A stretch of DNA of 64,000 bases from Keratinibaculum paraultunense. Lineage in GTDB: Bacteria > Bacillota > Clostridia > Tissierellales > Tepidimicrobiaceae. The stretch covers positions 868,001-932,000 of the forward strand of contig NZ_CP068564.1 in the NCBI RefSeq assembly GCF_016767175.1. The letters run 5' to 3'. Positions 1 to 64,000 of the stretch are shown piece after piece (the first letter of the stretch is position 1; every line of letters begins with the position of its first letter). The position numbers and the translations under genes were made by a program. Below the pieces are notes generated by a model. That model was not told the DNA's origin. It saw only the letters and a list, made by a program, of their open reading frames with translations, and made no database searches.

Positions 1-1
1 T

Positions 2-688
2 CCAATAGTTGCTTTAGTAGGATATACTAATGCAGGAAAATCAACTTTAATGAATAGATTAATAGAGACAGATGATAAAACAAATAGAAATAAAAAAGTA
101 TTTGTATATGATATGTTATTTGCTACTTTGGATACTTCCTTAAGAAGGGGAAGATTGCCCAACGGACAGCCATTTTTGATTACTGATACTGTAGGTTTTG
201 TGAGTAAACTTCCTACTCACCTGATAGAAGCTTTTAAAGGAACTTTAGAAGAAGTAAAGTATGCGGATTTACTTCTGCATGTTGTAGATGCCTCCAATTC
301 AGATTTAGATATACAAATTAAGACCACTTATAATATATTAAAAGAATTAGAAGTGTTAGATAAACCTATAATTACTGTATTCAATAAGATGGATAAGACA
401 AATATTGAGGATTTAATATACGATACTAGATATGTAGATAAGGAAATATTTATATCTAGTAGAGAACATACTAATTTGGATGAATTATTAAATATGATTG
501 AAAAAAGTTTACCTCAAAAATACAAAAAAGTTGATTTAATGATCCCTTATAATAGGCAAAGCTTAGTAAATTACTTTTTAGATAATTATGAAGTAGATCA
601 TATAGAATATTTAATAGAAGGTACTAGAATTAATTTAAGTATTAATCAAATAGATTTTGAAAGATATTCAAAGTATATTTCATGCTAA
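2..688 (+). CDS. hflX: HflX ribosome-splitting GTPase, C-terminal part (5' end outside window)
   Basis: The last 228 residues of an HflX-type translational GTPase enter from the left edge; the reading frame is open from base 2, so the first ATG at 50 is internal. Visible motifs are the P-loop GYTNAGKST, the G3 region DTVGFVSKLP (the usual HflX form) and the G4 motif NKMD in TVFNKMDKTN. HflX binds ribosomes and separates stalled or stressed 70S particles. The N-terminal HflX-specific domain must lie upstream of the window. A weak hairpin near 716-735 follows the stop codon. Identification is by motif and domain order. Confidence 0.9.
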   Translation, partial: PIVALVGYTNAGKSTLMNRLIETDDKTNRNKKVFVYDMLFATLDTSLRRGRLPNGQPFLITDTVGFVSKLPTHLIEAFKGTLEEVKYADLLLHVVDASNSDLDIQIKTTYNILKELEVLDKPIITVFNKMDKTNIEDLIYDTRYVDKEIFISSREHTNLDELLNMIEKSLPQKYKKVDLMIPYNRQSLVNYFLDNYEVDHIEYLIEGTRINLSINQIDFERYSKYISC

Positions 689-782
689 TATTTTTTAATT
701 GAATGTATTTATTAAAAACTAATTGAATAATTAGTTAAAGTTGGGTATTATAATAATAAGAAAATAAAGGAGGCTGGTTCCA

Positions 783-1223
783 ATGATTGTAAGAAACTGT
801 GCAGGTGGAGTGGTTTTTGCTGGGAATAAAGTATTTATTCTAAAAAATGATAAAGATCAATGGGTACTACCTAAAGGGAAAATTCGTAATGGTTCTCTTC
901 CAACAGATACGGCAATAAGTCGTATTAAGTATGAAACAGGCATAAATGCCAACATTGTTTCAACTGCTGGAGAAACCAATTACGAATTTTTTTCTTTATC
1001 AAGAAAACAAGAAGTATACAACAAAATCATATGGTATATAATGGAGACTGATACTTCGGATTATAATATTAATAAGGATGAAGGATTTAAAGATGGTGGT
1101 TTTTATCCCATAGATGAAGCTATTGATATGATAACCCATAGTCAAGATAAATCTTTAGTAAGTTTATCTTATAAAAGATATTTGGAAATAAAGAATGATG
1201 AAATAGATGAAATATATGCTTAA
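783..1223 (+). CDS. Nudix-fold protein with a degenerate Nudix box
   Basis: A 146-residue single-domain protein with a clear Nudix-hydrolase scaffold: CAGGVVF at the N-terminus and WVLPKGK at residues 27-33. Working Nudix enzymes hydrolyse nucleoside diphosphates linked to another moiety, using GX5EX7REUXEEXGU. Here the box occupies residues 32-54, and by position the first E is S38, the R is S46, the next E is R47 and the following E is Y50. Only E51, G32 and G53 remain. Most metal-binding glutamates are therefore missing, so hydrolysis is unlikely and a binding or regulatory role is more plausible (inference). The ribosome binding site AAAGGAGG lies about 8 bases before the ATG. A TTGAAT-17-TATTAT promoter-like element (723-751) precedes it. 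It sits alone between hflX and a yigZ homologue. Confidence 0.8.
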   Translation: MIVRNCAGGVVFAGNKVFILKNDKDQWVLPKGKIRNGSLPTDTAISRIKYETGINANIVSTAGETNYEFFSLSRKQEVYNKIIWYIMETDTSDYNINKDEGFKDGGFYPIDEAIDMITHSQDKSLVSLSYKRYLEIKNDEIDEIYA

Positions 1224-1247
1224 ATAATATAAAATGAAATTAGTTAA

Positions 1248-1289
1248 AGAGAAGGGTATGTCTTAAAGGATATTATCCCTTCTTTTTTA
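1248..1289 (+). terminator. Rho-independent terminator after the Nudix-fold gene
   Basis: The arms AGAAGGG (1248-1254) and CCCTTCT (1277-1283) can pair and are followed by a run of T. This separates the Nudix-fold gene from the yigZ homologue. Confidence 0.65.
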
Positions 1290-1336
1290 TGTTATAATTT
1301 TTTATGTAGTAAAGTTTTGAAAGGAGTTGTATAAAT

Positions 1337-1984
1337 ATGAATAATACATATAGAACTATATATAAATATGGAGAAGATGAGATTATAATAAATAAATCTA
1401 GATTTATAGGATATGCAAAACCTATTGAATTAGAACAAGAGGCTCTTGATTTTATAGAGGAGATAAAATCTAAGCATAAAGATGCAACTCATAATGTTTA
1501 TGCTTATGTTTATGGAAAAGATAATAATATTCAAAGATTTAGCGATGATGGGGAACCTTCGGGAACAGCTGGAATTCCAGTATTAGAAGTGATTAAGAAG
1601 GAAGATCTTCGGAATGTAGTAGTAGTAGTTACTAGATATTTTGGTGGAACAAAGTTAGGTACTGGAGGGCTTATTAGAGCTTATACTAAAGGGGCAAAGA
1701 TAGGATTGGAGTCAGGGATAATAATAGAAAAGGTGCTTCATCATAAATTGAAAATACGAATAGACTATACTCTTTATGGTATGATTGAGAACTATTTGAT
1801 GACTAAAGGTTATTTAATAGATGAAATAGTATATGATGATCAGGTAAATATATATGTGTATGTTAAATATTCAGAATTTAATTTTTTTAAGAAGCAAATA
1901 GTGGATTTAACTAGCGACAATGTAATTATTGAATATATTGATAAAGAATATATACCTATGAAAGATGGGAAAAGATTAAAATAA
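1337..1984 (+). CDS. yigZ: YigZ/IMPACT-family protein
   Basis: 215 residues, the normal length for the bacterial YigZ/YvyE family (IMPACT N-terminal domain followed by a ferredoxin-like DUF1949 domain). The family signatures RFSDDGEPSGTAG and VVTRYFGGTKLGTGGL are intact in the N-terminal half. The cellular role is not settled: structural work suggests nucleic-acid or ribosome contact, by analogy with eukaryotic IMPACT, which inhibits GCN2 activation. ATG start with GAAAGGAGT about 9 bases upstream. It converges with the TSUP gene pair on the opposite strand, the two stops lying 8 bases apart; an AATTGTT/AACAATT hairpin (1988-2009) may end transcription in both directions. Confidence 0.88.
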   Translation: MNNTYRTIYKYGEDEIIINKSRFIGYAKPIELEQEALDFIEEIKSKHKDATHNVYAYVYGKDNNIQRFSDDGEPSGTAGIPVLEVIKKEDLRNVVVVVTRYFGGTKLGTGGLIRAYTKGAKIGLESGIIIEKVLHHKLKIRIDYTLYGMIENYLMTKGYLIDEIVYDDQVNIYVYVKYSEFNFFKKQIVDLTSDNVIIEYIDKEYIPMKDGKRLK

Positions 1985-1992
1985 AAAAATTG

Positions 1993-2337
1993 TTATTTTT
2001 TAAACAATTCATATATCCCAATAAATAGAAGAAAAATTCCAAAGTATTTTTTTAAATTGTTGGAATTTATGTTAATAGCTATAAATGAGCCAATTACCGC
2101 TCCAAATATTCCCCCTAGTATTATCCATTTAGCATGTTTGAATTCTATGTTTTTTTCCTTATAATGAATTATTAAAGCAATAAAAGATATTGGTATAAAT
2201 ACAATAAGATTTATTCCTTGAGCTTGTTGTTGTGTTAGGTTGGTGAAAAAGACTAAAGAAGGAATGAGTATAGTACCACCACCTATTCCCATGCCACTAA
2301 TTATACCTGATAAAAAACCAATTATAAATAATTTCAT
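1993..2337 (-). CDS. Half-size TSUP (TauE/SafE) membrane permease, second partner
   Basis: 114 residues, mostly hydrophobic, with about four membrane segments and the TSUP signature FLSGIISGMGIGGGTILIP near the N-terminus. TauE/SafE family permeases move sulfite, sulfoacetate, thiosulfate or related organic anions and normally have 7-8 helices in about 250 residues, so this protein is half length. It follows the other half-size TSUP gene with an ATGA stop/start overlap (2334-2337), which points to translational coupling. The two products probably pair as a heterodimer (inference). The substrate cannot be read from the sequence. Confidence 0.82.
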   Translation of the reverse strand: MKLFIIGFLSGIISGMGIGGGTILIPSLVFFTNLTQQQAQGINLIVFIPISFIALIIHYKEKNIEFKHAKWIILGGIFGAVIGSFIAININSNNLKKYFGIFLLFIGIYELFKK

Positions 2338-2693
2338 TTAAATATCATCCTTAAAGCAGTAATAATTATTGTAGAACCAAATACTTTTCTAAGCATAGAT
2401 GTAGGTACTTTATTTAAAATCTTAGCACCTATGAAGCTTCCAAAAATTCCGCCTAAAATTACAATCAAGGCTATTTTATATTGAATAATATCCTTCTTTA
2501 AATATATAAAAGAACTTATAATGGATAAAGGTAATATGATTGAGATAGCAGTGGCATGGGCTTTATAATCTTCAATACCTAGTATAAACACCAACGCAGG
2601 TACTACTAAGGTTCCTCCGCCAGAGCCAAATAAACCATTTATTATTCCTGCTATAACGCCAATACTTATTAGTTTTAAAACCTTTGTATTCAT
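2334..2693 (-). CDS. Half-size TSUP (TauE/SafE) membrane permease, first partner
   Basis: 119 residues from the ATG at 2693. This start is preferred over an upstream in-frame one at 2759 because AAAGGAG lies 8 bases before it and the protein then begins directly with the conserved hydrophobic repeat GVIAGIINGLFGSGGGTLVVP. It holds about four membrane segments, one TSUP repeat. Full-length family members carry two such repeats in inverted order; here the second repeat is a separate downstream gene overlapping by ATGA. Both halves keep the glycine-rich loop that defines each repeat, so this looks like a genuine two-gene permease and not decay of one gene. It is divergent from nadE. Confidence 0.82.
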   Translation of the reverse strand: MNTKVLKLISIGVIAGIINGLFGSGGGTLVVPALVFILGIEDYKAHATAISIILPLSIISSFIYLKKDIIQYKIALIVILGGIFGSFIGAKILNKVPTSMLRKVFGSTIIITALRMIFK

Positions 2694-2805
2694 AATATTC
2701 TCCTTTATGATATAATAAGTTAAAGAAAAGTTATAATCTTTGATTATTAATTTTTCCAAAATAGTATAAAGTTATACTTGATTATATCATCATGGAGGTA
2801 GTAAA

Positions 2806-3534
2806 ATGAATAATGTAGGAGAGGTTATAAATGAATTAGTCCAATGGCTAAGGTTAAAAGTAAAAGAAGCCAATAGTAATGGAGTGGTATTTGGATTAAG
2901 TGGTGGTGTAGATTCAGCTGTAGTAGCAGGATTAGCTAAAAGAGCTTTTCCTAATAATTCTTTAGGGATAATTATGCCTTGCCATAGTAATCCTATAGAT
3001 GAAGAACATGCTTTACTCGTAGCAGATAGTATAGGCTTAAAAACTGAAAAAGTTGACTTAACATCTGTTTATGATGAATTTATCGCCATGGTTCCTATTG
3101 AAAAAACTAATACTTTAGCTAAAGCTAATATAAAGCCCAGGTTAAGAATGACTACTTTATATTATTATGCAGCTTCATATAATTATTTGGTTTTAGGCTG
3201 CAGTAATAAGTCAGAGTTTACTATAGGATATTTCACTAAACATGGAGATAGTGGAGTTGATTTGTTTCCTATTGCAAATTTTGTTAAAAAAGACATTTGG
3301 GAAATGGCTGAATATTTGGATATTCCTCAGATAATAATTGAAAAACCTCCTACGGCCGGATTATGGGACGATCAAACAGATGAAGATGAAATAGGATTTG
3401 GATATGATATTTTGGATAATTATATATTATATAAAACAGGTCCAGAAAATATTGTGAAAAAAATTGAAAAAATGAATAAAACAAGTAAACATAAGAGAGA
3501 ATTCCCGCCTATTTTTATATCACAGAAAGAGTAA
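2806..3534 (+). CDS. nadE: NH3-dependent NAD+ synthetase
   Basis: 242 residues, the size of the ammonia-dependent NadE family without a glutaminase domain. It adenylates nicotinate adenine dinucleotide with ATP and amidates it to NAD+, the last step of NAD synthesis in the cytoplasm. The PP-loop signature GLSGGVDSAVVAG is at residues 29-41, and further conserved blocks GCSNKSEFTIGYFTKHGD and PTAGLWDDQTDEDEIGF are present. GGAGG lies 6-7 bases before the ATG. yebC follows about 55 bases downstream. Ammonia must come from free pools or an amidotransferase elsewhere. Confidence 0.94.
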   Translation: MNNVGEVINELVQWLRLKVKEANSNGVVFGLSGGVDSAVVAGLAKRAFPNNSLGIIMPCHSNPIDEEHALLVADSIGLKTEKVDLTSVYDEFIAMVPIEKTNTLAKANIKPRLRMTTLYYYAASYNYLVLGCSNKSEFTIGYFTKHGDSGVDLFPIANFVKKDIWEMAEYLDIPQIIIEKPPTAGLWDDQTDEDEIGFGYDILDNYILYKTGPENIVKKIEKMNKTSKHKREFPPIFISQKE

Positions 3535-3590
3535 CATGATTGTTAAACGTTTATATTTTAGTACAATATAGAAGAAGGAGGTCGGTATTT

Positions 3591-4334
3591 ATGGCAGGTC
3601 ATTCTAAATGGAATAATATAAAGAACAAAAAAGGCAAAGAGGATGCTAGGAAAGCCAAGGAATTTACTAAACTAGCTCGATATATCATGGTAGCAGCAAA
3701 AGAAGGAGGAAAGGATCCAGAATATAATCCTCAATTGAAGGCTGCAATTGAAAAGGCAAAAGCAGCCAATATGCCTAATGATAATATAGAAAGAGCAATC
3801 AAAAAGGGAGCCGGAGAATTAGGAACTGAAACTTATGAGGAAATAACTTACGAAGGATATGGACCAGGTGGAGTTGCAGTATATGTATCTTGTTTAACAG
3901 ATAATAGAAACAGAACAGCTTCTGATGTAAGACATGCTTTTGACAAATTTGGAGGTAACTTAGGGCAAACTGGTTGTGTTTCATTTATGTTTGATAGAAG
4001 AGGTGTATTAGCTATTGAAAAGAAGGATGATATTGATGAAGATGAATTAATGCTTCGAGCTATTGATTTAGGAGCATTAGATTTTGAAAGTGATGAATTT
4101 GGTTATGAAATAATTACCAGTCCTGAAGATTTTAATGATATTAGAGATGCATTGAGTAAAGAAGGGTATGAGTTTTCTATGGCAGAGATAGCTTTTTTAC
4201 CTCAAAATACAATAAAATTGACAAATGAAGAAGATATTAAAAATATGGTAAAATTAATAGAAACCTTAGAAGATAATGATGATATCCAAGAAATTTATCA
4301 TTCTTGGGAAATTCCTGATGATTTAGAGATATAA
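3591..4334 (+). CDS. yebC: YebC/PmpR-family (TACO1-type) protein
   Basis: 247 residues from the ATG at 3591, where the universal family start [11 protein letters not shown] begins and GAAGGAGG lies 9 bases upstream; the open frame extends to 3540 but that part is not conserved. YebC proteins are three-domain factors described both as DNA-binding regulators and as ribosome-associated factors that help translation of difficult stretches such as polyproline, like mitochondrial TACO1. Conserved blocks [22 protein letters not shown] and [14 protein letters not shown] are intact. It probably has its own promoter (TTGTTA-16-TACAAT, 3540-3567). A good terminator follows. Confidence 0.93.
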
Positions 4335-4358
4335 TTGTATTTAGTGAGATTTTTATAT

Positions 4359-4397
4359 TCGCCCTTAATTTATAAATTTTGGGCGATTTATTTTATT
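4359..4397 (+). terminator. Rho-independent terminator of yebC
   Basis: TCGCCC (4359-4364) pairs with GGGCGA (4381-4386), followed by a T-rich tract. The G+C-rich stem stands out in an AT-rich region. Confidence 0.8.
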
Positions 4398-4469
4398 AAG
4401 AATAAATCTATATATTATAAACATAATAAAAGTATGGTTAAATAAAAAGATGATTTAAGGGGTGAACTA

Positions 4470-4643
4470 ATGGAAAACAATCAAAGTTTTGAACAAATAA
4501 AGGAAAAATTTAAAGCTGCTGATGTAGATGAGAAAATTGAAATATATACCACTGTAAGGGGATTAACTGTAGAACAGTATAAGGAACTTTTAAGAATGTT
4601 TCCCATTAAGTATTTAGATAAATTAGAAAAAGCTATGGGATAA
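4470..4643 (+). CDS. 57-residue protein of unknown function
   Basis: A short open frame not assigned to any family I recognise. It starts at ATG 4470 with AAGGGGTGA about 5 bases upstream and ends at TAA 4641-4643. The product is charged and probably helical: an amphipathic N-terminal half (EQIKEKFKAADVDEKIEIY) followed by LTVEQYKELLRMFP. It has no membrane segment and no cysteines. A good ribosome binding site, normal codon use and a hairpin directly after the stop support it being real. It stands between yebC and the TIGR01906-like membrane protein gene. Confidence 0.6.
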   Translation: MENNQSFEQIKEKFKAADVDEKIEIYTTVRGLTVEQYKELLRMFPIKYLDKLEKAMG

Positions 4644-4676
4644 GCTGAAGGATGTTTCTTTCAGCTTTATGTTTAA
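4642..4676 (+). terminator. Probable terminator after the 57-residue ORF
   Basis: AAGCTGAA (4642-4649) pairs with TTCAGCTT (4660-4667), followed by a moderately T-rich stretch. The T run is interrupted, so termination may be partial. Confidence 0.5.
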
Positions 4677-4724
4677 ATGGGACAAGTTATGGTAATTTAT
4701 AATTAAAAGGAAGAAGGTATTAGT

Positions 4725-5411
4725 ATGAAAAGGATATTTTTTTTGTTATTAATTATATTTTTACCAATGTATATTTTTTTAAAAGGGGTTGAAATCAATG
4801 CTTTTAATAAGAAATTATATATAGATTCTTATAAGAAGAACAATGTGATGGATATCACTGGAAAGGAACTAAAAGAATTAGAGATTATAACGGAGGATAT
4901 ATTTTCATATTTAAGGGATGATTCAGATGAGGAAATTTTAAGTTCATATTTTAATTCTAGGGAAATTAAGCATATGGAAGATGTAAAGGTTTTATTTGAA
5001 AAGGGATTCAAAATTAAAAAATTATCGTTGGCATTATTTTTATTTGGGATTATAGGATTAGTAGTATTAGGCGAAAGCAGTAAAATAGCTAAGGGAATTT
5101 TTTATGGCAATTTAGTATGGTGGTTTATTATCATAATTTTATTTATGTTTACAACTATGAATTTCAATAAATACTTTACTTATTTTCATGAAATATTTTT
5201 TGATAATGATTTATGGTTACTAAATCCTTATGAGGATTTAGTAATTCAAATGCTTCCTGAAGAATTTTTCATAAATATATTTAATAGGATATTGTTATTT
5301 TTTATATCTATATTGGCAATAATACAGCTAATAAGTTATATATTTATGAAAAAGGGGAAGGATATTGATGGATTTTTTAATCAAATTAAGGGATTATTCC
5401 GGCAAGATTAA
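4725..5411 (+). CDS. TIGR01906-like (DUF1461) integral membrane protein
   Basis: 228 residues with about four membrane segments (near 4-20, 100-115, 127-143 and 188-208) and an extracytoplasmic loop of about 75 residues after the first. The conserved patch FHEIFFDNDLWLLNP followed by DLVIQMLPEEFF is what I associate with the TIGR01906/DUF1461 membrane proteins of Firmicutes, whose function is unknown. AGGAAGAAGG lies shortly before the ATG. Its last 44 bases overlap the next gene in another frame, suggesting the two are translated together. The pair is upstream of, and probably transcribed with, the aro genes. Confidence 0.75.
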   Translation: MKRIFFLLLIIFLPMYIFLKGVEINAFNKKLYIDSYKKNNVMDITGKELKELEIITEDIFSYLRDDSDEEILSSYFNSREIKHMEDVKVLFEKGFKIKKLSLALFLFGIIGLVVLGESSKIAKGIFYGNLVWWFIIIILFMFTTMNFNKYFTYFHEIFFDNDLWLLNPYEDLVIQMLPEEFFINIFNRILLFFISILAIIQLISYIFMKKGKDIDGFFNQIKGLFRQD

Positions 5412-6291
5412 AAAAAGATTTATATTAAATGAATATTATATTAGACGAATAAAAGATGGTAAAAGTTTAGGAGCATCTTTTATGGATTGGTTTTTTATAA
5501 GTTTAATTATTGGTCTGTTTTTTTATATTACCATTTTTAATTCTATTCAAAACTTTGTAATAACTATACTTTTAACAGGTTTGCTATTATTTATATATGT
5601 TTTTTTATTAGTATATGTTAAAAGAAAAGTAAAAAAGAAAAATATATTAAAAATTAATGAAGAAATAGGAGAAGAACAAATTCGTAGAAGAATTGAGAAG
5701 TATAAAGATAATGAATTTTGCTTATTTATTAAAGATATATTAGAGAAGTATTATGATGTGTGTTTTTTTCAAGGATGTAATGGAATAGATTTTATTGGTG
5801 AAATAAATGGAGAAATGTATGGTATAAAATGTATTAAAAGCTCCTGGGATGATAAAATATATTTAAAGGATATAAATTATTTTATTGAAGCAATGAGGGA
5901 AAAAAATATTGGTGAAGGAATAATAGTTACAAATGCTTATTTTAGTGAGGATGTAAAACAAAATGTAGATTATTTATTGATAGATTTTAATCATATTAAA
6001 AACATGCTCAAAGAAATTGATATGTTTCCAAATAATGAAGAGATAGAGAATTTGATAGTTTCAGAACATAAAGCTAGAAAAAAAGATTTAAAAGAGAATT
6101 TTAAGATAAATAGAAAAGGAAAAATATATAAATTCCTATTATTGGGTTTAGCTTTATATATTGTATCATCTTATGTCGCATATCCTTTATATTATAAAAT
6201 TATGGCATTTATATCTTTTGCTTTAGGAATTTTTATTGGAGTTTATAATTTAGCTCAATATATGAGATCAATTAGAGAAAACAGGTTGTAA
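5368..6291 (+). CDS. Membrane-anchored Mrr-like (PD-(D/E)XK fold) protein
   Basis: 307 residues from ATG 5368 (a TTG sits one codon earlier); AAGGGGAAGG precedes it inside the end of the upstream gene. Two membrane segments near residues 42-62 and 64-85, a cytoplasmic domain around 105-225, then two more near 256-276 and 280-296. The central domain has the layout of Mrr-type restriction endonuclease catalytic domains: CNGIDFIGEI (usual GDGGIDLI), MYGIKCIKSS (usual YLIQCKR) and EGIIVTNAYFSEDVK (usual GVFVTTGxFT). The Asp of the first block is present, but the QxK of the second reads K-C-I, so nuclease activity is doubtful. Membrane-tethered Mrr-fold proteins of this shape occur in Firmicutes without a known role. 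Overlap with the previous gene suggests a functional pair. Confidence 0.7.
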   Translation: MDFLIKLRDYSGKIKKRFILNEYYIRRIKDGKSLGASFMDWFFISLIIGLFFYITIFNSIQNFVITILLTGLLLFIYVFLLVYVKRKVKKKNILKINEEIGEEQIRRRIEKYKDNEFCLFIKDILEKYYDVCFFQGCNGIDFIGEINGEMYGIKCIKSSWDDKIYLKDINYFIEAMREKNIGEGIIVTNAYFSEDVKQNVDYLLIDFNHIKNMLKEIDMFPNNEEIENLIVSEHKARKKDLKENFKINRKGKIYKFLLLGLALYIVSSYVAYPLYYKIMAFISFALGIFIGVYNLAQYMRSIRENRL

Positions 6292-6309
6292 TTTTTGTGA
6301 GGTGATAAT

Positions 6310-7431
6310 GTGCTTAGATTTTTAACTGGTGGTGAATCCCATGGAGATGCATTAGTGGGTATATTGGAGGGGATTCCTGCAAATTTGTATCTAGAGAAGA
6401 GTTATGTAAATAAAGAGCTAAATAGGAGACAAAAAGGTTATGGTAGAAGTGATAGAATGGCTATAGAAAAGGATGAAGTTATAATTTTATCTGGAATAAA
6501 TAAGGATTACACTACTGGGAATCCTATTTCTATAATGATTAAAAATAAAGGGAAAAATATACAATTAGTAGAGATTACAAGACCAAGACCTGGACATGCA
6601 GATTTAGCTGGTGCTTTAAAATATAATCAAGTTGGAGCAAGAAATATATTGGAGAGAGCTAGTGCACGAGAAACAGCTATGCGAGTGGCTATTGGAAGTA
6701 TATGTAAAATATTTCTAAATGAATTTAATATATCAATATTTAGTCATGTAGTTCAAATTGGGCAAGTTAAGTCCAATAAAAATTATTATACTAATTTAAA
6801 TTTAGAGGAATTAAAAAATGTAGATAAATCTTCAATTAGGGTAGTAGATAGAGATGCAGAAAAATCAATGATAGATGCAATTTATGAGGCAAAAGAACAA
6901 GGTGATACCATAGGTGGGATAATAGAGATAATAGGAGTAAATATTCCAGTAGGGTTAGGTAGTCATGTTCATTGGGATAGGAAACTAGATGCTAAGATAG
7001 CTTATAGCATGATGAGTATTCCTGGGATCAAAGGAGTAGAATTTGGCTTAGGGTTTGATGGCGTTATTAAACTAGGTTCACAATTTCATGATTCTATTTC
7101 TCATGATGAGGAATATTATAGGACAAGCAATAATGCTGGGGGTATTGAAGGAGGCATTTCTAATGGAGAGGATATAGTGTTAAGATTGGTAATGAAACCA
7201 ATTCCCACATTGAAAAAACCTTTACAAACTGTAGACATGGAGTCTAAAGAAAAGGTTACAGCTCAATTCGAAAGATCAGATATATGTGCAGTGCCTTCAG
7301 CTAGTATTGTAGCTGAAGCTATGCTTGCTTATGTGCTTGCTAATGAGATGTTGATAAAATTTGGTGGGGATAGTATGGAAGAGATCAAGAATAACTATAT
7401 ATCCTATATGAATATTTTGAAAAATAGGTGA
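6310..7431 (+). CDS. aroC: Chorismate synthase
   Basis: 373 residues, normal length. It converts 5-enolpyruvylshikimate-3-phosphate to chorismate using reduced FMN, the seventh step of the shikimate pathway. The family start LRFLTGGESHGDALVGILEG, the RRQKGYGRSDRM block and the C-terminal RSDICAVPSASIVAEAM are intact. GTG start at 6310 with GAGGTGAT about 4 bases upstream; the overlapping ATG at 6308 is out of frame. It opens the aroC-aroB-aroA operon, with aroB 4 bases downstream, and may be transcribed from the membrane-gene pair upstream. Confidence 0.95.
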   Translation: MLRFLTGGESHGDALVGILEGIPANLYLEKSYVNKELNRRQKGYGRSDRMAIEKDEVIILSGINKDYTTGNPISIMIKNKGKNIQLVEITRPRPGHADLAGALKYNQVGARNILERASARETAMRVAIGSICKIFLNEFNISIFSHVVQIGQVKSNKNYYTNLNLEELKNVDKSSIRVVDRDAEKSMIDAIYEAKEQGDTIGGIIEIIGVNIPVGLGSHVHWDRKLDAKIAYSMMSIPGIKGVEFGLGFDGVIKLGSQFHDSISHDEEYYRTSNNAGGIEGGISNGEDIVLRLVMKPIPTLKKPLQTVDMESKEKVTAQFERSDICAVPSASIVAEAMLAYVLANEMLIKFGGDSMEEIKNNYISYMNILKNR

Positions 7432-7435
7432 TATA

Positions 7436-8479
7436 ATGAATATCTTTATAGATAAATATAATCTTTCTAGGTTTTATGAATATGTGCTTGATGAGTCCAT
7501 TAATAGAATATATATAATTACTGATAAAATTGTAAACAAATTATATATTGAGTACTTAAAATCATATATTGATAATAATATTGAGACTTATGTGTATGTT
7601 CTTCCGCCAGGAGAAGAAAATAAAACTATTGAAAATGTATTGCTTATTTATGATGATTTAATACAAAACAATATAGATAGACAAACTCTCATAGTTAGTT
7701 TTGGGGGAGGAGTTGTGGGAGATATTGCAGGTTTTGTAGCTTCTACATATAAGAGGGGAATAAAATATATACAAATTCCAACTACTTTTTTGTCCCAAGT
7801 TGATAGTAGTATTGGAGGTAAAACTGGTTTTGATTACAAGGGTTTTAAAAATATAATAGGAACTTTTTATTTTCCTGAAAGAATATTTATTGATGTTTCT
7901 TTTTTAAAATCCTTATCAAAGAGAGAAATTATTTGTGGCTTAGGAGAGGTATTTAAATATGGATTAATAGCGGATTATAGTTTGTTTCAATTTATCAAGA
8001 ATAATTTTAAAAATATATATGACAAAAATCTAGATATCTTAATGCATATAGTTAATAGTTCTGTAAATATTAAGCACAATATAGTTTCAAAAGATAAATA
8101 TGATAAAGGATTAAGGAATATATTAAATTTTGGTCATACTATTGGGCACAGCATCGAATCTTATTATAATTTTAGTAAATATAATCATGGAGAGGCTGTT
8201 ATATTAGGTATGATGTATGAATTTTATATAGCATTGGAATTAAGTTTAATAGATAAAGAATATTTCGCGGAAGTGTATAATACACTAAGTTTTATATTAC
8301 CACCTATTTCATTTACTAGAAAAGAAATAGAAGATTTAATCCATATTATGAAAAACGATAAGAAAAATATAGATAATAATATAGCATTTGTTCTTCCAAT
8401 AGACAAAGGGAAGGTAGATGTATTTTATCATATAAATGAAAATTTAATTATAAAAGCTTTAGAGGGTGATTGGTTTTGA
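7436..8479 (+). CDS. aroB: 3-dehydroquinate synthase
   Basis: 347 residues. It cyclises 3-deoxy-D-arabino-heptulosonate-7-phosphate to 3-dehydroquinate, using NAD+ and a divalent metal. The NAD-binding block SFGGGVVGDIAGFVASTYKRG, the substrate block PTTFLSQVDSSIGGKTG, and the metal histidines in NFGHTIGHSIE and YNHGEAV are visible. ATG start 4 bases after the aroC stop, with a GGTGAT ribosome binding site inside aroC. The stop codon overlaps the probable aroA start as TTGA, indicating translational coupling. Confidence 0.95.
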   Translation: MNIFIDKYNLSRFYEYVLDESINRIYIITDKIVNKLYIEYLKSYIDNNIETYVYVLPPGEENKTIENVLLIYDDLIQNNIDRQTLIVSFGGGVVGDIAGFVASTYKRGIKYIQIPTTFLSQVDSSIGGKTGFDYKGFKNIIGTFYFPERIFIDVSFLKSLSKREIICGLGEVFKYGLIADYSLFQFIKNNFKNIYDKNLDILMHIVNSSVNIKHNIVSKDKYDKGLRNILNFGHTIGHSIESYYNFSKYNHGEAVILGMMYEFYIALELSLIDKEYFAEVYNTLSFILPPISFTRKEIEDLIHIMKNDKKNIDNNIAFVLPIDKGKVDVFYHINENLIIKALEGDWF

Positions 8480-9756
8480 TAATAGATGGAAGTAAATGCA
8501 AATTAGTTGGTAAAATTAAAGTACCTGGTGATAAGTCTATATCTCATAGAGCTGTTATATTAGGATCTATAGCTAAAGGATTGACTGTTATAGAAAATAT
8601 TTTAATATCTGAAGATGTAATAAAAACAATAGACGCATTTAAGAATATGGGAGTAAATATTGAAATAATGGATGAAAAAGTTTTAATAAAAGGTGTAGGA
8701 ATCCATGGACTTAAAAAGCCTAATACCCCAATATATTGTGGCAATTCTGGTACTACTATGAGATTGTTATCTGGTCTATTGGTTGGGCAAAAATTTTCTT
8801 CAATTCTAACTGGTGATGATTCACTTGTAAAAAGACCTATGGATAGAATTATAATACCTTTAAGTAAAATGGGAGCTAATATTAAGGGTGTAAAAAACAA
8901 ATACCCCCCATTAAGTATAAAACCAACTAACATATTAACGAGTATATGTTATAAGATGCCTGTGGCTAGTGCTCAAGTAAAATCTTCTATTCTTTTAGCT
9001 ACACTATATGCAAAGGGAACTACTAAAATTATAGAGAATAAGATTACTAGGGATCATACTGAAAGAATGCTTAAATTATTTGGAGCTAATATTAGATGTA
9101 AAGGTAATGAAATATTAATGGATAGCGAAAATGAATTATATGGGAAAAAATTATATATTCCTGGTGATATATCTTCAGCAGCTTATTTTATAGTGGCAGC
9201 TTTATTAATAAAGGGATCTCATATAATTATAGAGGATGTTGGAATTAATCCTACAAGGGCTGGAATACTATCTATATTGAAAAAGATGGGGGGAAATATA
9301 ATAGTATTTAACGAAAGAGAGATAAATTGTGAACCAATTGGTGACATAGAGGTAAAGTATTCTAAATTAAGGGGTATAACTATAGAGGAAGATGAGATAG
9401 GAAAGTTAATAGATGAGGTTCCAATAATTGCTGTAGCAGCAACTTTAGCTGAAGGAAGAACCATAATAAAGGGAGTGAATGAATTAAAATACAAGGAAAG
9501 TAATAGGATTAAAACTATAACTGAAGGATTAAGTAATATGGGAGCATATATTAAAATTTTACCTGATAGAATGATAATAGAAGGGGTTCAAGAATTGAAA
9601 CCTGCTTTTCTTAATTCGTATGATGATCATAGAATTGCTATGGCATTATCTATTGCTGCTTTAACTGCAAAAGGTAGTTCTCACATAAACAAAAGTGAAT
9701 GTATAAATATTTCTTATCCTGAATTCTATACCACGTTATTCAAACTATTACAGTGA
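8476..9756 (+). CDS. aroA: 5-enolpyruvylshikimate-3-phosphate synthase
   Basis: 426 residues from TTG 8476, chosen because it overlaps the aroB stop as TTGA and has GAGGGTGA six bases upstream; the frame is open from another TTG at 8470, but that leaves no spacing. The enzyme joins shikimate-3-phosphate and PEP. Signatures: PGDKSISHRAVILGSIAKG near the N-terminus, the PEP-loop GNSGTTMRLLSG, DSLVKRPMDR, and RDHTERML. In the first block the usual Ala is serine or alanine as in class II enzymes; I do not infer glyphosate behaviour from that. Last gene of the aro operon; no clear terminator follows. Confidence 0.94.
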   Translation: MIIDGSKCKLVGKIKVPGDKSISHRAVILGSIAKGLTVIENILISEDVIKTIDAFKNMGVNIEIMDEKVLIKGVGIHGLKKPNTPIYCGNSGTTMRLLSGLLVGQKFSSILTGDDSLVKRPMDRIIIPLSKMGANIKGVKNKYPPLSIKPTNILTSICYKMPVASAQVKSSILLATLYAKGTTKIIENKITRDHTERMLKLFGANIRCKGNEILMDSENELYGKKLYIPGDISSAAYFIVAALLIKGSHIIIEDVGINPTRAGILSILKKMGGNIIVFNEREINCEPIGDIEVKYSKLRGITIEEDEIGKLIDEVPIIAVAATLAEGRTIIKGVNELKYKESNRIKTITEGLSNMGAYIKILPDRMIIEGVQELKPAFLNSYDDHRIAMALSIAALTAKGSSHINKSECINISYPEFYTTLFKLLQ

Positions 9757-9759
9757 TAT

Positions 9760-9788
9760 TTGATTTTTTAAATTATTAATACTATAAT
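9760..9788 (+). promoter_or_regulatory. Sigma-A-type promoter of pduL-deoC
   Basis: TTGATT (9760-9765), a 17-base spacer and TATAAT (9783-9788). The spacing is ideal, and the element lies just after aroA and 44 bases before the pduL start. Confidence 0.65.
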
Positions 9789-9831
9789 TGATTAGAAAGA
9801 TAAATTTAATTTATAGAAGGAGGAAGAATTG

Positions 9832-10416
9832 ATGACTATTAAATTACCTATTGGTTTATCTAATAGACATATACATTTAAGTCAAGAAGATTTAAATATT
9901 CTTTTCGGTGAAAATTATCAATTAACAAAAGCTAAAGCTTTATCACAACCAGGACAATACGCTTGTGATGAAAGAGTTGATATTGTAGGTCCTAAAGGAA
10001 CTTTGAAGGGTGTTAGGGTATTAGGACCTGTAAGAAAAAAAACTCAAGTTGAAATATCTATATCCGATTCATTTAAATTGGGAGTAGAACCTGTAGTCAG
10101 AAACTCAGGGGATATAGAAGGAAGTCCAGGAGCTAAAATAATAGGTCCCAAAGGAGAACTAGAATTAAAAGAAGGAGTTATTGTTGCTGCTAGACATGTA
10201 CATTTACATACTTCTGATGGAGAAAAATTTGGAATAAAAGATGGAGATATAGTAAATATAAAGACTGAGGGTGTAAGAGCTGTAATTTTTAAGAATGTTT
10301 TAGCAAGAGTAGGTGATACTCATGCATTAGAGGTGCATGTTGATATAGAAGAAGGAAATGCTGCTGGAGTTAAAAATGGGGATTTAGTAGAATTAATTAA
10401 AGAAGAGGTAATATAA
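9832..10416 (+). CDS. pduL: PduL-type phosphate acyltransferase
   Basis: 194 residues from ATG 9832, with AGAAGGAGG 8 bases upstream. PduL enzymes exchange CoA and phosphate on short acyl groups (acetyl-CoA or propionyl-CoA to the acyl phosphate) and can replace Pta. The two metal-binding His motifs SNRHIHLS near the N-terminus and [13 protein letters not shown] in the second half are present, as is the family block [12 protein letters not shown]. The protein begins directly at the catalytic domain with no encapsulation peptide, so it is probably a free cytosolic enzyme and not a microcompartment passenger. deoC follows one base after the stop. Confidence 0.92.
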
Positions 10417-10417
10417 T

Positions 10418-11065
10418 ATGAATATAGCCTCTATGATTGATCATACACTATTGAAACCAGATGCTACAAAAAAAATGATAGATAAATTATGTAAAGAAGC
10501 TAAAGAATATGGGTTTGCTGCTGTATGTGTAAATCCCTATTATGTTAGTAGAGCTAAAGAACTTTTGAAAGATACGAATATAAAAGTAGCTACAGTTATA
10601 GGTTTTCCACTAGGAGCAAATACTAAGGAAGTGAAAGCTTTTGAAACGGAAGATGCTATCAAAAATGGCGCTGATGAAGTGGATATGGTTATAAATATTG
10701 GTGCATTAAAGAGTGAAGAATATGATGTAGTAATAGATGATATTAAATCGGTAGTTAAAGCGGCTAATGGTAAGGCTATTGTAAAGGTAATAATAGAGAC
10801 TTGTTTACTTACTAAAGAAGAGAAGATTATAGCATGTAAATTAGCTAAAGAAGCAGGAGCGGATTATGTGAAAACTTCAACAGGTTTTAGTATTGGTGGA
10901 GCTACAGTAGAAGATGTTAAATTGATGAAGGAGATTGTAGGAGATAGCCTTAAAATAAAAGCATCTGGTGGCATTAGAGATTATGAAACAGCTAAGGCAA
11001 TGATAGATGCAGGGGCATCTAGGATTGGAGCTAGTGCATCTATTAAGATTGTAGAAGGGAAATAA
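10418..11065 (+). CDS. deoC: Deoxyribose-phosphate aldolase
   Basis: 215 residues. It cleaves 2-deoxyribose-5-phosphate to glyceraldehyde-3-phosphate and acetaldehyde, the carbon-recovery step of deoxynucleoside breakdown. Class I aldolase TIM barrel, with [11 protein letters not shown] at the start, [26 protein letters not shown], the Schiff-base lysine region [13 protein letters not shown] and [12 protein letters not shown] one base after pduL with GAAGAGGTAATAT as ribosome binding site. Being paired with pduL, it might route acetaldehyde carbon towards acetyl phosphate if an acetaldehyde dehydrogenase exists elsewhere. A strong terminator follows. Confidence 0.95.
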
Positions 11066-11076
11066 GGGGAAATATT

Positions 11077-11122
11077 GAGCCTATATGTGTTAGACTAAAA
11101 TACATATAGGCTCATGTTTTTA
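11077..11122 (+). terminator. Terminator of pduL-deoC
   Basis: Twelve-base arms 11077-11088 and 11102-11113 (GAGCCTATATGT and its complement) pair perfectly around a 13-base loop and are followed by a T-rich tract. Confidence 0.88.
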
Positions 11123-11290
11123 TTTATACAATATTTTTAAATTTATAATTTTATGGTATAGCCAAAATAAATAGGGTATATACAAATAAGGGAAAGTATT
11201 TATTTTTAATTTACTCGCCTTTTTGTTATTTTAATATAGAAAGGAGGTTAGAAATAATCATTATATAAAAACTCGAAGGAGGTATTTTAG

Positions 11291-12682
11291 ATGAAAGGCT
11301 TCTTTGGTAAACTTCAAAAGCTAGGTAGAGCTCTCATGTTACCAGTAGCGGTATTACCAATTGCTGGAATATTATTGAGGCTTGGAGCTGATGATGTATT
11401 AAACATTCCATTTATTTCATCAGCTGGTGATGCAATACTAGGAAATCTTCCTATGATATTTGCCATAGGGGTAGCAGTTGGCTTTGCTTTTGATAATTCT
11501 GGTGCTGCAGGTTTAGCAGGAGCAGTAGGCTATTATGTTTTAACAGCAGGTGCACAGGTTATCAATGATACCATTAACATGGGAGTACTAGGAGGTATTA
11601 TTGCAGGAATAGTTGCAGGGAATTTATATAATAAATATCATGATATTAAATTACCAGAGTGGTTAGGTTTCTTTGGTGGAAGAAGGTTTGTTCCCATTGT
11701 TACAGGTTTTGCATGTATTATATTAGCGCTTATATTTGGATTTATTTGGCCTCCTATCCAAAATGGTATAGATGCAGCAGCTAATTGGATGATAGGAGCA
11801 GGTGCCTTAGGAGTATTTATGTTTGGATTTTTAAATAGACTTCTTATTCCAGTGGGATTGCATCATGTTATTAACAATATAGTATGGTTTATATTTGGTG
11901 AATTTGGAGGTAGAACAGGAGATTATGGAAGATTTCTAGCAGGTGATCCTAATGCAGGAATATTTATGGCAGGATTCTATCCAATTATGATGTTTGGTTT
12001 AGTAGGGGCAGCTTTGGCAATGTATAAAACTGCAAAACCTGAAAACAAAAAGGAAGTAAGTGGAGCTTTATTTTCCGTTGGTTTTACTTCATTTTTGACA
12101 GGTATTACTGAACCTATAGAATTTATGTTTATGTTTTTAGCTCCATCTCTTTATGTAATTCATGCTTTACTTACAGGTCTATCAATGGCCGTATGTTATA
12201 TGTTAAACATAAAACATGGTTTTAGCTTCTCAGCAGGTGCTATAGACTATTTCCTTTATATGAAATTAGCTACTAATGGATGGTTACTCATTCCTGTTGG
12301 AATAGTATTTGGGATAATTTATTATTTTATATTTGTATTTGCAATTAACAAGTTAGACTTACCAACTCCTGGTCGAGTGGATATAGAGAAAGGAGAGGAT
12401 GTAGAGGAATTAATTGAAGAAAAAGGAATAGGCGGCATTGCTTTAGCTTATATTAATGCATTAGGTGGAGCAGATAATTTAGTAGAGGTGGACTCATGTA
12501 TTACTAGACTTAGATTATCTGTGAATGACAGTTCCATAATAGATGAAGAGGCGTTAAAACAATTGGGAGCTTCTGGCCTTTTAAGACCTTCTGATAAAAA
12601 TGTACAGGTAGTCGTAGGTACAAAGGCTGAGTTAGTAGCTGACGAGATAAAGAAATCATTAGAAACATTGAAAAAGAAATAA
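11291..12682 (+). CDS. nagE: PTS permease, GlcNAc-type EIICB
   Basis: 463 residues: membrane IIC domain (about 1-365) followed by a IIB domain (about 385-463). It takes up and phosphorylates a sugar using phosphate from EIIA. IIC motifs include LPVAVLPIAGILLR, WLGFFGGRRFVPI, NRLLIPVGLHHVIN, FLTGITEPIEFMF and HGFSFSAGAIDY, closest in wording to N-acetylglucosamine permeases (NagE) and not PtsG. The phosphorylated cysteine is Cys403 in VDSCITRLRL. No IIA domain is attached, so EIIA acts in trans. ATG start with GAAGGAGG 7 bases upstream; a second AAGGAGG near 11240 is not followed by a start codon. The 225 bases before the gene are AT-rich and hold at best a weak TTTACT-16-TAATAT promoter (11210-11237). 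Substrate assignment is moderately sure. Confidence 0.88.
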   Translation: MKGFFGKLQKLGRALMLPVAVLPIAGILLRLGADDVLNIPFISSAGDAILGNLPMIFAIGVAVGFAFDNSGAAGLAGAVGYYVLTAGAQVINDTINMGVLGGIIAGIVAGNLYNKYHDIKLPEWLGFFGGRRFVPIVTGFACIILALIFGFIWPPIQNGIDAAANWMIGAGALGVFMFGFLNRLLIPVGLHHVINNIVWFIFGEFGGRTGDYGRFLAGDPNAGIFMAGFYPIMMFGLVGAALAMYKTAKPENKKEVSGALFSVGFTSFLTGITEPIEFMFMFLAPSLYVIHALLTGLSMAVCYMLNIKHGFSFSAGAIDYFLYMKLATNGWLLIPVGIVFGIIYYFIFVFAINKLDLPTPGRVDIEKGEDVEELIEEKGIGGIALAYINALGGADNLVEVDSCITRLRLSVNDSSIIDEEALKQLGASGLLRPSDKNVQVVVGTKAELVADEIKKSLETLKKK

Positions 12683-12691
12683 TTATAAAGC

Positions 12692-12728
12692 AATATGGTG
12701 ATTAATTAATCACCATATTCTTTTATAA
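12692..12728 (+). terminator. Palindromic terminator after the PTS gene
   Basis: A perfect 28-base palindrome (12692-12719, arms beginning AATATGGTGATTAA) followed by a short T-rich stretch. It probably reduces read-through from the PTS gene into the next gene. Confidence 0.7.
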
Positions 12729-12749
12729 AATCCATTAGGAGGAATTGAC

Positions 12750-13670
12750 ATGGTTAAGAGAATATTGGATTTAGATGCTTCTGATATATATTATATGAAT
12801 AAAAGTCAAAAATTAACAAGTATTAAATTGGGAGAGGGTAGAACTGTAGTTAGTGAAATTATATGTGTTGCACCACCTCTTCTTTGGGATGTAAGTAATG
12901 TTGAACTAGCAGCCGCTTTTGGTGCTGATATAATACTACTAAATTTATTTGATGCAGAAAATCCTAAAATAGAAGGTATACCATCAATAAATTCAAAAAA
13001 AGTTATAGAATACGTAAAAGAGCTAACTGGAAGAATGATAGGAGTAAATTTGGAACCAGTAGATTTAGATGAGAAAATACCTGATAGAATTGCTTTATCA
13101 AGTGGAAGGTTAGCAACTGTAGAAAATGTGAAGAAATTAGTAGATCAAGGGGTAGATATGATACTTTTAACAGGAAATCCTAAAACGGGAGTTACCAATA
13201 ATCAAATTATTAAGAGCATAAAAGAAATAAAACAGACTATAGGAGATGATGTAATTATAGCAGCAGGTAAGATGCATAGCTCAGGTAGCATTAAAGAATC
13301 AGGGATAAGTATTGTTAACGAAGAATTGATAGGTGAATTTATAGAAGCTGGTAGCGATGTAATTTTAATTCCTGCACCAGGTACTGTACCTGGAATGACT
13401 ATTGATTATGTTAAAGGTTTGGTAGATTATATTCATTTCCAGGACAAATTAGCAATGACATCAATAGGTACATCTCAAGAAGGTGCTGATGAATATACTA
13501 TTAGAAATATAGCAATATATAGCAAGATGGTAGGTGCAGATATACATCATATAGGAGATTGTGGCATGTCTCCTGGTATGGCAACTCCTGAAAATATTAT
13601 GACCTATTCTATCGCAATTAAAGGTAAACGCCATACCTATAGGAGGATGGCGCGGTCTATAAATCGATAA
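12750..13670 (+). CDS. TIM-barrel-like protein of unknown function linked to a PTS gene
   Basis: 306 residues, soluble. The alternating pattern looks like a (beta/alpha)8 barrel: ADIILLNLF, MIGVNLEPVD, GVDMILLTGNPKTGVTN, DDVIIAAGKMHSSG, GSDVILIPAPGTVPG and GADIHHIGDCGMSPGMATPEN are strand-loop motifs ending in Gly, Asp and His, as in phosphosugar-binding barrels. I recognise it as a conserved Firmicutes family often found beside PTS genes and loosely annotated as haloacid-dehalogenase-like, although no HAD motif is visible. The neighbourhood suggests a step on a phosphorylated sugar (inference). AGGAGGA about 6 bases before the ATG. It converges with ychF, 8 bases apart. Confidence 0.65.
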   Translation: MVKRILDLDASDIYYMNKSQKLTSIKLGEGRTVVSEIICVAPPLLWDVSNVELAAAFGADIILLNLFDAENPKIEGIPSINSKKVIEYVKELTGRMIGVNLEPVDLDEKIPDRIALSSGRLATVENVKKLVDQGVDMILLTGNPKTGVTNNQIIKSIKEIKQTIGDDVIIAAGKMHSSGSIKESGISIVNEELIGEFIEAGSDVILIPAPGTVPGMTIDYVKGLVDYIHFQDKLAMTSIGTSQEGADEYTIRNIAIYSKMVGADIHHIGDCGMSPGMATPENIMTYSIAIKGKRHTYRRMARSINR

Positions 13671-13678
13671 ATTTTCTG

Positions 13679-14770
13679 TTACACATTAAATCTAAATAAT
13701 ACTACATCTCCATCTTGCATTATATAGTCTTTGCCTTCTAGTCTTACCAATCCTTTTTCTTTAGCTGTAGCAATACTGCCACATTCTATTAAATCTTTAT
13801 AATTGATTACCTCAGCTCTTATAAAACCTTTTTCCATATCAGAATGGATTTTCCCTGCTGCCTGAGGGGCTTTAGTTCCTTTTTTTATAGTCCAAGCTCT
13901 TACTTCTTTTGGTCCTGCAGTTAAAAAACTCATAAGTCCTAATAGATCATAGCTTGCTTTTATGAGTTTATCTAGTCCAGATTCTTTAAGTCCCAATTCA
14001 TTTAAAAATATTTCTTTTTCTTCTTCGTTCAAAAGTGCTATTTCTGATTCGATTTTACCAGAAATGGCTATTGCTTGAGATCCTTCTTTTTCTGCATATT
14101 GTTTTACTAGTTTTACATAATTATTTTTTTCTACATCTATTAATTCCTCTTCTGAAATATTGCATACATATAATACTGGTTTCAATGAAAGTAAATTAAA
14201 GTTTTTTATCAAATCCATTTCTTCAGGCGTAAACTTTAGATTTCTTAGGGGAATATTTTTGTTTATGGAATACTTTAATTTATTTAATAAATCTAGTTCT
14301 TTTTTATAGGATGTATCTCCTTTAACTAATTTTTCAACTTTAGATAGTCTATTTTCAATAATTTCTAAATCAGATAACATTAATTCTAAATTAATTATTT
14401 CAATATCATTTAAAGGGCTAATTTTTCCTTCTACATGAGTTACATTTGGATCTTCAAAACATCTAACCACATGGATTATAGCTTGAACTTCTCTAATATG
14501 AGATAGAAACTTGTTTCCTAAACCTTCTCCTTTACTAGCTCCTTTTACTAGTCCAGCGATATCAAAAAACTCTATAGTTGCAGGGGTAACTTTCTCAGGT
14601 TTTACTAATTGAGCTAACATTTTTAGCCTTTCGTCAGGTACTGGAACTATTCCTACATTAGGTTCTATAGTACAAAAAGGATAATTTTCTGCTTCAGCCG
14701 TAGCTGCTGTTAATGCATTAAAAAGAGTACTTTTTCCTACATTTGGTAATCCCACTATTCCTAATTTCAT
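13679..14770 (-). CDS. ychF: YchF/OLA1-type ATPase
   Basis: 363 residues from ATG 14770, where the family start MKLGIVGLPNVGKSTLFNAL lies and GAAAGGAAG is about 7 bases upstream; the frame extends to 14824 without conservation. YchF is a ribosome-binding Obg-family protein that prefers ATP, since its G4 motif departs from NKxD (here LYVCNISEE). It is linked to translation quality and oxidative-stress responses. G domain with an inserted coiled coil, then a C-terminal TGS domain (VRAWTIKKGTKAPQAAG...). The only gene on the minus strand between the TSUP pair and 47 kb. The AT-rich stretch of about 280 bases upstream shows no clear feature besides possible promoters. Confidence 0.94.
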   Translation of the reverse strand: MKLGIVGLPNVGKSTLFNALTAATAEAENYPFCTIEPNVGIVPVPDERLKMLAQLVKPEKVTPATIEFFDIAGLVKGASKGEGLGNKFLSHIREVQAIIHVVRCFEDPNVTHVEGKISPLNDIEIINLELMLSDLEIIENRLSKVEKLVKGDTSYKKELDLLNKLKYSINKNIPLRNLKFTPEEMDLIKNFNLLSLKPVLYVCNISEEELIDVEKNNYVKLVKQYAEKEGSQAIAISGKIESEIALLNEEEKEIFLNELGLKESGLDKLIKASYDLLGLMSFLTAGPKEVRAWTIKKGTKAPQAAGKIHSDMEKGFIRAEVINYKDLIECGSIATAKEKGLVRLEGKDYIMQDGDVVLFRFNV

Positions 14771-15051
14771 ATAAATCTTCCTTTCAGATTGCATAAATTT
14801 TGCACAAAGATAATTATACATCATAGTAAGATCATATTCAATAACATGAATAAGAATTTATTTAGAATAAATAAGGATAAAATAATAAAAGTTATTTTTT
14901 AAATTTGTTTTATATTTTAAATTTTACGTGATATAAAATATATTAATTATTTTTTATTGTTATAAAATTTGCTATTTATGAAAAACTATATTATATACTG
15001 CAAAAAATTGAATAAAAATTTTGGACTATGTATAGATGGGGAGGGATAATA

Positions 15052-15522
15052 TTGAAAGGAAGATATAGGTATATTATTGGGTTTATTTTAATTACAATAT
15101 TATGTAGTATATTTTTGGCAAGTTGCAAGGTTGAGAAACATACTGGTGAAGAAGATATGAAAGAAGATGTAATAATAAATGTAGGTGGTAAGGATTATGA
15201 TATATTAGTTCGTTCTGAAAATATATCTAATATAGTAGTTGATTTATACGGCATAGATAATGCAACTTCCATTATTTTTAATGATGTAGTTGTGGTGGCA
15301 GTAGAAATGGCTGAAGATGCTACTTTTAACGATGATGTAAAGGAGATGATAATGAATACTGTATTAGAAAACGATGTTATGATTAGGCAGGTGTTCATAA
15401 CGGATAATAAAAAAGTATTTGACCAAATAGAAAGTATCATAGAATCTTTAGCCAATGGGAGACCTTATGATGAACATGTCAAAGAAATAAATAGGATAAT
15501 AGACAAACTAAAAAAAGAATAA
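15052..15522 (+). CDS. YhcN/YlaJ-type sporulation lipoprotein
   Basis: 156 residues from TTG 15052, chosen because GGGGAGGG is 6 bases upstream and the protein then opens with a compact lipoprotein signal; an ATG at 15028 lacks a ribosome binding site. Lipobox LASC at about residues 22-25 gives a lipidated Cys. The mature domain has the YhcN/YlaJ pattern: NATSIIFNDVVVVAVEMAED, then an acidic helix, IRQVFITDN and IESLANGRP. In Bacillus these lipoproteins sit in the inner spore membrane and assist spore outgrowth. The lgt gene for lipoprotein maturation is two genes downstream. A terminator follows directly. Confidence 0.83.
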   Translation: MKGRYRYIIGFILITILCSIFLASCKVEKHTGEEDMKEDVIINVGGKDYDILVRSENISNIVVDLYGIDNATSIIFNDVVVVAVEMAEDATFNDDVKEMIMNTVLENDVMIRQVFITDNKKVFDQIESIIESLANGRPYDEHVKEINRIIDKLKKE

Positions 15523-15524
15523 AT

Positions 15525-15556
15525 AAAAACCCGTCATATGACTGGGTTTTTATTTA
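15525..15556 (+). terminator. Terminator after the YhcN-like gene
   Basis: AAAAACCC (15525-15532) pairs with GGGTTTTT (15544-15551); the loop contains a small inner palindrome GTCATATGAC. A T-rich run follows. Confidence 0.85.
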
Positions 15557-15609
15557 TATGAATAATATTAGTATTATAAATATAATAAATTGCGGGAGGT
15601 TGGGAATAT

Positions 15610-16833
15610 TTGGATATAAGATTAAGAAGAAAAAATATTGAACAAGGTATTAATCTTAATTTAATTTTTACAGACAAATTTAAAGCTAATTTACTAAATA
15701 TCTATTTTGTTATGCCTTTAACAAGAAAAGATGTTACTAAGAATGCATTATTGTATTTGGTATTAAAAAGGAGAATAGAGGATTTACTGGTGCAAAAAAA
15801 ATTAGAAGAACTAAATTGTTCCAGTTTAAGTGTAAGATTATTAAAGGAGGGAGAAAAACAAGTTATAAGTTTTTCTGTTGAAGGACCAAGATTGAAAAGT
15901 TATAAGGATAAAGCAAATTTTATGGAGTTAATAAATATACTCAAATCTTTAATATACAATCCATATCCTGTAGAAGATGTTTTTAGTCAAAAGAATATAC
16001 TAAAGGAAAAAGATTACTTAAAGGGAATTATTGAAAATAGGATTAAAGATGAAAAGACTTATTCTTTAGAACGTTGTATTGAAGAGATGTATAAAAACGA
16101 AAATTTTAGTCTCCATTATTTTGGATATATAGAGGATTTAGATGTAATTGATAATCAAACACTTTATGAACATTATCATAAAGTATTGTCTAAGGCAGTT
16201 ATTGAAATATTTTATATTGGAGATTTTGATGAGGATTTAATAAAGTATACAATAGACTTTTTTAAGCAGGAAAGAGAAGATGTATTTAAACTTAAAAGAG
16301 AATTTGTTAATGGGAATGTGTATATTAAAAACATGGTCTATGAAAATAGATACTTGGAACCAGGACGATTGGTACTTGGATATAGAAGTGGAATACCCTA
16401 TGAATCTTTTTTATATAATGGACTAATGATAGCTAGTAAAATTTTAGATATTAAATTAAAAAACATGGATTATAATATCAATTGTATAATTTGTAAACAT
16501 AAATCTTGTATGATAATAGAAGGGTATGTATTTTCAAAGGATTTTGAAGTAACATTAGATAATATAAGAACAGAGATTGAAAATATGAAGAAAGGTTTTT
16601 TTACAAAAGAAGATGTAGCTTTTTCTAAAGGACTTATAAGGAATGGTATTAGTTATATATATGAAAACAAATTATTATTATCAGATTTTTATTTTAGCAA
16701 TATTATTATGGAGGATAATAGAACAATTGAGGAAATATTATTGGGTATAGATATGATTAGTAATAAAGATATAATGGAGGCTTTTCAACAAATCAAAGCT
16801 GATACTATATATTTTTTAGGAAATCCCATATAA
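15610..16833 (+). CDS. yfmF: YfmF-like M16-family protein without catalytic motif
   Basis: 407 residues, the size of one M16 (insulinase/processing peptidase) half. The N-terminal block TRKDVTKNALLYLVLKRR stands where active members have HxxEH plus a downstream Glu; none of those zinc ligands is present. This is how YfmF, the inactive partner of YfmH, looks; the pair is tied to processing of the 5-aminopentanol modification on elongation factor P in Bacillus. Here no yfmH is adjacent: lgt follows, as it does after the M16 pair in several Clostridia. TTG start with GGGAGG about 10 bases upstream. Family assignment is fairly sure; the partner must be elsewhere or absent. Confidence 0.75.
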   Translation: MDIRLRRKNIEQGINLNLIFTDKFKANLLNIYFVMPLTRKDVTKNALLYLVLKRRIEDLLVQKKLEELNCSSLSVRLLKEGEKQVISFSVEGPRLKSYKDKANFMELINILKSLIYNPYPVEDVFSQKNILKEKDYLKGIIENRIKDEKTYSLERCIEEMYKNENFSLHYFGYIEDLDVIDNQTLYEHYHKVLSKAVIEIFYIGDFDEDLIKYTIDFFKQEREDVFKLKREFVNGNVYIKNMVYENRYLEPGRLVLGYRSGIPYESFLYNGLMIASKILDIKLKNMDYNINCIICKHKSCMIIEGYVFSKDFEVTLDNIRTEIENMKKGFFTKEDVAFSKGLIRNGISYIYENKLLLSDFYFSNIIMEDNRTIEEILLGIDMISNKDIMEAFQQIKADTIYFLGNPI

Positions 16834-16913
16834 AACTTAATGTAATGTATTAGTGTAAAATATTCAATTTGTGCTATACTTATAAATATGATGAGATTAA
16901 AGGAAGGTGACAT

Positions 16914-17648
16914 ATGATGAATCCTGTAGCGTTTAAAATTTTTGGTATAGAGATTATGTGGTACGGTATATTAATAGCAATAGGAGTAGTTTTAGGGGCT
17001 ATTTTAGCATTAAGAGAAGCTGAGAGAATAGGAATTGGTGAAGATAATTTAATTGATTTATTATTGTATGCTATTCCCTTGGCTTTGATTGGTGCTAGAA
17101 TTTATTATGTAGCTTTCACTTGGGATTATTTTAAACAAAATCCAAAGGAGATATTGAATTTTAGAGGTGGAGGATTAGCTATTCATGGAGCTATAATAGC
17201 TAGTATTATAGTAGCTATAGTATTTTCACGAAAGAGAAATTTAGATTTTTGGAAAATAGCAGATGTGTGTGCTCCTAGTTTGGCATTAGGTCAAGCTATA
17301 GGACGCTGGGGAAATTATATAAATCAAGAGGCTTATGGAATTCCTACAGATTTACCCTGGGGCATAATAATTGATGGAGTAAAAGTTCATCCTACATTTT
17401 TATATGAGTCTATAGGGGACTTTTTAATTTTTTTATTCTTAATATGGTATAGGAGAAATAAGTCAAAAGTATCTGGGGAAGTTTTTTTGTTATATTTAAT
17501 ATTATATTCAAGTATCAGGTTTTTTATAGAAGGACTTAGAACGGATAGTTTAATGGTAGGACCTTTGAGAGTAGCACAATTGGTAAGTATTATAGGGATT
17601 ATAATACCCCTTATATATTTTAATATCCGTAGGAAAAGTAAAAAATAA
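16914..17648 (+). CDS. lgt: Prolipoprotein diacylglyceryl transferase
   Basis: 244 residues with about seven membrane segments. Lgt transfers diacylglycerol from phosphatidylglycerol to the lipobox cysteine of prelipoproteins at the membrane. Conserved WYGILIAIGVVLG, the Lgt signature with the essential Arg in GRWGNYINQEAYG, and HPTFLYES are intact. Two adjacent ATG codons (16914, 16917) follow AAGGAAGGTGA; the second has the more usual spacing, so the true length may be 243. A possible extended -10 (TGC-TATACT, ending 16880) precedes it. Confidence 0.95.
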   Translation: MMNPVAFKIFGIEIMWYGILIAIGVVLGAILALREAERIGIGEDNLIDLLLYAIPLALIGARIYYVAFTWDYFKQNPKEILNFRGGGLAIHGAIIASIIVAIVFSRKRNLDFWKIADVCAPSLALGQAIGRWGNYINQEAYGIPTDLPWGIIIDGVKVHPTFLYESIGDFLIFLFLIWYRRNKSKVSGEVFLLYLILYSSIRFFIEGLRTDSLMVGPLRVAQLVSIIGIIIPLIYFNIRRKSKK

Positions 17649-17668
17649 TATGACTAATAGATAAATTT

Positions 17669-17715
17669 TAAGGCTTTCTTAATTTTGTTTAAAGAAGGCC
17701 TTTTTTTATTTTTTG
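17669..17715 (+). terminator. Terminator of lgt
   Basis: AAGGCTTTCTTAA-type arm pairs with TTAAAGAAGGCCTT (near 17688-17702), followed by a run of seven T. It insulates the dcw cluster from upstream transcription. Confidence 0.88.
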
Positions 17716-17784
17716 TGAAGAATATGTTTGAAAAAAGTAGAACTTTGTAAAATGAGACTAATGGACTATAAAAATTTTTTAAAA

Positions 17785-17814
17785 TTGTAGCAGGATTTAA
17801 TAAAATGGTATAGA
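17785..17814 (+). promoter_or_regulatory. Candidate promoter of the mraZ/dcw cluster
   Basis: TTGTAG (17785-17790), 18 bases, TATAGA (17809-17814). A non-consensus promoter, but it sits where expected: after the lgt terminator and immediately before the MraZ-binding repeats. Confidence 0.45.
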
Positions 17815-17825
17815 ATTAATAGTAT

Positions 17826-17855
17826 GTGGGGTAAAGTGGTACGAAGTGGAGTGGG
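17826..17855 (+). promoter_or_regulatory. MraZ operator: three direct repeats of period 10
   Basis: Three consecutive 10-base units each starting GTGG: GTGGGGTAAA (17826), GTGGTACGAA (17836), GTGGAGTGGG (17846), ending five bases before the mraZ ATG. MraZ is known to bind repeated TGGG-type boxes upstream of its own gene to regulate the dcw operon. The exact 10-bp period places all three boxes on one DNA face. The last box also serves as the mraZ ribosome binding region. Confidence 0.8.
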
Positions 17856-17859
17856 AAAT

Positions 17860-18291
17860 ATGTTTATTGGAGAATATCAACATACAATAGATGATAAGGG
17901 TAGATTAATAATTCCATCTAAATTCCGTGAGGATTTGGGTGATGAATTTATCATGACTAAGGGATTAGACAATTGTCTTTTTGTATATCCGAAAGAGGAA
18001 TGGATGATATTAGAAGCAAAGTTAAGAGCTTTACCCCTTACCAATAGAGATGCAAGGGCTTTTGTAAGGTTTTTCTTTTCAGGGGCTTCAGAATGTACAT
18101 TAGATAAGCAAGGTCGAGTTCTTATACCTAGCAACTTAAGAGAACATGCAAGGCTTTCAAAGGATGGAGTTATTATTGGAGTTTCTACTAGAATTGAAAT
18201 TTGGAGTAAAGAGGAATGGGATAAATATAATGAAGATGATAGTTTAAGTTATGATAATATTGCTGAAAAGATGGCAGAATTGGGAATTTAA
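17860..18291 (+). CDS. mraZ: MraZ transcriptional regulator of the dcw cluster
   Basis: 143 residues from ATG 17860, where the family start [22 protein letters not shown] appears; the open frame begins at 17824 but translates the operator repeats. MraZ is a ring-forming protein with two AbrB-like (SpoVT/AbrB) swapped-hairpin domains: one at 1-50, the second in [22 protein letters not shown]. It represses or tunes dcw transcription by binding the repeats upstream. First gene of the long division/cell-wall cluster; rsmH follows 19 bases later. Confidence 0.95.
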
Positions 18292-18310
18292 TAAAGTAGA
18301 GGTGTAAAAT

Positions 18311-19243
18311 TTGAAATTTGAACATAAACCTGTATTACTTAAAGAGGCAGTAGAAGGGTTAAATATAAGGGAAGATGGGATATATGTAGATGGTACTGTA
18401 GGTGGAGCTGGTCATTCTATTGAAATAGTAAACAAATTAACAACAGGAAAACTTATAGGGATAGATCAGGATATAAATGCGTTAAATAAGGCAAAAGATG
18501 TGTTAGAAGACCATTTAGATAAAGTAATATTAATACATGATAATTATGTAAACATAGAAAATATATTATTAAATTTAGGAATAGAGAAAGTTGATGGAGT
18601 ACTACTAGACTTAGGAGTTTCTTCTCATCAATTAGATGAGAGGGAAAGAGGATTTTCTTATCAAAAAGATGCACCATTGGATATGAGGATGGATAATACT
18701 CAAAAATTGTCAGCTTGGGATGTAGTAAATACTTATTCAGAGAGGGATTTAGAAAGGATAATTTGGGAATATGGAGAAGAGAGATGGGCAAAAAGAATTG
18801 CGCAATTTATAATTGATGAAAGAAGAAAAAAGTCTATAGATACAACATTACAGTTGGTTGAGATTATAAAAAATGCTATACCTAAAAAGGTAAGAATGGA
18901 AGGGCATCATCCTGCAAAGAAAACTTTTCAAGCTATAAGAATTGAAGTAAATAAAGAGTTGGAGGTACTAAAATTAGCTATACCTAGTATAAATAAGATG
19001 CTTAATAAGGGTGGACGTTTATGTATTATTACTTTTCATTCTTTAGAAGATAGAATAGTGAAAGAAACTTTTAAGGAGTTAAATAAGGATTGTATTTGTC
19101 CACCTGAATTTCCTATTTGTATTTGTGACAAGAAGAGAGAATTGAAAATAATAACTAAGAAGCCAATTATACCCACAGAAAAAGAAATTGCAGAAAATCC
19201 ACGAGCTAGGAGTGCAAAATTGAGAATTGGTGAGAGAATTTAA
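18311..19243 (+). CDS. rsmH: 16S rRNA m4C1402 N4-methyltransferase
   Basis: 310 residues. RsmH methylates N4 of C1402 in the ribosomal P site using S-adenosylmethionine. Family blocks [13 protein letters not shown], the SAM loop [37 protein letters not shown] and the C-terminal [11 protein letters not shown] are complete. TTG start 18311 with AGAGGTGTAAAAT upstream. Second gene of the dcw cluster, as in nearly all Firmicutes. Confidence 0.96.
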
Positions 19244-19271
19244 GTTCTAAAACAAAGGAGTGACGAATAAA

Positions 19272-19745
19272 TTGGTAGTGGCTAATAAGCAATTAGAACA
19301 TTATTATCCAGAAGAAGAATATATTCAAAAGGAAAAAGAACGTATCCAGAAAGAAAAAGAGTATAGAAAAAAAAGGATAAAAAAGAAAAAATCTAAGTCT
19401 AAATTTATAGCTATTATTATATCTATTATGAGTTTAGCAATGTGCTTACTTATATTATATGGATACGCAAGTATGACAAAGATTAGATTAGATATAACCG
19501 AATTGGAAAATCAGAAAGTAGAGCTAATAAAGGAAAAAGAAGCTTTAGTAGCGACGCTAGAAGCTGTTAAAAGTTCTACGAAGATTGAAGAAGAAGCTAT
19601 AACAAAATTAGGTATGGACTATCCTACTGAAGAACAGATAGTGTATTTAGATATAAATGATAAATTTCTTACCGAAGAAGAAGGAGATATAAAAATAGTA
19701 GCACAATTAAAAAATGTTTTAAATAAGATTATAAGTTTGTTTTAG
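19272..19745 (+). CDS. ftsL: FtsL-type septum formation protein
   Basis: 157 residues from TTG 19272. This start is preferred over GTG 19260 because that codon lies inside the AAAGGAGTGA ribosome binding site. A highly charged cytoplasmic head rich in Lys/Glu (to about residue 45) is followed by one membrane helix (near FIAIIISIMSLAMCLLILYG) and an extracellular coiled coil ending LGMDYPTEEQIVYLDI, typical of FtsL/DivIC-like proteins. It forms the FtsL-DivIC-DivIB complex that activates the septal transpeptidase and FtsW. Low sequence conservation makes the name rest on position and topology. Confidence 0.82.
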   Translation: MVVANKQLEHYYPEEEYIQKEKERIQKEKEYRKKRIKKKKSKSKFIAIIISIMSLAMCLLILYGYASMTKIRLDITELENQKVELIKEKEALVATLEAVKSSTKIEEEAITKLGMDYPTEEQIVYLDINDKFLTEEEGDIKIVAQLKNVLNKIISLF

Positions 19746-19757
19746 GAGGTTTTAAGT

Positions 19758-21920
19758 TTGATTGCACCTAGTAATGTTTCAAAAAAAAGATTGGTAATTG
19801 TTTTTGTGATTGTATTAATAGCTATACTAGCTTTAATTATTAGATTAGGATATATACAAATAGTAACTGGGGAAGAATTGAAGAAAGATGCGTTGAAACA
19901 ATGGACTAGAGGCATTGAAATTAAGCCTAAGAGAGGAATAATCTATGATAGAAATGGGAAAAAACTTGCTATAAATATTAGCTCTTATACTGTGTGGGCA
20001 AGTCCTGCAGACATAAAAAATCCTAAAGAAACAGCTAAAAAAGTAGCAGAAGTTTTAGATATGGATGAAAATATAGTTTATGAGAAGATAACTAAAAAGA
20101 CAAATATAGAAAAGATAAAACAATGGATATCTAAGGAAGAAGCTAAAGAGTTAAGAAATTTAAATTTATCAGGTATAAACATAGTAGATGATAATAAAAG
20201 ATTTTATCCATATGAAGATTTTGCAGCATATATATTAGGTTTTACCAGTATAGATAATGATGGTTTATATGGTGTAGAAAAGACCTATGATAAATATTTA
20301 TCTGGTAGTCCAGGAAGATGGGTTAAAGTTACTGATGCTAAAGGAAGACAATTGCCTTATGATGGTGAAAGAATATTTGAACCGCAAGACGGATTAAATG
20401 TAGTTTTGACAGTAGATGAAGTTATACAACATTTTGCTGAAAAAGCAGCAAAGGAATCTTTGATTACAACTAAAGCAAAAAATGTATCCATAATTATAAT
20501 GGAACCAAAAACAGGGGATATATTAGCTTTAGCAAATTTACCTCAATATAATCCTAATAATCCTAGAGAACCTTTAGATGATGCTAAAAAAGAAGAATGG
20601 AAGAACCTACCGCAAGACGAGTTAGAAAAAAGATGGTATGATATGTGGAGGAATTTTGCCATAAATGATGCATATGAACCGGGTTCTACTTTTAAAACAA
20701 TTGTAGCATCAGCAGCTATTGAAGAAAATATTGCTAATGCAGATACAAAATTTTATTGTAATGGTTTTATTAGAGATATACCTGGAGCAGTATTGAAATG
20801 TTCCCGATGGTACAATCCTCATGGACCACAGACTTTAAAAGAAGGCATGGAAAATTCTTGTAATATTGTATTTGTGGAATTAGGGAGGAAATTAGGGAAA
20901 GAAAAACTATATAAATATATTAAAGCTTTTGGATTTGGGGAACCTACAGGTATAGAATTAACTGGTGAACAGGGAGGAATTATACCATATAATACTGATA
21001 TTATAAAAGAAATAAATTTGGCTACTATGTCCTATGGGCATGGAATAGCTGTGACTCCTATGCAGCTCATAAACGCAGTTTCTGCCATAGCTAATGGTGG
21101 GAATTTAATGCAACCTAGATTGGTATCTCATTTAATTGATAATGAAGGGAATATAGTAAAAACAAATGAACCTAAAGTAAAAAGACAAGTGATCTCAAAG
21201 AGTACATCAGAAACAATGTTAGATATGATGGAATCAGTAGTTTCAAAAGGTACAGGAACAAATGCCTATGTTCCAGGATATAGGGTTGCAGGTAAAACTG
21301 GGACTGCCCAGAAGATAATAGATGGGAAATATGCACCTGGGAAATATATAAGTTCTTTTGTAGCTGTGGCTCCAGCAAATGATCCTAAAATTGCTGTATT
21401 GGTAATATTAGATGAGCCACAAGGAATATATTATGGAGGAAGTGTAGCTGCTCCAGTAGCAGGTAAAATTATAGAAGAGACTTTAAGCTATTTAGATATA
21501 AAACCAGAGTTTACAGAAGAGGAGAAAAAACAATTTGAATATATGGAAAAAGTTCCTGATGTGCGAAACAAGACTATAGAAGAAGCTGGTAAAATACTTA
21601 TGGAACATGGATTTAGATATACTACTGATACTTATAATATATCAGAAAAGTCTAAAGTGATAGATCAATTTCCATTGCCAGAAACAGAAGTATCCAAAGG
21701 CTCCGTAATAGATCTTTATTTAGATGAAGATACTAAAATGCAACAGAAAGTTATAATGCCAAATTTAATAGGAAAGTCTAGAGAAGATGTAATAAATATA
21801 TTGGAAAATTTAAAATTAAAATATCATTTTAAAGGGAAAGGAAAAGCTATAATACAAAGACCAGAACCAGGAACAGAAGTTGACATTAACTCCATTGTTG
21901 AAGTTGAGTTTTCTAATTAA
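19758..21920 (+). CDS. spoVD: Class B penicillin-binding protein with PASTA domains (SpoVD/Pbp2B type)
   Basis: 720 residues: membrane anchor (about 10-30), PBP-dimer domain, transpeptidase domain and two C-terminal PASTA repeats (starting VPDVRNKT and MPNLIGKS). It crosslinks peptidoglycan at the septum or spore cortex. The catalytic triad motifs are STFK (Ser310), SCN (Ser367) and KTG (Lys513). TTG start with GGAGGT upstream, 12 bases after ftsL. One such PBP is encoded in this cluster; it could serve division, cortex synthesis or both, so the choice between SpoVD and PbpB is not certain. Confidence 0.9.
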   Translation: MIAPSNVSKKRLVIVFVIVLIAILALIIRLGYIQIVTGEELKKDALKQWTRGIEIKPKRGIIYDRNGKKLAINISSYTVWASPADIKNPKETAKKVAEVLDMDENIVYEKITKKTNIEKIKQWISKEEAKELRNLNLSGINIVDDNKRFYPYEDFAAYILGFTSIDNDGLYGVEKTYDKYLSGSPGRWVKVTDAKGRQLPYDGERIFEPQDGLNVVLTVDEVIQHFAEKAAKESLITTKAKNVSIIIMEPKTGDILALANLPQYNPNNPREPLDDAKKEEWKNLPQDELEKRWYDMWRNFAINDAYEPGSTFKTIVASAAIEENIANADTKFYCNGFIRDIPGAVLKCSRWYNPHGPQTLKEGMENSCNIVFVELGRKLGKEKLYKYIKAFGFGEPTGIELTGEQGGIIPYNTDIIKEINLATMSYGHGIAVTPMQLINAVSAIANGGNLMQPRLVSHLIDNEGNIVKTNEPKVKRQVISKSTSETMLDMMESVVSKGTGTNAYVPGYRVAGKTGTAQKIIDGKYAPGKYISSFVAVAPANDPKIAVLVILDEPQGIYYGGSVAAPVAGKIIEETLSYLDIKPEFTEEEKKQFEYMEKVPDVRNKTIEEAGKILMEHGFRYTTDTYNISEKSKVIDQFPLPETEVSKGSVIDLYLDEDTKMQQKVIMPNLIGKSREDVINILENLKLKYHFKGKGKAIIQRPEPGTEVDINSIVEVEFSN

Positions 21921-21953
21921 TTATGTTAACTAATATGAAAGCGGGTGTAAGAT

Positions 21954-23414
21954 TTGAAACTTAAAAATTTAATAGAAGAATATGAAATTGAAATATTAAA
22001 AGGTAGTACAAATATATGCATTAATGGAATAGAACATGATTCTAGGAAAATAAGTAAAGGAAATATGTTTGTGGCAATAGAAGGTTTTACAGTAGATGGG
22101 CATAAGTACATTAATGAGGCTATAGAGAATGGGGCTATATGTGTTGTAGTTCAAAAGGAAATAGCAATTGGTCAAGATGTTACTGTTGTGAAAGTAGATG
22201 ATACAAAATTAGCGTTGGCTAAATTTTCTTCAATATTTTATGGTGAACCTTCTAAGAAATTAAATTTAATAGGAGTTACAGGAACGAATGGGAAAACTTC
22301 AATTACATATTTGATTAAAAGTATATTTGAAGCATCTGACAAAAGAACAGGTATAATTGGTACCATGGGAATAGTTATAGACAATGATGTTATAGACAAT
22401 ACAAATACAACTCCAGAATCAAATTTAACTCATAAATATTTAAAGGAAATGGTAGATAAAGGTATCCAATTTTGTGCTATGGAAGTATCTTCTCATTCAT
22501 TGGATTTAAAGAGAGTTGAATATATGGATTTTAAAGTAGGTATATTTACTAATTTAACAGAAGATCATTTGGATTATCATAAAGATATGGAAAACTATTA
22601 TAAAAGCAAGTTAAGATTATTTAATATGACCAGTGGTTGTAATATTATTAATGTAGATGATGAATACGGAAGGAGAATTCTAAAGGATTTGGAAAATTCT
22701 ATTCCAGTAATTACTTATGGAATAGAAAAAAAATCTGATATTTATGCTACTAATGTGGTTTGCCATCCAAAGGGAGTGGATTTTATATTAAATTGCCCAA
22801 AGGGCTCTATACCTATTAACATGAAATTACTTGGTAAATTTAATGTATATAATGTTTTAGCAGCAGCAGCATGTGCAATATATTATGATATAGATTTATT
22901 TAGCATAAAAAAAGGTATTGAATCTATTAACGGTATAAAGGGTAGATTCGAATTAGTGCCTATAGAAGAAGATTATAGTGTGATTATAGATTTTGCACAT
23001 ACTCCTGATGGATTAGAAAAAGTTTTATCTACTATTAAACAGTTTGCAGAAGGAAGAATAGTTGTAGTATTTGGAGCAGGAGGTAATAGAGATAGAGCTA
23101 AAAGACCCATAATGGGAGAAACAGTTGCAAAATATGCAGATTTAGCTATAGTAACATCGGACAATCCAAGGTATGAGGATCCTGATAAGATTATTGAGGA
23201 TATAATAGTAGGGATAGAAAGAGTAAATGGAAAATATATTCCAATTACCGATAGGAAAGAGGCTATAAAATATGCTTTATCGAATGCTAGACCTAAAGAC
23301 ACTATATTATTAGCTGGAAAAGGTCATGAAACTTATACTATAATTAAAGATAAGATTATTCCATTTGATGAAAAACAGATAGTATTAGATATACTAAAAG
23401 ATATAAAAGAATAA
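21954..23414 (+). CDS. murE: UDP-MurNAc-tripeptide synthetase (mDAP-adding)
   Basis: 486 residues. MurE adds the third amino acid to UDP-MurNAc-L-Ala-D-Glu. The ATP loop GVTGTNGKTSITYLI, the middle-domain block TNLTEDHLDYH, and SDNPRYEDP near the C-terminus are present. The DNPR motif marks meso-diaminopimelate-specific enzymes, so the wall is probably mDAP type. TTG start 21954 with GCGGGTG upstream. The next gene is mraY; murF, usually found here, is missing. Confidence 0.95.
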   Translation: MKLKNLIEEYEIEILKGSTNICINGIEHDSRKISKGNMFVAIEGFTVDGHKYINEAIENGAICVVVQKEIAIGQDVTVVKVDDTKLALAKFSSIFYGEPSKKLNLIGVTGTNGKTSITYLIKSIFEASDKRTGIIGTMGIVIDNDVIDNTNTTPESNLTHKYLKEMVDKGIQFCAMEVSSHSLDLKRVEYMDFKVGIFTNLTEDHLDYHKDMENYYKSKLRLFNMTSGCNIINVDDEYGRRILKDLENSIPVITYGIEKKSDIYATNVVCHPKGVDFILNCPKGSIPINMKLLGKFNVYNVLAAAACAIYYDIDLFSIKKGIESINGIKGRFELVPIEEDYSVIIDFAHTPDGLEKVLSTIKQFAEGRIVVVFGAGGNRDRAKRPIMGETVAKYADLAIVTSDNPRYEDPDKIIEDIIVGIERVNGKYIPITDRKEAIKYALSNARPKDTILLAGKGHETYTIIKDKIIPFDEKQIVLDILKDIKE

Positions 23415-23444
23415 TAGTAAGATATACAAGAGAGGAGAAGACGT

Positions 23445-24410
23445 ATGGTTGAATATTTAGATATAATTAGAACTATTCTTATTTCATTTATAATAACTAT
23501 TATTTTAGGACCAATAATTATTCCTCTATTAAAAAGGCATAAAATTGGTCAAAACGTGAGAGATGATGGGCCAAAAACTCATCTTGCAAAATCTGGTACT
23601 CCTACTATGGGAGGAATAATAATGCTTATAGCATTACTTATAACTACTGTAACTTCTGGAATGTTGAATAGGGATATGTATATATTGCTGATATCCACTT
23701 TTGGATTTGGATTGATAGGATTTATTGATGATTATTTAAAAGTTGTCAATCAAAGTTCTTTAGGGCTTAAACCTTATCAAAAATTAATTGGTCAAATAAT
23801 ATTAGCTATAATTTTAGCAATTTATCAGTCTCAAATATCTATGTTGGGAACAAAGGTAATAGTTCCTTTCTTAAATAATAGATATTTGGATTTAGGTGTA
23901 TTATATGTACCTTTTATTGCATTTGTAGTTGTGGGTACGGTAAATAGTGTAAATTTAACTGATGGATTAGACGGTTTGGCATCAGGGGTTACATTGATTG
24001 TATTATCGTTTTTTGGGCTAATTGCTCTTAATTGGGGAATGGGTAGTATATCGATATTTTCTGCAGCACTGACTGGTGCATGTTTAGGATTTTTAATATA
24101 TAATGCTTACCCAGCTAAAGTATTTATGGGTGATACAGGCTCTATGGCTCTGGGTGGAGCAGTAGCAGCTATAGCAATACTATTAAATTTACCGCTGATG
24201 ATCCCAATAGTTGGTGGGATATATTTTGTAGAAGCTTTATCAGTAATAATACAAGTAATTTCTTATAAACTTACTGGTAAAAGGATATTTTTAATGAGTC
24301 CTCTTCATCATCATTTTGAACAAAAAGGTTGGGATGAAACAAGGATTGTAGTAGTATTTTGGAGCATTACCGTTATATTATGTTTAATAGGAGTAATTAG
24401 TTTAAATTAA
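23445..24410 (+). CDS. mraY: Phospho-MurNAc-pentapeptide translocase
   Basis: 321 residues with about ten membrane helices. MraY transfers phospho-MurNAc-pentapeptide to undecaprenyl phosphate, making lipid I. Diagnostic loops GPKTHLAKSGTPTMGG, IDDYLK, NLTDGLDGLASG, YPAKVFMGDTGS and MSPLHHHFEQKGW contain the conserved Asp and His residues. ATG start with GAGAGGAG upstream. It sits in the dcw order directly before murD. Confidence 0.96.
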   Translation: MVEYLDIIRTILISFIITIILGPIIIPLLKRHKIGQNVRDDGPKTHLAKSGTPTMGGIIMLIALLITTVTSGMLNRDMYILLISTFGFGLIGFIDDYLKVVNQSSLGLKPYQKLIGQIILAIILAIYQSQISMLGTKVIVPFLNNRYLDLGVLYVPFIAFVVVGTVNSVNLTDGLDGLASGVTLIVLSFFGLIALNWGMGSISIFSAALTGACLGFLIYNAYPAKVFMGDTGSMALGGAVAAIAILLNLPLMIPIVGGIYFVEALSVIIQVISYKLTGKRIFLMSPLHHHFEQKGWDETRIVVVFWSITVILCLIGVISLN

Positions 24411-24431
24411 ATATGAAAGTTAGGTGTAAAA

Positions 24432-25793
24432 ATGGATTTAAATGATAAAAATATACTTATATTAGGATTAGGAATCAGTGGGGTATCCACTGTTAAAGCA
24501 TTAGATAAACTAGGAGCTAATATAATTGTTAGCGATATAAAAACTCAATATGAATTAAAAAATTATATAGATAAGATTAAAGATATAGATATAGTATATA
24601 GGTTAGGAACGAATGAAGTTTCTTTGGAGAATATAGATTTAATAGTAAAAAGTCCAGGAGTGCCTTTAGATTTACAGGTCTTAAAAGATGCCAAATCAAA
24701 GGGTATAGAAGTAATTACAGATTTAGAATTAGCTTATAGATTAAATCCTAATAAAAATATAATTGCTATTACTGGAACTAATGGCAAAACCACTACAACT
24801 ACTTTAACAGGAGAATATTTTAAAAAAGCTGGATATAATGTTTTTGTAGTAGGCAATATTGGCGTAGGGATTTTATGGAATATGATAAATTCTAAAGATG
24901 ATGATATATTTGTAATTGAAGCTAGTAGTTTCCAATTGGAAAATACTATTGAATTTAAACCAAAAGTAAGTTTAATATTAAATTTAACTCCAGATCATTT
25001 AAATTGGCATAAGACTTTTGAAAACTATATAGAAGCAAAGAAAAAAATATTTAAAAATCAAGGCAAAGATGAATACACGGTATTAAATTATGATGATCCT
25101 TTATTAAGGAATATGAAAGATGAAGTAAAATCTAATTTAATATGGTTTAGTGTGAAAAATAAGCTTTCTAAAGGAATATACATTGAAGATGGATATATTG
25201 TGATAGATGACGGAATAAAAGTTGAAAAAGTACTTAAAACTGAAGATGTAAAAATTATTGGAGAGCATAATTTAGAAAATGCCCTTGCTAGTGTAGCGAT
25301 TGCATGGATCATGGGATTAGATATAGATATTATTAGAGATGTACTTAGAACTTTTCCTGGAGTAGAACACAGGATAGAATACGTAACTACTATAGATGAA
25401 GTCAAATTTTATAATGATTCTAAAGGTACAAATTCGGATGCTAGTATTAAAGCTATTGAAGCTGTAGATAGCCCTATTATATTAATAGCTGGAGGTATGG
25501 ATAAGGGAACTGAATTTGATGACTTAATATTATCTTTTAAAGGTAAAGTTAAGGCACTAGTACTTTTAGGAGAAACTAAATATAAATTAAAGGAAACTGC
25601 AATTAAACATGGTTTTGATAAGGTTTATTTAGTAGAAAATATGGAAGAGGCAGTTAAAAAAAGCTTTGAGTTGGCTGAACAGGGAGATAATGTGTTGCTT
25701 TCTCCAGCATGTGCTAGTTGGGATATGTATGATAGTTTTGAAACTAGAGGGGAGCATTTTAAACAGATAGTATATGGTTTGAAGGAGGAATAG
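24432..25793 (+). CDS. murD: UDP-MurNAc-L-Ala:D-Glu ligase
   Basis: 453 residues. MurD adds D-glutamate to UDP-MurNAc-L-alanine. N-terminal Rossmann-like UDP-binding domain (LILGLGISGVSTVKAL), ATP-binding GTNGKTTTTTL, the Mur-ligase block LNLTPDHLNWH and the C-terminal FYNDSKGTNSDA and SPACASWDMYDSFE blocks are complete. ATG start after TTAGGTG. One base separates its stop codon from ftsW, whose ribosome binding site lies within murD. Confidence 0.95.
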   Translation: MDLNDKNILILGLGISGVSTVKALDKLGANIIVSDIKTQYELKNYIDKIKDIDIVYRLGTNEVSLENIDLIVKSPGVPLDLQVLKDAKSKGIEVITDLELAYRLNPNKNIIAITGTNGKTTTTTLTGEYFKKAGYNVFVVGNIGVGILWNMINSKDDDIFVIEASSFQLENTIEFKPKVSLILNLTPDHLNWHKTFENYIEAKKKIFKNQGKDEYTVLNYDDPLLRNMKDEVKSNLIWFSVKNKLSKGIYIEDGYIVIDDGIKVEKVLKTEDVKIIGEHNLENALASVAIAWIMGLDIDIIRDVLRTFPGVEHRIEYVTTIDEVKFYNDSKGTNSDASIKAIEAVDSPIILIAGGMDKGTEFDDLILSFKGKVKALVLLGETKYKLKETAIKHGFDKVYLVENMEEAVKKSFELAEQGDNVLLSPACASWDMYDSFETRGEHFKQIVYGLKEE

Positions 25794-25794
25794 C

Positions 25795-26913
25795 ATGGCT
25801 AAAAAAGTTAAAAAAAGAGCTCCTGATTTTACCTTACTTCTATCTACTTTACTATTGGTAATTATTGGTATAATAATGGTGTTTAGTTCATCTTGGCCAG
25901 AAGGAATTAAGACTTTTAATAATGGTTACTATTTTTTAAAAAAACAATTATTTGCAGCAGGTTTAGGTTTTGTTGCTTTACTTTTTTTTATGAATTTTGA
26001 CTATAGAAGATTAAAGAAAATGTCTTGGTTTATTTATATAATCTCTATACTTAGTGGATTGTTGATTTTTACACCTCTAGGGGATACTAAAAAAGGAGCG
26101 AGAAGATGGGTAAATCTTGGCTTTACCACTTTTATGCCTTCAGATATAATAAAACTTGGATCAATTATCTTTTTAGCAGCTTATTTATCTAATAAAAAAG
26201 AAAAGATTAAAAATTTTACAAAGGGTTTGTTACCAGCTTTAGTTATTGTAGGAATCTCCTGCGGGATAATATATTCTCAAAAGGATCTATCGACTACTAT
26301 CACATTGGCAGGAACTCTTATAAGTATGTTGTTTGTAGCAGGTATGAAGATATCTCATATGTTTTTTTTAATGATTATAGCAGGTTTAGGATTATTTAAA
26401 GCTATAACTGATGAGGAACATAAATATAGAATGAAAAGGGTCACTAGTTTTTTGGATCCGTTTGCTGACAAAATTGATACAGGATGGCAGGCAGTACAAT
26501 CCCTATATGCTTTAGGTTCTGGAGGATTGTTTGGATTAGGTTTAGGGAAAAGTAGGCAAAAATTTTTTTATATTCCTGAACCATATAATGATTTTATATT
26601 TGCCATTATTGGAGAGGAACTAGGGTTTTTAGGGGCTTTAACTGTTATTATACTATTCTTTTTATTAATATGGAGAGGTGTTAGAATAGCCTTAAATATA
26701 GAAGATTTGTTTGGATGTTTACTTGCAACAGGAATAGTGGCTTTAATAACTATACAATCATTAATTCATATTGGTGTTGTAACGTCTTGCATACCTCCTA
26801 CAGGAATACCTTTACCATTTGTTAGCTATGGAGGTACTTCATTAATATTATATATGTCAGCTATTGGTATTTTATTAAATATATCTAGACATGTACCTAT
26901 AGATAGGAGTTGA
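25795..26913 (+). CDS. spoVE: SEDS peptidoglycan glycosyltransferase FtsW/SpoVE
   Basis: 372 residues with about ten membrane helices. SEDS proteins polymerise glycan strands from lipid II together with a class B PBP, here probably the SpoVD-type protein encoded upstream. SEDS landmarks: GARRWVNLG, the catalytic Asp region SQKDLSTTITLAG, QAVQSLYALGSGGLFGLGLG and the C-terminal PPTGIPLPFVSYGGTS. ATG start with GAAGGAGGA upstream. It could be the vegetative FtsW, the sporulation-specific SpoVE or serve both functions; the sequence alone does not decide. Confidence 0.92.
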   Translation: MAKKVKKRAPDFTLLLSTLLLVIIGIIMVFSSSWPEGIKTFNNGYYFLKKQLFAAGLGFVALLFFMNFDYRRLKKMSWFIYIISILSGLLIFTPLGDTKKGARRWVNLGFTTFMPSDIIKLGSIIFLAAYLSNKKEKIKNFTKGLLPALVIVGISCGIIYSQKDLSTTITLAGTLISMLFVAGMKISHMFFLMIIAGLGLFKAITDEEHKYRMKRVTSFLDPFADKIDTGWQAVQSLYALGSGGLFGLGLGKSRQKFFYIPEPYNDFIFAIIGEELGFLGALTVIILFFLLIWRGVRIALNIEDLFGCLLATGIVALITIQSLIHIGVVTSCIPPTGIPLPFVSYGGTSLILYMSAIGILLNISRHVPIDRS

Positions 26914-26917
26914 AATT

Positions 26918-28021
26918 ATGCGCTACTTAATTACAGGTGGAGGAACTGGAGGACATATTTATCCAGCTTTAGCTATAGCAAATGAAATAAGAAAAAGGCA
27001 TAAAAATGCAAAAATTTTATATGTTGGTACAGAAAAGGGATTGGAATCTGAATTAGTACCTAGAGAAGGTTATGAATTTAGGACTATAAGAGTAAAGGGT
27101 ATGCCTAGACGTATTAATAAGGAAGCTTTCATAGCATTAAAGGAATTATTTTTAGGTCTTAAAGACGCTAATAGAATTATTAAGGAGTTTAATCCTGATA
27201 TAGTAATTGGTACAGGAGGTTATGTATGTGGTCCAGTAGTTTACAAAGCTAGTAAGAAAAAAATACCTACCATAATTCATGAACAAAATGCATTCCCTGG
27301 AATTACAAACAAAATTCTTTCTAGATATGTAGATAAGGTTTTAGTTACTTTTGAAGAATCTATTAAATATTTTAAATATCCCGAAAAGGTTATTGTTACA
27401 GGCAATCCAATACGAAAGAGTATATTGGAGGTAGATTTAAATAAAGCTTATAGAGATTTAAATGTTAATCCCAATGTTCCATTTATATTATCTTTTGGAG
27501 GAAGTGGCGGACAAAAAAAATTAAATGATGCTATGTTATATGTGATTAAAAATAATATATCTAAAGATCATTTTCAAATATTCCATGTTACTGGTAAGCG
27601 GTTTTATGAAGATTTTATGAATAGATTGAAAGAAGAAAGAGTGAAATTAAATAATAATATAAGAGTTTTTCCTTATTTTTATGATATGCCAAAAGCTATT
27701 AATATAGCAGATTTGGTTATAACTTCAGCTGGTGCGATAACTTTGGCAGAAATTTCTGCAGTTGGTATTCCCAGTATTCTTATACCGAAAGGTTATACTG
27801 CAGAAAATCATCAAGAGTATAATGCAAGAGTTTTTGAACAGAATGGTGCTTCTTTAGTAATATTGGAAAAGGATTTAACAGGAGATAAACTAGAGAAAGC
27901 AATTTATACTCTTATAAAAGATAAAAAGATATTAGAAAATATGCGTAAAAATAGTAAAAAAATAGGTAGGATCAATGCAGTGGATAAAATTGTAGATATT
28001 ATTGATTCCTTAATAATGTAA
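26918..28021 (+). CDS. murG: Lipid II synthase (GlcNAc transferase)
   Basis: 367 residues, GT28 glycosyltransferase. MurG adds GlcNAc from UDP-GlcNAc to lipid I on the inner membrane face. The glycine-rich loop TGGGTGGHIYPALAIA at the N-terminus, the HEQNAFPG motif, GGSGGQKKLND and the nucleotide-binding block TSAGAITLAEISAVGIPSIL are visible. ATG 4 bases after the ftsW/spoVE stop with TAGGAG upstream. Confidence 0.96.
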   Translation: MRYLITGGGTGGHIYPALAIANEIRKRHKNAKILYVGTEKGLESELVPREGYEFRTIRVKGMPRRINKEAFIALKELFLGLKDANRIIKEFNPDIVIGTGGYVCGPVVYKASKKKIPTIIHEQNAFPGITNKILSRYVDKVLVTFEESIKYFKYPEKVIVTGNPIRKSILEVDLNKAYRDLNVNPNVPFILSFGGSGGQKKLNDAMLYVIKNNISKDHFQIFHVTGKRFYEDFMNRLKEERVKLNNNIRVFPYFYDMPKAINIADLVITSAGAITLAEISAVGIPSILIPKGYTAENHQEYNARVFEQNGASLVILEKDLTGDKLEKAIYTLIKDKKILENMRKNSKKIGRINAVDKIVDIIDSLIM

Positions 28022-28027
28022 ACAACT

Positions 28028-28056
28028 TTGTAACACTTCCAATATGTGTGCATAAT
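28028..28056 (+). promoter_or_regulatory. Candidate internal promoter before murA
   Basis: TTGTAA (28028-28033), 17 bases, CATAAT (28051-28056) with a TG just upstream of the -10. This could give murA and the downstream division genes their own start within the cluster. Confidence 0.5.
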
Positions 28057-28097
28057 ATGGTGATATACTTAAGCATTAGCATATTGGAGGTGCAATA

Positions 28098-29354
28098 ATG
28101 GATAGAATAATTTTATATGGTGGGAATAGATTGACTGGAGAGGTAAATGTTTCAGGTGCTAAAAATGCAATTTTACCTATATTAGCAGCTACTGTAGTTG
28201 AAGGTAATGAAAGTACAATTTTTAATGTTCCAAATCTGAGAGATGTAGAAGTTATGGAGAAAATACTTCTAGCTCTCGGTTGCACGATAAAACGCGTAGA
28301 TAATATTATGTGGGTTAATTCTAAACCTTTAGATCAAGTGAAAATTCCAGATGAGTTAGCAAGAGAAATGAGATCGTCTATAATACTTATGGGTGCAATG
28401 TTGTCTCGATGTGGCGAAGTAATCATAAGTTATCCTGGAGGATGTGAAATAGGACCTAGACCTATAGATATGCATTTAAAAGCATTAAAAGACTTAGGTG
28501 CAGAGATAGAGGAGTCTTATGGTTTTATACATTGTAGGGCAAGTAAACTTAAAGGAACTGAAATACAGCTTGACTATCCTAGTGTAGGTGCAACAGAAAA
28601 TATAATATTAGCTGCTGTTAAAGCTGAAGGTACTACCATTATTCGAAATGCAGCCAGAGAACCAGAAATAGTAGATTTACAAAATTATTTAAATAAAGCT
28701 GGAGCTAGGATAAGCGGAGCCGGAACAAGTGTTATAATAATAGAAGGGGTAAATGAATTTAAGAAAGATGTTACTCATTACACCATGCCAGATAGGATAG
28801 TTGCTGGAACTTATATGATAGCTTCTGCAATTACACGAGGAGAAATTATATTAAAAAATATTATTACAGACCATCTTCAAGCAGTAATTGCAAAACTAAA
28901 AGAGGCTGGCTGCTTAATATACAGTGATGAAAATTCTTTAAAGATAATAGGACCTGAGAGGATAAATTCAATAGAAATGGTACAAACTTTACCTTACCCT
29001 GGTTTTCCAACAGATATGCAAGCACAGATTATGGCATTATTGAGCATTGCTAATGGCATTAGTATTATATCAGAAACAGTGTTTGAAAATAGATTTAAAC
29101 ATGTTGAAGAGTTAATTAGAATGGGTGCAAATATTAAAACTTTTGGTAAAGTAGCAATTATAAAGGGAGTAAAAGAATTAACTGGTACAAAGACTACTGC
29201 TAAGGATTTAAGAGGAGGTGCAAGTTTAGTGCTAGCTGGGTTAGTAGCAAAGGGAAGGACTGAAATAGAAAATGTTTATCATATAAAAAGAGGATATGAA
29301 GATTTTCATAAAATCTTAAAAGGTCTTGGTGCTAATATTGAATTAGTAGAATAG
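28098..29354 (+). CDS. murA: UDP-GlcNAc 1-carboxyvinyltransferase
   Basis: 418 residues. MurA transfers enolpyruvate from PEP to UDP-GlcNAc, the first committed step of peptidoglycan synthesis. The UDP-GlcNAc/PEP loop GAKNAILPILAA, the fosfomycin-target cysteine in YPGGCEIGPRPIDMHL, NAAREPEIVDLQNYLNKAGA and the DLRGGASLVLAGL block are intact. ATG start with TTGGAGGTG upstream. Its placement between murG and divIB fills the position often held by murC/murB in other bacteria. Confidence 0.96.
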   Translation: MDRIILYGGNRLTGEVNVSGAKNAILPILAATVVEGNESTIFNVPNLRDVEVMEKILLALGCTIKRVDNIMWVNSKPLDQVKIPDELAREMRSSIILMGAMLSRCGEVIISYPGGCEIGPRPIDMHLKALKDLGAEIEESYGFIHCRASKLKGTEIQLDYPSVGATENIILAAVKAEGTTIIRNAAREPEIVDLQNYLNKAGARISGAGTSVIIIEGVNEFKKDVTHYTMPDRIVAGTYMIASAITRGEIILKNIITDHLQAVIAKLKEAGCLIYSDENSLKIIGPERINSIEMVQTLPYPGFPTDMQAQIMALLSIANGISIISETVFENRFKHVEELIRMGANIKTFGKVAIIKGVKELTGTKTTAKDLRGGASLVLAGLVAKGRTEIENVYHIKRGYEDFHKILKGLGANIELVE

Positions 29355-29406
29355 CAGCATTTGCTGCTTAAACAATGATGGACAAGCGAGTAGGTGATGC
29401 AAAATT

Positions 29407-30153
29407 ATGAAAAAGAACAAAAAACACAGAGGGAAAAAAAGAAGGAAAATTTTTTTAAAATTTATTTTATTTATATTGACATTAGGTCTTATATATTTAT
29501 TTGTATTTGATACTAATTTTTTTAATATAGAAAAAATTCAAATAGTTGGCAATGGAAAGATGAGTTATAGTGAGATACTCAATGCATCTACCTATACGAA
29601 AGGGGAAAATATTTTTAAAATTAGTAAAAAATTGGGGGAAGAAAATTTAAAGAAATTACCATATATAAAAGAAGCAAAAGTTAAGAGGAAATTACCTAAA
29701 ACCCTACTAATCCAGGTGGAAGAACGAGAAGAAGTTGCAATAGTACCTTACATTGGTGCTTTTGTTTACATAGATGAAGAAGGTAATGTTTTATCTATAA
29801 AGGAAAAGAAAGCTCAAAGTAAATTACCTCAAATTTTTGGTATTGAATTAATAGATGTAATACCAGGAGAGAATTTATTTAGTGATGATAGACAAGCACA
29901 TAAGGAGTTTTTAAAATTAAGCAAACAGATGGATTTATTAAAACTAATGAAATATATTAATTTTTCTGATAATGATAATATAAATATTGAATTAATAAGT
30001 GGTATTAAGGTTGCTTTTGGTCCCTTAGATAATGTAAAATATAAATTAAGCTTCTTATATGAAATTTTAAAAGATTTGGATAAAAAAGATATAACTGCAA
30101 AACAAATTCTATTAAATAAAGGTGAAAATCCAGTTGTGATTATAGATGATTAA
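29407..30153 (+). CDS. divIB: DivIB/FtsQ cell-division protein
   Basis: 248 residues: a basic cytoplasmic tail (KKNKKHRGKKRRKIF), one membrane helix near 16-36, a POTRA domain (FFNIEKIQIVGNGKMSYSEI, about 40-110) and a beta domain (VPYIGAFVYIDEEGNVL). DivIB/FtsQ links FtsL and DivIC at the septum. ATG start with GTAGGTGA upstream. Eight bases of its tail overlap the open frame of the next gene, whose true start lies further down. Confidence 0.9.
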   Translation: MKKNKKHRGKKRRKIFLKFILFILTLGLIYLFVFDTNFFNIEKIQIVGNGKMSYSEILNASTYTKGENIFKISKKLGEENLKKLPYIKEAKVKRKLPKTLLIQVEEREEVAIVPYIGAFVYIDEEGNVLSIKEKKAQSKLPQIFGIELIDVIPGENLFSDDRQAHKEFLKLSKQMDLLKLMKYINFSDNDNINIELISGIKVAFGPLDNVKYKLSFLYEILKDLDKKDITAKQILLNKGENPVVIIDD

Positions 30154-30166
30154 TAGGGGGATTTAT

Positions 30167-30895
30167 ATGAAAAAATCAAATGGTCGATTGGCAATTACTA
30201 TGGTTTCGCTATTTCTAGGTATTATATTGGCCGTACAATTTAAAACTGTAAATAAGACTTTAGGGGAAGGCGTATTACCTACTCAAAGAGCACAACAATT
30301 AGCTATAGAGTTGAAAAAAGCTCAAGAAGAAAGAGATGCAGCATTAAAAGCTTTATCTGAATTAGAAGAGAAGATAAAATTGTATGAAAAGGGTGAAGCA
30401 GAAAGCAATGTATATGCTGAAAATCTTTATAAGGATTTGGAAAGATATAGAACGTTAGCAGGATATGTAGATTTAGAAGGACCTGGGATAGTATTGGAAA
30501 TTCAAGACCCACCCGTTGATTTACAATTTGGAATTGAATATACAATTGCAGATGATGTGGATTTAATTCTTCAAATTATCAGTGTTTTAAATGCAGCTGA
30601 AGCAGAAGCAATTTCTATTAATGATCAACGTTATACTTCTTTTACAGAGATAGAAAAAGCTGGAAACCATATTGAGATAAATGGTGTGTCTATTGGTTCA
30701 CCAATTATAATAAAAGCTATTGGAGATCCAGAAACTTTAGAATCAGCTTTAGCTATTAAAGGAGGAATTATATGGACATTGGAATATTATGATTATAATG
30801 TTCATTTAACAAAAGAGAAAAATGTTCAAGTACCAAAATATAGAAAGTTAAAAGAATTTATATATGCAAAACCAGTAGAGCAAGATTCAAATTAA
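30167..30895 (+). CDS. DUF881 protein, first copy
   Basis: 242 residues from ATG 30167, with TAGGGGG just upstream. One membrane helix near the N-terminus (about 9-25), a coiled coil (QQLAIELKKAQEERDAALKA region), then a DUF881 domain with the family pattern GPGIVLEIQD, VDLILQIISVLNAAEAEAISINDQR and IIIKAIGDPETL. DUF881 proteins are encoded beside division genes in Firmicutes and Actinobacteria; their role at the septum is unknown. Followed by a paralogue. Confidence 0.88.
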   Translation: MKKSNGRLAITMVSLFLGIILAVQFKTVNKTLGEGVLPTQRAQQLAIELKKAQEERDAALKALSELEEKIKLYEKGEAESNVYAENLYKDLERYRTLAGYVDLEGPGIVLEIQDPPVDLQFGIEYTIADDVDLILQIISVLNAAEAEAISINDQRYTSFTEIEKAGNHIEINGVSIGSPIIIKAIGDPETLESALAIKGGIIWTLEYYDYNVHLTKEKNVQVPKYRKLKEFIYAKPVEQDSN

Positions 30896-30910
30896 ATATA
30901 GGTGATAAAT

Positions 30911-31639
30911 ATGAATAATGTTAAAAAACCTAGTATTATAATATTAATTTTTTCTATTTTTCTAGGCATGTTTATGGCAGGGCAATTTAAGCAAAATACA
31001 CCAACTATTGCGCCTGTTACCTTAAGGTCAATTCAAACAACTAAAGATAATATAGATACATTGAATAAAGAGATAGAGGATTTAAATGCATTACTTAAAG
31101 AAAAGGAAGAACAATTAAACGTGTTGGAAAGTATAGCCAGTGGTGATGAAAATATTATAGATGTATTAAATGATGAATTGGAAAAATATAAAAATCTTGC
31201 TGGATTTGAAGAAGTGGAAGGTCCAGGAGTTATTATTACAATGCAAGATAATATGGCTGAAGGACCTTTTGGTGAAAACTTTAATTCAGATGTAATTCAT
31301 GATATAGATGTATTAAGAATTATAAATGATTTAAGATGTGCTGAAGCAGAAGCTATAAGTGTAAATGGGCAAAGGATTTTATCTATGTCTGAAATTAAAT
31401 GCGGAGGTCCAATTATTAGGGTTAATGGTAAAAGTTTAGGAACTCCTTTTGTAATCAAAGCCATAGGTAATCCAAAATTATTATCAGCAGCAATAAATGC
31501 ACCTAATACTTATGCTTATGCATTGAAACACATTGATCAAATATATATAGAATTAACTACTGAGGACAATATAAGAATTCCAGCATACAATGGGAAATTT
31601 AATTTTAAATATGCTAAACCATTAAAAGAAGGTGATTAA
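30911..31639 (+). CDS. DUF881 protein, second copy
   Basis: 242 residues from ATG 30911 with ATAGGTGAT upstream. Same architecture as the preceding gene: N-terminal membrane helix, coiled coil with Glu/Lys heptads (TLNKEIEDLNALLKEKEEQL), and a DUF881 domain (GPGVIITMQDN, CAEAEAISVNGQRIL, FVIKAIGNPKLL). Clearly a tandem duplicate, but diverged in the region between GPG and the NDLRCAEAEA helix. The stop is followed within one base by the sbp start. Confidence 0.88.
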   Translation: MNNVKKPSIIILIFSIFLGMFMAGQFKQNTPTIAPVTLRSIQTTKDNIDTLNKEIEDLNALLKEKEEQLNVLESIASGDENIIDVLNDELEKYKNLAGFEEVEGPGVIITMQDNMAEGPFGENFNSDVIHDIDVLRIINDLRCAEAEAISVNGQRILSMSEIKCGGPIIRVNGKSLGTPFVIKAIGNPKLLSAAINAPNTYAYALKHIDQIYIELTTEDNIRIPAYNGKFNFKYAKPLKEGD

Positions 31640-31640
31640 T

Positions 31641-31997
31641 ATGTTTTTTGCACTGATAGGTATAGTTATTGGATTGGTGATTGGACTTGTTTTACCTTTT
31701 ACTTATAATGCAGCTTATTCATTGTACATTTCTGTAGCTATATTGGCATGCTTAGATTCAGTTTTTGGTGGGATAAAAGCTAATCTAGAAAAGAAATTTG
31801 ATAGTAGTATTTTTATATCAGGATTTTTCGGAAATGCTATATTAGCAGCTTTTTTAGCTTATATTGGTGATAGACTTGGAGTACCATTATATTATGCTGC
31901 TATATTTACATTTGGTGGAAGATTATTTGAAAATTTTGCTAGTATTAGAAGAATTCTTTTAAATAAGCGGAAATCAGAAACAAAAGTAGAAGAGTAA
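31641..31997 (+). CDS. sbp: Small basic protein Sbp (DUF1290)
   Basis: 118 residues from ATG 31641 with AAGGTGAT upstream. Three or four membrane segments (FALIGIVIGLVIGLVLPF; YSLYISVAILACLDSVFGGI; ILAAFLAYIGDRLGVPLYYAAIF), ending in a basic tail. Matches the DUF1290 family, called Sbp in Bacillus, encoded next to ftsA/ftsZ. No biochemical function is known. Here it sits directly before ftsZ and ftsA is absent. Confidence 0.88.
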   Translation: MFFALIGIVIGLVIGLVLPFTYNAAYSLYISVAILACLDSVFGGIKANLEKKFDSSIFISGFFGNAILAAFLAYIGDRLGVPLYYAAIFTFGGRLFENFASIRRILLNKRKSETKVEE

Positions 31998-32113
31998 TAA
32001 ATAATAATTTAAATATTTGTGTTTTAAAATATAAAAGTATTTATTATATTTATTTGTATAAAGTATTAATTCTATATTAGCTTTTTAACCAATAGAGAAG
32101 GGGGTAAAAACTT

Positions 32114-33184
32114 GTGTTTGATTTTGATGTGGAAGTTGAAGAATTTGCAAAGATAAAAGTTTTAGGAGTTGGTGGAGGCGGCAATAATGCAATAAATAGG
32201 ATGATTGAATGTGGAGTAAGAGGTGTAGAATTTATTGCAATAAATACAGATAGGCAAGCTTTATATTCATCAAGAGCAGAACATAAATTACAAATTGGAG
32301 AGAAGTTGACTAAAGGATTAGGAGCTGGTGCTAATCCAGAAATTGGTATGAAAGCAGCTGAAGAAAATAGAAATGAAATTGTGGAAGCATTGAAAGGTGC
32401 TGATATGGTATTTATTACTGCAGGCATGGGAGGTGGTACAGGCACTGGAGCAGCTCCTATAGTTGCTGAAGCTGCAAAAGAATTAGGAATATTAACAGTA
32501 GGAGTAGTGACTAAACCGTTTACTTTCGAAGGAAGAAAAAGAGCAGTTCAAGCTGAAAAGGGAATTGAAGAGTTAAAGGATAAGGTTGATACACTAGTAA
32601 CTATACCAAATGATAGATTATTGCAGGTAGCAGAGAAGAAAACTACCATGGTAGAAGCTTTTATCATGGCTGATGAGGTTCTTAAACAAGGTATACAAGG
32701 AATTTCTGACTTAATAGCTGTTCCTAATTTAATCAATTTAGATTTTGCTGATGTTAAAACTATTATGCAGAATCAAGGTATAGCTCATATGGGTATTGGC
32801 AAAGCTTCAGGAGAAAATAGAGCAGTAGAGGCTGCAAAGCAGGCAATAAAAAGTCCATTATTAGAAACTTCGATTGATGGAGCTAAAGCAGTATTATTAA
32901 ATATTACAGGTGGTGAAGATTTAGGACTATTTGAGGTGAATGAAGCAGCAGATTTAATAAGGCAATCAGTTGATCAGGACGCAAATATCATATTTGGGGC
33001 AGGTATAGATGAATCTTTAAAAGAAGAAATAAAAATAACAGTAATTGCGACAGGATTTGATAAAGATAGAGTACTTAGAAAAACTTTTATAAAAGGATCT
33101 GAATTACAGGATGAAAGTGCTGCTACTAGCCAATTTGATTTAGATGATTTAGATATTCCTACATTTTTAAGAAAAAAGGACTAA
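32114..33184 (+). CDS. ftsZ: Cell-division GTPase FtsZ
   Basis: 356 residues. FtsZ polymerises into the Z-ring. Tubulin signature [13 protein letters not shown]-terminal [15 protein letters not shown], the T7 catalytic loop [14 protein letters not shown] and a C-terminal conserved peptide DIPTFLRKK are present; the linker before it is short. GTG start 32114 with GAAGGGGG upstream. It ends the dcw cluster before a terminator. No ftsA or sepF lies adjacent, so the membrane tether is encoded elsewhere. Confidence 0.97.
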
Positions 33185-33206
33185 CCATAAAAATTAAATT
33201 TTATGT

Positions 33207-33250
33207 CAAAAAACGTTTCTCAAAGTTGAGATACGTTTTTTTTATTTTTT
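33207..33250 (+). terminator. Terminator after ftsZ
   Basis: AAAAAACG-T-TTCTCAA (33208-33223) pairs with TTGAGAT-ACGTTTTTT (33226-33241), leading into a long T run. It separates the dcw cluster from the sporulation sigma-factor block. Confidence 0.88.
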
Positions 33251-33263
33251 TTATTGTATAAAT

Positions 33264-33297
33264 AGCGACAAATTTTTATCTATAAATTTTGTATAAT
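33264..33297 (+). promoter_or_regulatory. Candidate Spo0A-type promoter of spoIIGA-sigE
   Basis: A TATAAT -10 at 33292-33297 has no good -35 at 17 bases. Where the -35 would be lies GCGACAAA (33264-33271), which on the other strand reads TTTGTCGC, close to the Spo0A box TGTCGAA. The arrangement mirrors the Bacillus spoIIG promoter, where Spo0A~P binds over the -35. Spacing and match are suggestive only. Confidence 0.4.
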
Positions 33298-33360
33298 GGA
33301 CATAAATATTTTAGTTTTGAATATGTTTTTAGTATAGATATTTTTAAAGGAGGTATTGAG

Positions 33361-34257
33361 TTGTATGTATATGCAGAATACTTGTTGATAGAGAATATAA
33401 TAATTAATTATATTATATTATATGTAACTAAAAAAATTACAAAATCTAAAACCGCTAATATAAGATTATTTATTTCCGCATTGATAGGTTCTATTTATAC
33501 ATTAGTAGCTTTTTTTCCTTCGTTACAATTTATGGGTAAAATGATAATTAAGTTATCTATTTCCATATTAATGATAATAATAGCTTTTAATCCAGAAAAG
33601 TTAAATCAATTTTTAAAGCAAATTTCAGCTTTTTATATGGTATCTTTTGTATTTGCAGGTGCAATAATTGGAATTTTTTACATTTTAAACAATAGTTTTA
33701 TTTTTACAGGAATTTCCTTTAAAAATTCTGATGAATTAATTAAATTTTTAATTATTGGTATAACAATTGCGTTAGTTCTTATAAGATATATACTTAAATT
33801 TTATCAGGTAAAAATTAGGAAAGAAAATTTTATAGCTAATGTCTCTATAGGTCTAAATGATAAAGAAGTTGAACTTATAGCCCTTATAGATACAGGCAAT
33901 TCTCTTAAGGAGCCAATATCTAAAAAACCTGTACTTATTGCAGAATATAGAGCTTTAAAAAGTATACTTCCTGATTCTATAAAAAACATGTATAAGTCCA
34001 ATCAGAAATTAGATTTAATTAAGATAAGCGAAGTAATGGAAGAGGTTTCAGATGATATTAAACTTCGTTTAATACCTTTTAAATCTTTAGGAAATGATAA
34101 TGGTATTTTAATTGGTTTTAAACCAGACAAGATAAAAGTATACTTAGAATCGGAAACAAAGAATTTAAGCGATGATATAATAGTTGCTATATACAATGAT
34201 AGATTAGCGTCTGATGAAATTTATAATGGGTTATTACATCCAGAATTATTAGGATAG
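33361..34257 (+). CDS. spoIIGA: Sigma-E processing peptidase SpoIIGA
   Basis: 298 residues from TTG 33361, where AAAGGAGGT is about 5 bases upstream and the family opening ([17 protein letters not shown]) begins; the longer open frame from 33289 lacks both. About five membrane segments (to residue ~145) followed by a cytoplasmic aspartic-protease half with the catalytic motif IDTGN (Asp177). SpoIIGA removes the pro-sequence of sigma-E in the mother cell after a forespore signal. Directly upstream of its substrate sigE. Confidence 0.92.
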
Positions 34258-34268
34258 GAGGAAATGCG

Positions 34269-34982
34269 TTGAAAAAAAGTTTATTTAAATTTAATTTATA
34301 TCTTAATAAAATAATGCATAAACTTAAGCTAATAGATAGTATTTACTATATTGGAAGTGGAGAAGTTTTACCTCCACCTTTAAATGCAGAAGAAGAAAGC
34401 TATTATTTAAAGAAATTAAAACATGATGACAGCATTAGAAGTATTTTAATAGAAAGAAACTTACGCTTGGTAGTATATATAGCAAGAAAATTTGAAAATA
34501 CAGGCATATGTATAGAAGATTTAATTTCAATTGGAACTATTGGTCTTATAAAAGCTGTTAATACTTTTGATCCAGATAAAAATATTAAATTAGCTACTTA
34601 TGCTTCTAAATGTATAGAAAATGAGATACTTATGTATTTAAGGCGAAATAGTAAATTAAAAATGGAGGTATCTTTAGATGAACCATTAAATGTTGATTGG
34701 GATGGCAATGAGCTTTTATTATCAGATATATTAGGAACTGATGGAGATATTATTTTTAAGTGTTTAGAAGAAGAGGTAGATAAAGAATTATTAAATCAAG
34801 CTATAGATAAATTGTCTGGAAAAGAAAAAACTATAGTAGAATTGAGATTTGGATTAAAAAGTGGGAAAGAAAAGACTCAAAAGGAAGTAGCAGATATATT
34901 AGGTATATCTCAATCATATATTTCTAGGTTAGAAAAAAGAATTATAAAGAGATTAAGGAAGGAAATGGTTAGATTAATGTAA
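34269..34982 (+). CDS. sigE: Mother-cell sigma factor sigma-E (pro-form)
   Basis: 237 residues. The N-terminal ~27 residues are the hydrophobic/basic pro-sequence, and [13 protein letters not shown] marks the processing region. Sigma-70 region 2 ([53 protein letters not shown]) and region 4 ([24 protein letters not shown]) are nearly identical to Bacillus SigE. TTG start 34269 with AGGAGGAAAT upstream; the nearby ATG at 34264 runs into a stop after one codon. Expressed with spoIIGA; a long hairpin terminator follows. Confidence 0.96.
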
Positions 34983-35021
34983 ATTTTAAGGAATTATTAA
35001 TACAGTAAATTAAAGAAAATG

Positions 35022-35076
35022 TATGCTTTCTAAGAATAATTAGATTTTTTCTTTATTCTTAGAAAGCGTATTTTTA
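35022..35076 (+). terminator. Terminator between sigE and sigG
   Basis: An 18-bp stem (35022-35039 with 35053-35070, one G-T pair) and a T run (35071-35075). It indicates that sigG is mainly transcribed from its own promoter. Confidence 0.9.
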
Positions 35077-35125
35077 TCTTAGAATAAATTTATATTATAG
35101 ATGGATAATTGTTACAAAAAAATTT

Positions 35126-35155
35126 TGAATAAAAAAAATAATAGAGGCAATAATT
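35126..35155 (+). promoter_or_regulatory. Candidate sigma-F promoter of sigG
   Basis: TGAATA (35126-35131), 14 bases, then GGCAATAATT (35146-35155). The -10 half fits the Bacillus sigma-F pattern GGnrAnAnT, and the -35 half fits GnATA loosely. Location about 20 bases before the sigG start and after the sigE terminator agrees with sigma-F control of sigG. Confidence 0.5.
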
Positions 35156-35176
35156 TTAATTGAAAAGGGGCAAAAC

Positions 35177-35971
35177 TTGGAGAAAGGAATGAAACAATTG
35201 CATACAAACAAAGTTGAAATTTGTGGGGTTAATACTTCTAAATTACCAGTATTAACAAATGAAGAAATGCAAGAATTATTTATAAAAATAAAAGCAGGAG
35301 ATATGAAAGCAAGAGAGGAGTTTATACAAGGTAATTTAAGATTAGTACTTAGTATTATTCAACGATTTAATAGAAGAGGTGAAGATGTAGATGATTTGTT
35401 TCAGGTAGGATGTATAGGGCTTATAAAAGCTATAGATAATTTTGATTTAAGTCAAAATGTAAGATTTTCAACTTATGCAGTACCTATGATAATAGGAGAA
35501 ATTAGAAGATATTTAAGAGATAATAATTCTATTAGGGTAAGTAGATCTTTAAGAGATACAGCTTATAAAGCTCTTCAGGCTAGAGAACAATTAATTAATA
35601 AAAATTTAAAAGAACCAACTATCAATGAAATAGCTGAAGAACTAAATTTGCCAAAAGAAGAAATAGTATTTGCCCTAGATGCAATTCAAGAGCCTATCTC
35701 CTTATTTGAACCTATTTATCATGACAGTGGAGATGCCATATATATTATGGATCAAGTAAAAGATAAAAAATCTGAAGACGAAGTATGGCTTCAAGAGATT
35801 GCTTTAAAAGAGGCCATAGACAAATTGGATCAAAGAGAAAAATTAATATTAAATTTACGGTTTTATGAAGGTAAGACGCAAATGGAAGTAGCAGAGGAAA
35901 TAGGGATATCTCAAGCTCAGGTATCTAGATTGGAAAAGAATGCTTTAAGGCAGATGAGAAAACTAATTTAA
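35177..35971 (+). CDS. sigG: Forespore sigma factor sigma-G
   Basis: 264 residues. Opens with the sigma-G hallmark NKVEICGVNTSKLPVLTNEEM, then region 2 (NLRLVLSIIQRFNRRGEDVDD; FSTYAVPMIIGEIRRYLRDN), region 3 and region 4 (EGKTQMEVAEEIGISQAQVSRLEK). It directs late forespore genes. TTG 35177 follows AAAGGGG by about 6 bases; an ATG at 35189 with AGAAAGG upstream would shorten it by four residues and cannot be excluded. Separated from sigE by a terminator, so probably activated by sigma-F. Confidence 0.95.
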   Translation: MEKGMKQLHTNKVEICGVNTSKLPVLTNEEMQELFIKIKAGDMKAREEFIQGNLRLVLSIIQRFNRRGEDVDDLFQVGCIGLIKAIDNFDLSQNVRFSTYAVPMIIGEIRRYLRDNNSIRVSRSLRDTAYKALQAREQLINKNLKEPTINEIAEELNLPKEEIVFALDAIQEPISLFEPIYHDSGDAIYIMDQVKDKKSEDEVWLQEIALKEAIDKLDQREKLILNLRFYEGKTQMEVAEEIGISQAQVSRLEKNALRQMRKLI

Positions 35972-36008
35972 TATTAACCATTACTCCACAAAAAAATTAT
36001 CCATATTC

Positions 36009-36036
36009 ATAAACATATTAATATAAACATATTAAT
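36009..36036. repeat. Tandem 14-bp repeat upstream of ylmC
   Basis: ATAAACATATTAAT occurs twice in perfect tandem (36009-36022, 36023-36036), with a partial third unit after it. It lies in the intergenic space between sigG and ylmC, about 40 bases before the ylmC start. Confidence 0.7.
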
Positions 36037-36075
36037 ATAAATATATAAAAGAAGTGCGTAAAAAGAGGTGGAGTA

Positions 36076-36315
36076 ATGGTTAAATTATCGGAAATGAGTG
36101 AAAAAGAAGTTATTAATATAAGAGATGGTGTTAAAATTGGGTTTATTTATGATTTTGAAATAGATTTAGAAAATGGTAATGTGGTAGCAGTTATAATACC
36201 TCGTCCTGGAAAGATATTAGGTTTATTTGGGAAAAATAATGATTTGATAATTAATTGGAAGAACATAGTTCGTATTGGCACAGATACAATATTAGTAGAT
36301 ATGGATATTGAATAA
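36076..36315 (+). CDS. ylmC: YlmC/YmxH-family PRC-barrel sporulation protein
   Basis: 79 residues with a single PRC-barrel-like beta domain: LSEMSEKEVINIRDGVKIG, then DFEIDLENGNVVAVIIP and WKNIVRIGTDTILVDM. This matches the YlmC/YmxH family, found next to sigG and pgeF (ylmD) in many spore formers; the biochemical role is unknown. ATG start with AAGAGGTGGAG upstream. No membrane segment. Confidence 0.88.
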   Translation: MVKLSEMSEKEVINIRDGVKIGFIYDFEIDLENGNVVAVIIPRPGKILGLFGKNNDLIINWKNIVRIGTDTILVDMDIE

Positions 36316-36386
36316 TAAATAGTTATTAGACAATTGAAAGACTATATATTATAATCAAGATAAATAGAAAATTGTGGGGTGTATAT

Positions 36387-36851
36387 ATGAAATGTCCATT
36401 TTGCGATTATTATGATACAAAAGTAATAGATTCAAGGCCTACAGATGAAGGACAAGCCATTAGAAGGAGAAGGGAATGTACTAGATGTTTTAGAAGATTT
36501 ACAACCTATGAAAAAGTAGAATCTATGCCTTTAATCATTGTGAAGAAAGACGGTACTAGGGAAGCTTATGATAGAAATAAGATATTGAATGGTATATTAA
36601 AAGCTTGTGAGAAACGTCCAGTTCCTTTAAGTACTATAGAAGGAATGGTGGACGAGATTGAAAGAGAATTATATAATTCAATGGAGAAAGAAATAACTAG
36701 TCAATATATTGGAGAAATGGTGATGAATAAATTGAGAGATATAGATGAAGTGGCTTATGTAAGATTTGCATCTGTATATAGGCAATTTAAGGATATAAAT
36801 ACCTTTATGGATGAATTGAAGAAACTACTCAATGAAGAAAATGGAGAATAG
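36387..36851 (+). CDS. nrdR: NrdR transcriptional repressor of ribonucleotide reductase genes
   Basis: 154 residues from ATG 36387, where the universal start [18 protein letters not shown] begins. N-terminal zinc ribbon with two Cys pairs (CPFC, CTRC) followed by an ATP-cone ([19 protein letters not shown]) that senses ATP/dATP. It represses nrd operons by binding NrdR boxes; none is seen within this window. A ribosome binding site GTGGGGTG is just upstream. pgeF follows 17 bases later. Confidence 0.95.
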
Positions 36852-36868
36852 ATGGATGAGGTGATAAA

Positions 36869-37606
36869 GTGGAAATTATTGAGCGAATTGAGGATGGCCT
36901 TACATTTTTTCAAATGGAGCTGTTCTACAATAGAAATGTTAGTCATTTATTTACTTCTAGATTAGGGTGGGAAAATAATAAAGTTGAAAAATTATTAAAA
37001 CTGTTTAATGTGCCAGAAGAAAATATAATTGGATTAACTCAGGTCCACGGTACTAATATATTAGTAGTAGATGAGGATATAAAAAATAATGAAAAAACTG
37101 CTAATATAAAAGCAGATGGAATGATAACTAATGTACCTAATATAGTACTTATTACTTATCATGCAGACTGTGTTCCCATATATTTTTATGATTATAATAA
37201 AAAAGTGATAGGATTAGCTCATGGTGGCTGGAAAGGAACATATGGAAATATTAGTGGAAAAATGCTTGATTTGATGATTGATAGATATAATTCTAATATA
37301 GATAATGTATTGGTGGGTATAGGACCTTCTATAGGACCATGTTGCTATGAAGTTGGAAAGGATTTAGCTTTTCAGTTTATGAATAAGTATAATAAATTTG
37401 ATAACATCATTGAAAAAAGGCATAATAAATTATATTTAGATTTATGGAAGGTAAACTATCTTCAAATTAGGGACAAAGGTGTAAGAAAAGAAAATATAGC
37501 TGTGACTAAAGCATGTACTTCTTGTCATAATGATAAATTTTATTCTTATAGAAAAGAGAAAGGTACTAAGAATAGAATGATTGCGGCTATTAAAATTAAT
37601 TCTTAA
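36869..37606 (+). CDS. pgeF: Peptidoglycan editing factor PgeF (YlmD/YfiH family)
   Basis: 245 residues of the former laccase/polyphenol-oxidase family DUF152, now linked to removal of misincorporated L-Ser from UDP-MurNAc in peptidoglycan precursors and to purine nucleoside turnover. Metal-binding His/Cys residues are in LTQVHGTN, YHADCVPI and AHGGWKG, and GPSIGPCCYEVG is intact. GTG start 36869 with GAGGTGATAAA upstream. Encoded after nrdR as in other Clostridia. Confidence 0.92.
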   Translation: MEIIERIEDGLTFFQMELFYNRNVSHLFTSRLGWENNKVEKLLKLFNVPEENIIGLTQVHGTNILVVDEDIKNNEKTANIKADGMITNVPNIVLITYHADCVPIYFYDYNKKVIGLAHGGWKGTYGNISGKMLDLMIDRYNSNIDNVLVGIGPSIGPCCYEVGKDLAFQFMNKYNKFDNIIEKRHNKLYLDLWKVNYLQIRDKGVRKENIAVTKACTSCHNDKFYSYRKEKGTKNRMIAAIKINS

Positions 37607-37646
37607 AAGGTTTAATCGAGAGTTAATTAACAGGGTGAGGATGATT

Positions 37647-39068
37647 ATGGGAAAAGTTGATTTAAATAAAATCATATTGCAAAATATTTTGAATCATGTA
37701 GATATTGGAATTCATGTAATAGATGAAAACAGGAAAACCATATTATATAATGAGGCTATGTCAAAATTAGAAGGACTAGATATAAAACAGGTAATGAATA
37801 AAGATTTATTGCAGGTTTTCCCAAGTTTAAATGAAGATAGTTCCACTTTAATTAAGGTATTAAATACTGGAGAATCTATATTAGATGAAACTCAAAGTTA
37901 TTTAAATTATGAAGGGAAAAAAATAACTACTATTAATTCTACAATACCATTATTATGGAAAGGCGAAATTTTAGGTGCTTTGGAAATATCAAAAGACATA
38001 ACTTATTTGGAAAAGTTATCTAATTATTTAATAGAGTTACAGCAAGAGTTGAAAGAAAATAATTATGACAATAAAGAAAATAAAAAAGGCAAAAAAAAGA
38101 AAAAGAAATATACTTTTAAAGATATAATTGGTAAAGATGAACAGATGCTTAAAGCCATAAAAATAGCTAAAAAAGCCAGAAATTCTCCTTCTTCTGTGTT
38201 ACTATATGGAGAAACGGGAACTGGAAAAGAGTTATTTGCTCAAAGTATTCATTATGGAGGAATTAGAAGAAATAGACCTTTTATAGCTCAAAATTGTGCT
38301 GCTATACCAGAAGCATTATTAGAAGGAATATTGTTTGGAACTGAAAAAGGTGGCTTTACTGGAGCAATTGAAAGGGAAGGTATATTTGAACAAGCGGATG
38401 GAGGTACTTTGCTTTTGGATGAAATAAATTCCATGTCTCTTGGTTTACAGGCTAAATTGTTACGAGTTCTTCAAGAAGAATATATACGTAGAATAGGAGG
38501 AGTTAAAGATATTCCAATTGATGTTAAGATAATTGCAACTACTAATGAGGATCCTTTGGAAAGTGTTAAAAAAGGTACTTTAAGAAGGGATTTATATTAT
38601 AGATTAAATGTAGTCTATATAAAAATTCCTCCTTTAAGAGAAAGACAAGAAGATATTCCTATATTGTGTGATTATTTTATAAGAAAGTATAATCCTATAT
38701 TAAATAAAAATATAATTGGAATTGAAGATGAGGTACTGGAATATTTTTTTAAATATTCTTGGCCTGGCAATGTTAGAGAGTTAGAAAATGCCATAGAGGG
38801 AGCAATGAATTATGTAGATTATAATGGTACATTATTAAAAAAAGAACATTTTGTAACATGCCCCAATGTATTTGATTCTAATAGGATATATGTCCAAACT
38901 ACTGATTTTAATATTGAACAATCTTTACCAGAGTATTTGGATAATATAGAAAAAGATGTTATATCTAATGCTCTAGAGAAAAATGACTATAATATTTCTC
39001 AAACAGCAAAACAGTTAGGAATAAAAAGACAAGCATTACAATATAAGATGAAAAAGTATTCCCTATAA
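37647..39068 (+). CDS. Sigma-54-dependent activator with a PAS domain
   Basis: 473 residues from ATG 37647, with GGGTGAGG six bases upstream; an ATG at 37641 would abut that site. N-terminal PAS domain (about 10-120, DIGIHVIDENRKTILYNEAM), a basic linker (KENKKGKKKKKKY), an AAA+ domain and a C-terminal Fis-type helix-turn-helix (NISQTAKQLGIKRQALQYKM). Walker A GETGTGKE and Walker B GGTLLLDEIN are intact. The sigma-54 contact loop reads GGFTGA instead of the usual GAFTGA. This layout is like RocR/PrdR-type regulators of amino-acid catabolism. Targets are unknown; no -24/-12 promoter is evident nearby. Confidence 0.9.
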   Translation: MGKVDLNKIILQNILNHVDIGIHVIDENRKTILYNEAMSKLEGLDIKQVMNKDLLQVFPSLNEDSSTLIKVLNTGESILDETQSYLNYEGKKITTINSTIPLLWKGEILGALEISKDITYLEKLSNYLIELQQELKENNYDNKENKKGKKKKKKYTFKDIIGKDEQMLKAIKIAKKARNSPSSVLLYGETGTGKELFAQSIHYGGIRRNRPFIAQNCAAIPEALLEGILFGTEKGGFTGAIEREGIFEQADGGTLLLDEINSMSLGLQAKLLRVLQEEYIRRIGGVKDIPIDVKIIATTNEDPLESVKKGTLRRDLYYRLNVVYIKIPPLRERQEDIPILCDYFIRKYNPILNKNIIGIEDEVLEYFFKYSWPGNVRELENAIEGAMNYVDYNGTLLKKEHFVTCPNVFDSNRIYVQTTDFNIEQSLPEYLDNIEKDVISNALEKNDYNISQTAKQLGIKRQALQYKMKKYSL

Positions 39069-39151
39069 ATGGAAATATTAAAAATAAACTAAATTTAATG
39101 TTCGTACACTTTTATTTTATTTTTTATGGAAATTCAAAAAATGTGACATTA

Positions 39152-39180
39152 TTGACTATATTAGTTATCTATTGTATTAT
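39152..39180 (+). promoter_or_regulatory. Sigma-A-type promoter of rarA
   Basis: TTGACT (39152-39157), 17 bases, TATTAT (39175-39180), 37 bases before the GTG start of rarA. Confidence 0.75.
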
Positions 39181-39217
39181 AAAATATAACAATAAAATGA
39201 TGAATAGGTGAAATATT

Positions 39218-40543
39218 GTGGATTTATTTACTTTAAATATGGAAAATCAATTAAAGAAAAATGCTCCTTTGGCTGATAGGATGAGACCAAGTACTATAGA
39301 GGAGTTTGTTGGGCAAAAACATATATTGGGAGAAGGGAAATTTTTAGATAGAGCTATAAAAGCAGATAGGATAACATCTATGATATTTTATGGACCACCA
39401 GGTACTGGAAAGACCACATTAGCCATGATTATAGCTAATTCGACTAATATGAAATTTGAAAAATTATCTGCAGTTACATCAGGGGTAAAAGATATTAGAG
39501 AAGTAATCCATAGAGCTGAGGAAGGATTAAAACTTTATAACAAGAGAACAATTTTATTTATTGATGAAATTCATAGATTTAATAAAGCACAACAGGATGC
39601 TTTACTTCCTTTTGTTGAAAGAGGAATAATTATTTTAATTGGTGCAACTACTGAAAATCCTTATTTTGAAGTAAACAAAGCTCTTCTTTCAAGGATGATG
39701 GTTATTCCATTAAAACCTTTAGGGAAAAAAGATATTTATGATATAATATTAAATGCCTTAAAGGATGAGGATAGAGGATTAGGCAAATATAAAGTGAATA
39801 TTAGTGATGAAGCTATTGATTATCTAATAACCATATCTGATGGGGATGGAAGAATCGCGTTAAATTCTCTGGAAATAGCTGTTCTTTCTACTCCAAGAGA
39901 TAATGAAGGAATAATAAATATTGATTTGGATACTATAAAAGAATGTATATTGGTTAAATCAGCTAAATATGATAAAAGTGGCGATGAACATTATGATACT
40001 ATTTCTGCATTTATAAAAAGTATGAGAGGATCAGATCCTGATGCTACATTGTATTGGCTTGCTAAGATGATAAATGCTGGAGAAGATCCTAAATTTATAG
40101 CAAGAAGAATAATAATATGTGCTTCTGAAGATGTAGGCAATGCAGATCCTCAAGCTTTAATGGTTGCGGTAGCTGCCTTCAATGCAGTAGATGTAATTGG
40201 AATGCCTGAAGGTAGGATTGTACTAGCTCAAGCAGCAGTCTACGTAGCTTGTGCACCAAAGAGTAATGCTTCTTACATGGGCATTAATAAGGCATTGGAG
40301 GATATAAGGAACAAACCTATTGGAAAAGTACCGGGACATTTAAAAGATGCTTCTTATAAAGGGGCAGCTAGTTTCGGTCATGGTAAGGGATATAAATATC
40401 CCCATGATTATAAAAATGCTTATGTAAAACAGCAGTATTTGCCTGATGAATATTTAGATGCTAAATATTATTGCCCAACCAATAATGGTTATGAAAAAAT
40501 AATAAAAGAGCGTTTATCTAAATTATTTGACAAAGAAGATTAA
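39218..40543 (+). CDS. rarA: Replication-associated recombination ATPase RarA/MgsA
   Basis: 441 residues, clamp-loader-like AAA+ ATPase acting at stalled replication forks. The family opening PLADRMRPSTIEEFVGQKHI, Walker A GPPGTGKTT, Walker B FIDEIHRFNKAQQD, sensor GATTENPYFE and the C-terminal tetramerisation part (DPDATLYWLAKMINAGEDP; RIIICASEDVGNADP) are complete. GTG start 39218 with ATAGGTGAA upstream. Its 3' end contains the -35 box of the asnS promoter. Confidence 0.95.
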   Translation: MDLFTLNMENQLKKNAPLADRMRPSTIEEFVGQKHILGEGKFLDRAIKADRITSMIFYGPPGTGKTTLAMIIANSTNMKFEKLSAVTSGVKDIREVIHRAEEGLKLYNKRTILFIDEIHRFNKAQQDALLPFVERGIIILIGATTENPYFEVNKALLSRMMVIPLKPLGKKDIYDIILNALKDEDRGLGKYKVNISDEAIDYLITISDGDGRIALNSLEIAVLSTPRDNEGIINIDLDTIKECILVKSAKYDKSGDEHYDTISAFIKSMRGSDPDATLYWLAKMINAGEDPKFIARRIIICASEDVGNADPQALMVAVAAFNAVDVIGMPEGRIVLAQAAVYVACAPKSNASYMGINKALEDIRNKPIGKVPGHLKDASYKGAASFGHGKGYKYPHDYKNAYVKQQYLPDEYLDAKYYCPTNNGYEKIIKERLSKLFDKED

Positions 40544-40555
40544 TCAAATTATAAT
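40527..40555 (+). promoter_or_regulatory. Consensus sigma-A promoter of asnS
   Basis: Perfect TTGACA (40527-40532), 17-base spacer and perfect TATAAT (40550-40555). The -35 box lies inside the last codons of rarA. A start near 40562 would place the T-box leader immediately downstream. Confidence 0.88.
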
Positions 40556-40572
40556 AATATAAAGTTCATATA

Positions 40573-40798
40573 AACTATGATAGGAAGAGTAGGTATGGGA
40601 GGTAGTTCCAGGGAGTCGGGAATAGTGGGACCTCGATACGAAGCCTATATTGAAAAACATCCTTGAGTCTCTAACCGAAATCTTATAGGAGAGTAGGCTT
40701 AGACGGATTTAACCGTTATATTTAGTTTAAAGTGGCTATGTTTAGCAATTAGGGTGGTACCGCGAACCTTTCGTCCCTGTCAGGATGAAAGGTTTTTT
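40573..40798 (+). promoter_or_regulatory. T-box riboswitch controlling asnS (specifier AAC)
   Basis: A classical T-box leader: stem I base (ACTATGAT..AGGA pairing with TCCT..AGT), the specifier loop, the T-box AGGGTGGTACCGCG (40751-40764), and a terminator with arms 40765-40776 and 40783-40794 plus six T. The specifier is AAC at 40656-40658 (Asn), followed by purine A and TCCT, the same register as in the leuS leader. Uncharged tRNA-Asn should pair with AAC and with the TGGT bulge and prevent termination. Confidence 0.93.
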
Positions 40799-40834
40799 AG
40801 TTCTATAATATATAGAGAAGAAAGGAGTATATGT

Positions 40835-42223
40835 ATGAGATTAGATATTAAAGAGATATTTGAAAATCCAGAAAAATTTCTGAACAAGGAAGTAGAAATA
40901 GAAGGTTGGATAAGAACATCTAGATCATCAAAAAAAATTGGTTTTATAGAAATAAATGATGGAACCTTTTTTACAAATTTACAGATAGTGTTTGATGAAA
41001 AATTAGAGAATTTTAAGGAAATAGAAAAACTACCTATAAGTAGTGCTATAGCTGTTAAGGGTGTATTAGTAGAAACTCCGAAAGCAAAACAACCATTTGA
41101 AATCCATGCAAAGGATATAAAAGTGGAAGGATATTCTCACAATGATTATCCTTTACAGAAAAAAAGGCATTCCTTTGAGTATTTAAGAACTATTGCTCAT
41201 CTTAGACCCAGGAGCAATACCTTTAATGCTGTATTTAGAGTAAGGTCTTTAGCAGCTCATGCTATCCATAAATTCTTTCAAGATAGAGATTTTGTATATG
41301 TTCATACTCCAATAATAACAGGTAGTGATGCAGAAGGTGCTGGAGAAATGTTCTGTGTAACTGATTTAGATTTAGCAAATGTTCCATTAAATGAGAAAGG
41401 GGAAGTTGATTTTACTAAGGATTTTTTTGGGAAAGAAACTAACTTAACAGTAAGTGGTCAATTAGAGGCAGAAGCTTTTGCTTTGGCTTTTAAAAAGGTA
41501 TATACTTTTGGACCTACTTTTAGAGCAGAAAATTCTAATACGCCAAGACATGCAGCAGAGTTTTGGATGGTAGAGCCGGAGATTGCTTTTGCTGACTTAA
41601 ATGATAATATGAAATTGGCAGAAGATATGATGAAATATATTATTCAATATGTGATGGATAATGCTAAAGAAGAGATGAAATTTTTTAATTCCTTCATAGA
41701 TAAAGGATTAGTTGATAGATTAGATAACATAGTAAATTCTGAATTTGGACATATTACTTATACAGATGCTATAAAGATATTAGAAGACTCTAAAGAAGAT
41801 TTTCAATATCCAGTAAAGTGGGGAATAGATCTTCAAACGGAGCATGAAAGATATATTTCAGAAAAAATATTTAAAGGGCCAGTATTTGTTACTGATTATC
41901 CAAAGGATATAAAAGCATTTTATATGAGATTAAATGATGATGAAAAAACTGTAGCTGCTATGGATTTACTGGTACCAGGAGTAGGGGAAATAATAGGTGG
42001 TAGTCAAAGGGAAGAAAGATTAGATGTATTAGAGAGAAGAATAGAGGAAATGGGAATGGATAAGAAAGACTACTGGTGGTATTTAGAGCTTAGAAAATAT
42101 GGAGGAACTAAGCATGCAGGTTTTGGTTTAGGATTTGAAAGAGCAATTATGTATTTGACAGGAATGAAAAACATAAGAGATGTTATACCATTTCCAAGAA
42201 CAGTTAAATCAGCTGAATTTTAA
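40835..42223 (+). CDS. asnS: Asparaginyl-tRNA synthetase
   Basis: 462 residues from ATG 40835, with AAGAAAGGAG upstream; the open frame running back to 40754 translates the T-box and is rejected. Class IIb synthetase: OB-fold anticodon-binding domain (about 1-105, [20 protein letters not shown]) and the catalytic core with motif 2 ([21 protein letters not shown]) and motif 3 ([15 protein letters not shown]). The AEFWM wording and the Asn T-box separate it from AspRS. It charges tRNA-Asn directly. Confidence 0.96.
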
Positions 42224-42237
42224 TGAAAGCAATTGCC

Positions 42238-42266
42238 TTGATTTTTTAAAATATATCTGCTATAAT
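42238..42266 (+). promoter_or_regulatory. Sigma-A promoter of leuS
   Basis: TTGATT (42238-42243), 17 bases, TATAAT (42261-42266) preceded by an extended -10 TG (TGC-TATAAT). It starts 14 bases after the asnS stop and leads into the leuS T-box. Confidence 0.82.
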
Positions 42267-42287
42267 ACTTGTTAAAATTGTATATAA

Positions 42288-42512
42288 TCAATGATGGGAA
42301 GTAGTAAGCTATTGCATCAATTTCAGAGAACTGTTGGTTGGTGGGAAACAGTATTGATTTTAGCTGAACTCGTCCTGGAGTTGTTAAAGTGAAGTTTTAG
42401 TAGCTTTAACCGTTAACTTCGTTAAGGTTTTAAGAGGATAGTGTAATACTATCAACTTAGAGTGGTACCGCGGAATTATGCCTTTCGTCTCTATTTTGAC
42501 GAAAGGTTTTTT
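42288..42512 (+). promoter_or_regulatory. T-box riboswitch controlling leuS (specifier CTC)
   Basis: Stem I base CAATGAT..GGGA pairs with TCCT..GTTG. The specifier CTC (42369-42371, Leu) is followed by G and TCCT. The T-box AGAGTGGTACCGCGG is at 42459-42473. Terminator arms CCTTTCGTC (42481-42489) and GACGAAAGG (42498-42506) are followed by six T. Read-through should require uncharged tRNA-Leu with a GAG anticodon. Confidence 0.93.
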
Positions 42513-42540
42513 AATTTAAAAACAAAGAGGAGGTAAAAAG

Positions 42541-44952
42541 ATGAAGGAATATAGACCGAGTGAAATTGAAAAAAAATGGCAAAATATTTGGGAAGAGAAA
42601 AAAGTATTTGAAACTAGTGAAGATATGGAGAAACCTAAATTTTATGCTTTAGTTGAATTTCCATATCCTTCAGGGCAAGGATTGCATGTTGGTCATGCAA
42701 GACCTTATACTGCATTAGATATTGTATCAAGAAAAAGAAGATTTCAAGGGTATAATGTATTGTTTCCAATGGGTTGGGATGCCTTTGGGTTGCCTACTGA
42801 AAACTTTGCTATTAAACATAAAATACATCCAAGAGAAGTTACAAAAAAAAATGTGGCAATGTTTAAACGACAATTAAAATCAATAGGATTTTCCTTTGAT
42901 TGGTCTAGAGAAATAAATACTACTGATCCTAACTATTATAAGTGGACTCAATGGATTTTTATTAAGATGTTTGAAAAAGGATTGGCTTATAAACGTGAGA
43001 TGCCTATTAATTGGTGTCCTTCCTGTAAAATAGGTTTAGCTAATGAAGAGGTAGTAGGGGGATGCTGTGAAAGATGTGGTGAAGAGGTAGTAAGAAAGAC
43101 TAAAAATCAGTGGATGTTAAAGATTACTGAGTATGCAGATAGACTTATTGATGATCTTGAAAATGTAGATTATTTAGAAAGTATTAAAAACCAACAAATT
43201 AATTGGATAGGACGTTCAGAAGGTATGGAAGTGAGTTTTAAAATATCTGGAAAAGACGATGTTTTAAAAGTTTTTACTACTAGACCTGATACTCTTTATG
43301 GTGCTACTTATATGGTAATTGCACCAGAACATCCATTAATTAAAAAATATGCGGAAGAAATAAAAAATATAGATGAAATAAAAGAATATCAAGAATATGC
43401 AAGTAAAAAATCTGATTTTGAAAGGACAGAACTTATAAAAGAAAAAACAGGAGTGGAAATAAAAGGGCTCAAAGCTATAAATCCAGTAAATCAAAAAGAA
43501 ATACCTATATGGGTATCTGATTATGTACTTATGAGCTATGGAACTGGTGCTATTATGGCAGTACCTGCTCATGATAATAGAGATTGGGAATTTGCAAAGA
43601 AATTTAATCTTCCTATAGTAGAAGTGGTAAAAGGAGGGAATGTTGATAAAGAAGCTTATACTGACACAGAATCGGGAACTTTAATAAATTCAGAACTCAT
43701 CAATGGTTTGGAAGTAAAAGAAGCAATAGAGAAGATAAGCAATTGGTTAGAAGCAAAAGGTCTTGGGGTAAGAAAGACCAATTATAAGTTAAGAGATTGG
43801 ATATTTTCCCGTCAAAGATATTGGGGAGAACCTATACCTCTTGTTCATTGCGATGAATGTGGTTGGGTACCTGTGCCAGAAGAAGAATTACCTGTACTAT
43901 TACCAGAAGTTGAAAATTATGAGCCAACGGATACAGGAGAATCACCATTGGCTAATATCACTGATTGGGTTGAAACTACTTGCCCTAAATGTGGTAGAAA
44001 GGCTAGGCGAGAAACAGATACTATGCCACAATGGGCTGGATCTTCTTGGTATTATTTAAGGTATACAGATCCCCACAACGATAGAGAACTTGCAAGTAAA
44101 GAAAAATTAGATTATTGGTTACCTGTAGACTGGTATAATGGCGGTATGGAACATACCACTTTACATTTATTGTATTCAAGATTTTGGCATAAGTTCTTAT
44201 ATGATATAGGAATAGTGTCTTGTAAGGAACCTTATAAGAAAAGAACAGCCCATGGCATGATACTTGGGGAAAATAATGAAAAGATGTCAAAATCCAGAGG
44301 TAATGTGGTAAATCCTGATGATATTGTAAATGAATATGGTGCCGATACTTTAAGAACTTATGAGATGTTCATTGGAGATTTTGAAAAGAGTGTACCTTGG
44401 TCTGAGAATGGAGTAAAAGGATGTAGAAGATTTTTAGAAAGAGTATGGAGATTACAGGATATGGTAGTGGATGGAGATGAATATTCTGATGAGCTAGAAA
44501 CTAGTATCCATAAGACTATTAAAAAAGTATCTGAAGACTATGAAAGCTTAAAATTTAATACTGCCATAGCTGCTTTAATGACTTTACTAAATGAGTTTAA
44601 TGATATTGGTCAAATAACTAAGGAAGATTTAAGAATCTTCTTGATATTATTAAATCCAGTAGCACCCCATATTACTGAAGAACTTTGGGAGATTGTAAAT
44701 TTAGGAGGAATGCTACATGAACAGACTTGGCCTGAATATGATGAAGATAAAATCCAAGAGGAAGTAATAGAATTACCAGTTCAAGTTAATGGAAAGGTTA
44801 GAGGTAAAATAATAGTAAATATTGATGACCCTCAAGAAGTTGTTAGGGAGAAAGCTATGAAAAATGAAAGTATAATGAGGCATATAGAAGGCAAAGATAT
44901 AATAAAGGAAATATTCGTGGCTGGAAAAATATATAATATAGTTGTAAAATAA
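42541..44952 (+). CDS. leuS: Leucyl-tRNA synthetase
   Basis: 803 residues, bacterial-type class I LeuRS. HIGH-type signature [15 protein letters not shown] near residue 40, a zinc-binding insertion ([14 protein letters not shown]), the CP1 editing domain ([36 protein letters not shown]), a second CxxC pair (CDECGW, CPKCGR), KMSKSRGN and a C-terminal domain ending in [11 protein letters not shown] start with AGAGGAGG upstream of 42541. Controlled by its own T-box leader. Confidence 0.97.
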
Positions 44953-44964
44953 TTTAAAATATGA

Positions 44965-45008
44965 AATAATAGTCCTATTATACGAATAAATATAATAGGA
45001 CTATTATT
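44965..45008 (+). terminator. Long hairpin after leuS
   Basis: Seventeen-base perfect arms (44965-44981 and 44992-45008) with a 10-base loop. There is no pure T run after it, so it may act as an mRNA end stabiliser or weak terminator. The arm sequence AATAATAGTCCTA recurs in the terminator after the RNase J gene. Confidence 0.65.
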
Positions 45009-45029
45009 TATATGAGGAGGTAATGTGAT

Positions 45030-45857
45030 ATGAGTAAAATAAAAATTATAACTGATAGTACCAGTTATATAACAAGAGAGTATGCAGAAAAGAATGATGT
45101 ATCCATTATTCCATTAAGTTATACTCTCGATGGTATAACAGAAAAGGAGGGATTTCCAGGAGAATTTGATGAATTTTTTAATAGGTTAAGTAGTACTGAA
45201 TCATTTCCTACTACTTCACAACCTTCTACAGGGGATATTCTAAGTGAATTTGAAAAAGCTTTTTCTGAAGGTTATGATGAAATAATAGCCATTTTTATAT
45301 CTTCTAAATTAAGCGGAACTTATAGTAACGCTCTGCTAGCTAAGAATATGTTGGAGGATAAAAAAATTGCTATTGTGGATTCAACTCAAACAGCTTCAAA
45401 TTTACGATTTTTAGTAGAAGATGCAGTGAAAATGGTAAAAGAAGGAAGGAATAGTCAATATATTGTGTCTTATATCGAAAACAAAAAGAACAATATGTAT
45501 GTATATTTTACTGTGGATACATTAGAGTATCTAAGGAGAGGTGGCAGACTTAGTAAGTTTCAGTCAACAGTTGGTTCTGCTTTAGATATAAAACCAATTA
45601 TAGAACTAAAAGATGGGGAACTTAAATTATTAGAAAATACCCGTAGGAAGGCTAGAGCTATTAATAAGATTATCAATAAAATTCCCGAAGATGTTAATGC
45701 TATAAGTGTATGTCATGTATTATGCGAAGAAGAAGCTTTTAAGTTAAAATCTCAAATTGAAAGTATTCATCCTAATGTTAAAATCACAATTGATGTAATA
45801 GGACCAGTTATTGGCTGCCATTTGGGGATTGGTGGAATAGGAGTATGTTTTTATTAA
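45030..45857 (+). CDS. DegV-family fatty-acid-binding protein
   Basis: 275 residues. DegV/FakB proteins bind a fatty acid and present it to the kinase FakA for phosphorylation and membrane-lipid synthesis. Family motifs: IITDSTSYITREYA at the N-terminus, FPTTSQPSTGDIL (fatty-acid-carboxylate loop), ISSKLSGTYSNALLAK, and TLEYLRRGGRLSK. ATG start with GAGGAGGTAA upstream. No fakA is adjacent, as is common when several DegV paralogues exist. Confidence 0.92.
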   Translation: MSKIKIITDSTSYITREYAEKNDVSIIPLSYTLDGITEKEGFPGEFDEFFNRLSSTESFPTTSQPSTGDILSEFEKAFSEGYDEIIAIFISSKLSGTYSNALLAKNMLEDKKIAIVDSTQTASNLRFLVEDAVKMVKEGRNSQYIVSYIENKKNNMYVYFTVDTLEYLRRGGRLSKFQSTVGSALDIKPIIELKDGELKLLENTRRKARAINKIINKIPEDVNAISVCHVLCEEEAFKLKSQIESIHPNVKITIDVIGPVIGCHLGIGGIGVCFY

Positions 45858-45950
45858 TGCTTTCTATACTTAAAAGATAAAGTATGATATAATTAAAGAT
45901 GGTATAATTATGACAATGTAGTTTTTTAATATTTAATGGAGGTGTATTTT

Positions 45951-46907
45951 ATGAGAAAGATTTTAGTTACTGGTGCTTTAGGACAAATAGGTTCTGAACT
46001 AACTATGCTTCTTAGAGAGATATACGGAAATGATAATGTGATAGCTAGTAGTAGAAGAAAAAAAGAAGGTCATGAAGAGCTAATGGAATCTGGAGTTTTT
46101 GAGGTATTAGATATTACTGATGGAAAGAAATTAGCTGAAGTGGTAAAAAAACATAAGGTAAATACTATAATAAATCTTGCAGCTATATTATCTGCAGTTG
46201 GTGAACAAAATCCTCAACAAGCTTGGAATATCAATATAAATGGACTATATAATGTATTGGAAGTAGCAAGGGAAGAAAATTGTTCAGTATTTACTCCTAG
46301 TTCTATAGCAGTTTTTGGACCAACTACTCCTAAAGATAATACACCACAAGATACTATACAAAGACCAACTACTATGTATGGAGTAACTAAGGTAGCAGGA
46401 GAATTACTATGTGATTATTATTATCTTAAGTATGGGGTAGATACTAGGGGCGTACGTTTCCCAGGACTTATATCCTATAAAACTTTGCCTGGTGGTGGAA
46501 CTACTGATTATGCAGTACATATCTACTATGAGGCATTGAAAAACAAAAAATATACTAGTTTTATAGCTGAAGGAACAAAAATGGATATGATGTATATGCC
46601 TGATGCTTTAAATGCTGTAGTTCAATTATTAGAAGCAAATCCTGATAAATTAGTTCATAGGAATGCTTTCAATATAACTGCAATGAGTTTTGCTCCTGAA
46701 GATATTGCAGCATCTATTAAAAAAAGGATACCTGAATTTGAAATAGATTATGATGTAGACCCAGTAAGACAAGCAATAGCTGATTCCTGGCCAAATTCTT
46801 TAGATGATTCTGCAGCTAGAGAAGAATGGGGTTGGGATCCAAAATATGATTTGGATGCTATGACAGAAGATATGTTAGAAAAACTTAAAGTAAAATTAGG
46901 ACTTTAG
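45951..46907 (+). CDS. SDR-type L-threonine 3-dehydrogenase
   Basis: 318 residues from ATG 45951, with ATGGAGGTG upstream; the frame is open from 45936 but that codon is inside the ribosome binding site. Extended short-chain dehydrogenase with NAD loop VTGALGQIGSEL and catalytic Tyr-Lys in MYGVTKVAGE. The blocks RFPGLISYKTLPGGGTTDYA and MDMMYMPDALNA are those of the epimerase-like L-threonine dehydrogenases, which oxidise threonine to 2-amino-3-ketobutyrate. No glycine C-acetyltransferase gene (kbl) is adjacent. A terminator follows. Confidence 0.85.
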   Translation: MRKILVTGALGQIGSELTMLLREIYGNDNVIASSRRKKEGHEELMESGVFEVLDITDGKKLAEVVKKHKVNTIINLAAILSAVGEQNPQQAWNININGLYNVLEVAREENCSVFTPSSIAVFGPTTPKDNTPQDTIQRPTTMYGVTKVAGELLCDYYYLKYGVDTRGVRFPGLISYKTLPGGGTTDYAVHIYYEALKNKKYTSFIAEGTKMDMMYMPDALNAVVQLLEANPDKLVHRNAFNITAMSFAPEDIAASIKKRIPEFEIDYDVDPVRQAIADSWPNSLDDSAAREEWGWDPKYDLDAMTEDMLEKLKVKLGL

Positions 46908-46913
46908 TATATT

Positions 46914-46942
46914 AAGGACAAGGTTTTTCCTTGTCCCTTTTT
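46914..46942 (+). terminator. Terminator between convergent genes
   Basis: GGACAAGG (46916-46923) pairs with CCTTGTCC (46929-46936), followed by CTTTTT. It ends the threonine dehydrogenase transcript just before the convergent gene on the minus strand. Confidence 0.9.
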
Positions 46943-46948
46943 ATTAAT

Positions 46949-48178
46949 TTATTTATTAAATAATTTAAATTTATTAAATAGAGAAGATTTATTTTTATTT
47001 AATATATCTAGTATTTTTTCTATGTTTTTTTCAATATTTTTCTGGGAATTCTGTATTTCATCTAATGTGGTTTTTATTTTTTTAATATCTACTTCTTTAT
47101 CTTGATTAGGTATAAAGGTATTTATATTATTATAATTTGATAAATTAGAATGATTATCTTTAGGTTTTAGAGTCTCTATAAAGTAAAAATAAGGAGTATT
47201 TTTATTGGAATAATAAGCATTATTTATATTAGTATTTTTTAAGCAAGGAATATTTTCTGAAATTTTTGCTAATTTCAATTCTTTTCCATTGATATTAACA
47301 TTATTACCTTTAATCCAGGATTTACCGTAATCCATAGAGTATAAGAAACCAATACTATTTTCAATTATGTATATGATTTTTAATGTACCATTTTCTTCAA
47401 TCATAATAGGCATTTGATTACAATTTAAAACCAATGGTATGTTTACTTGTTTCCAACTATAATCTTTTTCAGGTTTAGATGGAAATTGAGCATATTTTAA
47501 AATATTTTTATCTATACTTCCTTCTAACCATAATCCATGAAGATTGTCTTTTGAATCAATAAATAGATAAGGAAGTATGTTGTTAAAATTGATATCTGAT
47601 ATTCTATGAGGTGACTTATTCCACCTTTCAGTCAATGAATTATAGAAAGTGTGATAAATTTGGTATCTATAATTATCATTACTACTGTATATTAAGTGTA
47701 TTGTACCAAAGGAATCTTGTCTTAAATGTAGGGAATGTTCTTTTTTATTGGCTATATAATTTATCACATTAAATTTTTTCCATGAGTTAAAATCTCCAAT
47801 GATATGTTGTATAGTCCAAAGTTTATTGTTTATTAAATTAGCATAACTATAAAATAAATTTATGTTGTTATCTTTAATAAATAAATAAAAATTATTATAT
47901 ATATTAGATTTTAAATTAAATTTTGCTATCACTGCTTTAGAGCAATTTTCATCTTTTAAAATATAATAGTTTAATTCACCAGTTTCCATTAAAGCGATAA
48001 TATGTACTGTATCAGCATAATCTATTGTTGCAGTAAAATTTAAAACTTTATCTTTACATAAAAATTTAGTAGTTAAAGGAATATAATTAAAATTATATAT
48101 AGTATATTGAATATTATTTAAAGAACTTAAATAAAACAGAATTAATTCTTTTTTTGAGTTTATAATTATGTTATTCAA
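46949..48178 (-). CDS. Beta-propeller-like protein of unknown function with C-terminal coiled coil
   Basis: 409 residues from TTG 48178, with AAAGGAGG 9 bases upstream. I do not recognise a named family. Repeating beta patterns such as DSFGTIHLIYSSNDN, DSKDNLHGLWLEGS and NGTLKIIYIIEN, spaced by about 45-55 residues with Trp/Tyr, resemble BNR/sialidase-type propeller blades. The last ~40 residues (KKIKTTLDEIQNSQKNIEKNIEK) form a coiled coil. There is no signal peptide or membrane segment. Very rich in Asn, Lys and Ile. It is divergent from a gene with a clostridial spore-protein-like domain, with possible sporulation-type promoters between. A structural spore-surface or exosporium role is a guess. 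Confidence 0.55.
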   Translation of the reverse strand: MNNIIINSKKELILFYLSSLNNIQYTIYNFNYIPLTTKFLCKDKVLNFTATIDYADTVHIIALMETGELNYYILKDENCSKAVIAKFNLKSNIYNNFYLFIKDNNINLFYSYANLINNKLWTIQHIIGDFNSWKKFNVINYIANKKEHSLHLRQDSFGTIHLIYSSNDNYRYQIYHTFYNSLTERWNKSPHRISDINFNNILPYLFIDSKDNLHGLWLEGSIDKNILKYAQFPSKPEKDYSWKQVNIPLVLNCNQMPIMIEENGTLKIIYIIENSIGFLYSMDYGKSWIKGNNVNINGKELKLAKISENIPCLKNTNINNAYYSNKNTPYFYFIETLKPKDNHSNLSNYNNINTFIPNQDKEVDIKKIKTTLDEIQNSQKNIEKNIEKILDILNKNKSSLFNKFKLFNK

Positions 48179-48202
48179 TTTAATTGCCTCCTTTATAATA
48201 AA

Positions 48203-48236
48203 ACTGACACAAAAATGCTTCTATAACATAATATGA
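48203..48236. promoter_or_regulatory. Candidate sporulation (sigma-K/E-like) promoter region between divergent genes
   Basis: CATAATATG (48227-48235) is close to the mother-cell -10 pattern CATAnnnTA, and its complement CATATTATG has the same form, so it could serve both directions. For the rightward gene, ACAC (48207-48210) lies 16 bases upstream, matching the AC -35 of sigma-K. Leftward, the -35 is poor. Confidence 0.35.
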
Positions 48237-48282
48237 AAGCAAAAGCAGATTTATTTATTAAAAATATAGGGGTGAGAAAAAG

Positions 48283-48888
48283 ATGAAAGATTTAGATTTA
48301 AGCAAAACAATGCAAGAAAATGAGGAAGAATATGAGGATGTTTGCATTATAGCGGATAAGGTCTTTGCATCATGCCAACAGAGAAAATGTTTTTCAGAAA
48401 TAGAAGTAGATTTAGGTGATAAGACTTTTAAAGATATTAAATTTAAACCAGGATTTATAGTACCTAATACATTAGTAATTATGGATATTGAAAACCAACC
48501 AAATTTTAGACGAGTAAAATTTACTTTAAGAATTCCATTTGAAATAATAAGTACCAAAGGTAATATTATAAAAGGATTTTTGCCAGATATATACAAGGAT
48601 GTTATATTGTTTATGCCTGATGCTAGGGATGAGTTTCAATTCAGAATAGTAGTTGAAACTAGTTCTGAAGTATTGGGTGAACCTATCGAGACTGATAGTA
48701 AGCTTACTTTTGCTGTAGGGGTATTTATCATAACTAAAGTTGTGGGTACTGTACAATTGTTAATACCAACTTATGGATATTGTCCCGTACCAGATCCATG
48801 TACTGAATTTAGCCCTGAGGATTTATGTGATGAATTTGATGACAAACCTTTTCCTGATTTTTTTCCACCACAGTTTGAAGATATTTAA
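48283..48888 (+). CDS. Clostridial spore-type protein with DKVxxSCxxRxC motif
   Basis: 201 residues. It opens with an acidic stretch and VCIIADKVFASCQQRKCF, a motif I associate with a family of clostridial proteins related to spore outer layers, followed by an all-beta domain (FRRVKFTLRIPFEIISTKGN; KDVILFMPDARDEFQFRIVVET) resembling SPOCS-type folds. The tail is acidic and Pro/Phe-rich (CPVPDPCTEFSPEDLCDE; FPDFFPPQFED). The four Cys pairs may crosslink. ATG start with AGGGGTGAG upstream. No signal peptide. Function not known; the spore link is inference from the motif, the neighbouring promoter element and the organism type. Confidence 0.55.
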   Translation: MKDLDLSKTMQENEEEYEDVCIIADKVFASCQQRKCFSEIEVDLGDKTFKDIKFKPGFIVPNTLVIMDIENQPNFRRVKFTLRIPFEIISTKGNIIKGFLPDIYKDVILFMPDARDEFQFRIVVETSSEVLGEPIETDSKLTFAVGVFIITKVVGTVQLLIPTYGYCPVPDPCTEFSPEDLCDEFDDKPFPDFFPPQFEDI

Positions 48889-48890
48889 AC

Positions 48891-48927
48891 AAAAAATTAA
48901 AGGAGTGTACACTCCTTTAATTTTTTT
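48891..48927 (+). terminator. Perfect 36-base palindromic terminator
   Basis: Arms 48891-48908 and 48909-48926 are exactly complementary (A-rich start, core AGGAGTGT/ACACTCCT), with T-run at the 3' side. It works in either direction on paper and separates the spore-type gene from iscR. Confidence 0.9.
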
Positions 48928-48937
48928 AGTTTGAATG

Positions 48938-48966
48938 TTGACAAAAATAGTAGGGTATAATATAAT
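48938..48966 (+). promoter_or_regulatory. Consensus sigma-A promoter of iscR-iscS-iscU
   Basis: Perfect TTGACA (48938-48943), 17 bases, perfect TATAAT (48961-48966). A second TATAAT at 48956 is too close to the -35. The start would be near 48973, leaving a leader of about 43 bases. Confidence 0.85.
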
Positions 48967-49015
48967 TATGAAAAGAATACCAAGGAAATTGGTTGGGATT
49001 AAGAGAGGTGATAAA

Positions 49016-49441
49016 ATGAAGCTGTCAACGAGGGGAAGATATGGGCTAAAAGCCATGTATCAACTTGCCCTTCATTATGGAGAAGGTCCCATACCATTAA
49101 AAAGTATTGCAGATGCTCAGAATTTGTCAGAAAATTATTTGGAACAACTGTTTTCTAGTTTGAGAAAAGAAGGTCTTTTAAATAGTGTAAGAGGAGCTCA
49201 AGGTGGATATTTGTTAGCTAGACCACCTAGTGATATTACAGTAGGAAGCATTTTAAGAACTTTAGAAGGAGATCTTGCTCCAGCTGATTGTGTAATAGAT
49301 GATGAATATGATTGTGAAAATGAAGAACATTGTGTTACTAAATTAGTATGGATAAAAATTAGAGATAGTATAAATGAAGTTGTAGATTCTATTACATTGC
49401 AGGATATGTTAGATGAATATAAAAAAATGAAAAAAGATTAA
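49016..49441 (+). CDS. iscR: IscR-type Rrf2-family Fe-S regulator
   Basis: 141 residues from ATG 49016, where the family start MKLSTRGRYGLKAMYQLA begins with AGAGGTGAT upstream; the longer frame to 48935 overlaps the promoter. Winged helix in the N-terminal half (PLKSIADAQNLSENYLEQLFSSLRKEGLL) with the wing SVRGAQGGYLLARP. Cysteines 92, 100 and 106 form the [2Fe-2S]-binding set, unlike CymR-type members lacking them, so it probably senses Fe-S status and controls the isc genes behind it. Confidence 0.9.
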   Translation: MKLSTRGRYGLKAMYQLALHYGEGPIPLKSIADAQNLSENYLEQLFSSLRKEGLLNSVRGAQGGYLLARPPSDITVGSILRTLEGDLAPADCVIDDEYDCENEEHCVTKLVWIKIRDSINEVVDSITLQDMLDEYKKMKKD

Positions 49442-49465
49442 ATAAAACGTTAGGAGGAATATATT

Positions 49466-50644
49466 ATGGATAAGCTTATATATATGGATAATGCAGCTAC
49501 GACTCCAGTAAAAAAAGAGGTGTTGGATGCTATGTTGCCTTATTTTAGTGAGAAATATGGTAACCCTTCTAGTATATATTCTCTTGGGAATCAGTCTAAA
49601 GTTGCAGTGGAAGAGGCTAGGGATAAAGTAGCTAAAGCTATAGGAGCTAAACCTAATGAGATATTTTTTACTGCGGGAGGCTCAGAAGCTGATAACTGGG
49701 CTATTAAAGGAGTAGCTTATGCTAATAGAAAAAAGGGAAATCATATAATTACTTCTAAGGTTGAGCATCATGGTGTGCTTAACACTTGTGAGTACTTGAA
49801 AAAGCAGGGTTTTAAAGTAACTTATTTGGATGTAGACGAATACGGAATTATAGATTTGGAACAATTGAAGAAATCTATAACAGAAAAAACCATACTTATA
49901 TCGATTATGTATGCTAATAATGAAATTGGAACTATTCAACCTATTAAAGAAATAGGGGAAATAGCTAAAGAAAAAGGAATATATTTTCACACTGATGCTG
50001 TTCAAGCTGTAGGACATTTAATAATAGATGTGGATGAATTAAATATAGATATGCTATCTATGGCAGCTCATAAATTTTATGGTCCAAAGGGAATAGGAGC
50101 ACTTTATATTAGACAAGGTGTGAAAATTGATCCTCTTATTTCTGGTGGGGGGCAAGAAAGAAATCGTAGGGCAGGTACAGAGAATGTTCCAGGAATTGTA
50201 GGTATGGGGAAAGCTATAGAATTGGCATATAGAGATATAGATGAAAAAAATGAAAAATTAATTTCTTTAAGAGAAAGATTGATAAAAGGAATATTTGATA
50301 ATATAGATCATGTTAGACTTAATGGTCATCCAACAAAAAGGCTACCAGGTAATGTTAATATATCTTTTGAATTTATAGAAGGAGAATCTTTATTACTTAG
50401 TTTAGACATGGAAGGTATTGCAGCTTCTAGTGGTTCAGCATGTACGTCAGGGACATTGGATCCTTCTCATGTGTTATTAGCTATAGGCTTACCTCATGAG
50501 ATAGCCCATGGCTCTTTAAGACTTTCATTAGGAGAGTTTAATACAGAAGAAGAAGTAGACTATGTGGTAGAAAAATTAGTAGATATAGTTGCAAGATTAA
50601 GAGCCATGTCACCACTATATGAAGAGTTTAAGGAGGAGAAGTAA
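49466..50644 (+). CDS. iscS: Cysteine desulfurase
   Basis: 392 residues, PLP-dependent NifS/IscS family. It takes sulfur from cysteine for Fe-S clusters and tRNA thiolation. The PLP-lysine region [17 protein letters not shown] and the catalytic Cys loop [17 protein letters not shown] are present, as are [13 protein letters not shown] and [14 protein letters not shown] start with TAGGAGGA upstream, 24 bases after iscR; iscU follows two bases after its stop. Confidence 0.95.
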
Positions 50645-50646
50645 AG

Positions 50647-51084
50647 ATGTATTCAGAAAAAGTAATGGAACATTTTAGAAACCCCAGGAACGTGGGAGAA
50701 ATAGAAGATGCTGATGGTGTTGGAGTAGTAGGTAATCCAAAATGTGGAGATATAATGAAGATGTATTTAAAAATTGAAGATGGTATTATTGTAGATGCAA
50801 AGTTTAAGACTTTCGGTTGTGGTTCTGCTATAGCATCTTCAAGTATGGCAACTGAAATGATAAAAGGTAAAACTATTGAAGAAGCAATGAAAGTGACAAA
50901 TAAAGCTGTTGCTGAAGCATTAGATGGATTGCCACCTATAAAGATGCATTGTTCTGTATTAGCTGAACAAGCTATTAAGGCAGCTCTTCTTGATTATGCA
51001 AAAAAGAACAATATAGAAATAGATGGATTAGAAGATTTTGATTCATCAGATAATTCTCATGAACTTGATGATGATATAGAATAA
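50647..51084 (+). CDS. iscU: Fe-S scaffold protein IscU/NifU-N
   Basis: 145 residues. It holds nascent Fe-S clusters made with sulfur from the desulfurase. The three cluster Cys are in NPKCGDIM, FGCGSAIASSS and MHCSVLAEQA, with the conserved Asp in GD. The acidic tail (GLEDFDSSDNSHELDDDIE) is typical of the Clostridia form. ATG start with AAGGAGGAG within the end of iscS, so the two are coupled. Confidence 0.94.
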   Translation: MYSEKVMEHFRNPRNVGEIEDADGVGVVGNPKCGDIMKMYLKIEDGIIVDAKFKTFGCGSAIASSSMATEMIKGKTIEEAMKVTNKAVAEALDGLPPIKMHCSVLAEQAIKAALLDYAKKNNIEIDGLEDFDSSDNSHELDDDIE

Positions 51085-51173
51085 TTAGCACTCTTCTTCA
51101 AATTTTATAAATAAATTTATATTTTTTTAGAGATACTAATATATAGGGATAGAATAGAAGAGGGGTATATTTT

Positions 51174-51671
51174 GTGATTAGATACAAACAAATATTGATT
51201 TGTAAACTCATTGGAGGAGAAAAAAAAGAGCCTATAGGTAAAATATTAGATGTAACATATTCTGATGATTGCAGAAGAGTAACGTATTTAATAGTGAAAA
51301 ATGATAATTTAATTAATAATAAAATTTTTATTCCTTTTGAAGATATTATTTTTTTAGATGAAGATCAAATACTTTATTTAAAAGATGAAAAAGATTTAGA
51401 AGAAGCATTAGAAGGTATAGTGACAAAAGAGTTAAAATTATTAGAAAAAGAAGTAAGAACAGAAGAAGGAGAATGTATTGGATATGTAAAGGATTTTATA
51501 GTAAATAAAGAAGATGGTTTTATTGAAGGTTTTATAATTACTGAGGGAATTTTTGAAGACATATTAAGGGGCAGAAACTATATACCTCTCTTTAAAGATA
51601 TAAAAATAACGGAGAATTGTATTTGTATACCCAATTGTATTTTTAATATTCTTAACAAAAATAACAATTAA
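51174..51671 (+). CDS. Tandem PRC-barrel protein
   Basis: 165 residues forming two PRC-barrel-like repeats: one from KLIGGEKKEPIGKILDV to IIFLDEDQILYL, the second from KEVRTEEGECIGYVKDFIV to IYIPLF-like YIPLFKDIKI. PRC barrels are small beta barrels used in RNA-processing (RimM) and photosynthetic proteins; this kind of stand-alone protein has no assigned role. GTG start 51174 with GAGGGGTAT upstream. No membrane segment. Confidence 0.78.
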   Translation: MIRYKQILICKLIGGEKKEPIGKILDVTYSDDCRRVTYLIVKNDNLINNKIFIPFEDIIFLDEDQILYLKDEKDLEEALEGIVTKELKLLEKEVRTEEGECIGYVKDFIVNKEDGFIEGFIITEGIFEDILRGRNYIPLFKDIKITENCICIPNCIFNILNKNNN

Positions 51672-51745
51672 TACAAAAAAAATATTGAATTTATTATGAA
51701 CCTAGTGGGAAAATAATAAATACAAATACAAAGGAGAGGATATAT

Positions 51746-51919
51746 ATGAATAATAATAATGGTTTTAAAAGTGGAGCATTAATGGGAGCTATATTAGGTA
51801 CTTCAGTGGGAATGTTTTTTGGTGCTAGAATGAATCCTATACAAAAAAGAAAGATTACTAAAAATATAAGAAAGGCTAGATCTACATTAATGAATGGTGT
51901 AAATTCTCTATTAAGATAG
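51746..51919 (+). CDS. Small YtxH-like protein
   Basis: 57 residues with a glycine-rich hydrophobic N-terminal segment (GALMGAILGTSVGMFFGARM) followed by a basic helix (KRKITKNIRKARSTL). This is the YtxH/gas-vesicle-like pattern of small stress-associated membrane-anchored proteins in Firmicutes. ATG 51746 with AAAGGAGAGG upstream. A 20-base palindrome begins at its stop codon. Too short for confident family naming. Confidence 0.65.
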   Translation: MNNNNGFKSGALMGAILGTSVGMFFGARMNPIQKRKITKNIRKARSTLMNGVNSLLR

Positions 51920-51944
51920 GCAGCTTAAGCTGCCTATTAAATTC
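51915..51944 (+). terminator. Palindromic hairpin after the YtxH-like gene
   Basis: TAGGCAGCTT/AAGCTGCCTA (51917-51936) is a perfect palindrome; the following T tract is weak, so termination may be incomplete. Confidence 0.6.
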
Positions 51945-51975
51945 ATTAACATAAAAAACAAGGGGAAAAACCATT

Positions 51976-53157
51976 ATGAATATAATACATTCGGACGCTT
52001 TAACAAAGCTTTTAATGCTTTTAACTTGTATATTAGTAATTTTAATTATTTATTATTTAATACAAATTGGTAATAATCATGTAGATAAGGAAAAAGAAAT
52101 TCATATTAATAAAAAAATCATATTTCCATTATTAATTATCATATTATTTATATATTTATTATATATATTTATAAAAAAGTACGATTTTCTGTCAGATATC
52201 ATATTTACTATATTGATATCTTTAATATTTGCTTATTTATTAAATCCTTTAGTAAATTACTTTGAAAAACATAATATAAAAAGAAGTTGGGGAATTTTTA
52301 TTATATATGGAATTATAGTTGGTATTATATTAATATTTTCCTTTTTAGTAATACCAAAAACAGTCAAAGAATTAAAAAGATTAATATCTGTACTTCCTAT
52401 ATATTTTGAACGTATTTCTTATATTTTAAATGAATTATATATAAATATAGATAATATATCATCTGTATTTAATGGGATAGAGGAAATATTTATAGACAGT
52501 ATAAATAATATTCAAAATGTGATAGTAACTAGTATTAATAAATTTATTGAAGGAATTGTGTCCACTTTTTCGAAGATTATAAGTCTTATATTAATACCTA
52601 TATTAACCTTTTACTTTATAAAAGATAATGAATATTTTAAAAATAAAATTTATTTAACTATTCCTAAAAAGTATCGGAAAAAAACTGAAGCATTATTTTG
52701 TGAAATAAATCTAGTTCTTAGCCAATTTGTAAGAGGAAGATTACTATTAGCTATGTATGTAGGGTTAGTTACAACAATTATGTTATTAATATTAAAAGTG
52801 GATTTTGCAGTTATAATAGGTGTTATAACTGGCGTAGCTGACATTATACCATATATCGGACCTTTTTTGGGATTTTTGCCAGCAGTATTTTTTGCTTTAC
52901 TAGATAGTCCTATTAAAGCTTTATGGGTAGGAATTTTATTTATTTTAATACAATGGGTAGAAAATAATATATTAGCACCTAAAATAATTGGAGAGAGTAC
53001 AGGAATACATCCTATAACTATTCTTTTAGCATTAATTATAGGTGGAGGAATGTTTGGAGTTATAGGTATGATATTTTCTATTCCAATAATAGCTATATGG
53101 AATATATTATTTGATTTTATTATAGAAAATGTAAAAAAACCAAATAACATAAAATAA
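51976..53157 (+). CDS. AI-2E/PerM-family membrane transporter
   Basis: 393 residues with an extra N-terminal membrane helix (about 10-30), then the family core of about seven helices. Typical blocks: IFAYLLNPLVNYFEKHNIKR, VIPKTVKELKRLI, a long extracytoplasmic helical region, LILIPILTFYFIKDNEYFK, TGVADIIPYIGPFLGFLPA and IGESTGIHPITILLALIIGG. Members have been tied to autoinducer-2 export or Na+/H+ antiport; the substrate here is unknown. ATG start with AGGGGAAA upstream. Confidence 0.88.
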   Translation: MNIIHSDALTKLLMLLTCILVILIIYYLIQIGNNHVDKEKEIHINKKIIFPLLIIILFIYLLYIFIKKYDFLSDIIFTILISLIFAYLLNPLVNYFEKHNIKRSWGIFIIYGIIVGIILIFSFLVIPKTVKELKRLISVLPIYFERISYILNELYINIDNISSVFNGIEEIFIDSINNIQNVIVTSINKFIEGIVSTFSKIISLILIPILTFYFIKDNEYFKNKIYLTIPKKYRKKTEALFCEINLVLSQFVRGRLLLAMYVGLVTTIMLLILKVDFAVIIGVITGVADIIPYIGPFLGFLPAVFFALLDSPIKALWVGILFILIQWVENNILAPKIIGESTGIHPITILLALIIGGGMFGVIGMIFSIPIIAIWNILFDFIIENVKKPNNIK

Positions 53158-53177
53158 CAATTTATAGACCTATTTTG

Positions 53178-53206
53178 TTGACAAATCTTCAAGTTTAAAT
53201 TATAAT
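53178..53206 (+). promoter_or_regulatory. Consensus sigma-A promoter of alaS
   Basis: Perfect TTGACA (53178-53183), 17-base spacer, perfect TATAAT (53201-53206). The start would be near 53213, only about 20 bases before a terminator hairpin. Confidence 0.85.
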
Positions 53207-53233
53207 CCAAGTATAGACATTAACGTAATAAAA

Positions 53234-53262
53234 CGTCCCTTTACTGAGGGACGAATTTTTTA
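53234..53262 (+). terminator. Terminator-like hairpin in the alaS leader
   Basis: CGTCCCT (53234-53240) pairs with AGGGACG (53247-53253) around loop TTACTG, followed by AATTTTTT. It lies between the promoter and the alaS ATG, so it looks like an attenuator instead of an end-of-gene terminator. No T-box sequence is present. Confidence 0.8.
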
Positions 53263-53298
53263 TAAAAACAAGACTATTTTTAGAGAGGTGTACAATAG

Positions 53299-55935
53299 AT
53301 GAAAAAAATTGGCTTACATGAGATAAGACAGGAATTTATAGATTTTTTTAAAGATAAAGGCCACTTAGTTATAAAAAGTTTTCCTTTAATACCTAAAAAT
53401 GATAAAAGTTTATTATTGATAAATGCAGGCATGGCACCACTTAAACCTTATTTTACAGGTGAAAAAACGCCACCGAGTAAAAGAATTGTTACTTGCCAAA
53501 AATGTATAAGAACAGCAGATATAGAAAATGTAGGGAAAACCGATCGGCATGCTACTTTCTTTGAGATGCTTGGTAATTTTTCTTTTGGCGATTATTTTAA
53601 ACGTGAGGCTATAGAATGGGCTTGGGAATTTTTAACGGAACGTTTGGAAATTCCTAAAGAAGATTTATGGGTATCCATATATAAAGAGGATGATGAGGCA
53701 TTTAAAATTTGGAATGAGGTTATAGGGTTAGAAAAAGAAAAAATAGTTCCCTTGGGAAAAGAAGATAATTTTTGGGAATTAGAAATAGGACCTTGTGGAC
53801 CTTGTTCTGAAATATATATAGATAGAGGTAAAAAATACGGATGTGGTAAGAAAGATTGTAAGCCAGGCTGTGATTGCGAGAGATTTATTGAAATTTGGAA
53901 TTTGGTATTTACACAATATGATAAGGATAAAAATGGCGAATACCATCCCCTAGAGCATCCAAATATAGATACAGGTATGGGACTTGAAAGAATTACTGCA
54001 ATCATAGAAGGAGCAAGAAATATATTTGAAATAGAAGAAATACAGCATATACTAAAATTTGTAGAAAAAACTTCTGGAAAGAAATATGGAATAGACCCAT
54101 CAGTAGATACTTCTATTAGAGTTATTACAGACCATAGTAGAGCTATAACTTTTATGGTTTCTGATGGTATATTACCTAGCAATGAAGGAAGAGGATATGT
54201 TTTAAGACGTTTAATAAGAAGAGCAGCAAGGCATGGGAAATTATTGGGTATAGAAGAGCCTTTTTTGAATAAAATTGTAGATGTAGTTATATCTTCCTGG
54301 AAGGTTGAATATCCAGAATTAGAAGAAAAAAAAGTTCAGATAAAAAAAGTTATACAAGCTGAAGAAGAGAAATTTCAAGAAACTATACATCAAGGTATTA
54401 ATATATTGGAAAATTATATTGAAGAACTTATTTCAAAAGGTGATAAATGTTTAAGTGGAAAAAATGCATTTAAATTATATGATACCTATGGATTTCCATT
54501 AGACTTAACTAGAGAAATATTAGAAGAAAAGGGATTAACTGTAGATGAGAAAGGTTTTAACCAACAAATGGAAAAACAAAGAAATATGGCTAGAAAAGCT
54601 AGAAAATCAGTTGTAGATTCAGGATGGAAAAATGCTCAATCTACAGAATTATTTAGTGATTATGATACCCAATTTGTAGGATATGATATTTTGGAAATAG
54701 AAACAAAAGTTTTAGGATTATTTAAGCAAGGAGAAGCTATTGAAAATTTAGAAGAATATGATCAGGGGATTATTATTCTTAAAGAAACCCCTTTCTATGG
54801 CGAAAGTGGAGGGCAAGTAGGAGATACAGGGTATATAAGAGGAGAAAATTTTGTAGCTAGAGTATTAGATACTAAACGTATTGATGATGTAATTGTTCAT
54901 TTTATAAATGTAGAAAATGGTAGAGTAAGTGTAGAAGAACCAGTATACGCTATAGTTGATAAAGATCGTAGAGAAAATATTAAAAGGAACCATTCTGCTA
55001 CCCATCTACTACACAGAGCTTTAAAAGATATATTAGGAGAACATGTAAATCAAGCTGGTTCTATAGTATTACCCGATAGATTGAGATTTGACTTTACTCA
55101 TTATGAACCTGTAAGAGAAGAACAATTAAAGGAAATAGAAAGGATAGTGAATAAAAAGATATTAGAATCTTTAGAGGTAAAAATTATAAATACGACATTA
55201 AATGAATCTCAGAAAATGGGAGCAGTAGGACTGTTTGAAGATAAATATGAAGATGAAGTTAGGATTGTACAGATGGGAGATTATTCTAAAGAACTTTGTG
55301 GTGGTACTCATGTAGATAATACTAGTAATATAGGGCTGTTTAAAATTATTTCTGAGTCTAGTATTGCAGCTGGTGTTAGAAGAATTGAAGCTATTACTGG
55401 GTATGCAGTTTATGAATATATAAATCAAATGGAGAAGGATATTCAAAATATCAGTAGCATATTAAAAACTGATAGAAGTCAATTAACTGATAGAATATAT
55501 AATTTGATAGAAGAGCTTAAAAAAAAGGAAAAAGAGCTAAATTCATTAAAATCTAAAATGGCATCCTCTATAGCAGAAGATATAATTAATAAAAGTGTCA
55601 AAGTAGATGGTGTAAACTTAATAAGTTATAAAATAGAAGATATGGACATGGATAGTTTGAGAAATTTAGGCGATGAGATTAAAAATACTATAGATTCTGG
55701 AATAATAGTTTTAGCAAGTATTGATAAAAACAAGGTATCTTTTGTTTCTATGGTTACTAAGGATTTAGTAAACAAAGGTTTCCATGCTGGTAATATTATC
55801 AAGGAAGTGGCTAAGATTACTGATGGAGGCGGAGGAGGTCGTCCAGATATGGCACAAGCTGGAGGGAAAAATATAAATAAAGTTGAAGAAGCCTTAAGTA
55901 TGATTCCCAGCATAATAAAAAAACAAATAGAATAA
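53299..55935 (+). CDS. alaS: Alanyl-tRNA synthetase
   Basis: 878 residues, full length. Class II catalytic core (KSFPLIPKNDKSLLLINAGMAPLK; RIVTCQKCIRTADIENVGK; DTGMGLERI), editing domain with zinc ligands HSATHLLH and CGGTH, and a C-terminal C-Ala domain (GGGGGGRPDMAQAGG). It charges tRNA-Ala and clears Ser/Gly-tRNA-Ala. ATG start with AGAGAGGTG upstream. A hairpin terminator follows. ireB is the next gene, the same order as in many Firmicutes. Confidence 0.97.
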   Translation: MKKIGLHEIRQEFIDFFKDKGHLVIKSFPLIPKNDKSLLLINAGMAPLKPYFTGEKTPPSKRIVTCQKCIRTADIENVGKTDRHATFFEMLGNFSFGDYFKREAIEWAWEFLTERLEIPKEDLWVSIYKEDDEAFKIWNEVIGLEKEKIVPLGKEDNFWELEIGPCGPCSEIYIDRGKKYGCGKKDCKPGCDCERFIEIWNLVFTQYDKDKNGEYHPLEHPNIDTGMGLERITAIIEGARNIFEIEEIQHILKFVEKTSGKKYGIDPSVDTSIRVITDHSRAITFMVSDGILPSNEGRGYVLRRLIRRAARHGKLLGIEEPFLNKIVDVVISSWKVEYPELEEKKVQIKKVIQAEEEKFQETIHQGINILENYIEELISKGDKCLSGKNAFKLYDTYGFPLDLTREILEEKGLTVDEKGFNQQMEKQRNMARKARKSVVDSGWKNAQSTELFSDYDTQFVGYDILEIETKVLGLFKQGEAIENLEEYDQGIIILKETPFYGESGGQVGDTGYIRGENFVARVLDTKRIDDVIVHFINVENGRVSVEEPVYAIVDKDRRENIKRNHSATHLLHRALKDILGEHVNQAGSIVLPDRLRFDFTHYEPVREEQLKEIERIVNKKILESLEVKIINTTLNESQKMGAVGLFEDKYEDEVRIVQMGDYSKELCGGTHVDNTSNIGLFKIISESSIAAGVRRIEAITGYAVYEYINQMEKDIQNISSILKTDRSQLTDRIYNLIEELKKKEKELNSLKSKMASSIAEDIINKSVKVDGVNLISYKIEDMDMDSLRNLGDEIKNTIDSGIIVLASIDKNKVSFVSMVTKDLVNKGFHAGNIIKEVAKITDGGGGGRPDMAQAGGKNINKVEEALSMIPSIIKKQIE

Positions 55936-55967
55936 ATATTAGCTATATATAGCTAATATTTATTTTT
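55934..55967 (+). terminator. Terminator of alaS
   Basis: Eleven-base arms (55934-55944 and 55951-55961, AAATATTAGCT) around ATATAT, followed by ATTTTT. Confidence 0.78.
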
Positions 55968-56020
55968 AATACTGTATATTATATTTACAATATGATATAA
56001 ATACTATAGGGGGTGTTTTT

Positions 56021-56293
56021 GTGAGTAATAAATTTAATGAAACTATGAAGTTTGAAACACCAAAAGATAAAGATAATGAGGTAAGAGAAATTATTCTAGC
56101 AGTATTTGATGCATTAGAAGAAAAGGGATATAATCCTATAAATCAAATAATTGGTTACATACTATCAGGGGATCCAACCTATATAACTAGCCATAATGAT
56201 GCTAGGAGTTTAATCAGAAAGATTGAGCGAGATGAATTATTAGAGGAAATATTAGGTTGCTATTTGGAGAATGAAAGAGAAAAAGATATTTAG
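56021..56293 (+). CDS. ireB: IreB-family regulatory phosphoprotein
   Basis: 90 residues of the UPF0297/DUF965 family. In Enterococcus IreB is phosphorylated by the PASTA kinase IreK and affects cephalosporin resistance. Family features are NETMKF at the N-terminus with the phosphorylatable Thr region and [30 protein letters not shown] start 56021 with AGGGGGTG upstream. It lies between alaS and a membrane protein gene; ruvX and DUF1292, its usual companions, are three and four genes downstream. Confidence 0.93.
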
Positions 56294-56306
56294 GAGAGAA
56301 ATACAG

Positions 56307-58490
56307 GTGAAAAGAAGTAGAATATATTTAATAATATTTGTTATCATATTTGCATTGTTTTCATTTGAACAAACAAGTTATGGAAGTGATTATAAAGAAT
56401 TGGATTATAAACTTTATATAATAGTTGTAAATAGGCTTACACTTCCAGATATAGAAAAGATGCCTAATATAAAAGGTCTGATAGATGAAGGAAATATTGG
56501 TTTAATGAATACTAGAGGTGTTAATGGCTACAAAGGAGCAGAAAGTTTTGCTACTATAAATGCTTCTGCTAAGACGTATGCAAATAATGAAAGTAGTCAA
56601 TTATATAATTTAAAAGGTAAGTATAAAACTATTTATGAAAATCGTGTGGGAACTGTAGATGAAGAATATGCAATAGGTAATATACAATTAGGTAAATTGT
56701 ATAATCAAAATGAAAAGAATAATTATTCTCCACATATAGGAGCCATAGGTGATAGTATTCACAGTAAAGGTTTGAAAACTGCTGCCTTTGGTAATAGTGA
56801 TACAGATGAAGAGGCTATAAGAACAGGAGCATTAATAGCAATGGACTCTAAAGGTCTAATCGACCTTGGTAATGTTGATGATGTTCTATTAGAGGATATA
56901 AATTATCCATATGGTATAAAAACTGATTATGAAAAAATATTATTGGAATTATCAGCTATTGAAGAAAAAGCGTCTTTATTAGTAATTGATACTGGAGATT
57001 TAGATAGACTTAATAGTTATAGCGATTATTTATCCATAGATATTTTCCAACAAAAAAGGGATTTAATATTAAATGATATTGATAATTTTGTTGGGAACTT
57101 ATTGCCTATTTTAGATAAAGAAAATTCCATGGTAATGATTATTAGTCCTAATGCAGGAGAAGATAGAATAGCTGATAGTAGATTGTCTCCTATTATAATG
57201 TGGGGAAAGGAAATAAAAAAAGGTACTATTACCTCATCTACTACGAACAGAGAAGGTATTATATCTAATTTAGATATTGGTCCCACAATAGCACAATTTT
57301 TGCAAGCTCCTATAGATGGTATGACAGGGAATCCTATTGAAAGTATAAAGAAAGAAGATAGTTTTAAATACATTAAAACAGTTAATAATCGTGTTAATAC
57401 TACATCTAAGGTTAGATCTAAGACTTTATTAATCTATGGGATCATAATAGTTATAACTATGCTGTTAACCTTAGTACTATTGATATTTAATATAGATGTG
57501 GGAAATAAAATAGGTATAGTATTTAATAGATTTTTCTTGTTATTGTATACTATTCCTATGATATTTATATTTAGCTCTTTATTGAGTATAGATAATCTTT
57601 TAAAGTATTTTGTTAGTTTATTCGTATTTATTATTATATTTTGGTTTATCTTTAGGAAATACAACAATTCGAAGTGTATATATTATATATCTATAGGTTA
57701 TTTCGTAATATTTTTGTTGGATTTAATTACCAAAGGAAGTTTTACTAGATATTCAATTATTAGTCATGACCCAATTATTGGAGCTAGATATTTTGGCATG
57801 GGCAATGAGATGGCAGGAATTTTTATAGCCATTGCAACTTTAATAGCAGGTTTATTATTAGATGTATATGAGAATAAATATGCATCTATAGCATTATTGT
57901 TATTATCTATTATAATGATAGGGCATCCTAAATTAGGGGCTAATGTAGGTGGAACCATGGCTATCTTATCAGCAACTATTTATTTTATGTTGTTAATTAT
58001 GGGGAAAAAATTAAATATAAAAAATTTAATTTTATTTATATTTATTACTGGCATAGCAATAACTATTTTAGGATATATAGATACTGTTATAAATCCAAAT
58101 CCAACTCATTTGGGGAAAACTATAAGTTTGATAGAAGAAAAAGGGATAGGAGTTACTCAAAATATTATAGGTAGGAAATTACTTATGAATATTAAATTAA
58201 TTGGAGCTTCTGTCTGGACAAAAGTTATATTTATTGATATAGTAATTCAAGTTGTTCTTTCCTATGTATATAAGAATAGGATATTATATATTATGGAAAA
58301 AGGATTAGGGAAGGGAATTTTGAGCGGTATTATAGGAAGTTTGATTGGTTTATTATTAAATGATTCGGGAATAATACTTTCAGCATTATCCATGAATTTA
58401 ATTACACTATTCTTGTTATTTATTGTTATAGGGCATGGAGAAACATATATAAATGGAAGTGGTAAAATTGAAAAGAACAAAGTTAGGTAA
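56307..58490 (+). CDS. Large membrane protein with alkaline-phosphatase-like extracellular domain
   Basis: 727 residues from GTG 56307, with AGGAGAG 8 bases upstream; an in-frame start at 56271 overlaps ireB and lacks this site. Signal anchor (about 5-23), an extracytoplasmic domain (about 30-365) and then about ten membrane helices (from 375). The soluble part has an alkaline-phosphatase-superfamily look: LYIIVVNRLTLPDIEKMPNI, a Ser/Thr near ESFATINAS, LLVIDTGDLDR, MVMIISPNAGED and SPIIMWGKE. The usual metal ligands are not all evident, so it may be non-catalytic. It could act on lipid- or wall-linked phosphate (inference). Its stop overlaps the next gene. Confidence 0.6.
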   Translation: MKRSRIYLIIFVIIFALFSFEQTSYGSDYKELDYKLYIIVVNRLTLPDIEKMPNIKGLIDEGNIGLMNTRGVNGYKGAESFATINASAKTYANNESSQLYNLKGKYKTIYENRVGTVDEEYAIGNIQLGKLYNQNEKNNYSPHIGAIGDSIHSKGLKTAAFGNSDTDEEAIRTGALIAMDSKGLIDLGNVDDVLLEDINYPYGIKTDYEKILLELSAIEEKASLLVIDTGDLDRLNSYSDYLSIDIFQQKRDLILNDIDNFVGNLLPILDKENSMVMIISPNAGEDRIADSRLSPIIMWGKEIKKGTITSSTTNREGIISNLDIGPTIAQFLQAPIDGMTGNPIESIKKEDSFKYIKTVNNRVNTTSKVRSKTLLIYGIIIVITMLLTLVLLIFNIDVGNKIGIVFNRFFLLLYTIPMIFIFSSLLSIDNLLKYFVSLFVFIIIFWFIFRKYNNSKCIYYISIGYFVIFLLDLITKGSFTRYSIISHDPIIGARYFGMGNEMAGIFIAIATLIAGLLLDVYENKYASIALLLLSIIMIGHPKLGANVGGTMAILSATIYFMLLIMGKKLNIKNLILFIFITGIAITILGYIDTVINPNPTHLGKTISLIEEKGIGVTQNIIGRKLLMNIKLIGASVWTKVIFIDIVIQVVLSYVYKNRILYIMEKGLGKGILSGIIGSLIGLLLNDSGIILSALSMNLITLFLLFIVIGHGETYINGSGKIEKNKVR

Positions 58491-59415
58491 TACAGATATT
58501 GAGGTTTCGAGACTCTGTTTTGGATCATTAACTATAACACCTTTTCAAGCAAATTTGTCAATAGAAGAAGGTGGAAGGCTTATACAATATGCGTACAGTA
58601 AAGGAATAAATTTTATTGATACAGCTGAAATATATGATAATTATGAATATATTAAATATGCACTGCAAGGAATAAAACGAGAAGATTTTGTTATAGCTAC
58701 TAAGTGTTATGCATACACTAAGGAAATGGCAAAACAAAGTTTGGAATTAGCTTTAAAGGAGTTGGATACAGATTATATAGACATATTCTTACTTCATGAG
58801 CAGGAGAGTATTCATACAATTAGAGGGCATTATGAAGCTATAGAATATTTTTTAAAAGCAAAAGATATGGGTAAAATAAGAGCAATAGGTATTTCAACTC
58901 ACAGGGTAGAAGGTGTATATGCTGTAACTCAATATGATGAGCTTGATGTGGTTCATCCTATTATAAATATGGCAGGTATTGGAATACAGGATGGAAGTAT
59001 CCAGGATATGTTAAATATTATAAAAAAAGCTTATAATATGGGAAAGGGTATATATGGTATGAAACCTCTAGGAGGAGGACATTTAATTGGTGAAGTAGAA
59101 GAAGCATTTAATTTTGTAAATAGTGTACCTTACATTCATTCTTTTGCTATAGGAATGCAATCTAAAGAAGAGGTAGATTGTAATATAGCTTTACTAAAAA
59201 CTGGGAAGATACCTAACGATTTAAAAGAAAAATTAAAAAAGAAAAAAAGAAGATTAATAGTAGCGGACTATTGCATAGCTTGTGGAAATTGTGTAAAAAC
59301 TTGTAAACAAAATGGAATTGAAATAATTGATGGTAAAGCTATTCCTAATGAGAATTGTATACTTTGTGGTTATTGTGCAAGAAATTGTCCGGAATTTTGT
59401 ATTAAGGTAATATAG
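58468..59415 (+). CDS. Aldo/keto reductase with C-terminal ferredoxin domain
   Basis: 315 residues from TTG 58468, preferred because the family start KRTKLGNTDIEVSRLCFG then begins at once and GGAAGTGG is just upstream; an ATG at 58453 is possible. AKR TIM barrel with the catalytic Asp/Tyr/Lys/His set in FIDTAEIYDN, ATKCYAY and DIFLLHEQ. A C-terminal 2[4Fe-4S] domain has CIACGNCVKTC and CILCGYCARNC. Such proteins may use ferredoxin-type electrons; the substrate is unknown. It overlaps the membrane protein gene by about 23 bases. Confidence 0.9.
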   Translation: MKRTKLGNTDIEVSRLCFGSLTITPFQANLSIEEGGRLIQYAYSKGINFIDTAEIYDNYEYIKYALQGIKREDFVIATKCYAYTKEMAKQSLELALKELDTDYIDIFLLHEQESIHTIRGHYEAIEYFLKAKDMGKIRAIGISTHRVEGVYAVTQYDELDVVHPIINMAGIGIQDGSIQDMLNIIKKAYNMGKGIYGMKPLGGGHLIGEVEEAFNFVNSVPYIHSFAIGMQSKEEVDCNIALLKTGKIPNDLKEKLKKKKRRLIVADYCIACGNCVKTCKQNGIEIIDGKAIPNENCILCGYCARNCPEFCIKVI

Positions 59416-59427
59416 AAGGAGAGATAT

Positions 59428-59838
59428 ATGGAAAGAATAATGGGATTAGATGTAGGCGATAAAACTATAGGAGTTGCATTAAGCGATCCTTTAAAAATTA
59501 CAGCTCAAGGTCTTAAAACCATAAAGCGAAAAAATATTAACGATGATATAAAAGAAATAGAAGATATTATACAAAAATATAATGTAACTAAGATAGTAGT
59601 TGGACTGCCTAAAAATATGAATAATACTATAGGTCCCCAAGGAGAGAAAGTATTAAACTTTGTAAAAAAATTAAAAAAAAGGATAGATGTAGATATAATA
59701 CTAGAAGATGAAAGACTTACTACAGTAGCAGCTGAAAAAATGTTAATAGAAGGAGATGTAAGTAGAAAAAATAGAAAAAAAGTTATAGATAAGGTAGCTG
59801 CAACTTATATATTACAGACTTATCTTGATAGGAATTAA
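59428..59838 (+). CDS. ruvX: RuvX/YqgF Holliday-junction-resolvase-like nuclease
   Basis: 136 residues with RNase H-like fold. YqgF/RuvX is implicated in 16S rRNA 5'-end processing. Signatures are [16 protein letters not shown] at the N-terminus, [15 protein letters not shown], and [20 protein letters not shown] with catalytic acids. ATG start with AAGGAGAG upstream. The DUF1292 gene follows. Confidence 0.94.
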
Positions 59839-59850
59839 AGAGGTGAGAAT

Positions 59851-60102
59851 ATGAATGATACAATAGTTTTATTAGATGAAATGGGAAACGAAATAGAATT
59901 TCAAGTGTTATCAACTTTTGGTATAGACGATGTAGATTATGCAGCTTTATTGCCAGTTGGTGATATGGAATCATTAACCTATTTACTTCGCATAGAATAT
60001 GATGAAGATGGAGACTTAATGTTGGTAGGTATTGATGACGAAAAAGAGTTTAATGAAGTAATAGAGGTTTATGAAGAAATACAAAGGGAAAAGCTTCAGT
60101 AG
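59851..60102 (+). CDS. DUF1292 protein
   Basis: 83 residues of the DUF1292 (UPF0473) family, which travels with ireB and ruvX in Firmicutes. Acidic, with LLDEMGNEIEFQVLSTFGIDD and YAALLPVGD followed by a basic-poor C-terminal helix (FNEVIEVYEEIQREK). Function not established. ATG start with AGAGGTGAG upstream. Confidence 0.88.
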   Translation: MNDTIVLLDEMGNEIEFQVLSTFGIDDVDYAALLPVGDMESLTYLLRIEYDEDGDLMLVGIDDEKEFNEVIEVYEEIQREKLQ

Positions 60103-60112
60103 ATGTAAATGG

Positions 60113-60141
60113 TTGACAAATAGTATATCTACTAGTATTCT
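60113..60141 (+). promoter_or_regulatory. Promoter of the Fur-family gene
   Basis: TTGACA (60113-60118), 17 bases, TATTCT (60136-60141). The -10 overlaps a 9-1-9 inverted repeat. Confidence 0.65.
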
Positions 60142-60154
60142 ATAATATAGAATA
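60136..60154. promoter_or_regulatory. Perfect 9-1-9 inverted repeat, candidate Fur-family operator
   Basis: TATTCTATA-A-TATAGAATA: two exactly complementary nine-base arms around one A, the geometry of Fur, PerR and Zur boxes. It covers the -10 region of the gene for a Fur-family regulator, so autoregulation is likely (inference). Confidence 0.6.
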
Positions 60155-60170
60155 ATAAGCGGGTGAAAAT

Positions 60171-60608
60171 ATGGATATTAATATGGATGAGATTAAAGAA
60201 ATATTTAAAGAGGAGGGATATAAGCTTACTACTCAGAGAAGGGCTATATTGGATGCAATTGTTGAAAATCATGAAAAACATCTAAGCCCTGAGGAGATTT
60301 ACGACATAGTAAAGAAGAAATATCCAGAGATCGGTATAGCTACGGTTTATAGGACATTACAATTATTAGAAAAGTTAAATATAATATATAGATTAAATTT
60401 TGATGATGGCTATAACAGATACGAGCTAAATTGTAATTCTGAGAATCATCATCATCATCATTTGATTTGCCTAAAATGTGGGAAGGTGATAGAAGTAAAA
60501 TTAGATCTATTAGAAAACTTAGAAAACGAAATCGAAAATGAAAATGGTTTTAAAATAGTAGATCATAATGTGAAATTTTTTGGATACTGTAATAGGTGCC
60601 AAGAGTAA
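60171..60608 (+). CDS. fur: Fur-family metal- or peroxide-responsive repressor
   Basis: 145 residues. Winged helix (LSPEEIYDIVKKKYPEIGIATVYRTLQLLEKLNII) followed by a dimerisation domain with five consecutive His (in ENHHHHHLICLKCG) and two structural-zinc Cys pairs CLKC and CNRC. Members include Fur (iron), PerR (peroxide) and Zur (zinc); from this sequence I cannot decide which, though iron Fur or PerR are most likely. ATG start with AGCGGGTG upstream. A terminator overlaps the stop. Confidence 0.88.
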   Translation: MDINMDEIKEIFKEEGYKLTTQRRAILDAIVENHEKHLSPEEIYDIVKKKYPEIGIATVYRTLQLLEKLNIIYRLNFDDGYNRYELNCNSENHHHHHLICLKCGKVIEVKLDLLENLENEIENENGFKIVDHNVKFFGYCNRCQE

Positions 60609-60635
60609 ATCCCATTTAGGGATTTATTTTTTTAG
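60606..60635 (+). terminator. Terminator of the Fur-family gene
   Basis: TAAATCCC (60606-60613) pairs with GGGATTTA (60619-60626), followed by seven T. The stop codon forms the base of the stem. Confidence 0.9.
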
Positions 60636-60712
60636 GTTGTACAAAATATTATTTCAATGATTGAGAATTTTAATAATAAATGAAGAAATTAATGTTTAAA
60701 GGAGATGATAGA

Positions 60713-62377
60713 GTGGCAAAAAAACCAAACAAATTAAAAATTATTCCACTAGGTGGATTAGGAGAAGTAGGGAAAAATATTACTATATTTGAATATAAGG
60801 ATGATATAGTTATAGTTGATTGCGGTATGAGTTTTCCAGAGGATGAGATGCTTGGAATTGATGTAGTTATACCGGACATAACTTATTTATTTAAAAACAA
60901 AGAAAAGATAAGAGGTATAGTTTTAACTCATGGGCATGAGGATCATATTGGAGGATTACCTTATGTTTTAAAGAAGCTCAATGTTCCTATTTATGGAACT
61001 AAGTTAACTTTAGGACTTGTAGAAAACAAATTGAAAGAGCATAAGTTGAATAATGTAAAATTAAATGAAGTAAGAGCTGGTGATATAATTAAATTAGGTT
61101 GTTTTAAAATAGAATTTATAAAAACAAGTCATAGCATACCTGATAGCGTTGCATTGGCTATAGATACACCTGTTGGTATGGTAGTCCATACTGGAGATTT
61201 CAAAATAGATTATACACCTATCAATGGTAATTTAATAGATCTTCATAAATTTGCGGAAATAGGGAAGAAGGGTGTATTAGCTTTATTGGCAGATAGTACT
61301 AATGTGGAGAGACCTGGATATACTATGTCGGAAAAGACTGTGGGGGATACTTTCAATGATATATTTTTAAAAGCTCCTCAAAGGATAATTGTTGCAACTT
61401 TTGCTTCTAATGTTCATAGAATACAACAAGTTATAGATGCAGCAGAAATGTTTAATAGAAAAGTTGTATTATCTGGAAGAAGCATGATAAACACTACTAA
61501 TGTAGCTAAGGAATTAGGATATTTACGAGTACAAGAAAGTACCATAATAGATATAAATGACATGGATAGATATTCTAGTAACCAAATAGTAATCCTTACT
61601 ACAGGAAGTCAAGGAGAGCCTATGTCTGCTTTAACTAGAATGGCATTTTCAGAGCATAGAAAAATAGAGTTGGTACCAGGGGATTTAGTAGTAATTTCTG
61701 CAAGCCCTATACCAGGTAATGAGAAGACTGTATCAGGAATTATTAATAGATTAATGGAAATTGGAACGAAGGTTATATATGAATCATTAGCAGATGTTCA
61801 TGTCTCAGGACATGCGTGTCAAGAAGAATTAAAATTAATCCATACATTATTAAATCCGAAATATTTTATACCCGTTCATGGCGAATATAGACATCTCAAA
61901 AGGCATGAAGAATTAGCAATTGAGCTAGGAATGCCTAAGGAAAATATATTTTTAGCTAAAAATGGTTCTGTGATAGAATTTACTAAAAATTCTGCGAATA
62001 TGGGGCAATCAGTTCAAGCAGGTAATATTTTAGTAGATGGTCTTGGAGTGGGAGATGTAGGAAATATTGTTTTAAGAGATAGAAAACATCTTTCTGAAGA
62101 TGGATTGATAGTAGTTGTTGTTACTATTAGTAAGCAAGATGGAAAAGTAATTGCAGGTCCAGATATTATATCAAGAGGATTTGTATATGTGAGGGAATCT
62201 GAGGATTTAATGGAAGAAGCAAGAAAGGTAGTAAGAGATGTTTTAACAGAATGTGAAAAACGTCATATAACCGATTGGGCTACATTAAAATCTAGTATGC
62301 GTAATGCATTAAGAAGTTTTATATATGAAAAGATAAAGAGAAATCCAATGATACTGCCTATTATAATGGAAGTATAA
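60713..62377 (+). CDS. rnj: Ribonuclease J
   Basis: 554 residues from GTG 60713, with GGAGATGA upstream; the frame is open from 60680 but without family conservation. Metallo-beta-lactamase/beta-CASP ribonuclease with 5'-exo and endo activity in mRNA decay and rRNA maturation. Starts KIIPLGGLGEVGKN; the zinc motif HGHEDH is at residues 73-78; further HTGDFKIDYTP, ADSTNVERPGYT, TGSQGEP and HVSGHA are intact. RNase J1 versus J2 cannot be assigned safely. A long hairpin terminator follows. Confidence 0.95.
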   Translation: MAKKPNKLKIIPLGGLGEVGKNITIFEYKDDIVIVDCGMSFPEDEMLGIDVVIPDITYLFKNKEKIRGIVLTHGHEDHIGGLPYVLKKLNVPIYGTKLTLGLVENKLKEHKLNNVKLNEVRAGDIIKLGCFKIEFIKTSHSIPDSVALAIDTPVGMVVHTGDFKIDYTPINGNLIDLHKFAEIGKKGVLALLADSTNVERPGYTMSEKTVGDTFNDIFLKAPQRIIVATFASNVHRIQQVIDAAEMFNRKVVLSGRSMINTTNVAKELGYLRVQESTIIDINDMDRYSSNQIVILTTGSQGEPMSALTRMAFSEHRKIELVPGDLVVISASPIPGNEKTVSGIINRLMEIGTKVIYESLADVHVSGHACQEELKLIHTLLNPKYFIPVHGEYRHLKRHEELAIELGMPKENIFLAKNGSVIEFTKNSANMGQSVQAGNILVDGLGVGDVGNIVLRDRKHLSEDGLIVVVVTISKQDGKVIAGPDIISRGFVYVRESEDLMEEARKVVRDVLTECEKRHITDWATLKSSMRNALRSFIYEKIKRNPMILPIIMEV

Positions 62378-62414
62378 TAATAGTCCTAGCTTAAAGCTAG
62401 GACTATTATTTTTA
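62376..62414 (+). terminator. Terminator of the RNase J gene
   Basis: Seventeen-base perfect arms (62376-62392, 62394-62410) leading into T-rich sequence. The outer 13 bases of the arm, AATAATAGTCCTA, are the same as in the hairpin after leuS. Confidence 0.88.
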
Positions 62415-62520
62415 TACCTGTTCAATATTATAGATTAATGATATAATATTTAATTAACATGGTATCATTGCTATTATGTATCATAAAATCATTTATAATA
62501 ATTAATTAGGAGGTATAAAT

Positions 62521-62859
62521 ATGTCTAATGTTTATGACCAAGCTCATAAGTTAGCAAAGGCAATAAGAGCATCAGAGGAATATAAACTTTACAAAGAAAA
62601 AAGAAAAATTCTCTGTTCTGATGAAAAGAATAAAAAAATGGTTGAGGATTTTCAAGAGAAATTATTTAAATTGCAGATGGATCAATTTTCTGGTAAGGAA
62701 GTTGATGAATCGGAATTAGATAAGTTGAAAAAATTAGAAGATGTGCTGATACTTAATCCAATTATAAAGGACTATTTTATAGCAGAAATGAGGTTTAGCC
62801 AGCTAGTTCATGATATAAACAATATTATTGGAGAAGCTATAGATTTAGAAGAAGATTAA
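62521..62859 (+). CDS. ylbF: YlbF-family regulator
   Basis: 112 residues, all-helical YlbF/YmcA (DUF964) family: YDQAHKLAKAIRASEEYKLYKEKR, then NKKMVEDFQEKLFKLQMDQFSGKE and FSQLVHDINNIIGEAI. In Bacillus such proteins form a complex with RNase Y that guides mRNA processing and affects sporulation and biofilm. Placement next to the RNase J gene agrees with a link to RNA decay. ATG start with TTAGGAGGT upstream. Confidence 0.9.
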   Translation: MSNVYDQAHKLAKAIRASEEYKLYKEKRKILCSDEKNKKMVEDFQEKLFKLQMDQFSGKEVDESELDKLKKLEDVLILNPIIKDYFIAEMRFSQLVHDINNIIGEAIDLEED

Positions 62860-62953
62860 TAGTGATTAAATAATATATTTAGTTATCTACATTTTACAAA
62901 AAAATTATGGAAAGAAATGAAATAGATAACTACTTATTCAGAGGTGGATTATT

Positions 62954-64000
62954 GTGTTAGAAACTACTAATGTAAAGAAAAAAAACAAGATTAAGAGAAT
63001 ATTAATCATCTTAATTTTAATAGTTGGTATTTTAATAGTGGGGAAGGTATATTACGATTGGGGATTTACTGCAGTAGATATTGAGAATCCAAAGGATGTC
63101 TCTGTTGAAATACCTTTTGGTAGTAGTTCAAATAGGATAGCTAATATATTGAAGGAAAAAGGCTTAATTAAAAGTGAATTAATATTTAAAATTGCAGTAA
63201 AAAAAAGTGATATAGGTGAAGAATTAAAAGCAGGGAAATATATATTAAGCACAGATATGGACATATATAAAATAATTGATGAGCTAACTAAAGGTGGAAA
63301 AAATGAAAACGTAATAAGATTTACCATTCCAGAAGGATATGAAATACAACAAATAGCAGATAAGTTAGCTAACGAAGGTGTTGTAGATAAGGAACGTTTT
63401 TTAGAATTAACATCTAATAAGAAATATTTTGAAGATAAGCATCCTATTTTAAAGGAATTGAAAGAAGGACAATGCTTGGAAGGATTTTTATTTCCTTCTA
63501 CCTATGAAATATATACAAACACAACAGAAGAAGATATAATAGATAAAATGCTTTCTAAATTTGAAGAGGTGTTTGAAAGAAGTGTTAGACCTCATATGGA
63601 TAAATATGATTTTACTGTAAACGAAGTGGTCACTTTGGCTTCTATTATAGAGAGAGAAAGTAAACTAGATGAAGAAAGGGAACTTATATCTGCAGTATTT
63701 CACAATCGTTTGAATAAAGGAATGTTATTGGAGTCTTGTGCTACTGTTCAATATGCATTAGGTGAACGGAAGGAAGTATTATCAAAAAAGGATCTAAAAA
63801 TAGATTCGGAATATAATACTTATATACATGAGGGATTACCTCCAACCCCTATAGCATCACCTGGAGAGAAGTCATTAATTGCAGCAGTAAATCCAGCTGA
63901 TGTAGATTATTTGTATTTTCGTACAAAGGAAGATGGAACTGGAGGACATATTTTTTCTAGAACCTATGAAGAACATTTAAAAGCAAAACCTAAAAAATAA
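62954..64000 (+). CDS. mltG: Endolytic transglycosylase MltG
   Basis: 348 residues, complete: its TAA is the last three bases of the window. One N-terminal membrane helix (about 14-34), a LysM-like region (about 45-130) and the YceG/MltG domain with the catalytic Glu in LASIIERESK and the block AVFHNRLNKGMLLESCATVQYALG. It cleaves nascent glycan strands, setting chain length. GTG start 62954 with AGAGGTGG upstream. Confidence 0.94.
   Translation: MLETTNVKKKNKIKRILIILILIVGILIVGKVYYDWGFTAVDIENPKDVSVEIPFGSSSNRIANILKEKGLIKSELIFKIAVKKSDIGEELKAGKYILSTDMDIYKIIDELTKGGKNENVIRFTIPEGYEIQQIADKLANEGVVDKERFLELTSNKKYFEDKHPILKELKEGQCLEGFLFPSTYEIYTNTTEEDIIDKMLSKFEEVFERSVRPHMDKYDFTVNEVVTLASIIERESKLDEERELISAVFHNRLNKGMLLESCATVQYALGERKEVLSKKDLKIDSEYNTYIHEGLPPTPIASPGEKSLIAAVNPADVDYLYFRTKEDGTGGHIFSRTYEEHLKAKPKK

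Follow-up and report, generated by a model that had tools for sequence, protein, structure and literature searches.

Results

A promoter-proximal terminator without a T-box precedes alaS

The window, that is, the whole 64,000-nt stretch of Keratinibaculum paraultunense DNA that was analysed (assembly GCF_016767175.1, contig NZ_CP068564.1, positions 868,001 to 932,000 of the forward strand), carries the alanyl-tRNA synthetase gene alaS behind a gene for an AI-2E family permease (Table 1). The permease stop codon lies 20 nt upstream of the alaS -35 box, and no terminator was seen in the window sequence between the permease gene and the alaS promoter. The promoter consists of a -35 box (TTGACA, 53178-53183), a 17-nt spacer and a -10 box (TATAAT, 53201-53206), the latter with CC directly behind it, which the remaining 19 family members share, and it is the only 12/12 consensus match on either strand between 50000 and 57500. 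From its spacing, the +1 of the alaS transcript is predicted near 53213. The terminator hairpin, CGTCCCT(TTACTG)AGGGACG, begins 27 nt past the -10 box. Together with its T run, this pattern has a single plus-strand match across the window and, with up to three mismatches, two matches against 0.02 expected from shuffles, the second being the same hairpin on the minus strand. The 86-nt leader folds with z = −2.7 (3 of 200 shuffles were equally good). A preliminary description, made from the sequence, had reported a perfect promoter followed by an early terminator, and this anatomy stands. One other CGTCCC..GGGACG hairpin exists in the genome (G000:C1:1771507-1771528, L128) and has no T-box; it was rejected as a related leader, being the terminator between two convergent genes.

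Table 1. Elements of the permease-alaS region and the basis on which each was assigned.
Feature	Position	Strand	Basis
Upstream gene, AI-2E family permease	51976..53157	+	ORF; PF01594, E 1e-69
alaS promoter, TTGACA-17-TATAAT	53178..53206	+	sequence, promoter scan, family comparison
Start region and ~20-nt leader, no sensor, no T-box	53207..53233	+	sequence, Rfam; predicted start from spacing
Terminator hairpin, 8 pairs, −12.3 kcal/mol	53234..53253	+	sequence, folding
T run of terminator, six T after two A	53256..53261	+	sequence
Ribosome-binding site AGAGAGGTG	53282..53290	+	sequence; AGGTG common to family alignment
alaS, alanyl-tRNA synthetase, ATG 53299	53299..55935	+	ORF; PF01411, E 4e-207

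Rfam identifies T-boxes in the window at 40568-40781 (asnS) and 42282-42495 (leuS), and 15 T-box matches genome-wide, 12 of them above the family cut-off; alaS is not among them. From their translations, we take the downstream ORFs to be ileS, leuS, valS, argS, metG, asnA, proS and cysK and, further, asnS, trpB, aspS, serS, tyrS, thrS and glyQ. In the alaS leader of the window, no T-box (RF00230) match appears at the gathering score or at E ≤ 10, in agreement with the preliminary description, which had set alaS apart from asnS and leuS on this point. Also absent from this leader is the T-box sequence with its UGGN bulge, the site of pairing with the tRNA 3′ end; among relatives, UGG precedes the hairpin in 7/69 alaS leaders and AGGG in 1/69. 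The leader does have an intrinsic terminator, as RF00230 leaders do. It has no covariance model match, bulge or antiterminator, and so does not qualify as a T-box.

The short architecture recurs in related families

In the alaS leaders of all 20 family genomes, a hairpin with its T run lies no more than 30 nt behind the promoter, so the hairpin conservation that the preliminary description had proposed to look for is indeed present. An order-level survey gave an alaS match in 148 of 150 genomes, and 72 upstream stretches were read outside the family (60 fetched plus 12 search loci), besides additional stretches from family f4 (20, then 40, plus 22 loci); L307, in which no start was located, is not included. 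T-boxes were recognised by motif in 18 of the 72, and the short promoter-hairpin architecture recurs in families f2, f4, f5, f13 and f15 and in two f16 genomes. Counted over 69 leaders, which leave aside the weak hairpins of L141, L150, L180 and L317, the hairpin starts a median of 18 nt past the -10 box and ends a median of 34 nt (minimum 18 nt) ahead of the start codon. Its stems vary in sequence yet pair (CGTCCC/GGGACG, CCTCCC/GGGAGG, CTCCTCC/GGAGGAG, GCCCC/GGGGC, TCGGCC/GGCCGA). The T run and the ribosome-binding site of L088 and L092 are less than 15 nt apart, so that no promoter would fit downstream of the hairpin in these two, which makes a transcript start beyond 53262, named in the preliminary description as evidence against attenuation, unlikely.

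The leader sequence between promoter and hairpin diverges between families, and a 95-nt DNA search recovered the leader in only 2 of 21 genomes because it is too diverged for such a search. This divergence bears on the proposal that the terminated transcript of ~50 nt is itself a functional small RNA. A strong promoter and a short predicted transcript with its own terminator are what such an RNA would have; however, its 5′ part varies between families and nothing in Rfam matches near a gathering score, so that we regard a small RNA as very improbable.

Relation to alaS T-box leaders

One survey lists alaS with the genes that T-boxes control most frequently, reporting them before it in no fewer than 29 of 34 Firmicutes (PMC2494555). 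By motif, 19 of 78 Clostridia loci have an alaS T-box (two of 80 had insufficient upstream sequence), and in the order a complete T-box precedes alaS in families f6, f7, f8, f9, f12, f17 and f18 and in two f16 genomes. In a first AlaRS tree of 93 rows, drawn up without L102 (a partial reading), named/unnamed duplicates and most Clostridia loci outside the order, families f1 (the host family), f2, f4, f5, f13 and f15 form one 50-row clade with SH-aLRT 100, this measure being the only support computed for both trees, which were made by a quick method under a simple model. The clade holds 45 short leaders, five rows with none and no T-box, and alaS T-boxes sit in further families of the order and beyond it; over the whole tree, at least five changes between T-box and short leader are required.

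Full alaS T-box leaders in several sister families share the promoter flank TTGACAAA...TATAATCC with the short leaders, and those of f7, f9 and f16 start TTGACA...TATAATCC (8 of 17 alaS T-box promoters). The same TATAATCC is found in 20/20 f1 leaders against 12/284 TATAAT sites of the window, and in 0/15 promoters from the T-box-controlled genes of this genome. We built a matrix from the flanks of T-box alaS promoters, hexamer left out, and took as reference the 95% point of the window TATAAT sites (−0.7). Above it are 19/20 f1, 12/16 f5, 5/5 f13, 1/1 f15, 3/3 f10 and 1/1 f11 promoters; the promoter of the window itself scores −1.6, just under that point. Promoters of f4 (2/8 above, 6/8 below) and the single f2 leader (−1.2, below) do not resemble T-box promoters. 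The CGTCCC 5′ arm is common among T-box terminators. The motif TATAATCC..TATAG occurs at three places in the genome against control counts of 0 and 2; a looser version was near chance in the window and was not used.

A search with a profile and shuffled alignments found no sensor remnant. From the promoter flanks and the tree, no such remnant being found, we infer that the short leader is most likely an alaS T-box leader whose sensor was lost by internal deletion. The separate kind of attenuation device suggested in the preliminary description is not borne out, since most relatives have a promoter flank like that of sister-family alaS T-box leaders, and a sensorless T-box descendant, rather than a new class of attenuator, is the most likely identity of the leader.

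By eye, the f1 linker AACGTGAATTCTCGTCCC resembles a T-box end (CCGCG..CTCGTCCC), a likeness on which we did not rely. In f11 (L161/L219), 280-90 nt before alaS, a leader of ~160 nt runs from the promoter to a CTCGTCCC terminator with no detectable T-box; its interpretation by eye as a half-decayed T-box was rejected, as it had no profile match and 341 of 500 shuffles scored as high. In f10 (L174/L223), 180-60 nt before alaS, a ~90-nt leader is followed by a TTCGTCT terminator. Outside the order, L007 and L008 (Caldanaerobacter, Thermoanaerobacter) have in the last ~110 nt before alaS, at 3001, a promoter and then ACGGG...CCCGTCCC...GGGACGG, with a possible ACGGG/CCCGT competitor pairing; by the AlaRS tree, their short architecture appears to be of separate origin. 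In L042, ~210-100 nt before alaS at 495, what looks by eye like a T-box end (AGGGCATTACCGCG..CTTCGTCCC) stands right behind the promoter, leaving no room for Stem I. As candidate Stem I-less T-boxes, this leader and L011, both from Clostridia outside the order, were rejected when Rfam gave no match.

Sensing and termination

No general antiterminator was found in 52 leaders, in which the competing fold, that is, the fold available ahead of the 3′ arm of the terminator, averaged −2.81 kcal/mol against −2.45 kcal/mol in shuffles, with 7 of 100 shuffle sets as low. Nor was a leader peptide found: an ORF of at least four codons is present in only 4 of 69 leaders, one of them with an Ala codon, which places the leader outside peptide-coding attenuators. 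None of the 15 T-box terminators in this genome is as weak as the window hairpin; they range from −14.3 to −24.7 kcal/mol. Since neither a bulge nor a leader peptide turned up in the leader, Rfam gave no match, a general antiterminator is lacking and the hairpin is the weaker one, attenuation at this site is likely fixed and would be leaky in the cell. Leakiness fits poorly in f4, whose hairpins (median −15.0 kcal/mol) match in strength the alaS T-box terminators found across the order (median −14.8 kcal/mol).

Two leaders, of f13 (L143) and f2 (L144), have a competing fold comparable to the terminator. That of L143 pairs AGAGTAGGG, lying upstream, with the 5′ arm of the terminator (−9.5 versus −8.4 kcal/mol), and L144 has GAGUU/AACUC. 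The leaders of f13 (L143, L140, L142) and f2 (L144) may be true compact antiterminators.

The hairpin and the upstream gene

In 72 of 76 hairpin leaders the upstream gene ends no more than 30 nt from the -35 box, too close for another terminator to fit, which makes the hairpin the first that polymerases leaving that gene could meet. The script could not read the other four, among which L129 has a gap of 12 nt. In genus g33 (8 genomes), G138, G203, G088 and G106, the upstream gene has a terminator of its own ahead of the promoter, and there the hairpin of the leader is lost or eroded. Across 87 tree rows, 70 have the hairpin without an upstream terminator, 12 an upstream terminator without the hairpin, three neither and two both; among these rows, all with an alaS promoter of their own, the hairpin is missing in 12 of 14 with an upstream terminator versus 3 of 73 where none was seen. 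This tally leaves aside 15 rows whose alaS promoter is absent or unclear, all T-box rows, and families f6-f12, f14 and f16-f19. Its states were assigned by hand from script and reading; the script had missed the upstream terminators of L196, L247, L249 and L133 and the hairpins of L141, L146 and L191.

On the tree, upstream terminators were gained independently four times, twice with loss of the hairpin and twice without (L133, hairpin intact; L317, hairpin weakened), giving p = 0.5 in a sign test. The hairpin has also been lost without an upstream terminator (L180, G216, G217), and in f10 (L164, L175) an alaS promoter is present with no hairpin or terminator. In many f4 genomes, the permease or another gene runs straight into alaS with neither promoter nor hairpin. 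Maintenance of the hairpin by the need of the upstream gene for a terminator is the best fit, not a proven one, and the argument is only suggestive because just four independent changes underlie it.

The stronger claim would be that the hairpin is the permease terminator only, alaS being transcribed mainly from another start or polymerases from its promoter passing almost freely. The permease has no other terminator, and six genomes with no visible alaS promoter (G108, G233, G234, G245, G192, G117) keep a hairpin right behind the upstream stop. Yet a consensus promoter lies ahead of the hairpin in every one of the family genomes, and the promoter scan found no second promoter-like site between the hairpin and the alaS ATG, for which reasons we hold this claim to be unlikely. 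The preliminary description had made attenuator and permease end an either/or, a choice that is too sharp: the hairpin does lie behind the alaS promoter, and at the same time its presence tends to track whether the upstream gene has a terminator elsewhere.

A regulated attenuator deserves consideration here, in which something acting in trans would open the alaS hairpin in place of the lost T-box, be it AlaRS, a different RNA-binding protein or the state of the polymerase. Strong promoter and terminator are kept together across families with stems that pair despite differing sequence, the L133 hairpin is intact although the upstream gene has another terminator, and the competing folds of L143 and L144 would suit such control. 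Against it stand the missing general antiterminator, a leader sequence that is unconserved between families and the tendency of the hairpin to go when the upstream gene has its own terminator. We consider regulation of this kind possible but doubtful. Self-regulation by AlaRS and a small RNA, the options of the preliminary description, did not gain support, and both keep some probability.

Discussion

The reading towards which we lean, with confidence barely above even, is that the T-box before alaS survives only as a shell: the sensor has been lost, termination has become fixed and leaky, and the hairpin is kept mainly for the sake of the upstream permease. In an ancestor, tRNA sensor and antiterminator would have dropped out, an internal deletion being the simplest route, while promoter and terminator stayed. 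RNA polymerase would then start at the predicted +1 and soon meet a rather weak intrinsic terminator ending near 53261, where part of the polymerases would read through into alaS; such attenuation would be fixed, leaky and non-sensing, and the strong promoter could balance the partial, unregulated termination. The hairpin may have been retained mainly because it ends or damps transcription of the permease gene, which has no other visible terminator.

The closest known system is the alaS T-box itself (RF00230; C. acetobutylicum, B. subtilis), which the short leader resembles in gene, in position and in having an intrinsic terminator whose 5′ arm is of the CGTCCC type; the promoter flank is shared too in several sister families. 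Unlike the T-box, the short leader has no Stem I, T-box sequence, tRNA-pairing bulge or antiterminator, and only ~20 nt precede its terminator instead of more than 200. In the alaS T-box deletion variants described in PMC4695836, only Stem II and IIA/B are missing. Our literature search found no published sensorless alaS leader, a search that is not enough to show absence from print.

Compact attenuators free of an aptamer do exist, such as the pyrG leader, in which a promoter, ~20-30 nt and a terminator follow one another and control is exerted by reiterative G addition at the start of the transcript. The alaS leader of the window has this layout, but no G run at its start, and the sole Rfam match of PyrG_leader falls on the opposite strand, with E 5.2 and 17.5 bits where the gathering score is 65. 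Lineage-wise exchange of a T-box also has a precedent in the histidine genes of Gram-positive bacteria, where HisR, T-boxes and attenuators are described as substituting for one another (PMC9413887); in contrast, the short alaS leader has no known replacement regulator. The sensorless terminator might also be kept as a minimal switch of ~50 nt, with a trans factor (for example AlaRS) or the initiating polymerase setting read-through, such that polymerases from the alaS promoter pass and those from the upstream gene stop; we rate this idea as rather unlikely.

If the alaS leader is indeed a T-box that has lost its sensor, it suggests how a riboswitch may die: the sensor goes and the expression platform persists through a whole clade. 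The related leaders offer a natural series for asking whether a promoter-proximal terminator is tolerated because the neighbouring gene needs it, and a clade without an alaS T-box raises the question of how the supply of alanyl-tRNA is balanced in these bacteria.
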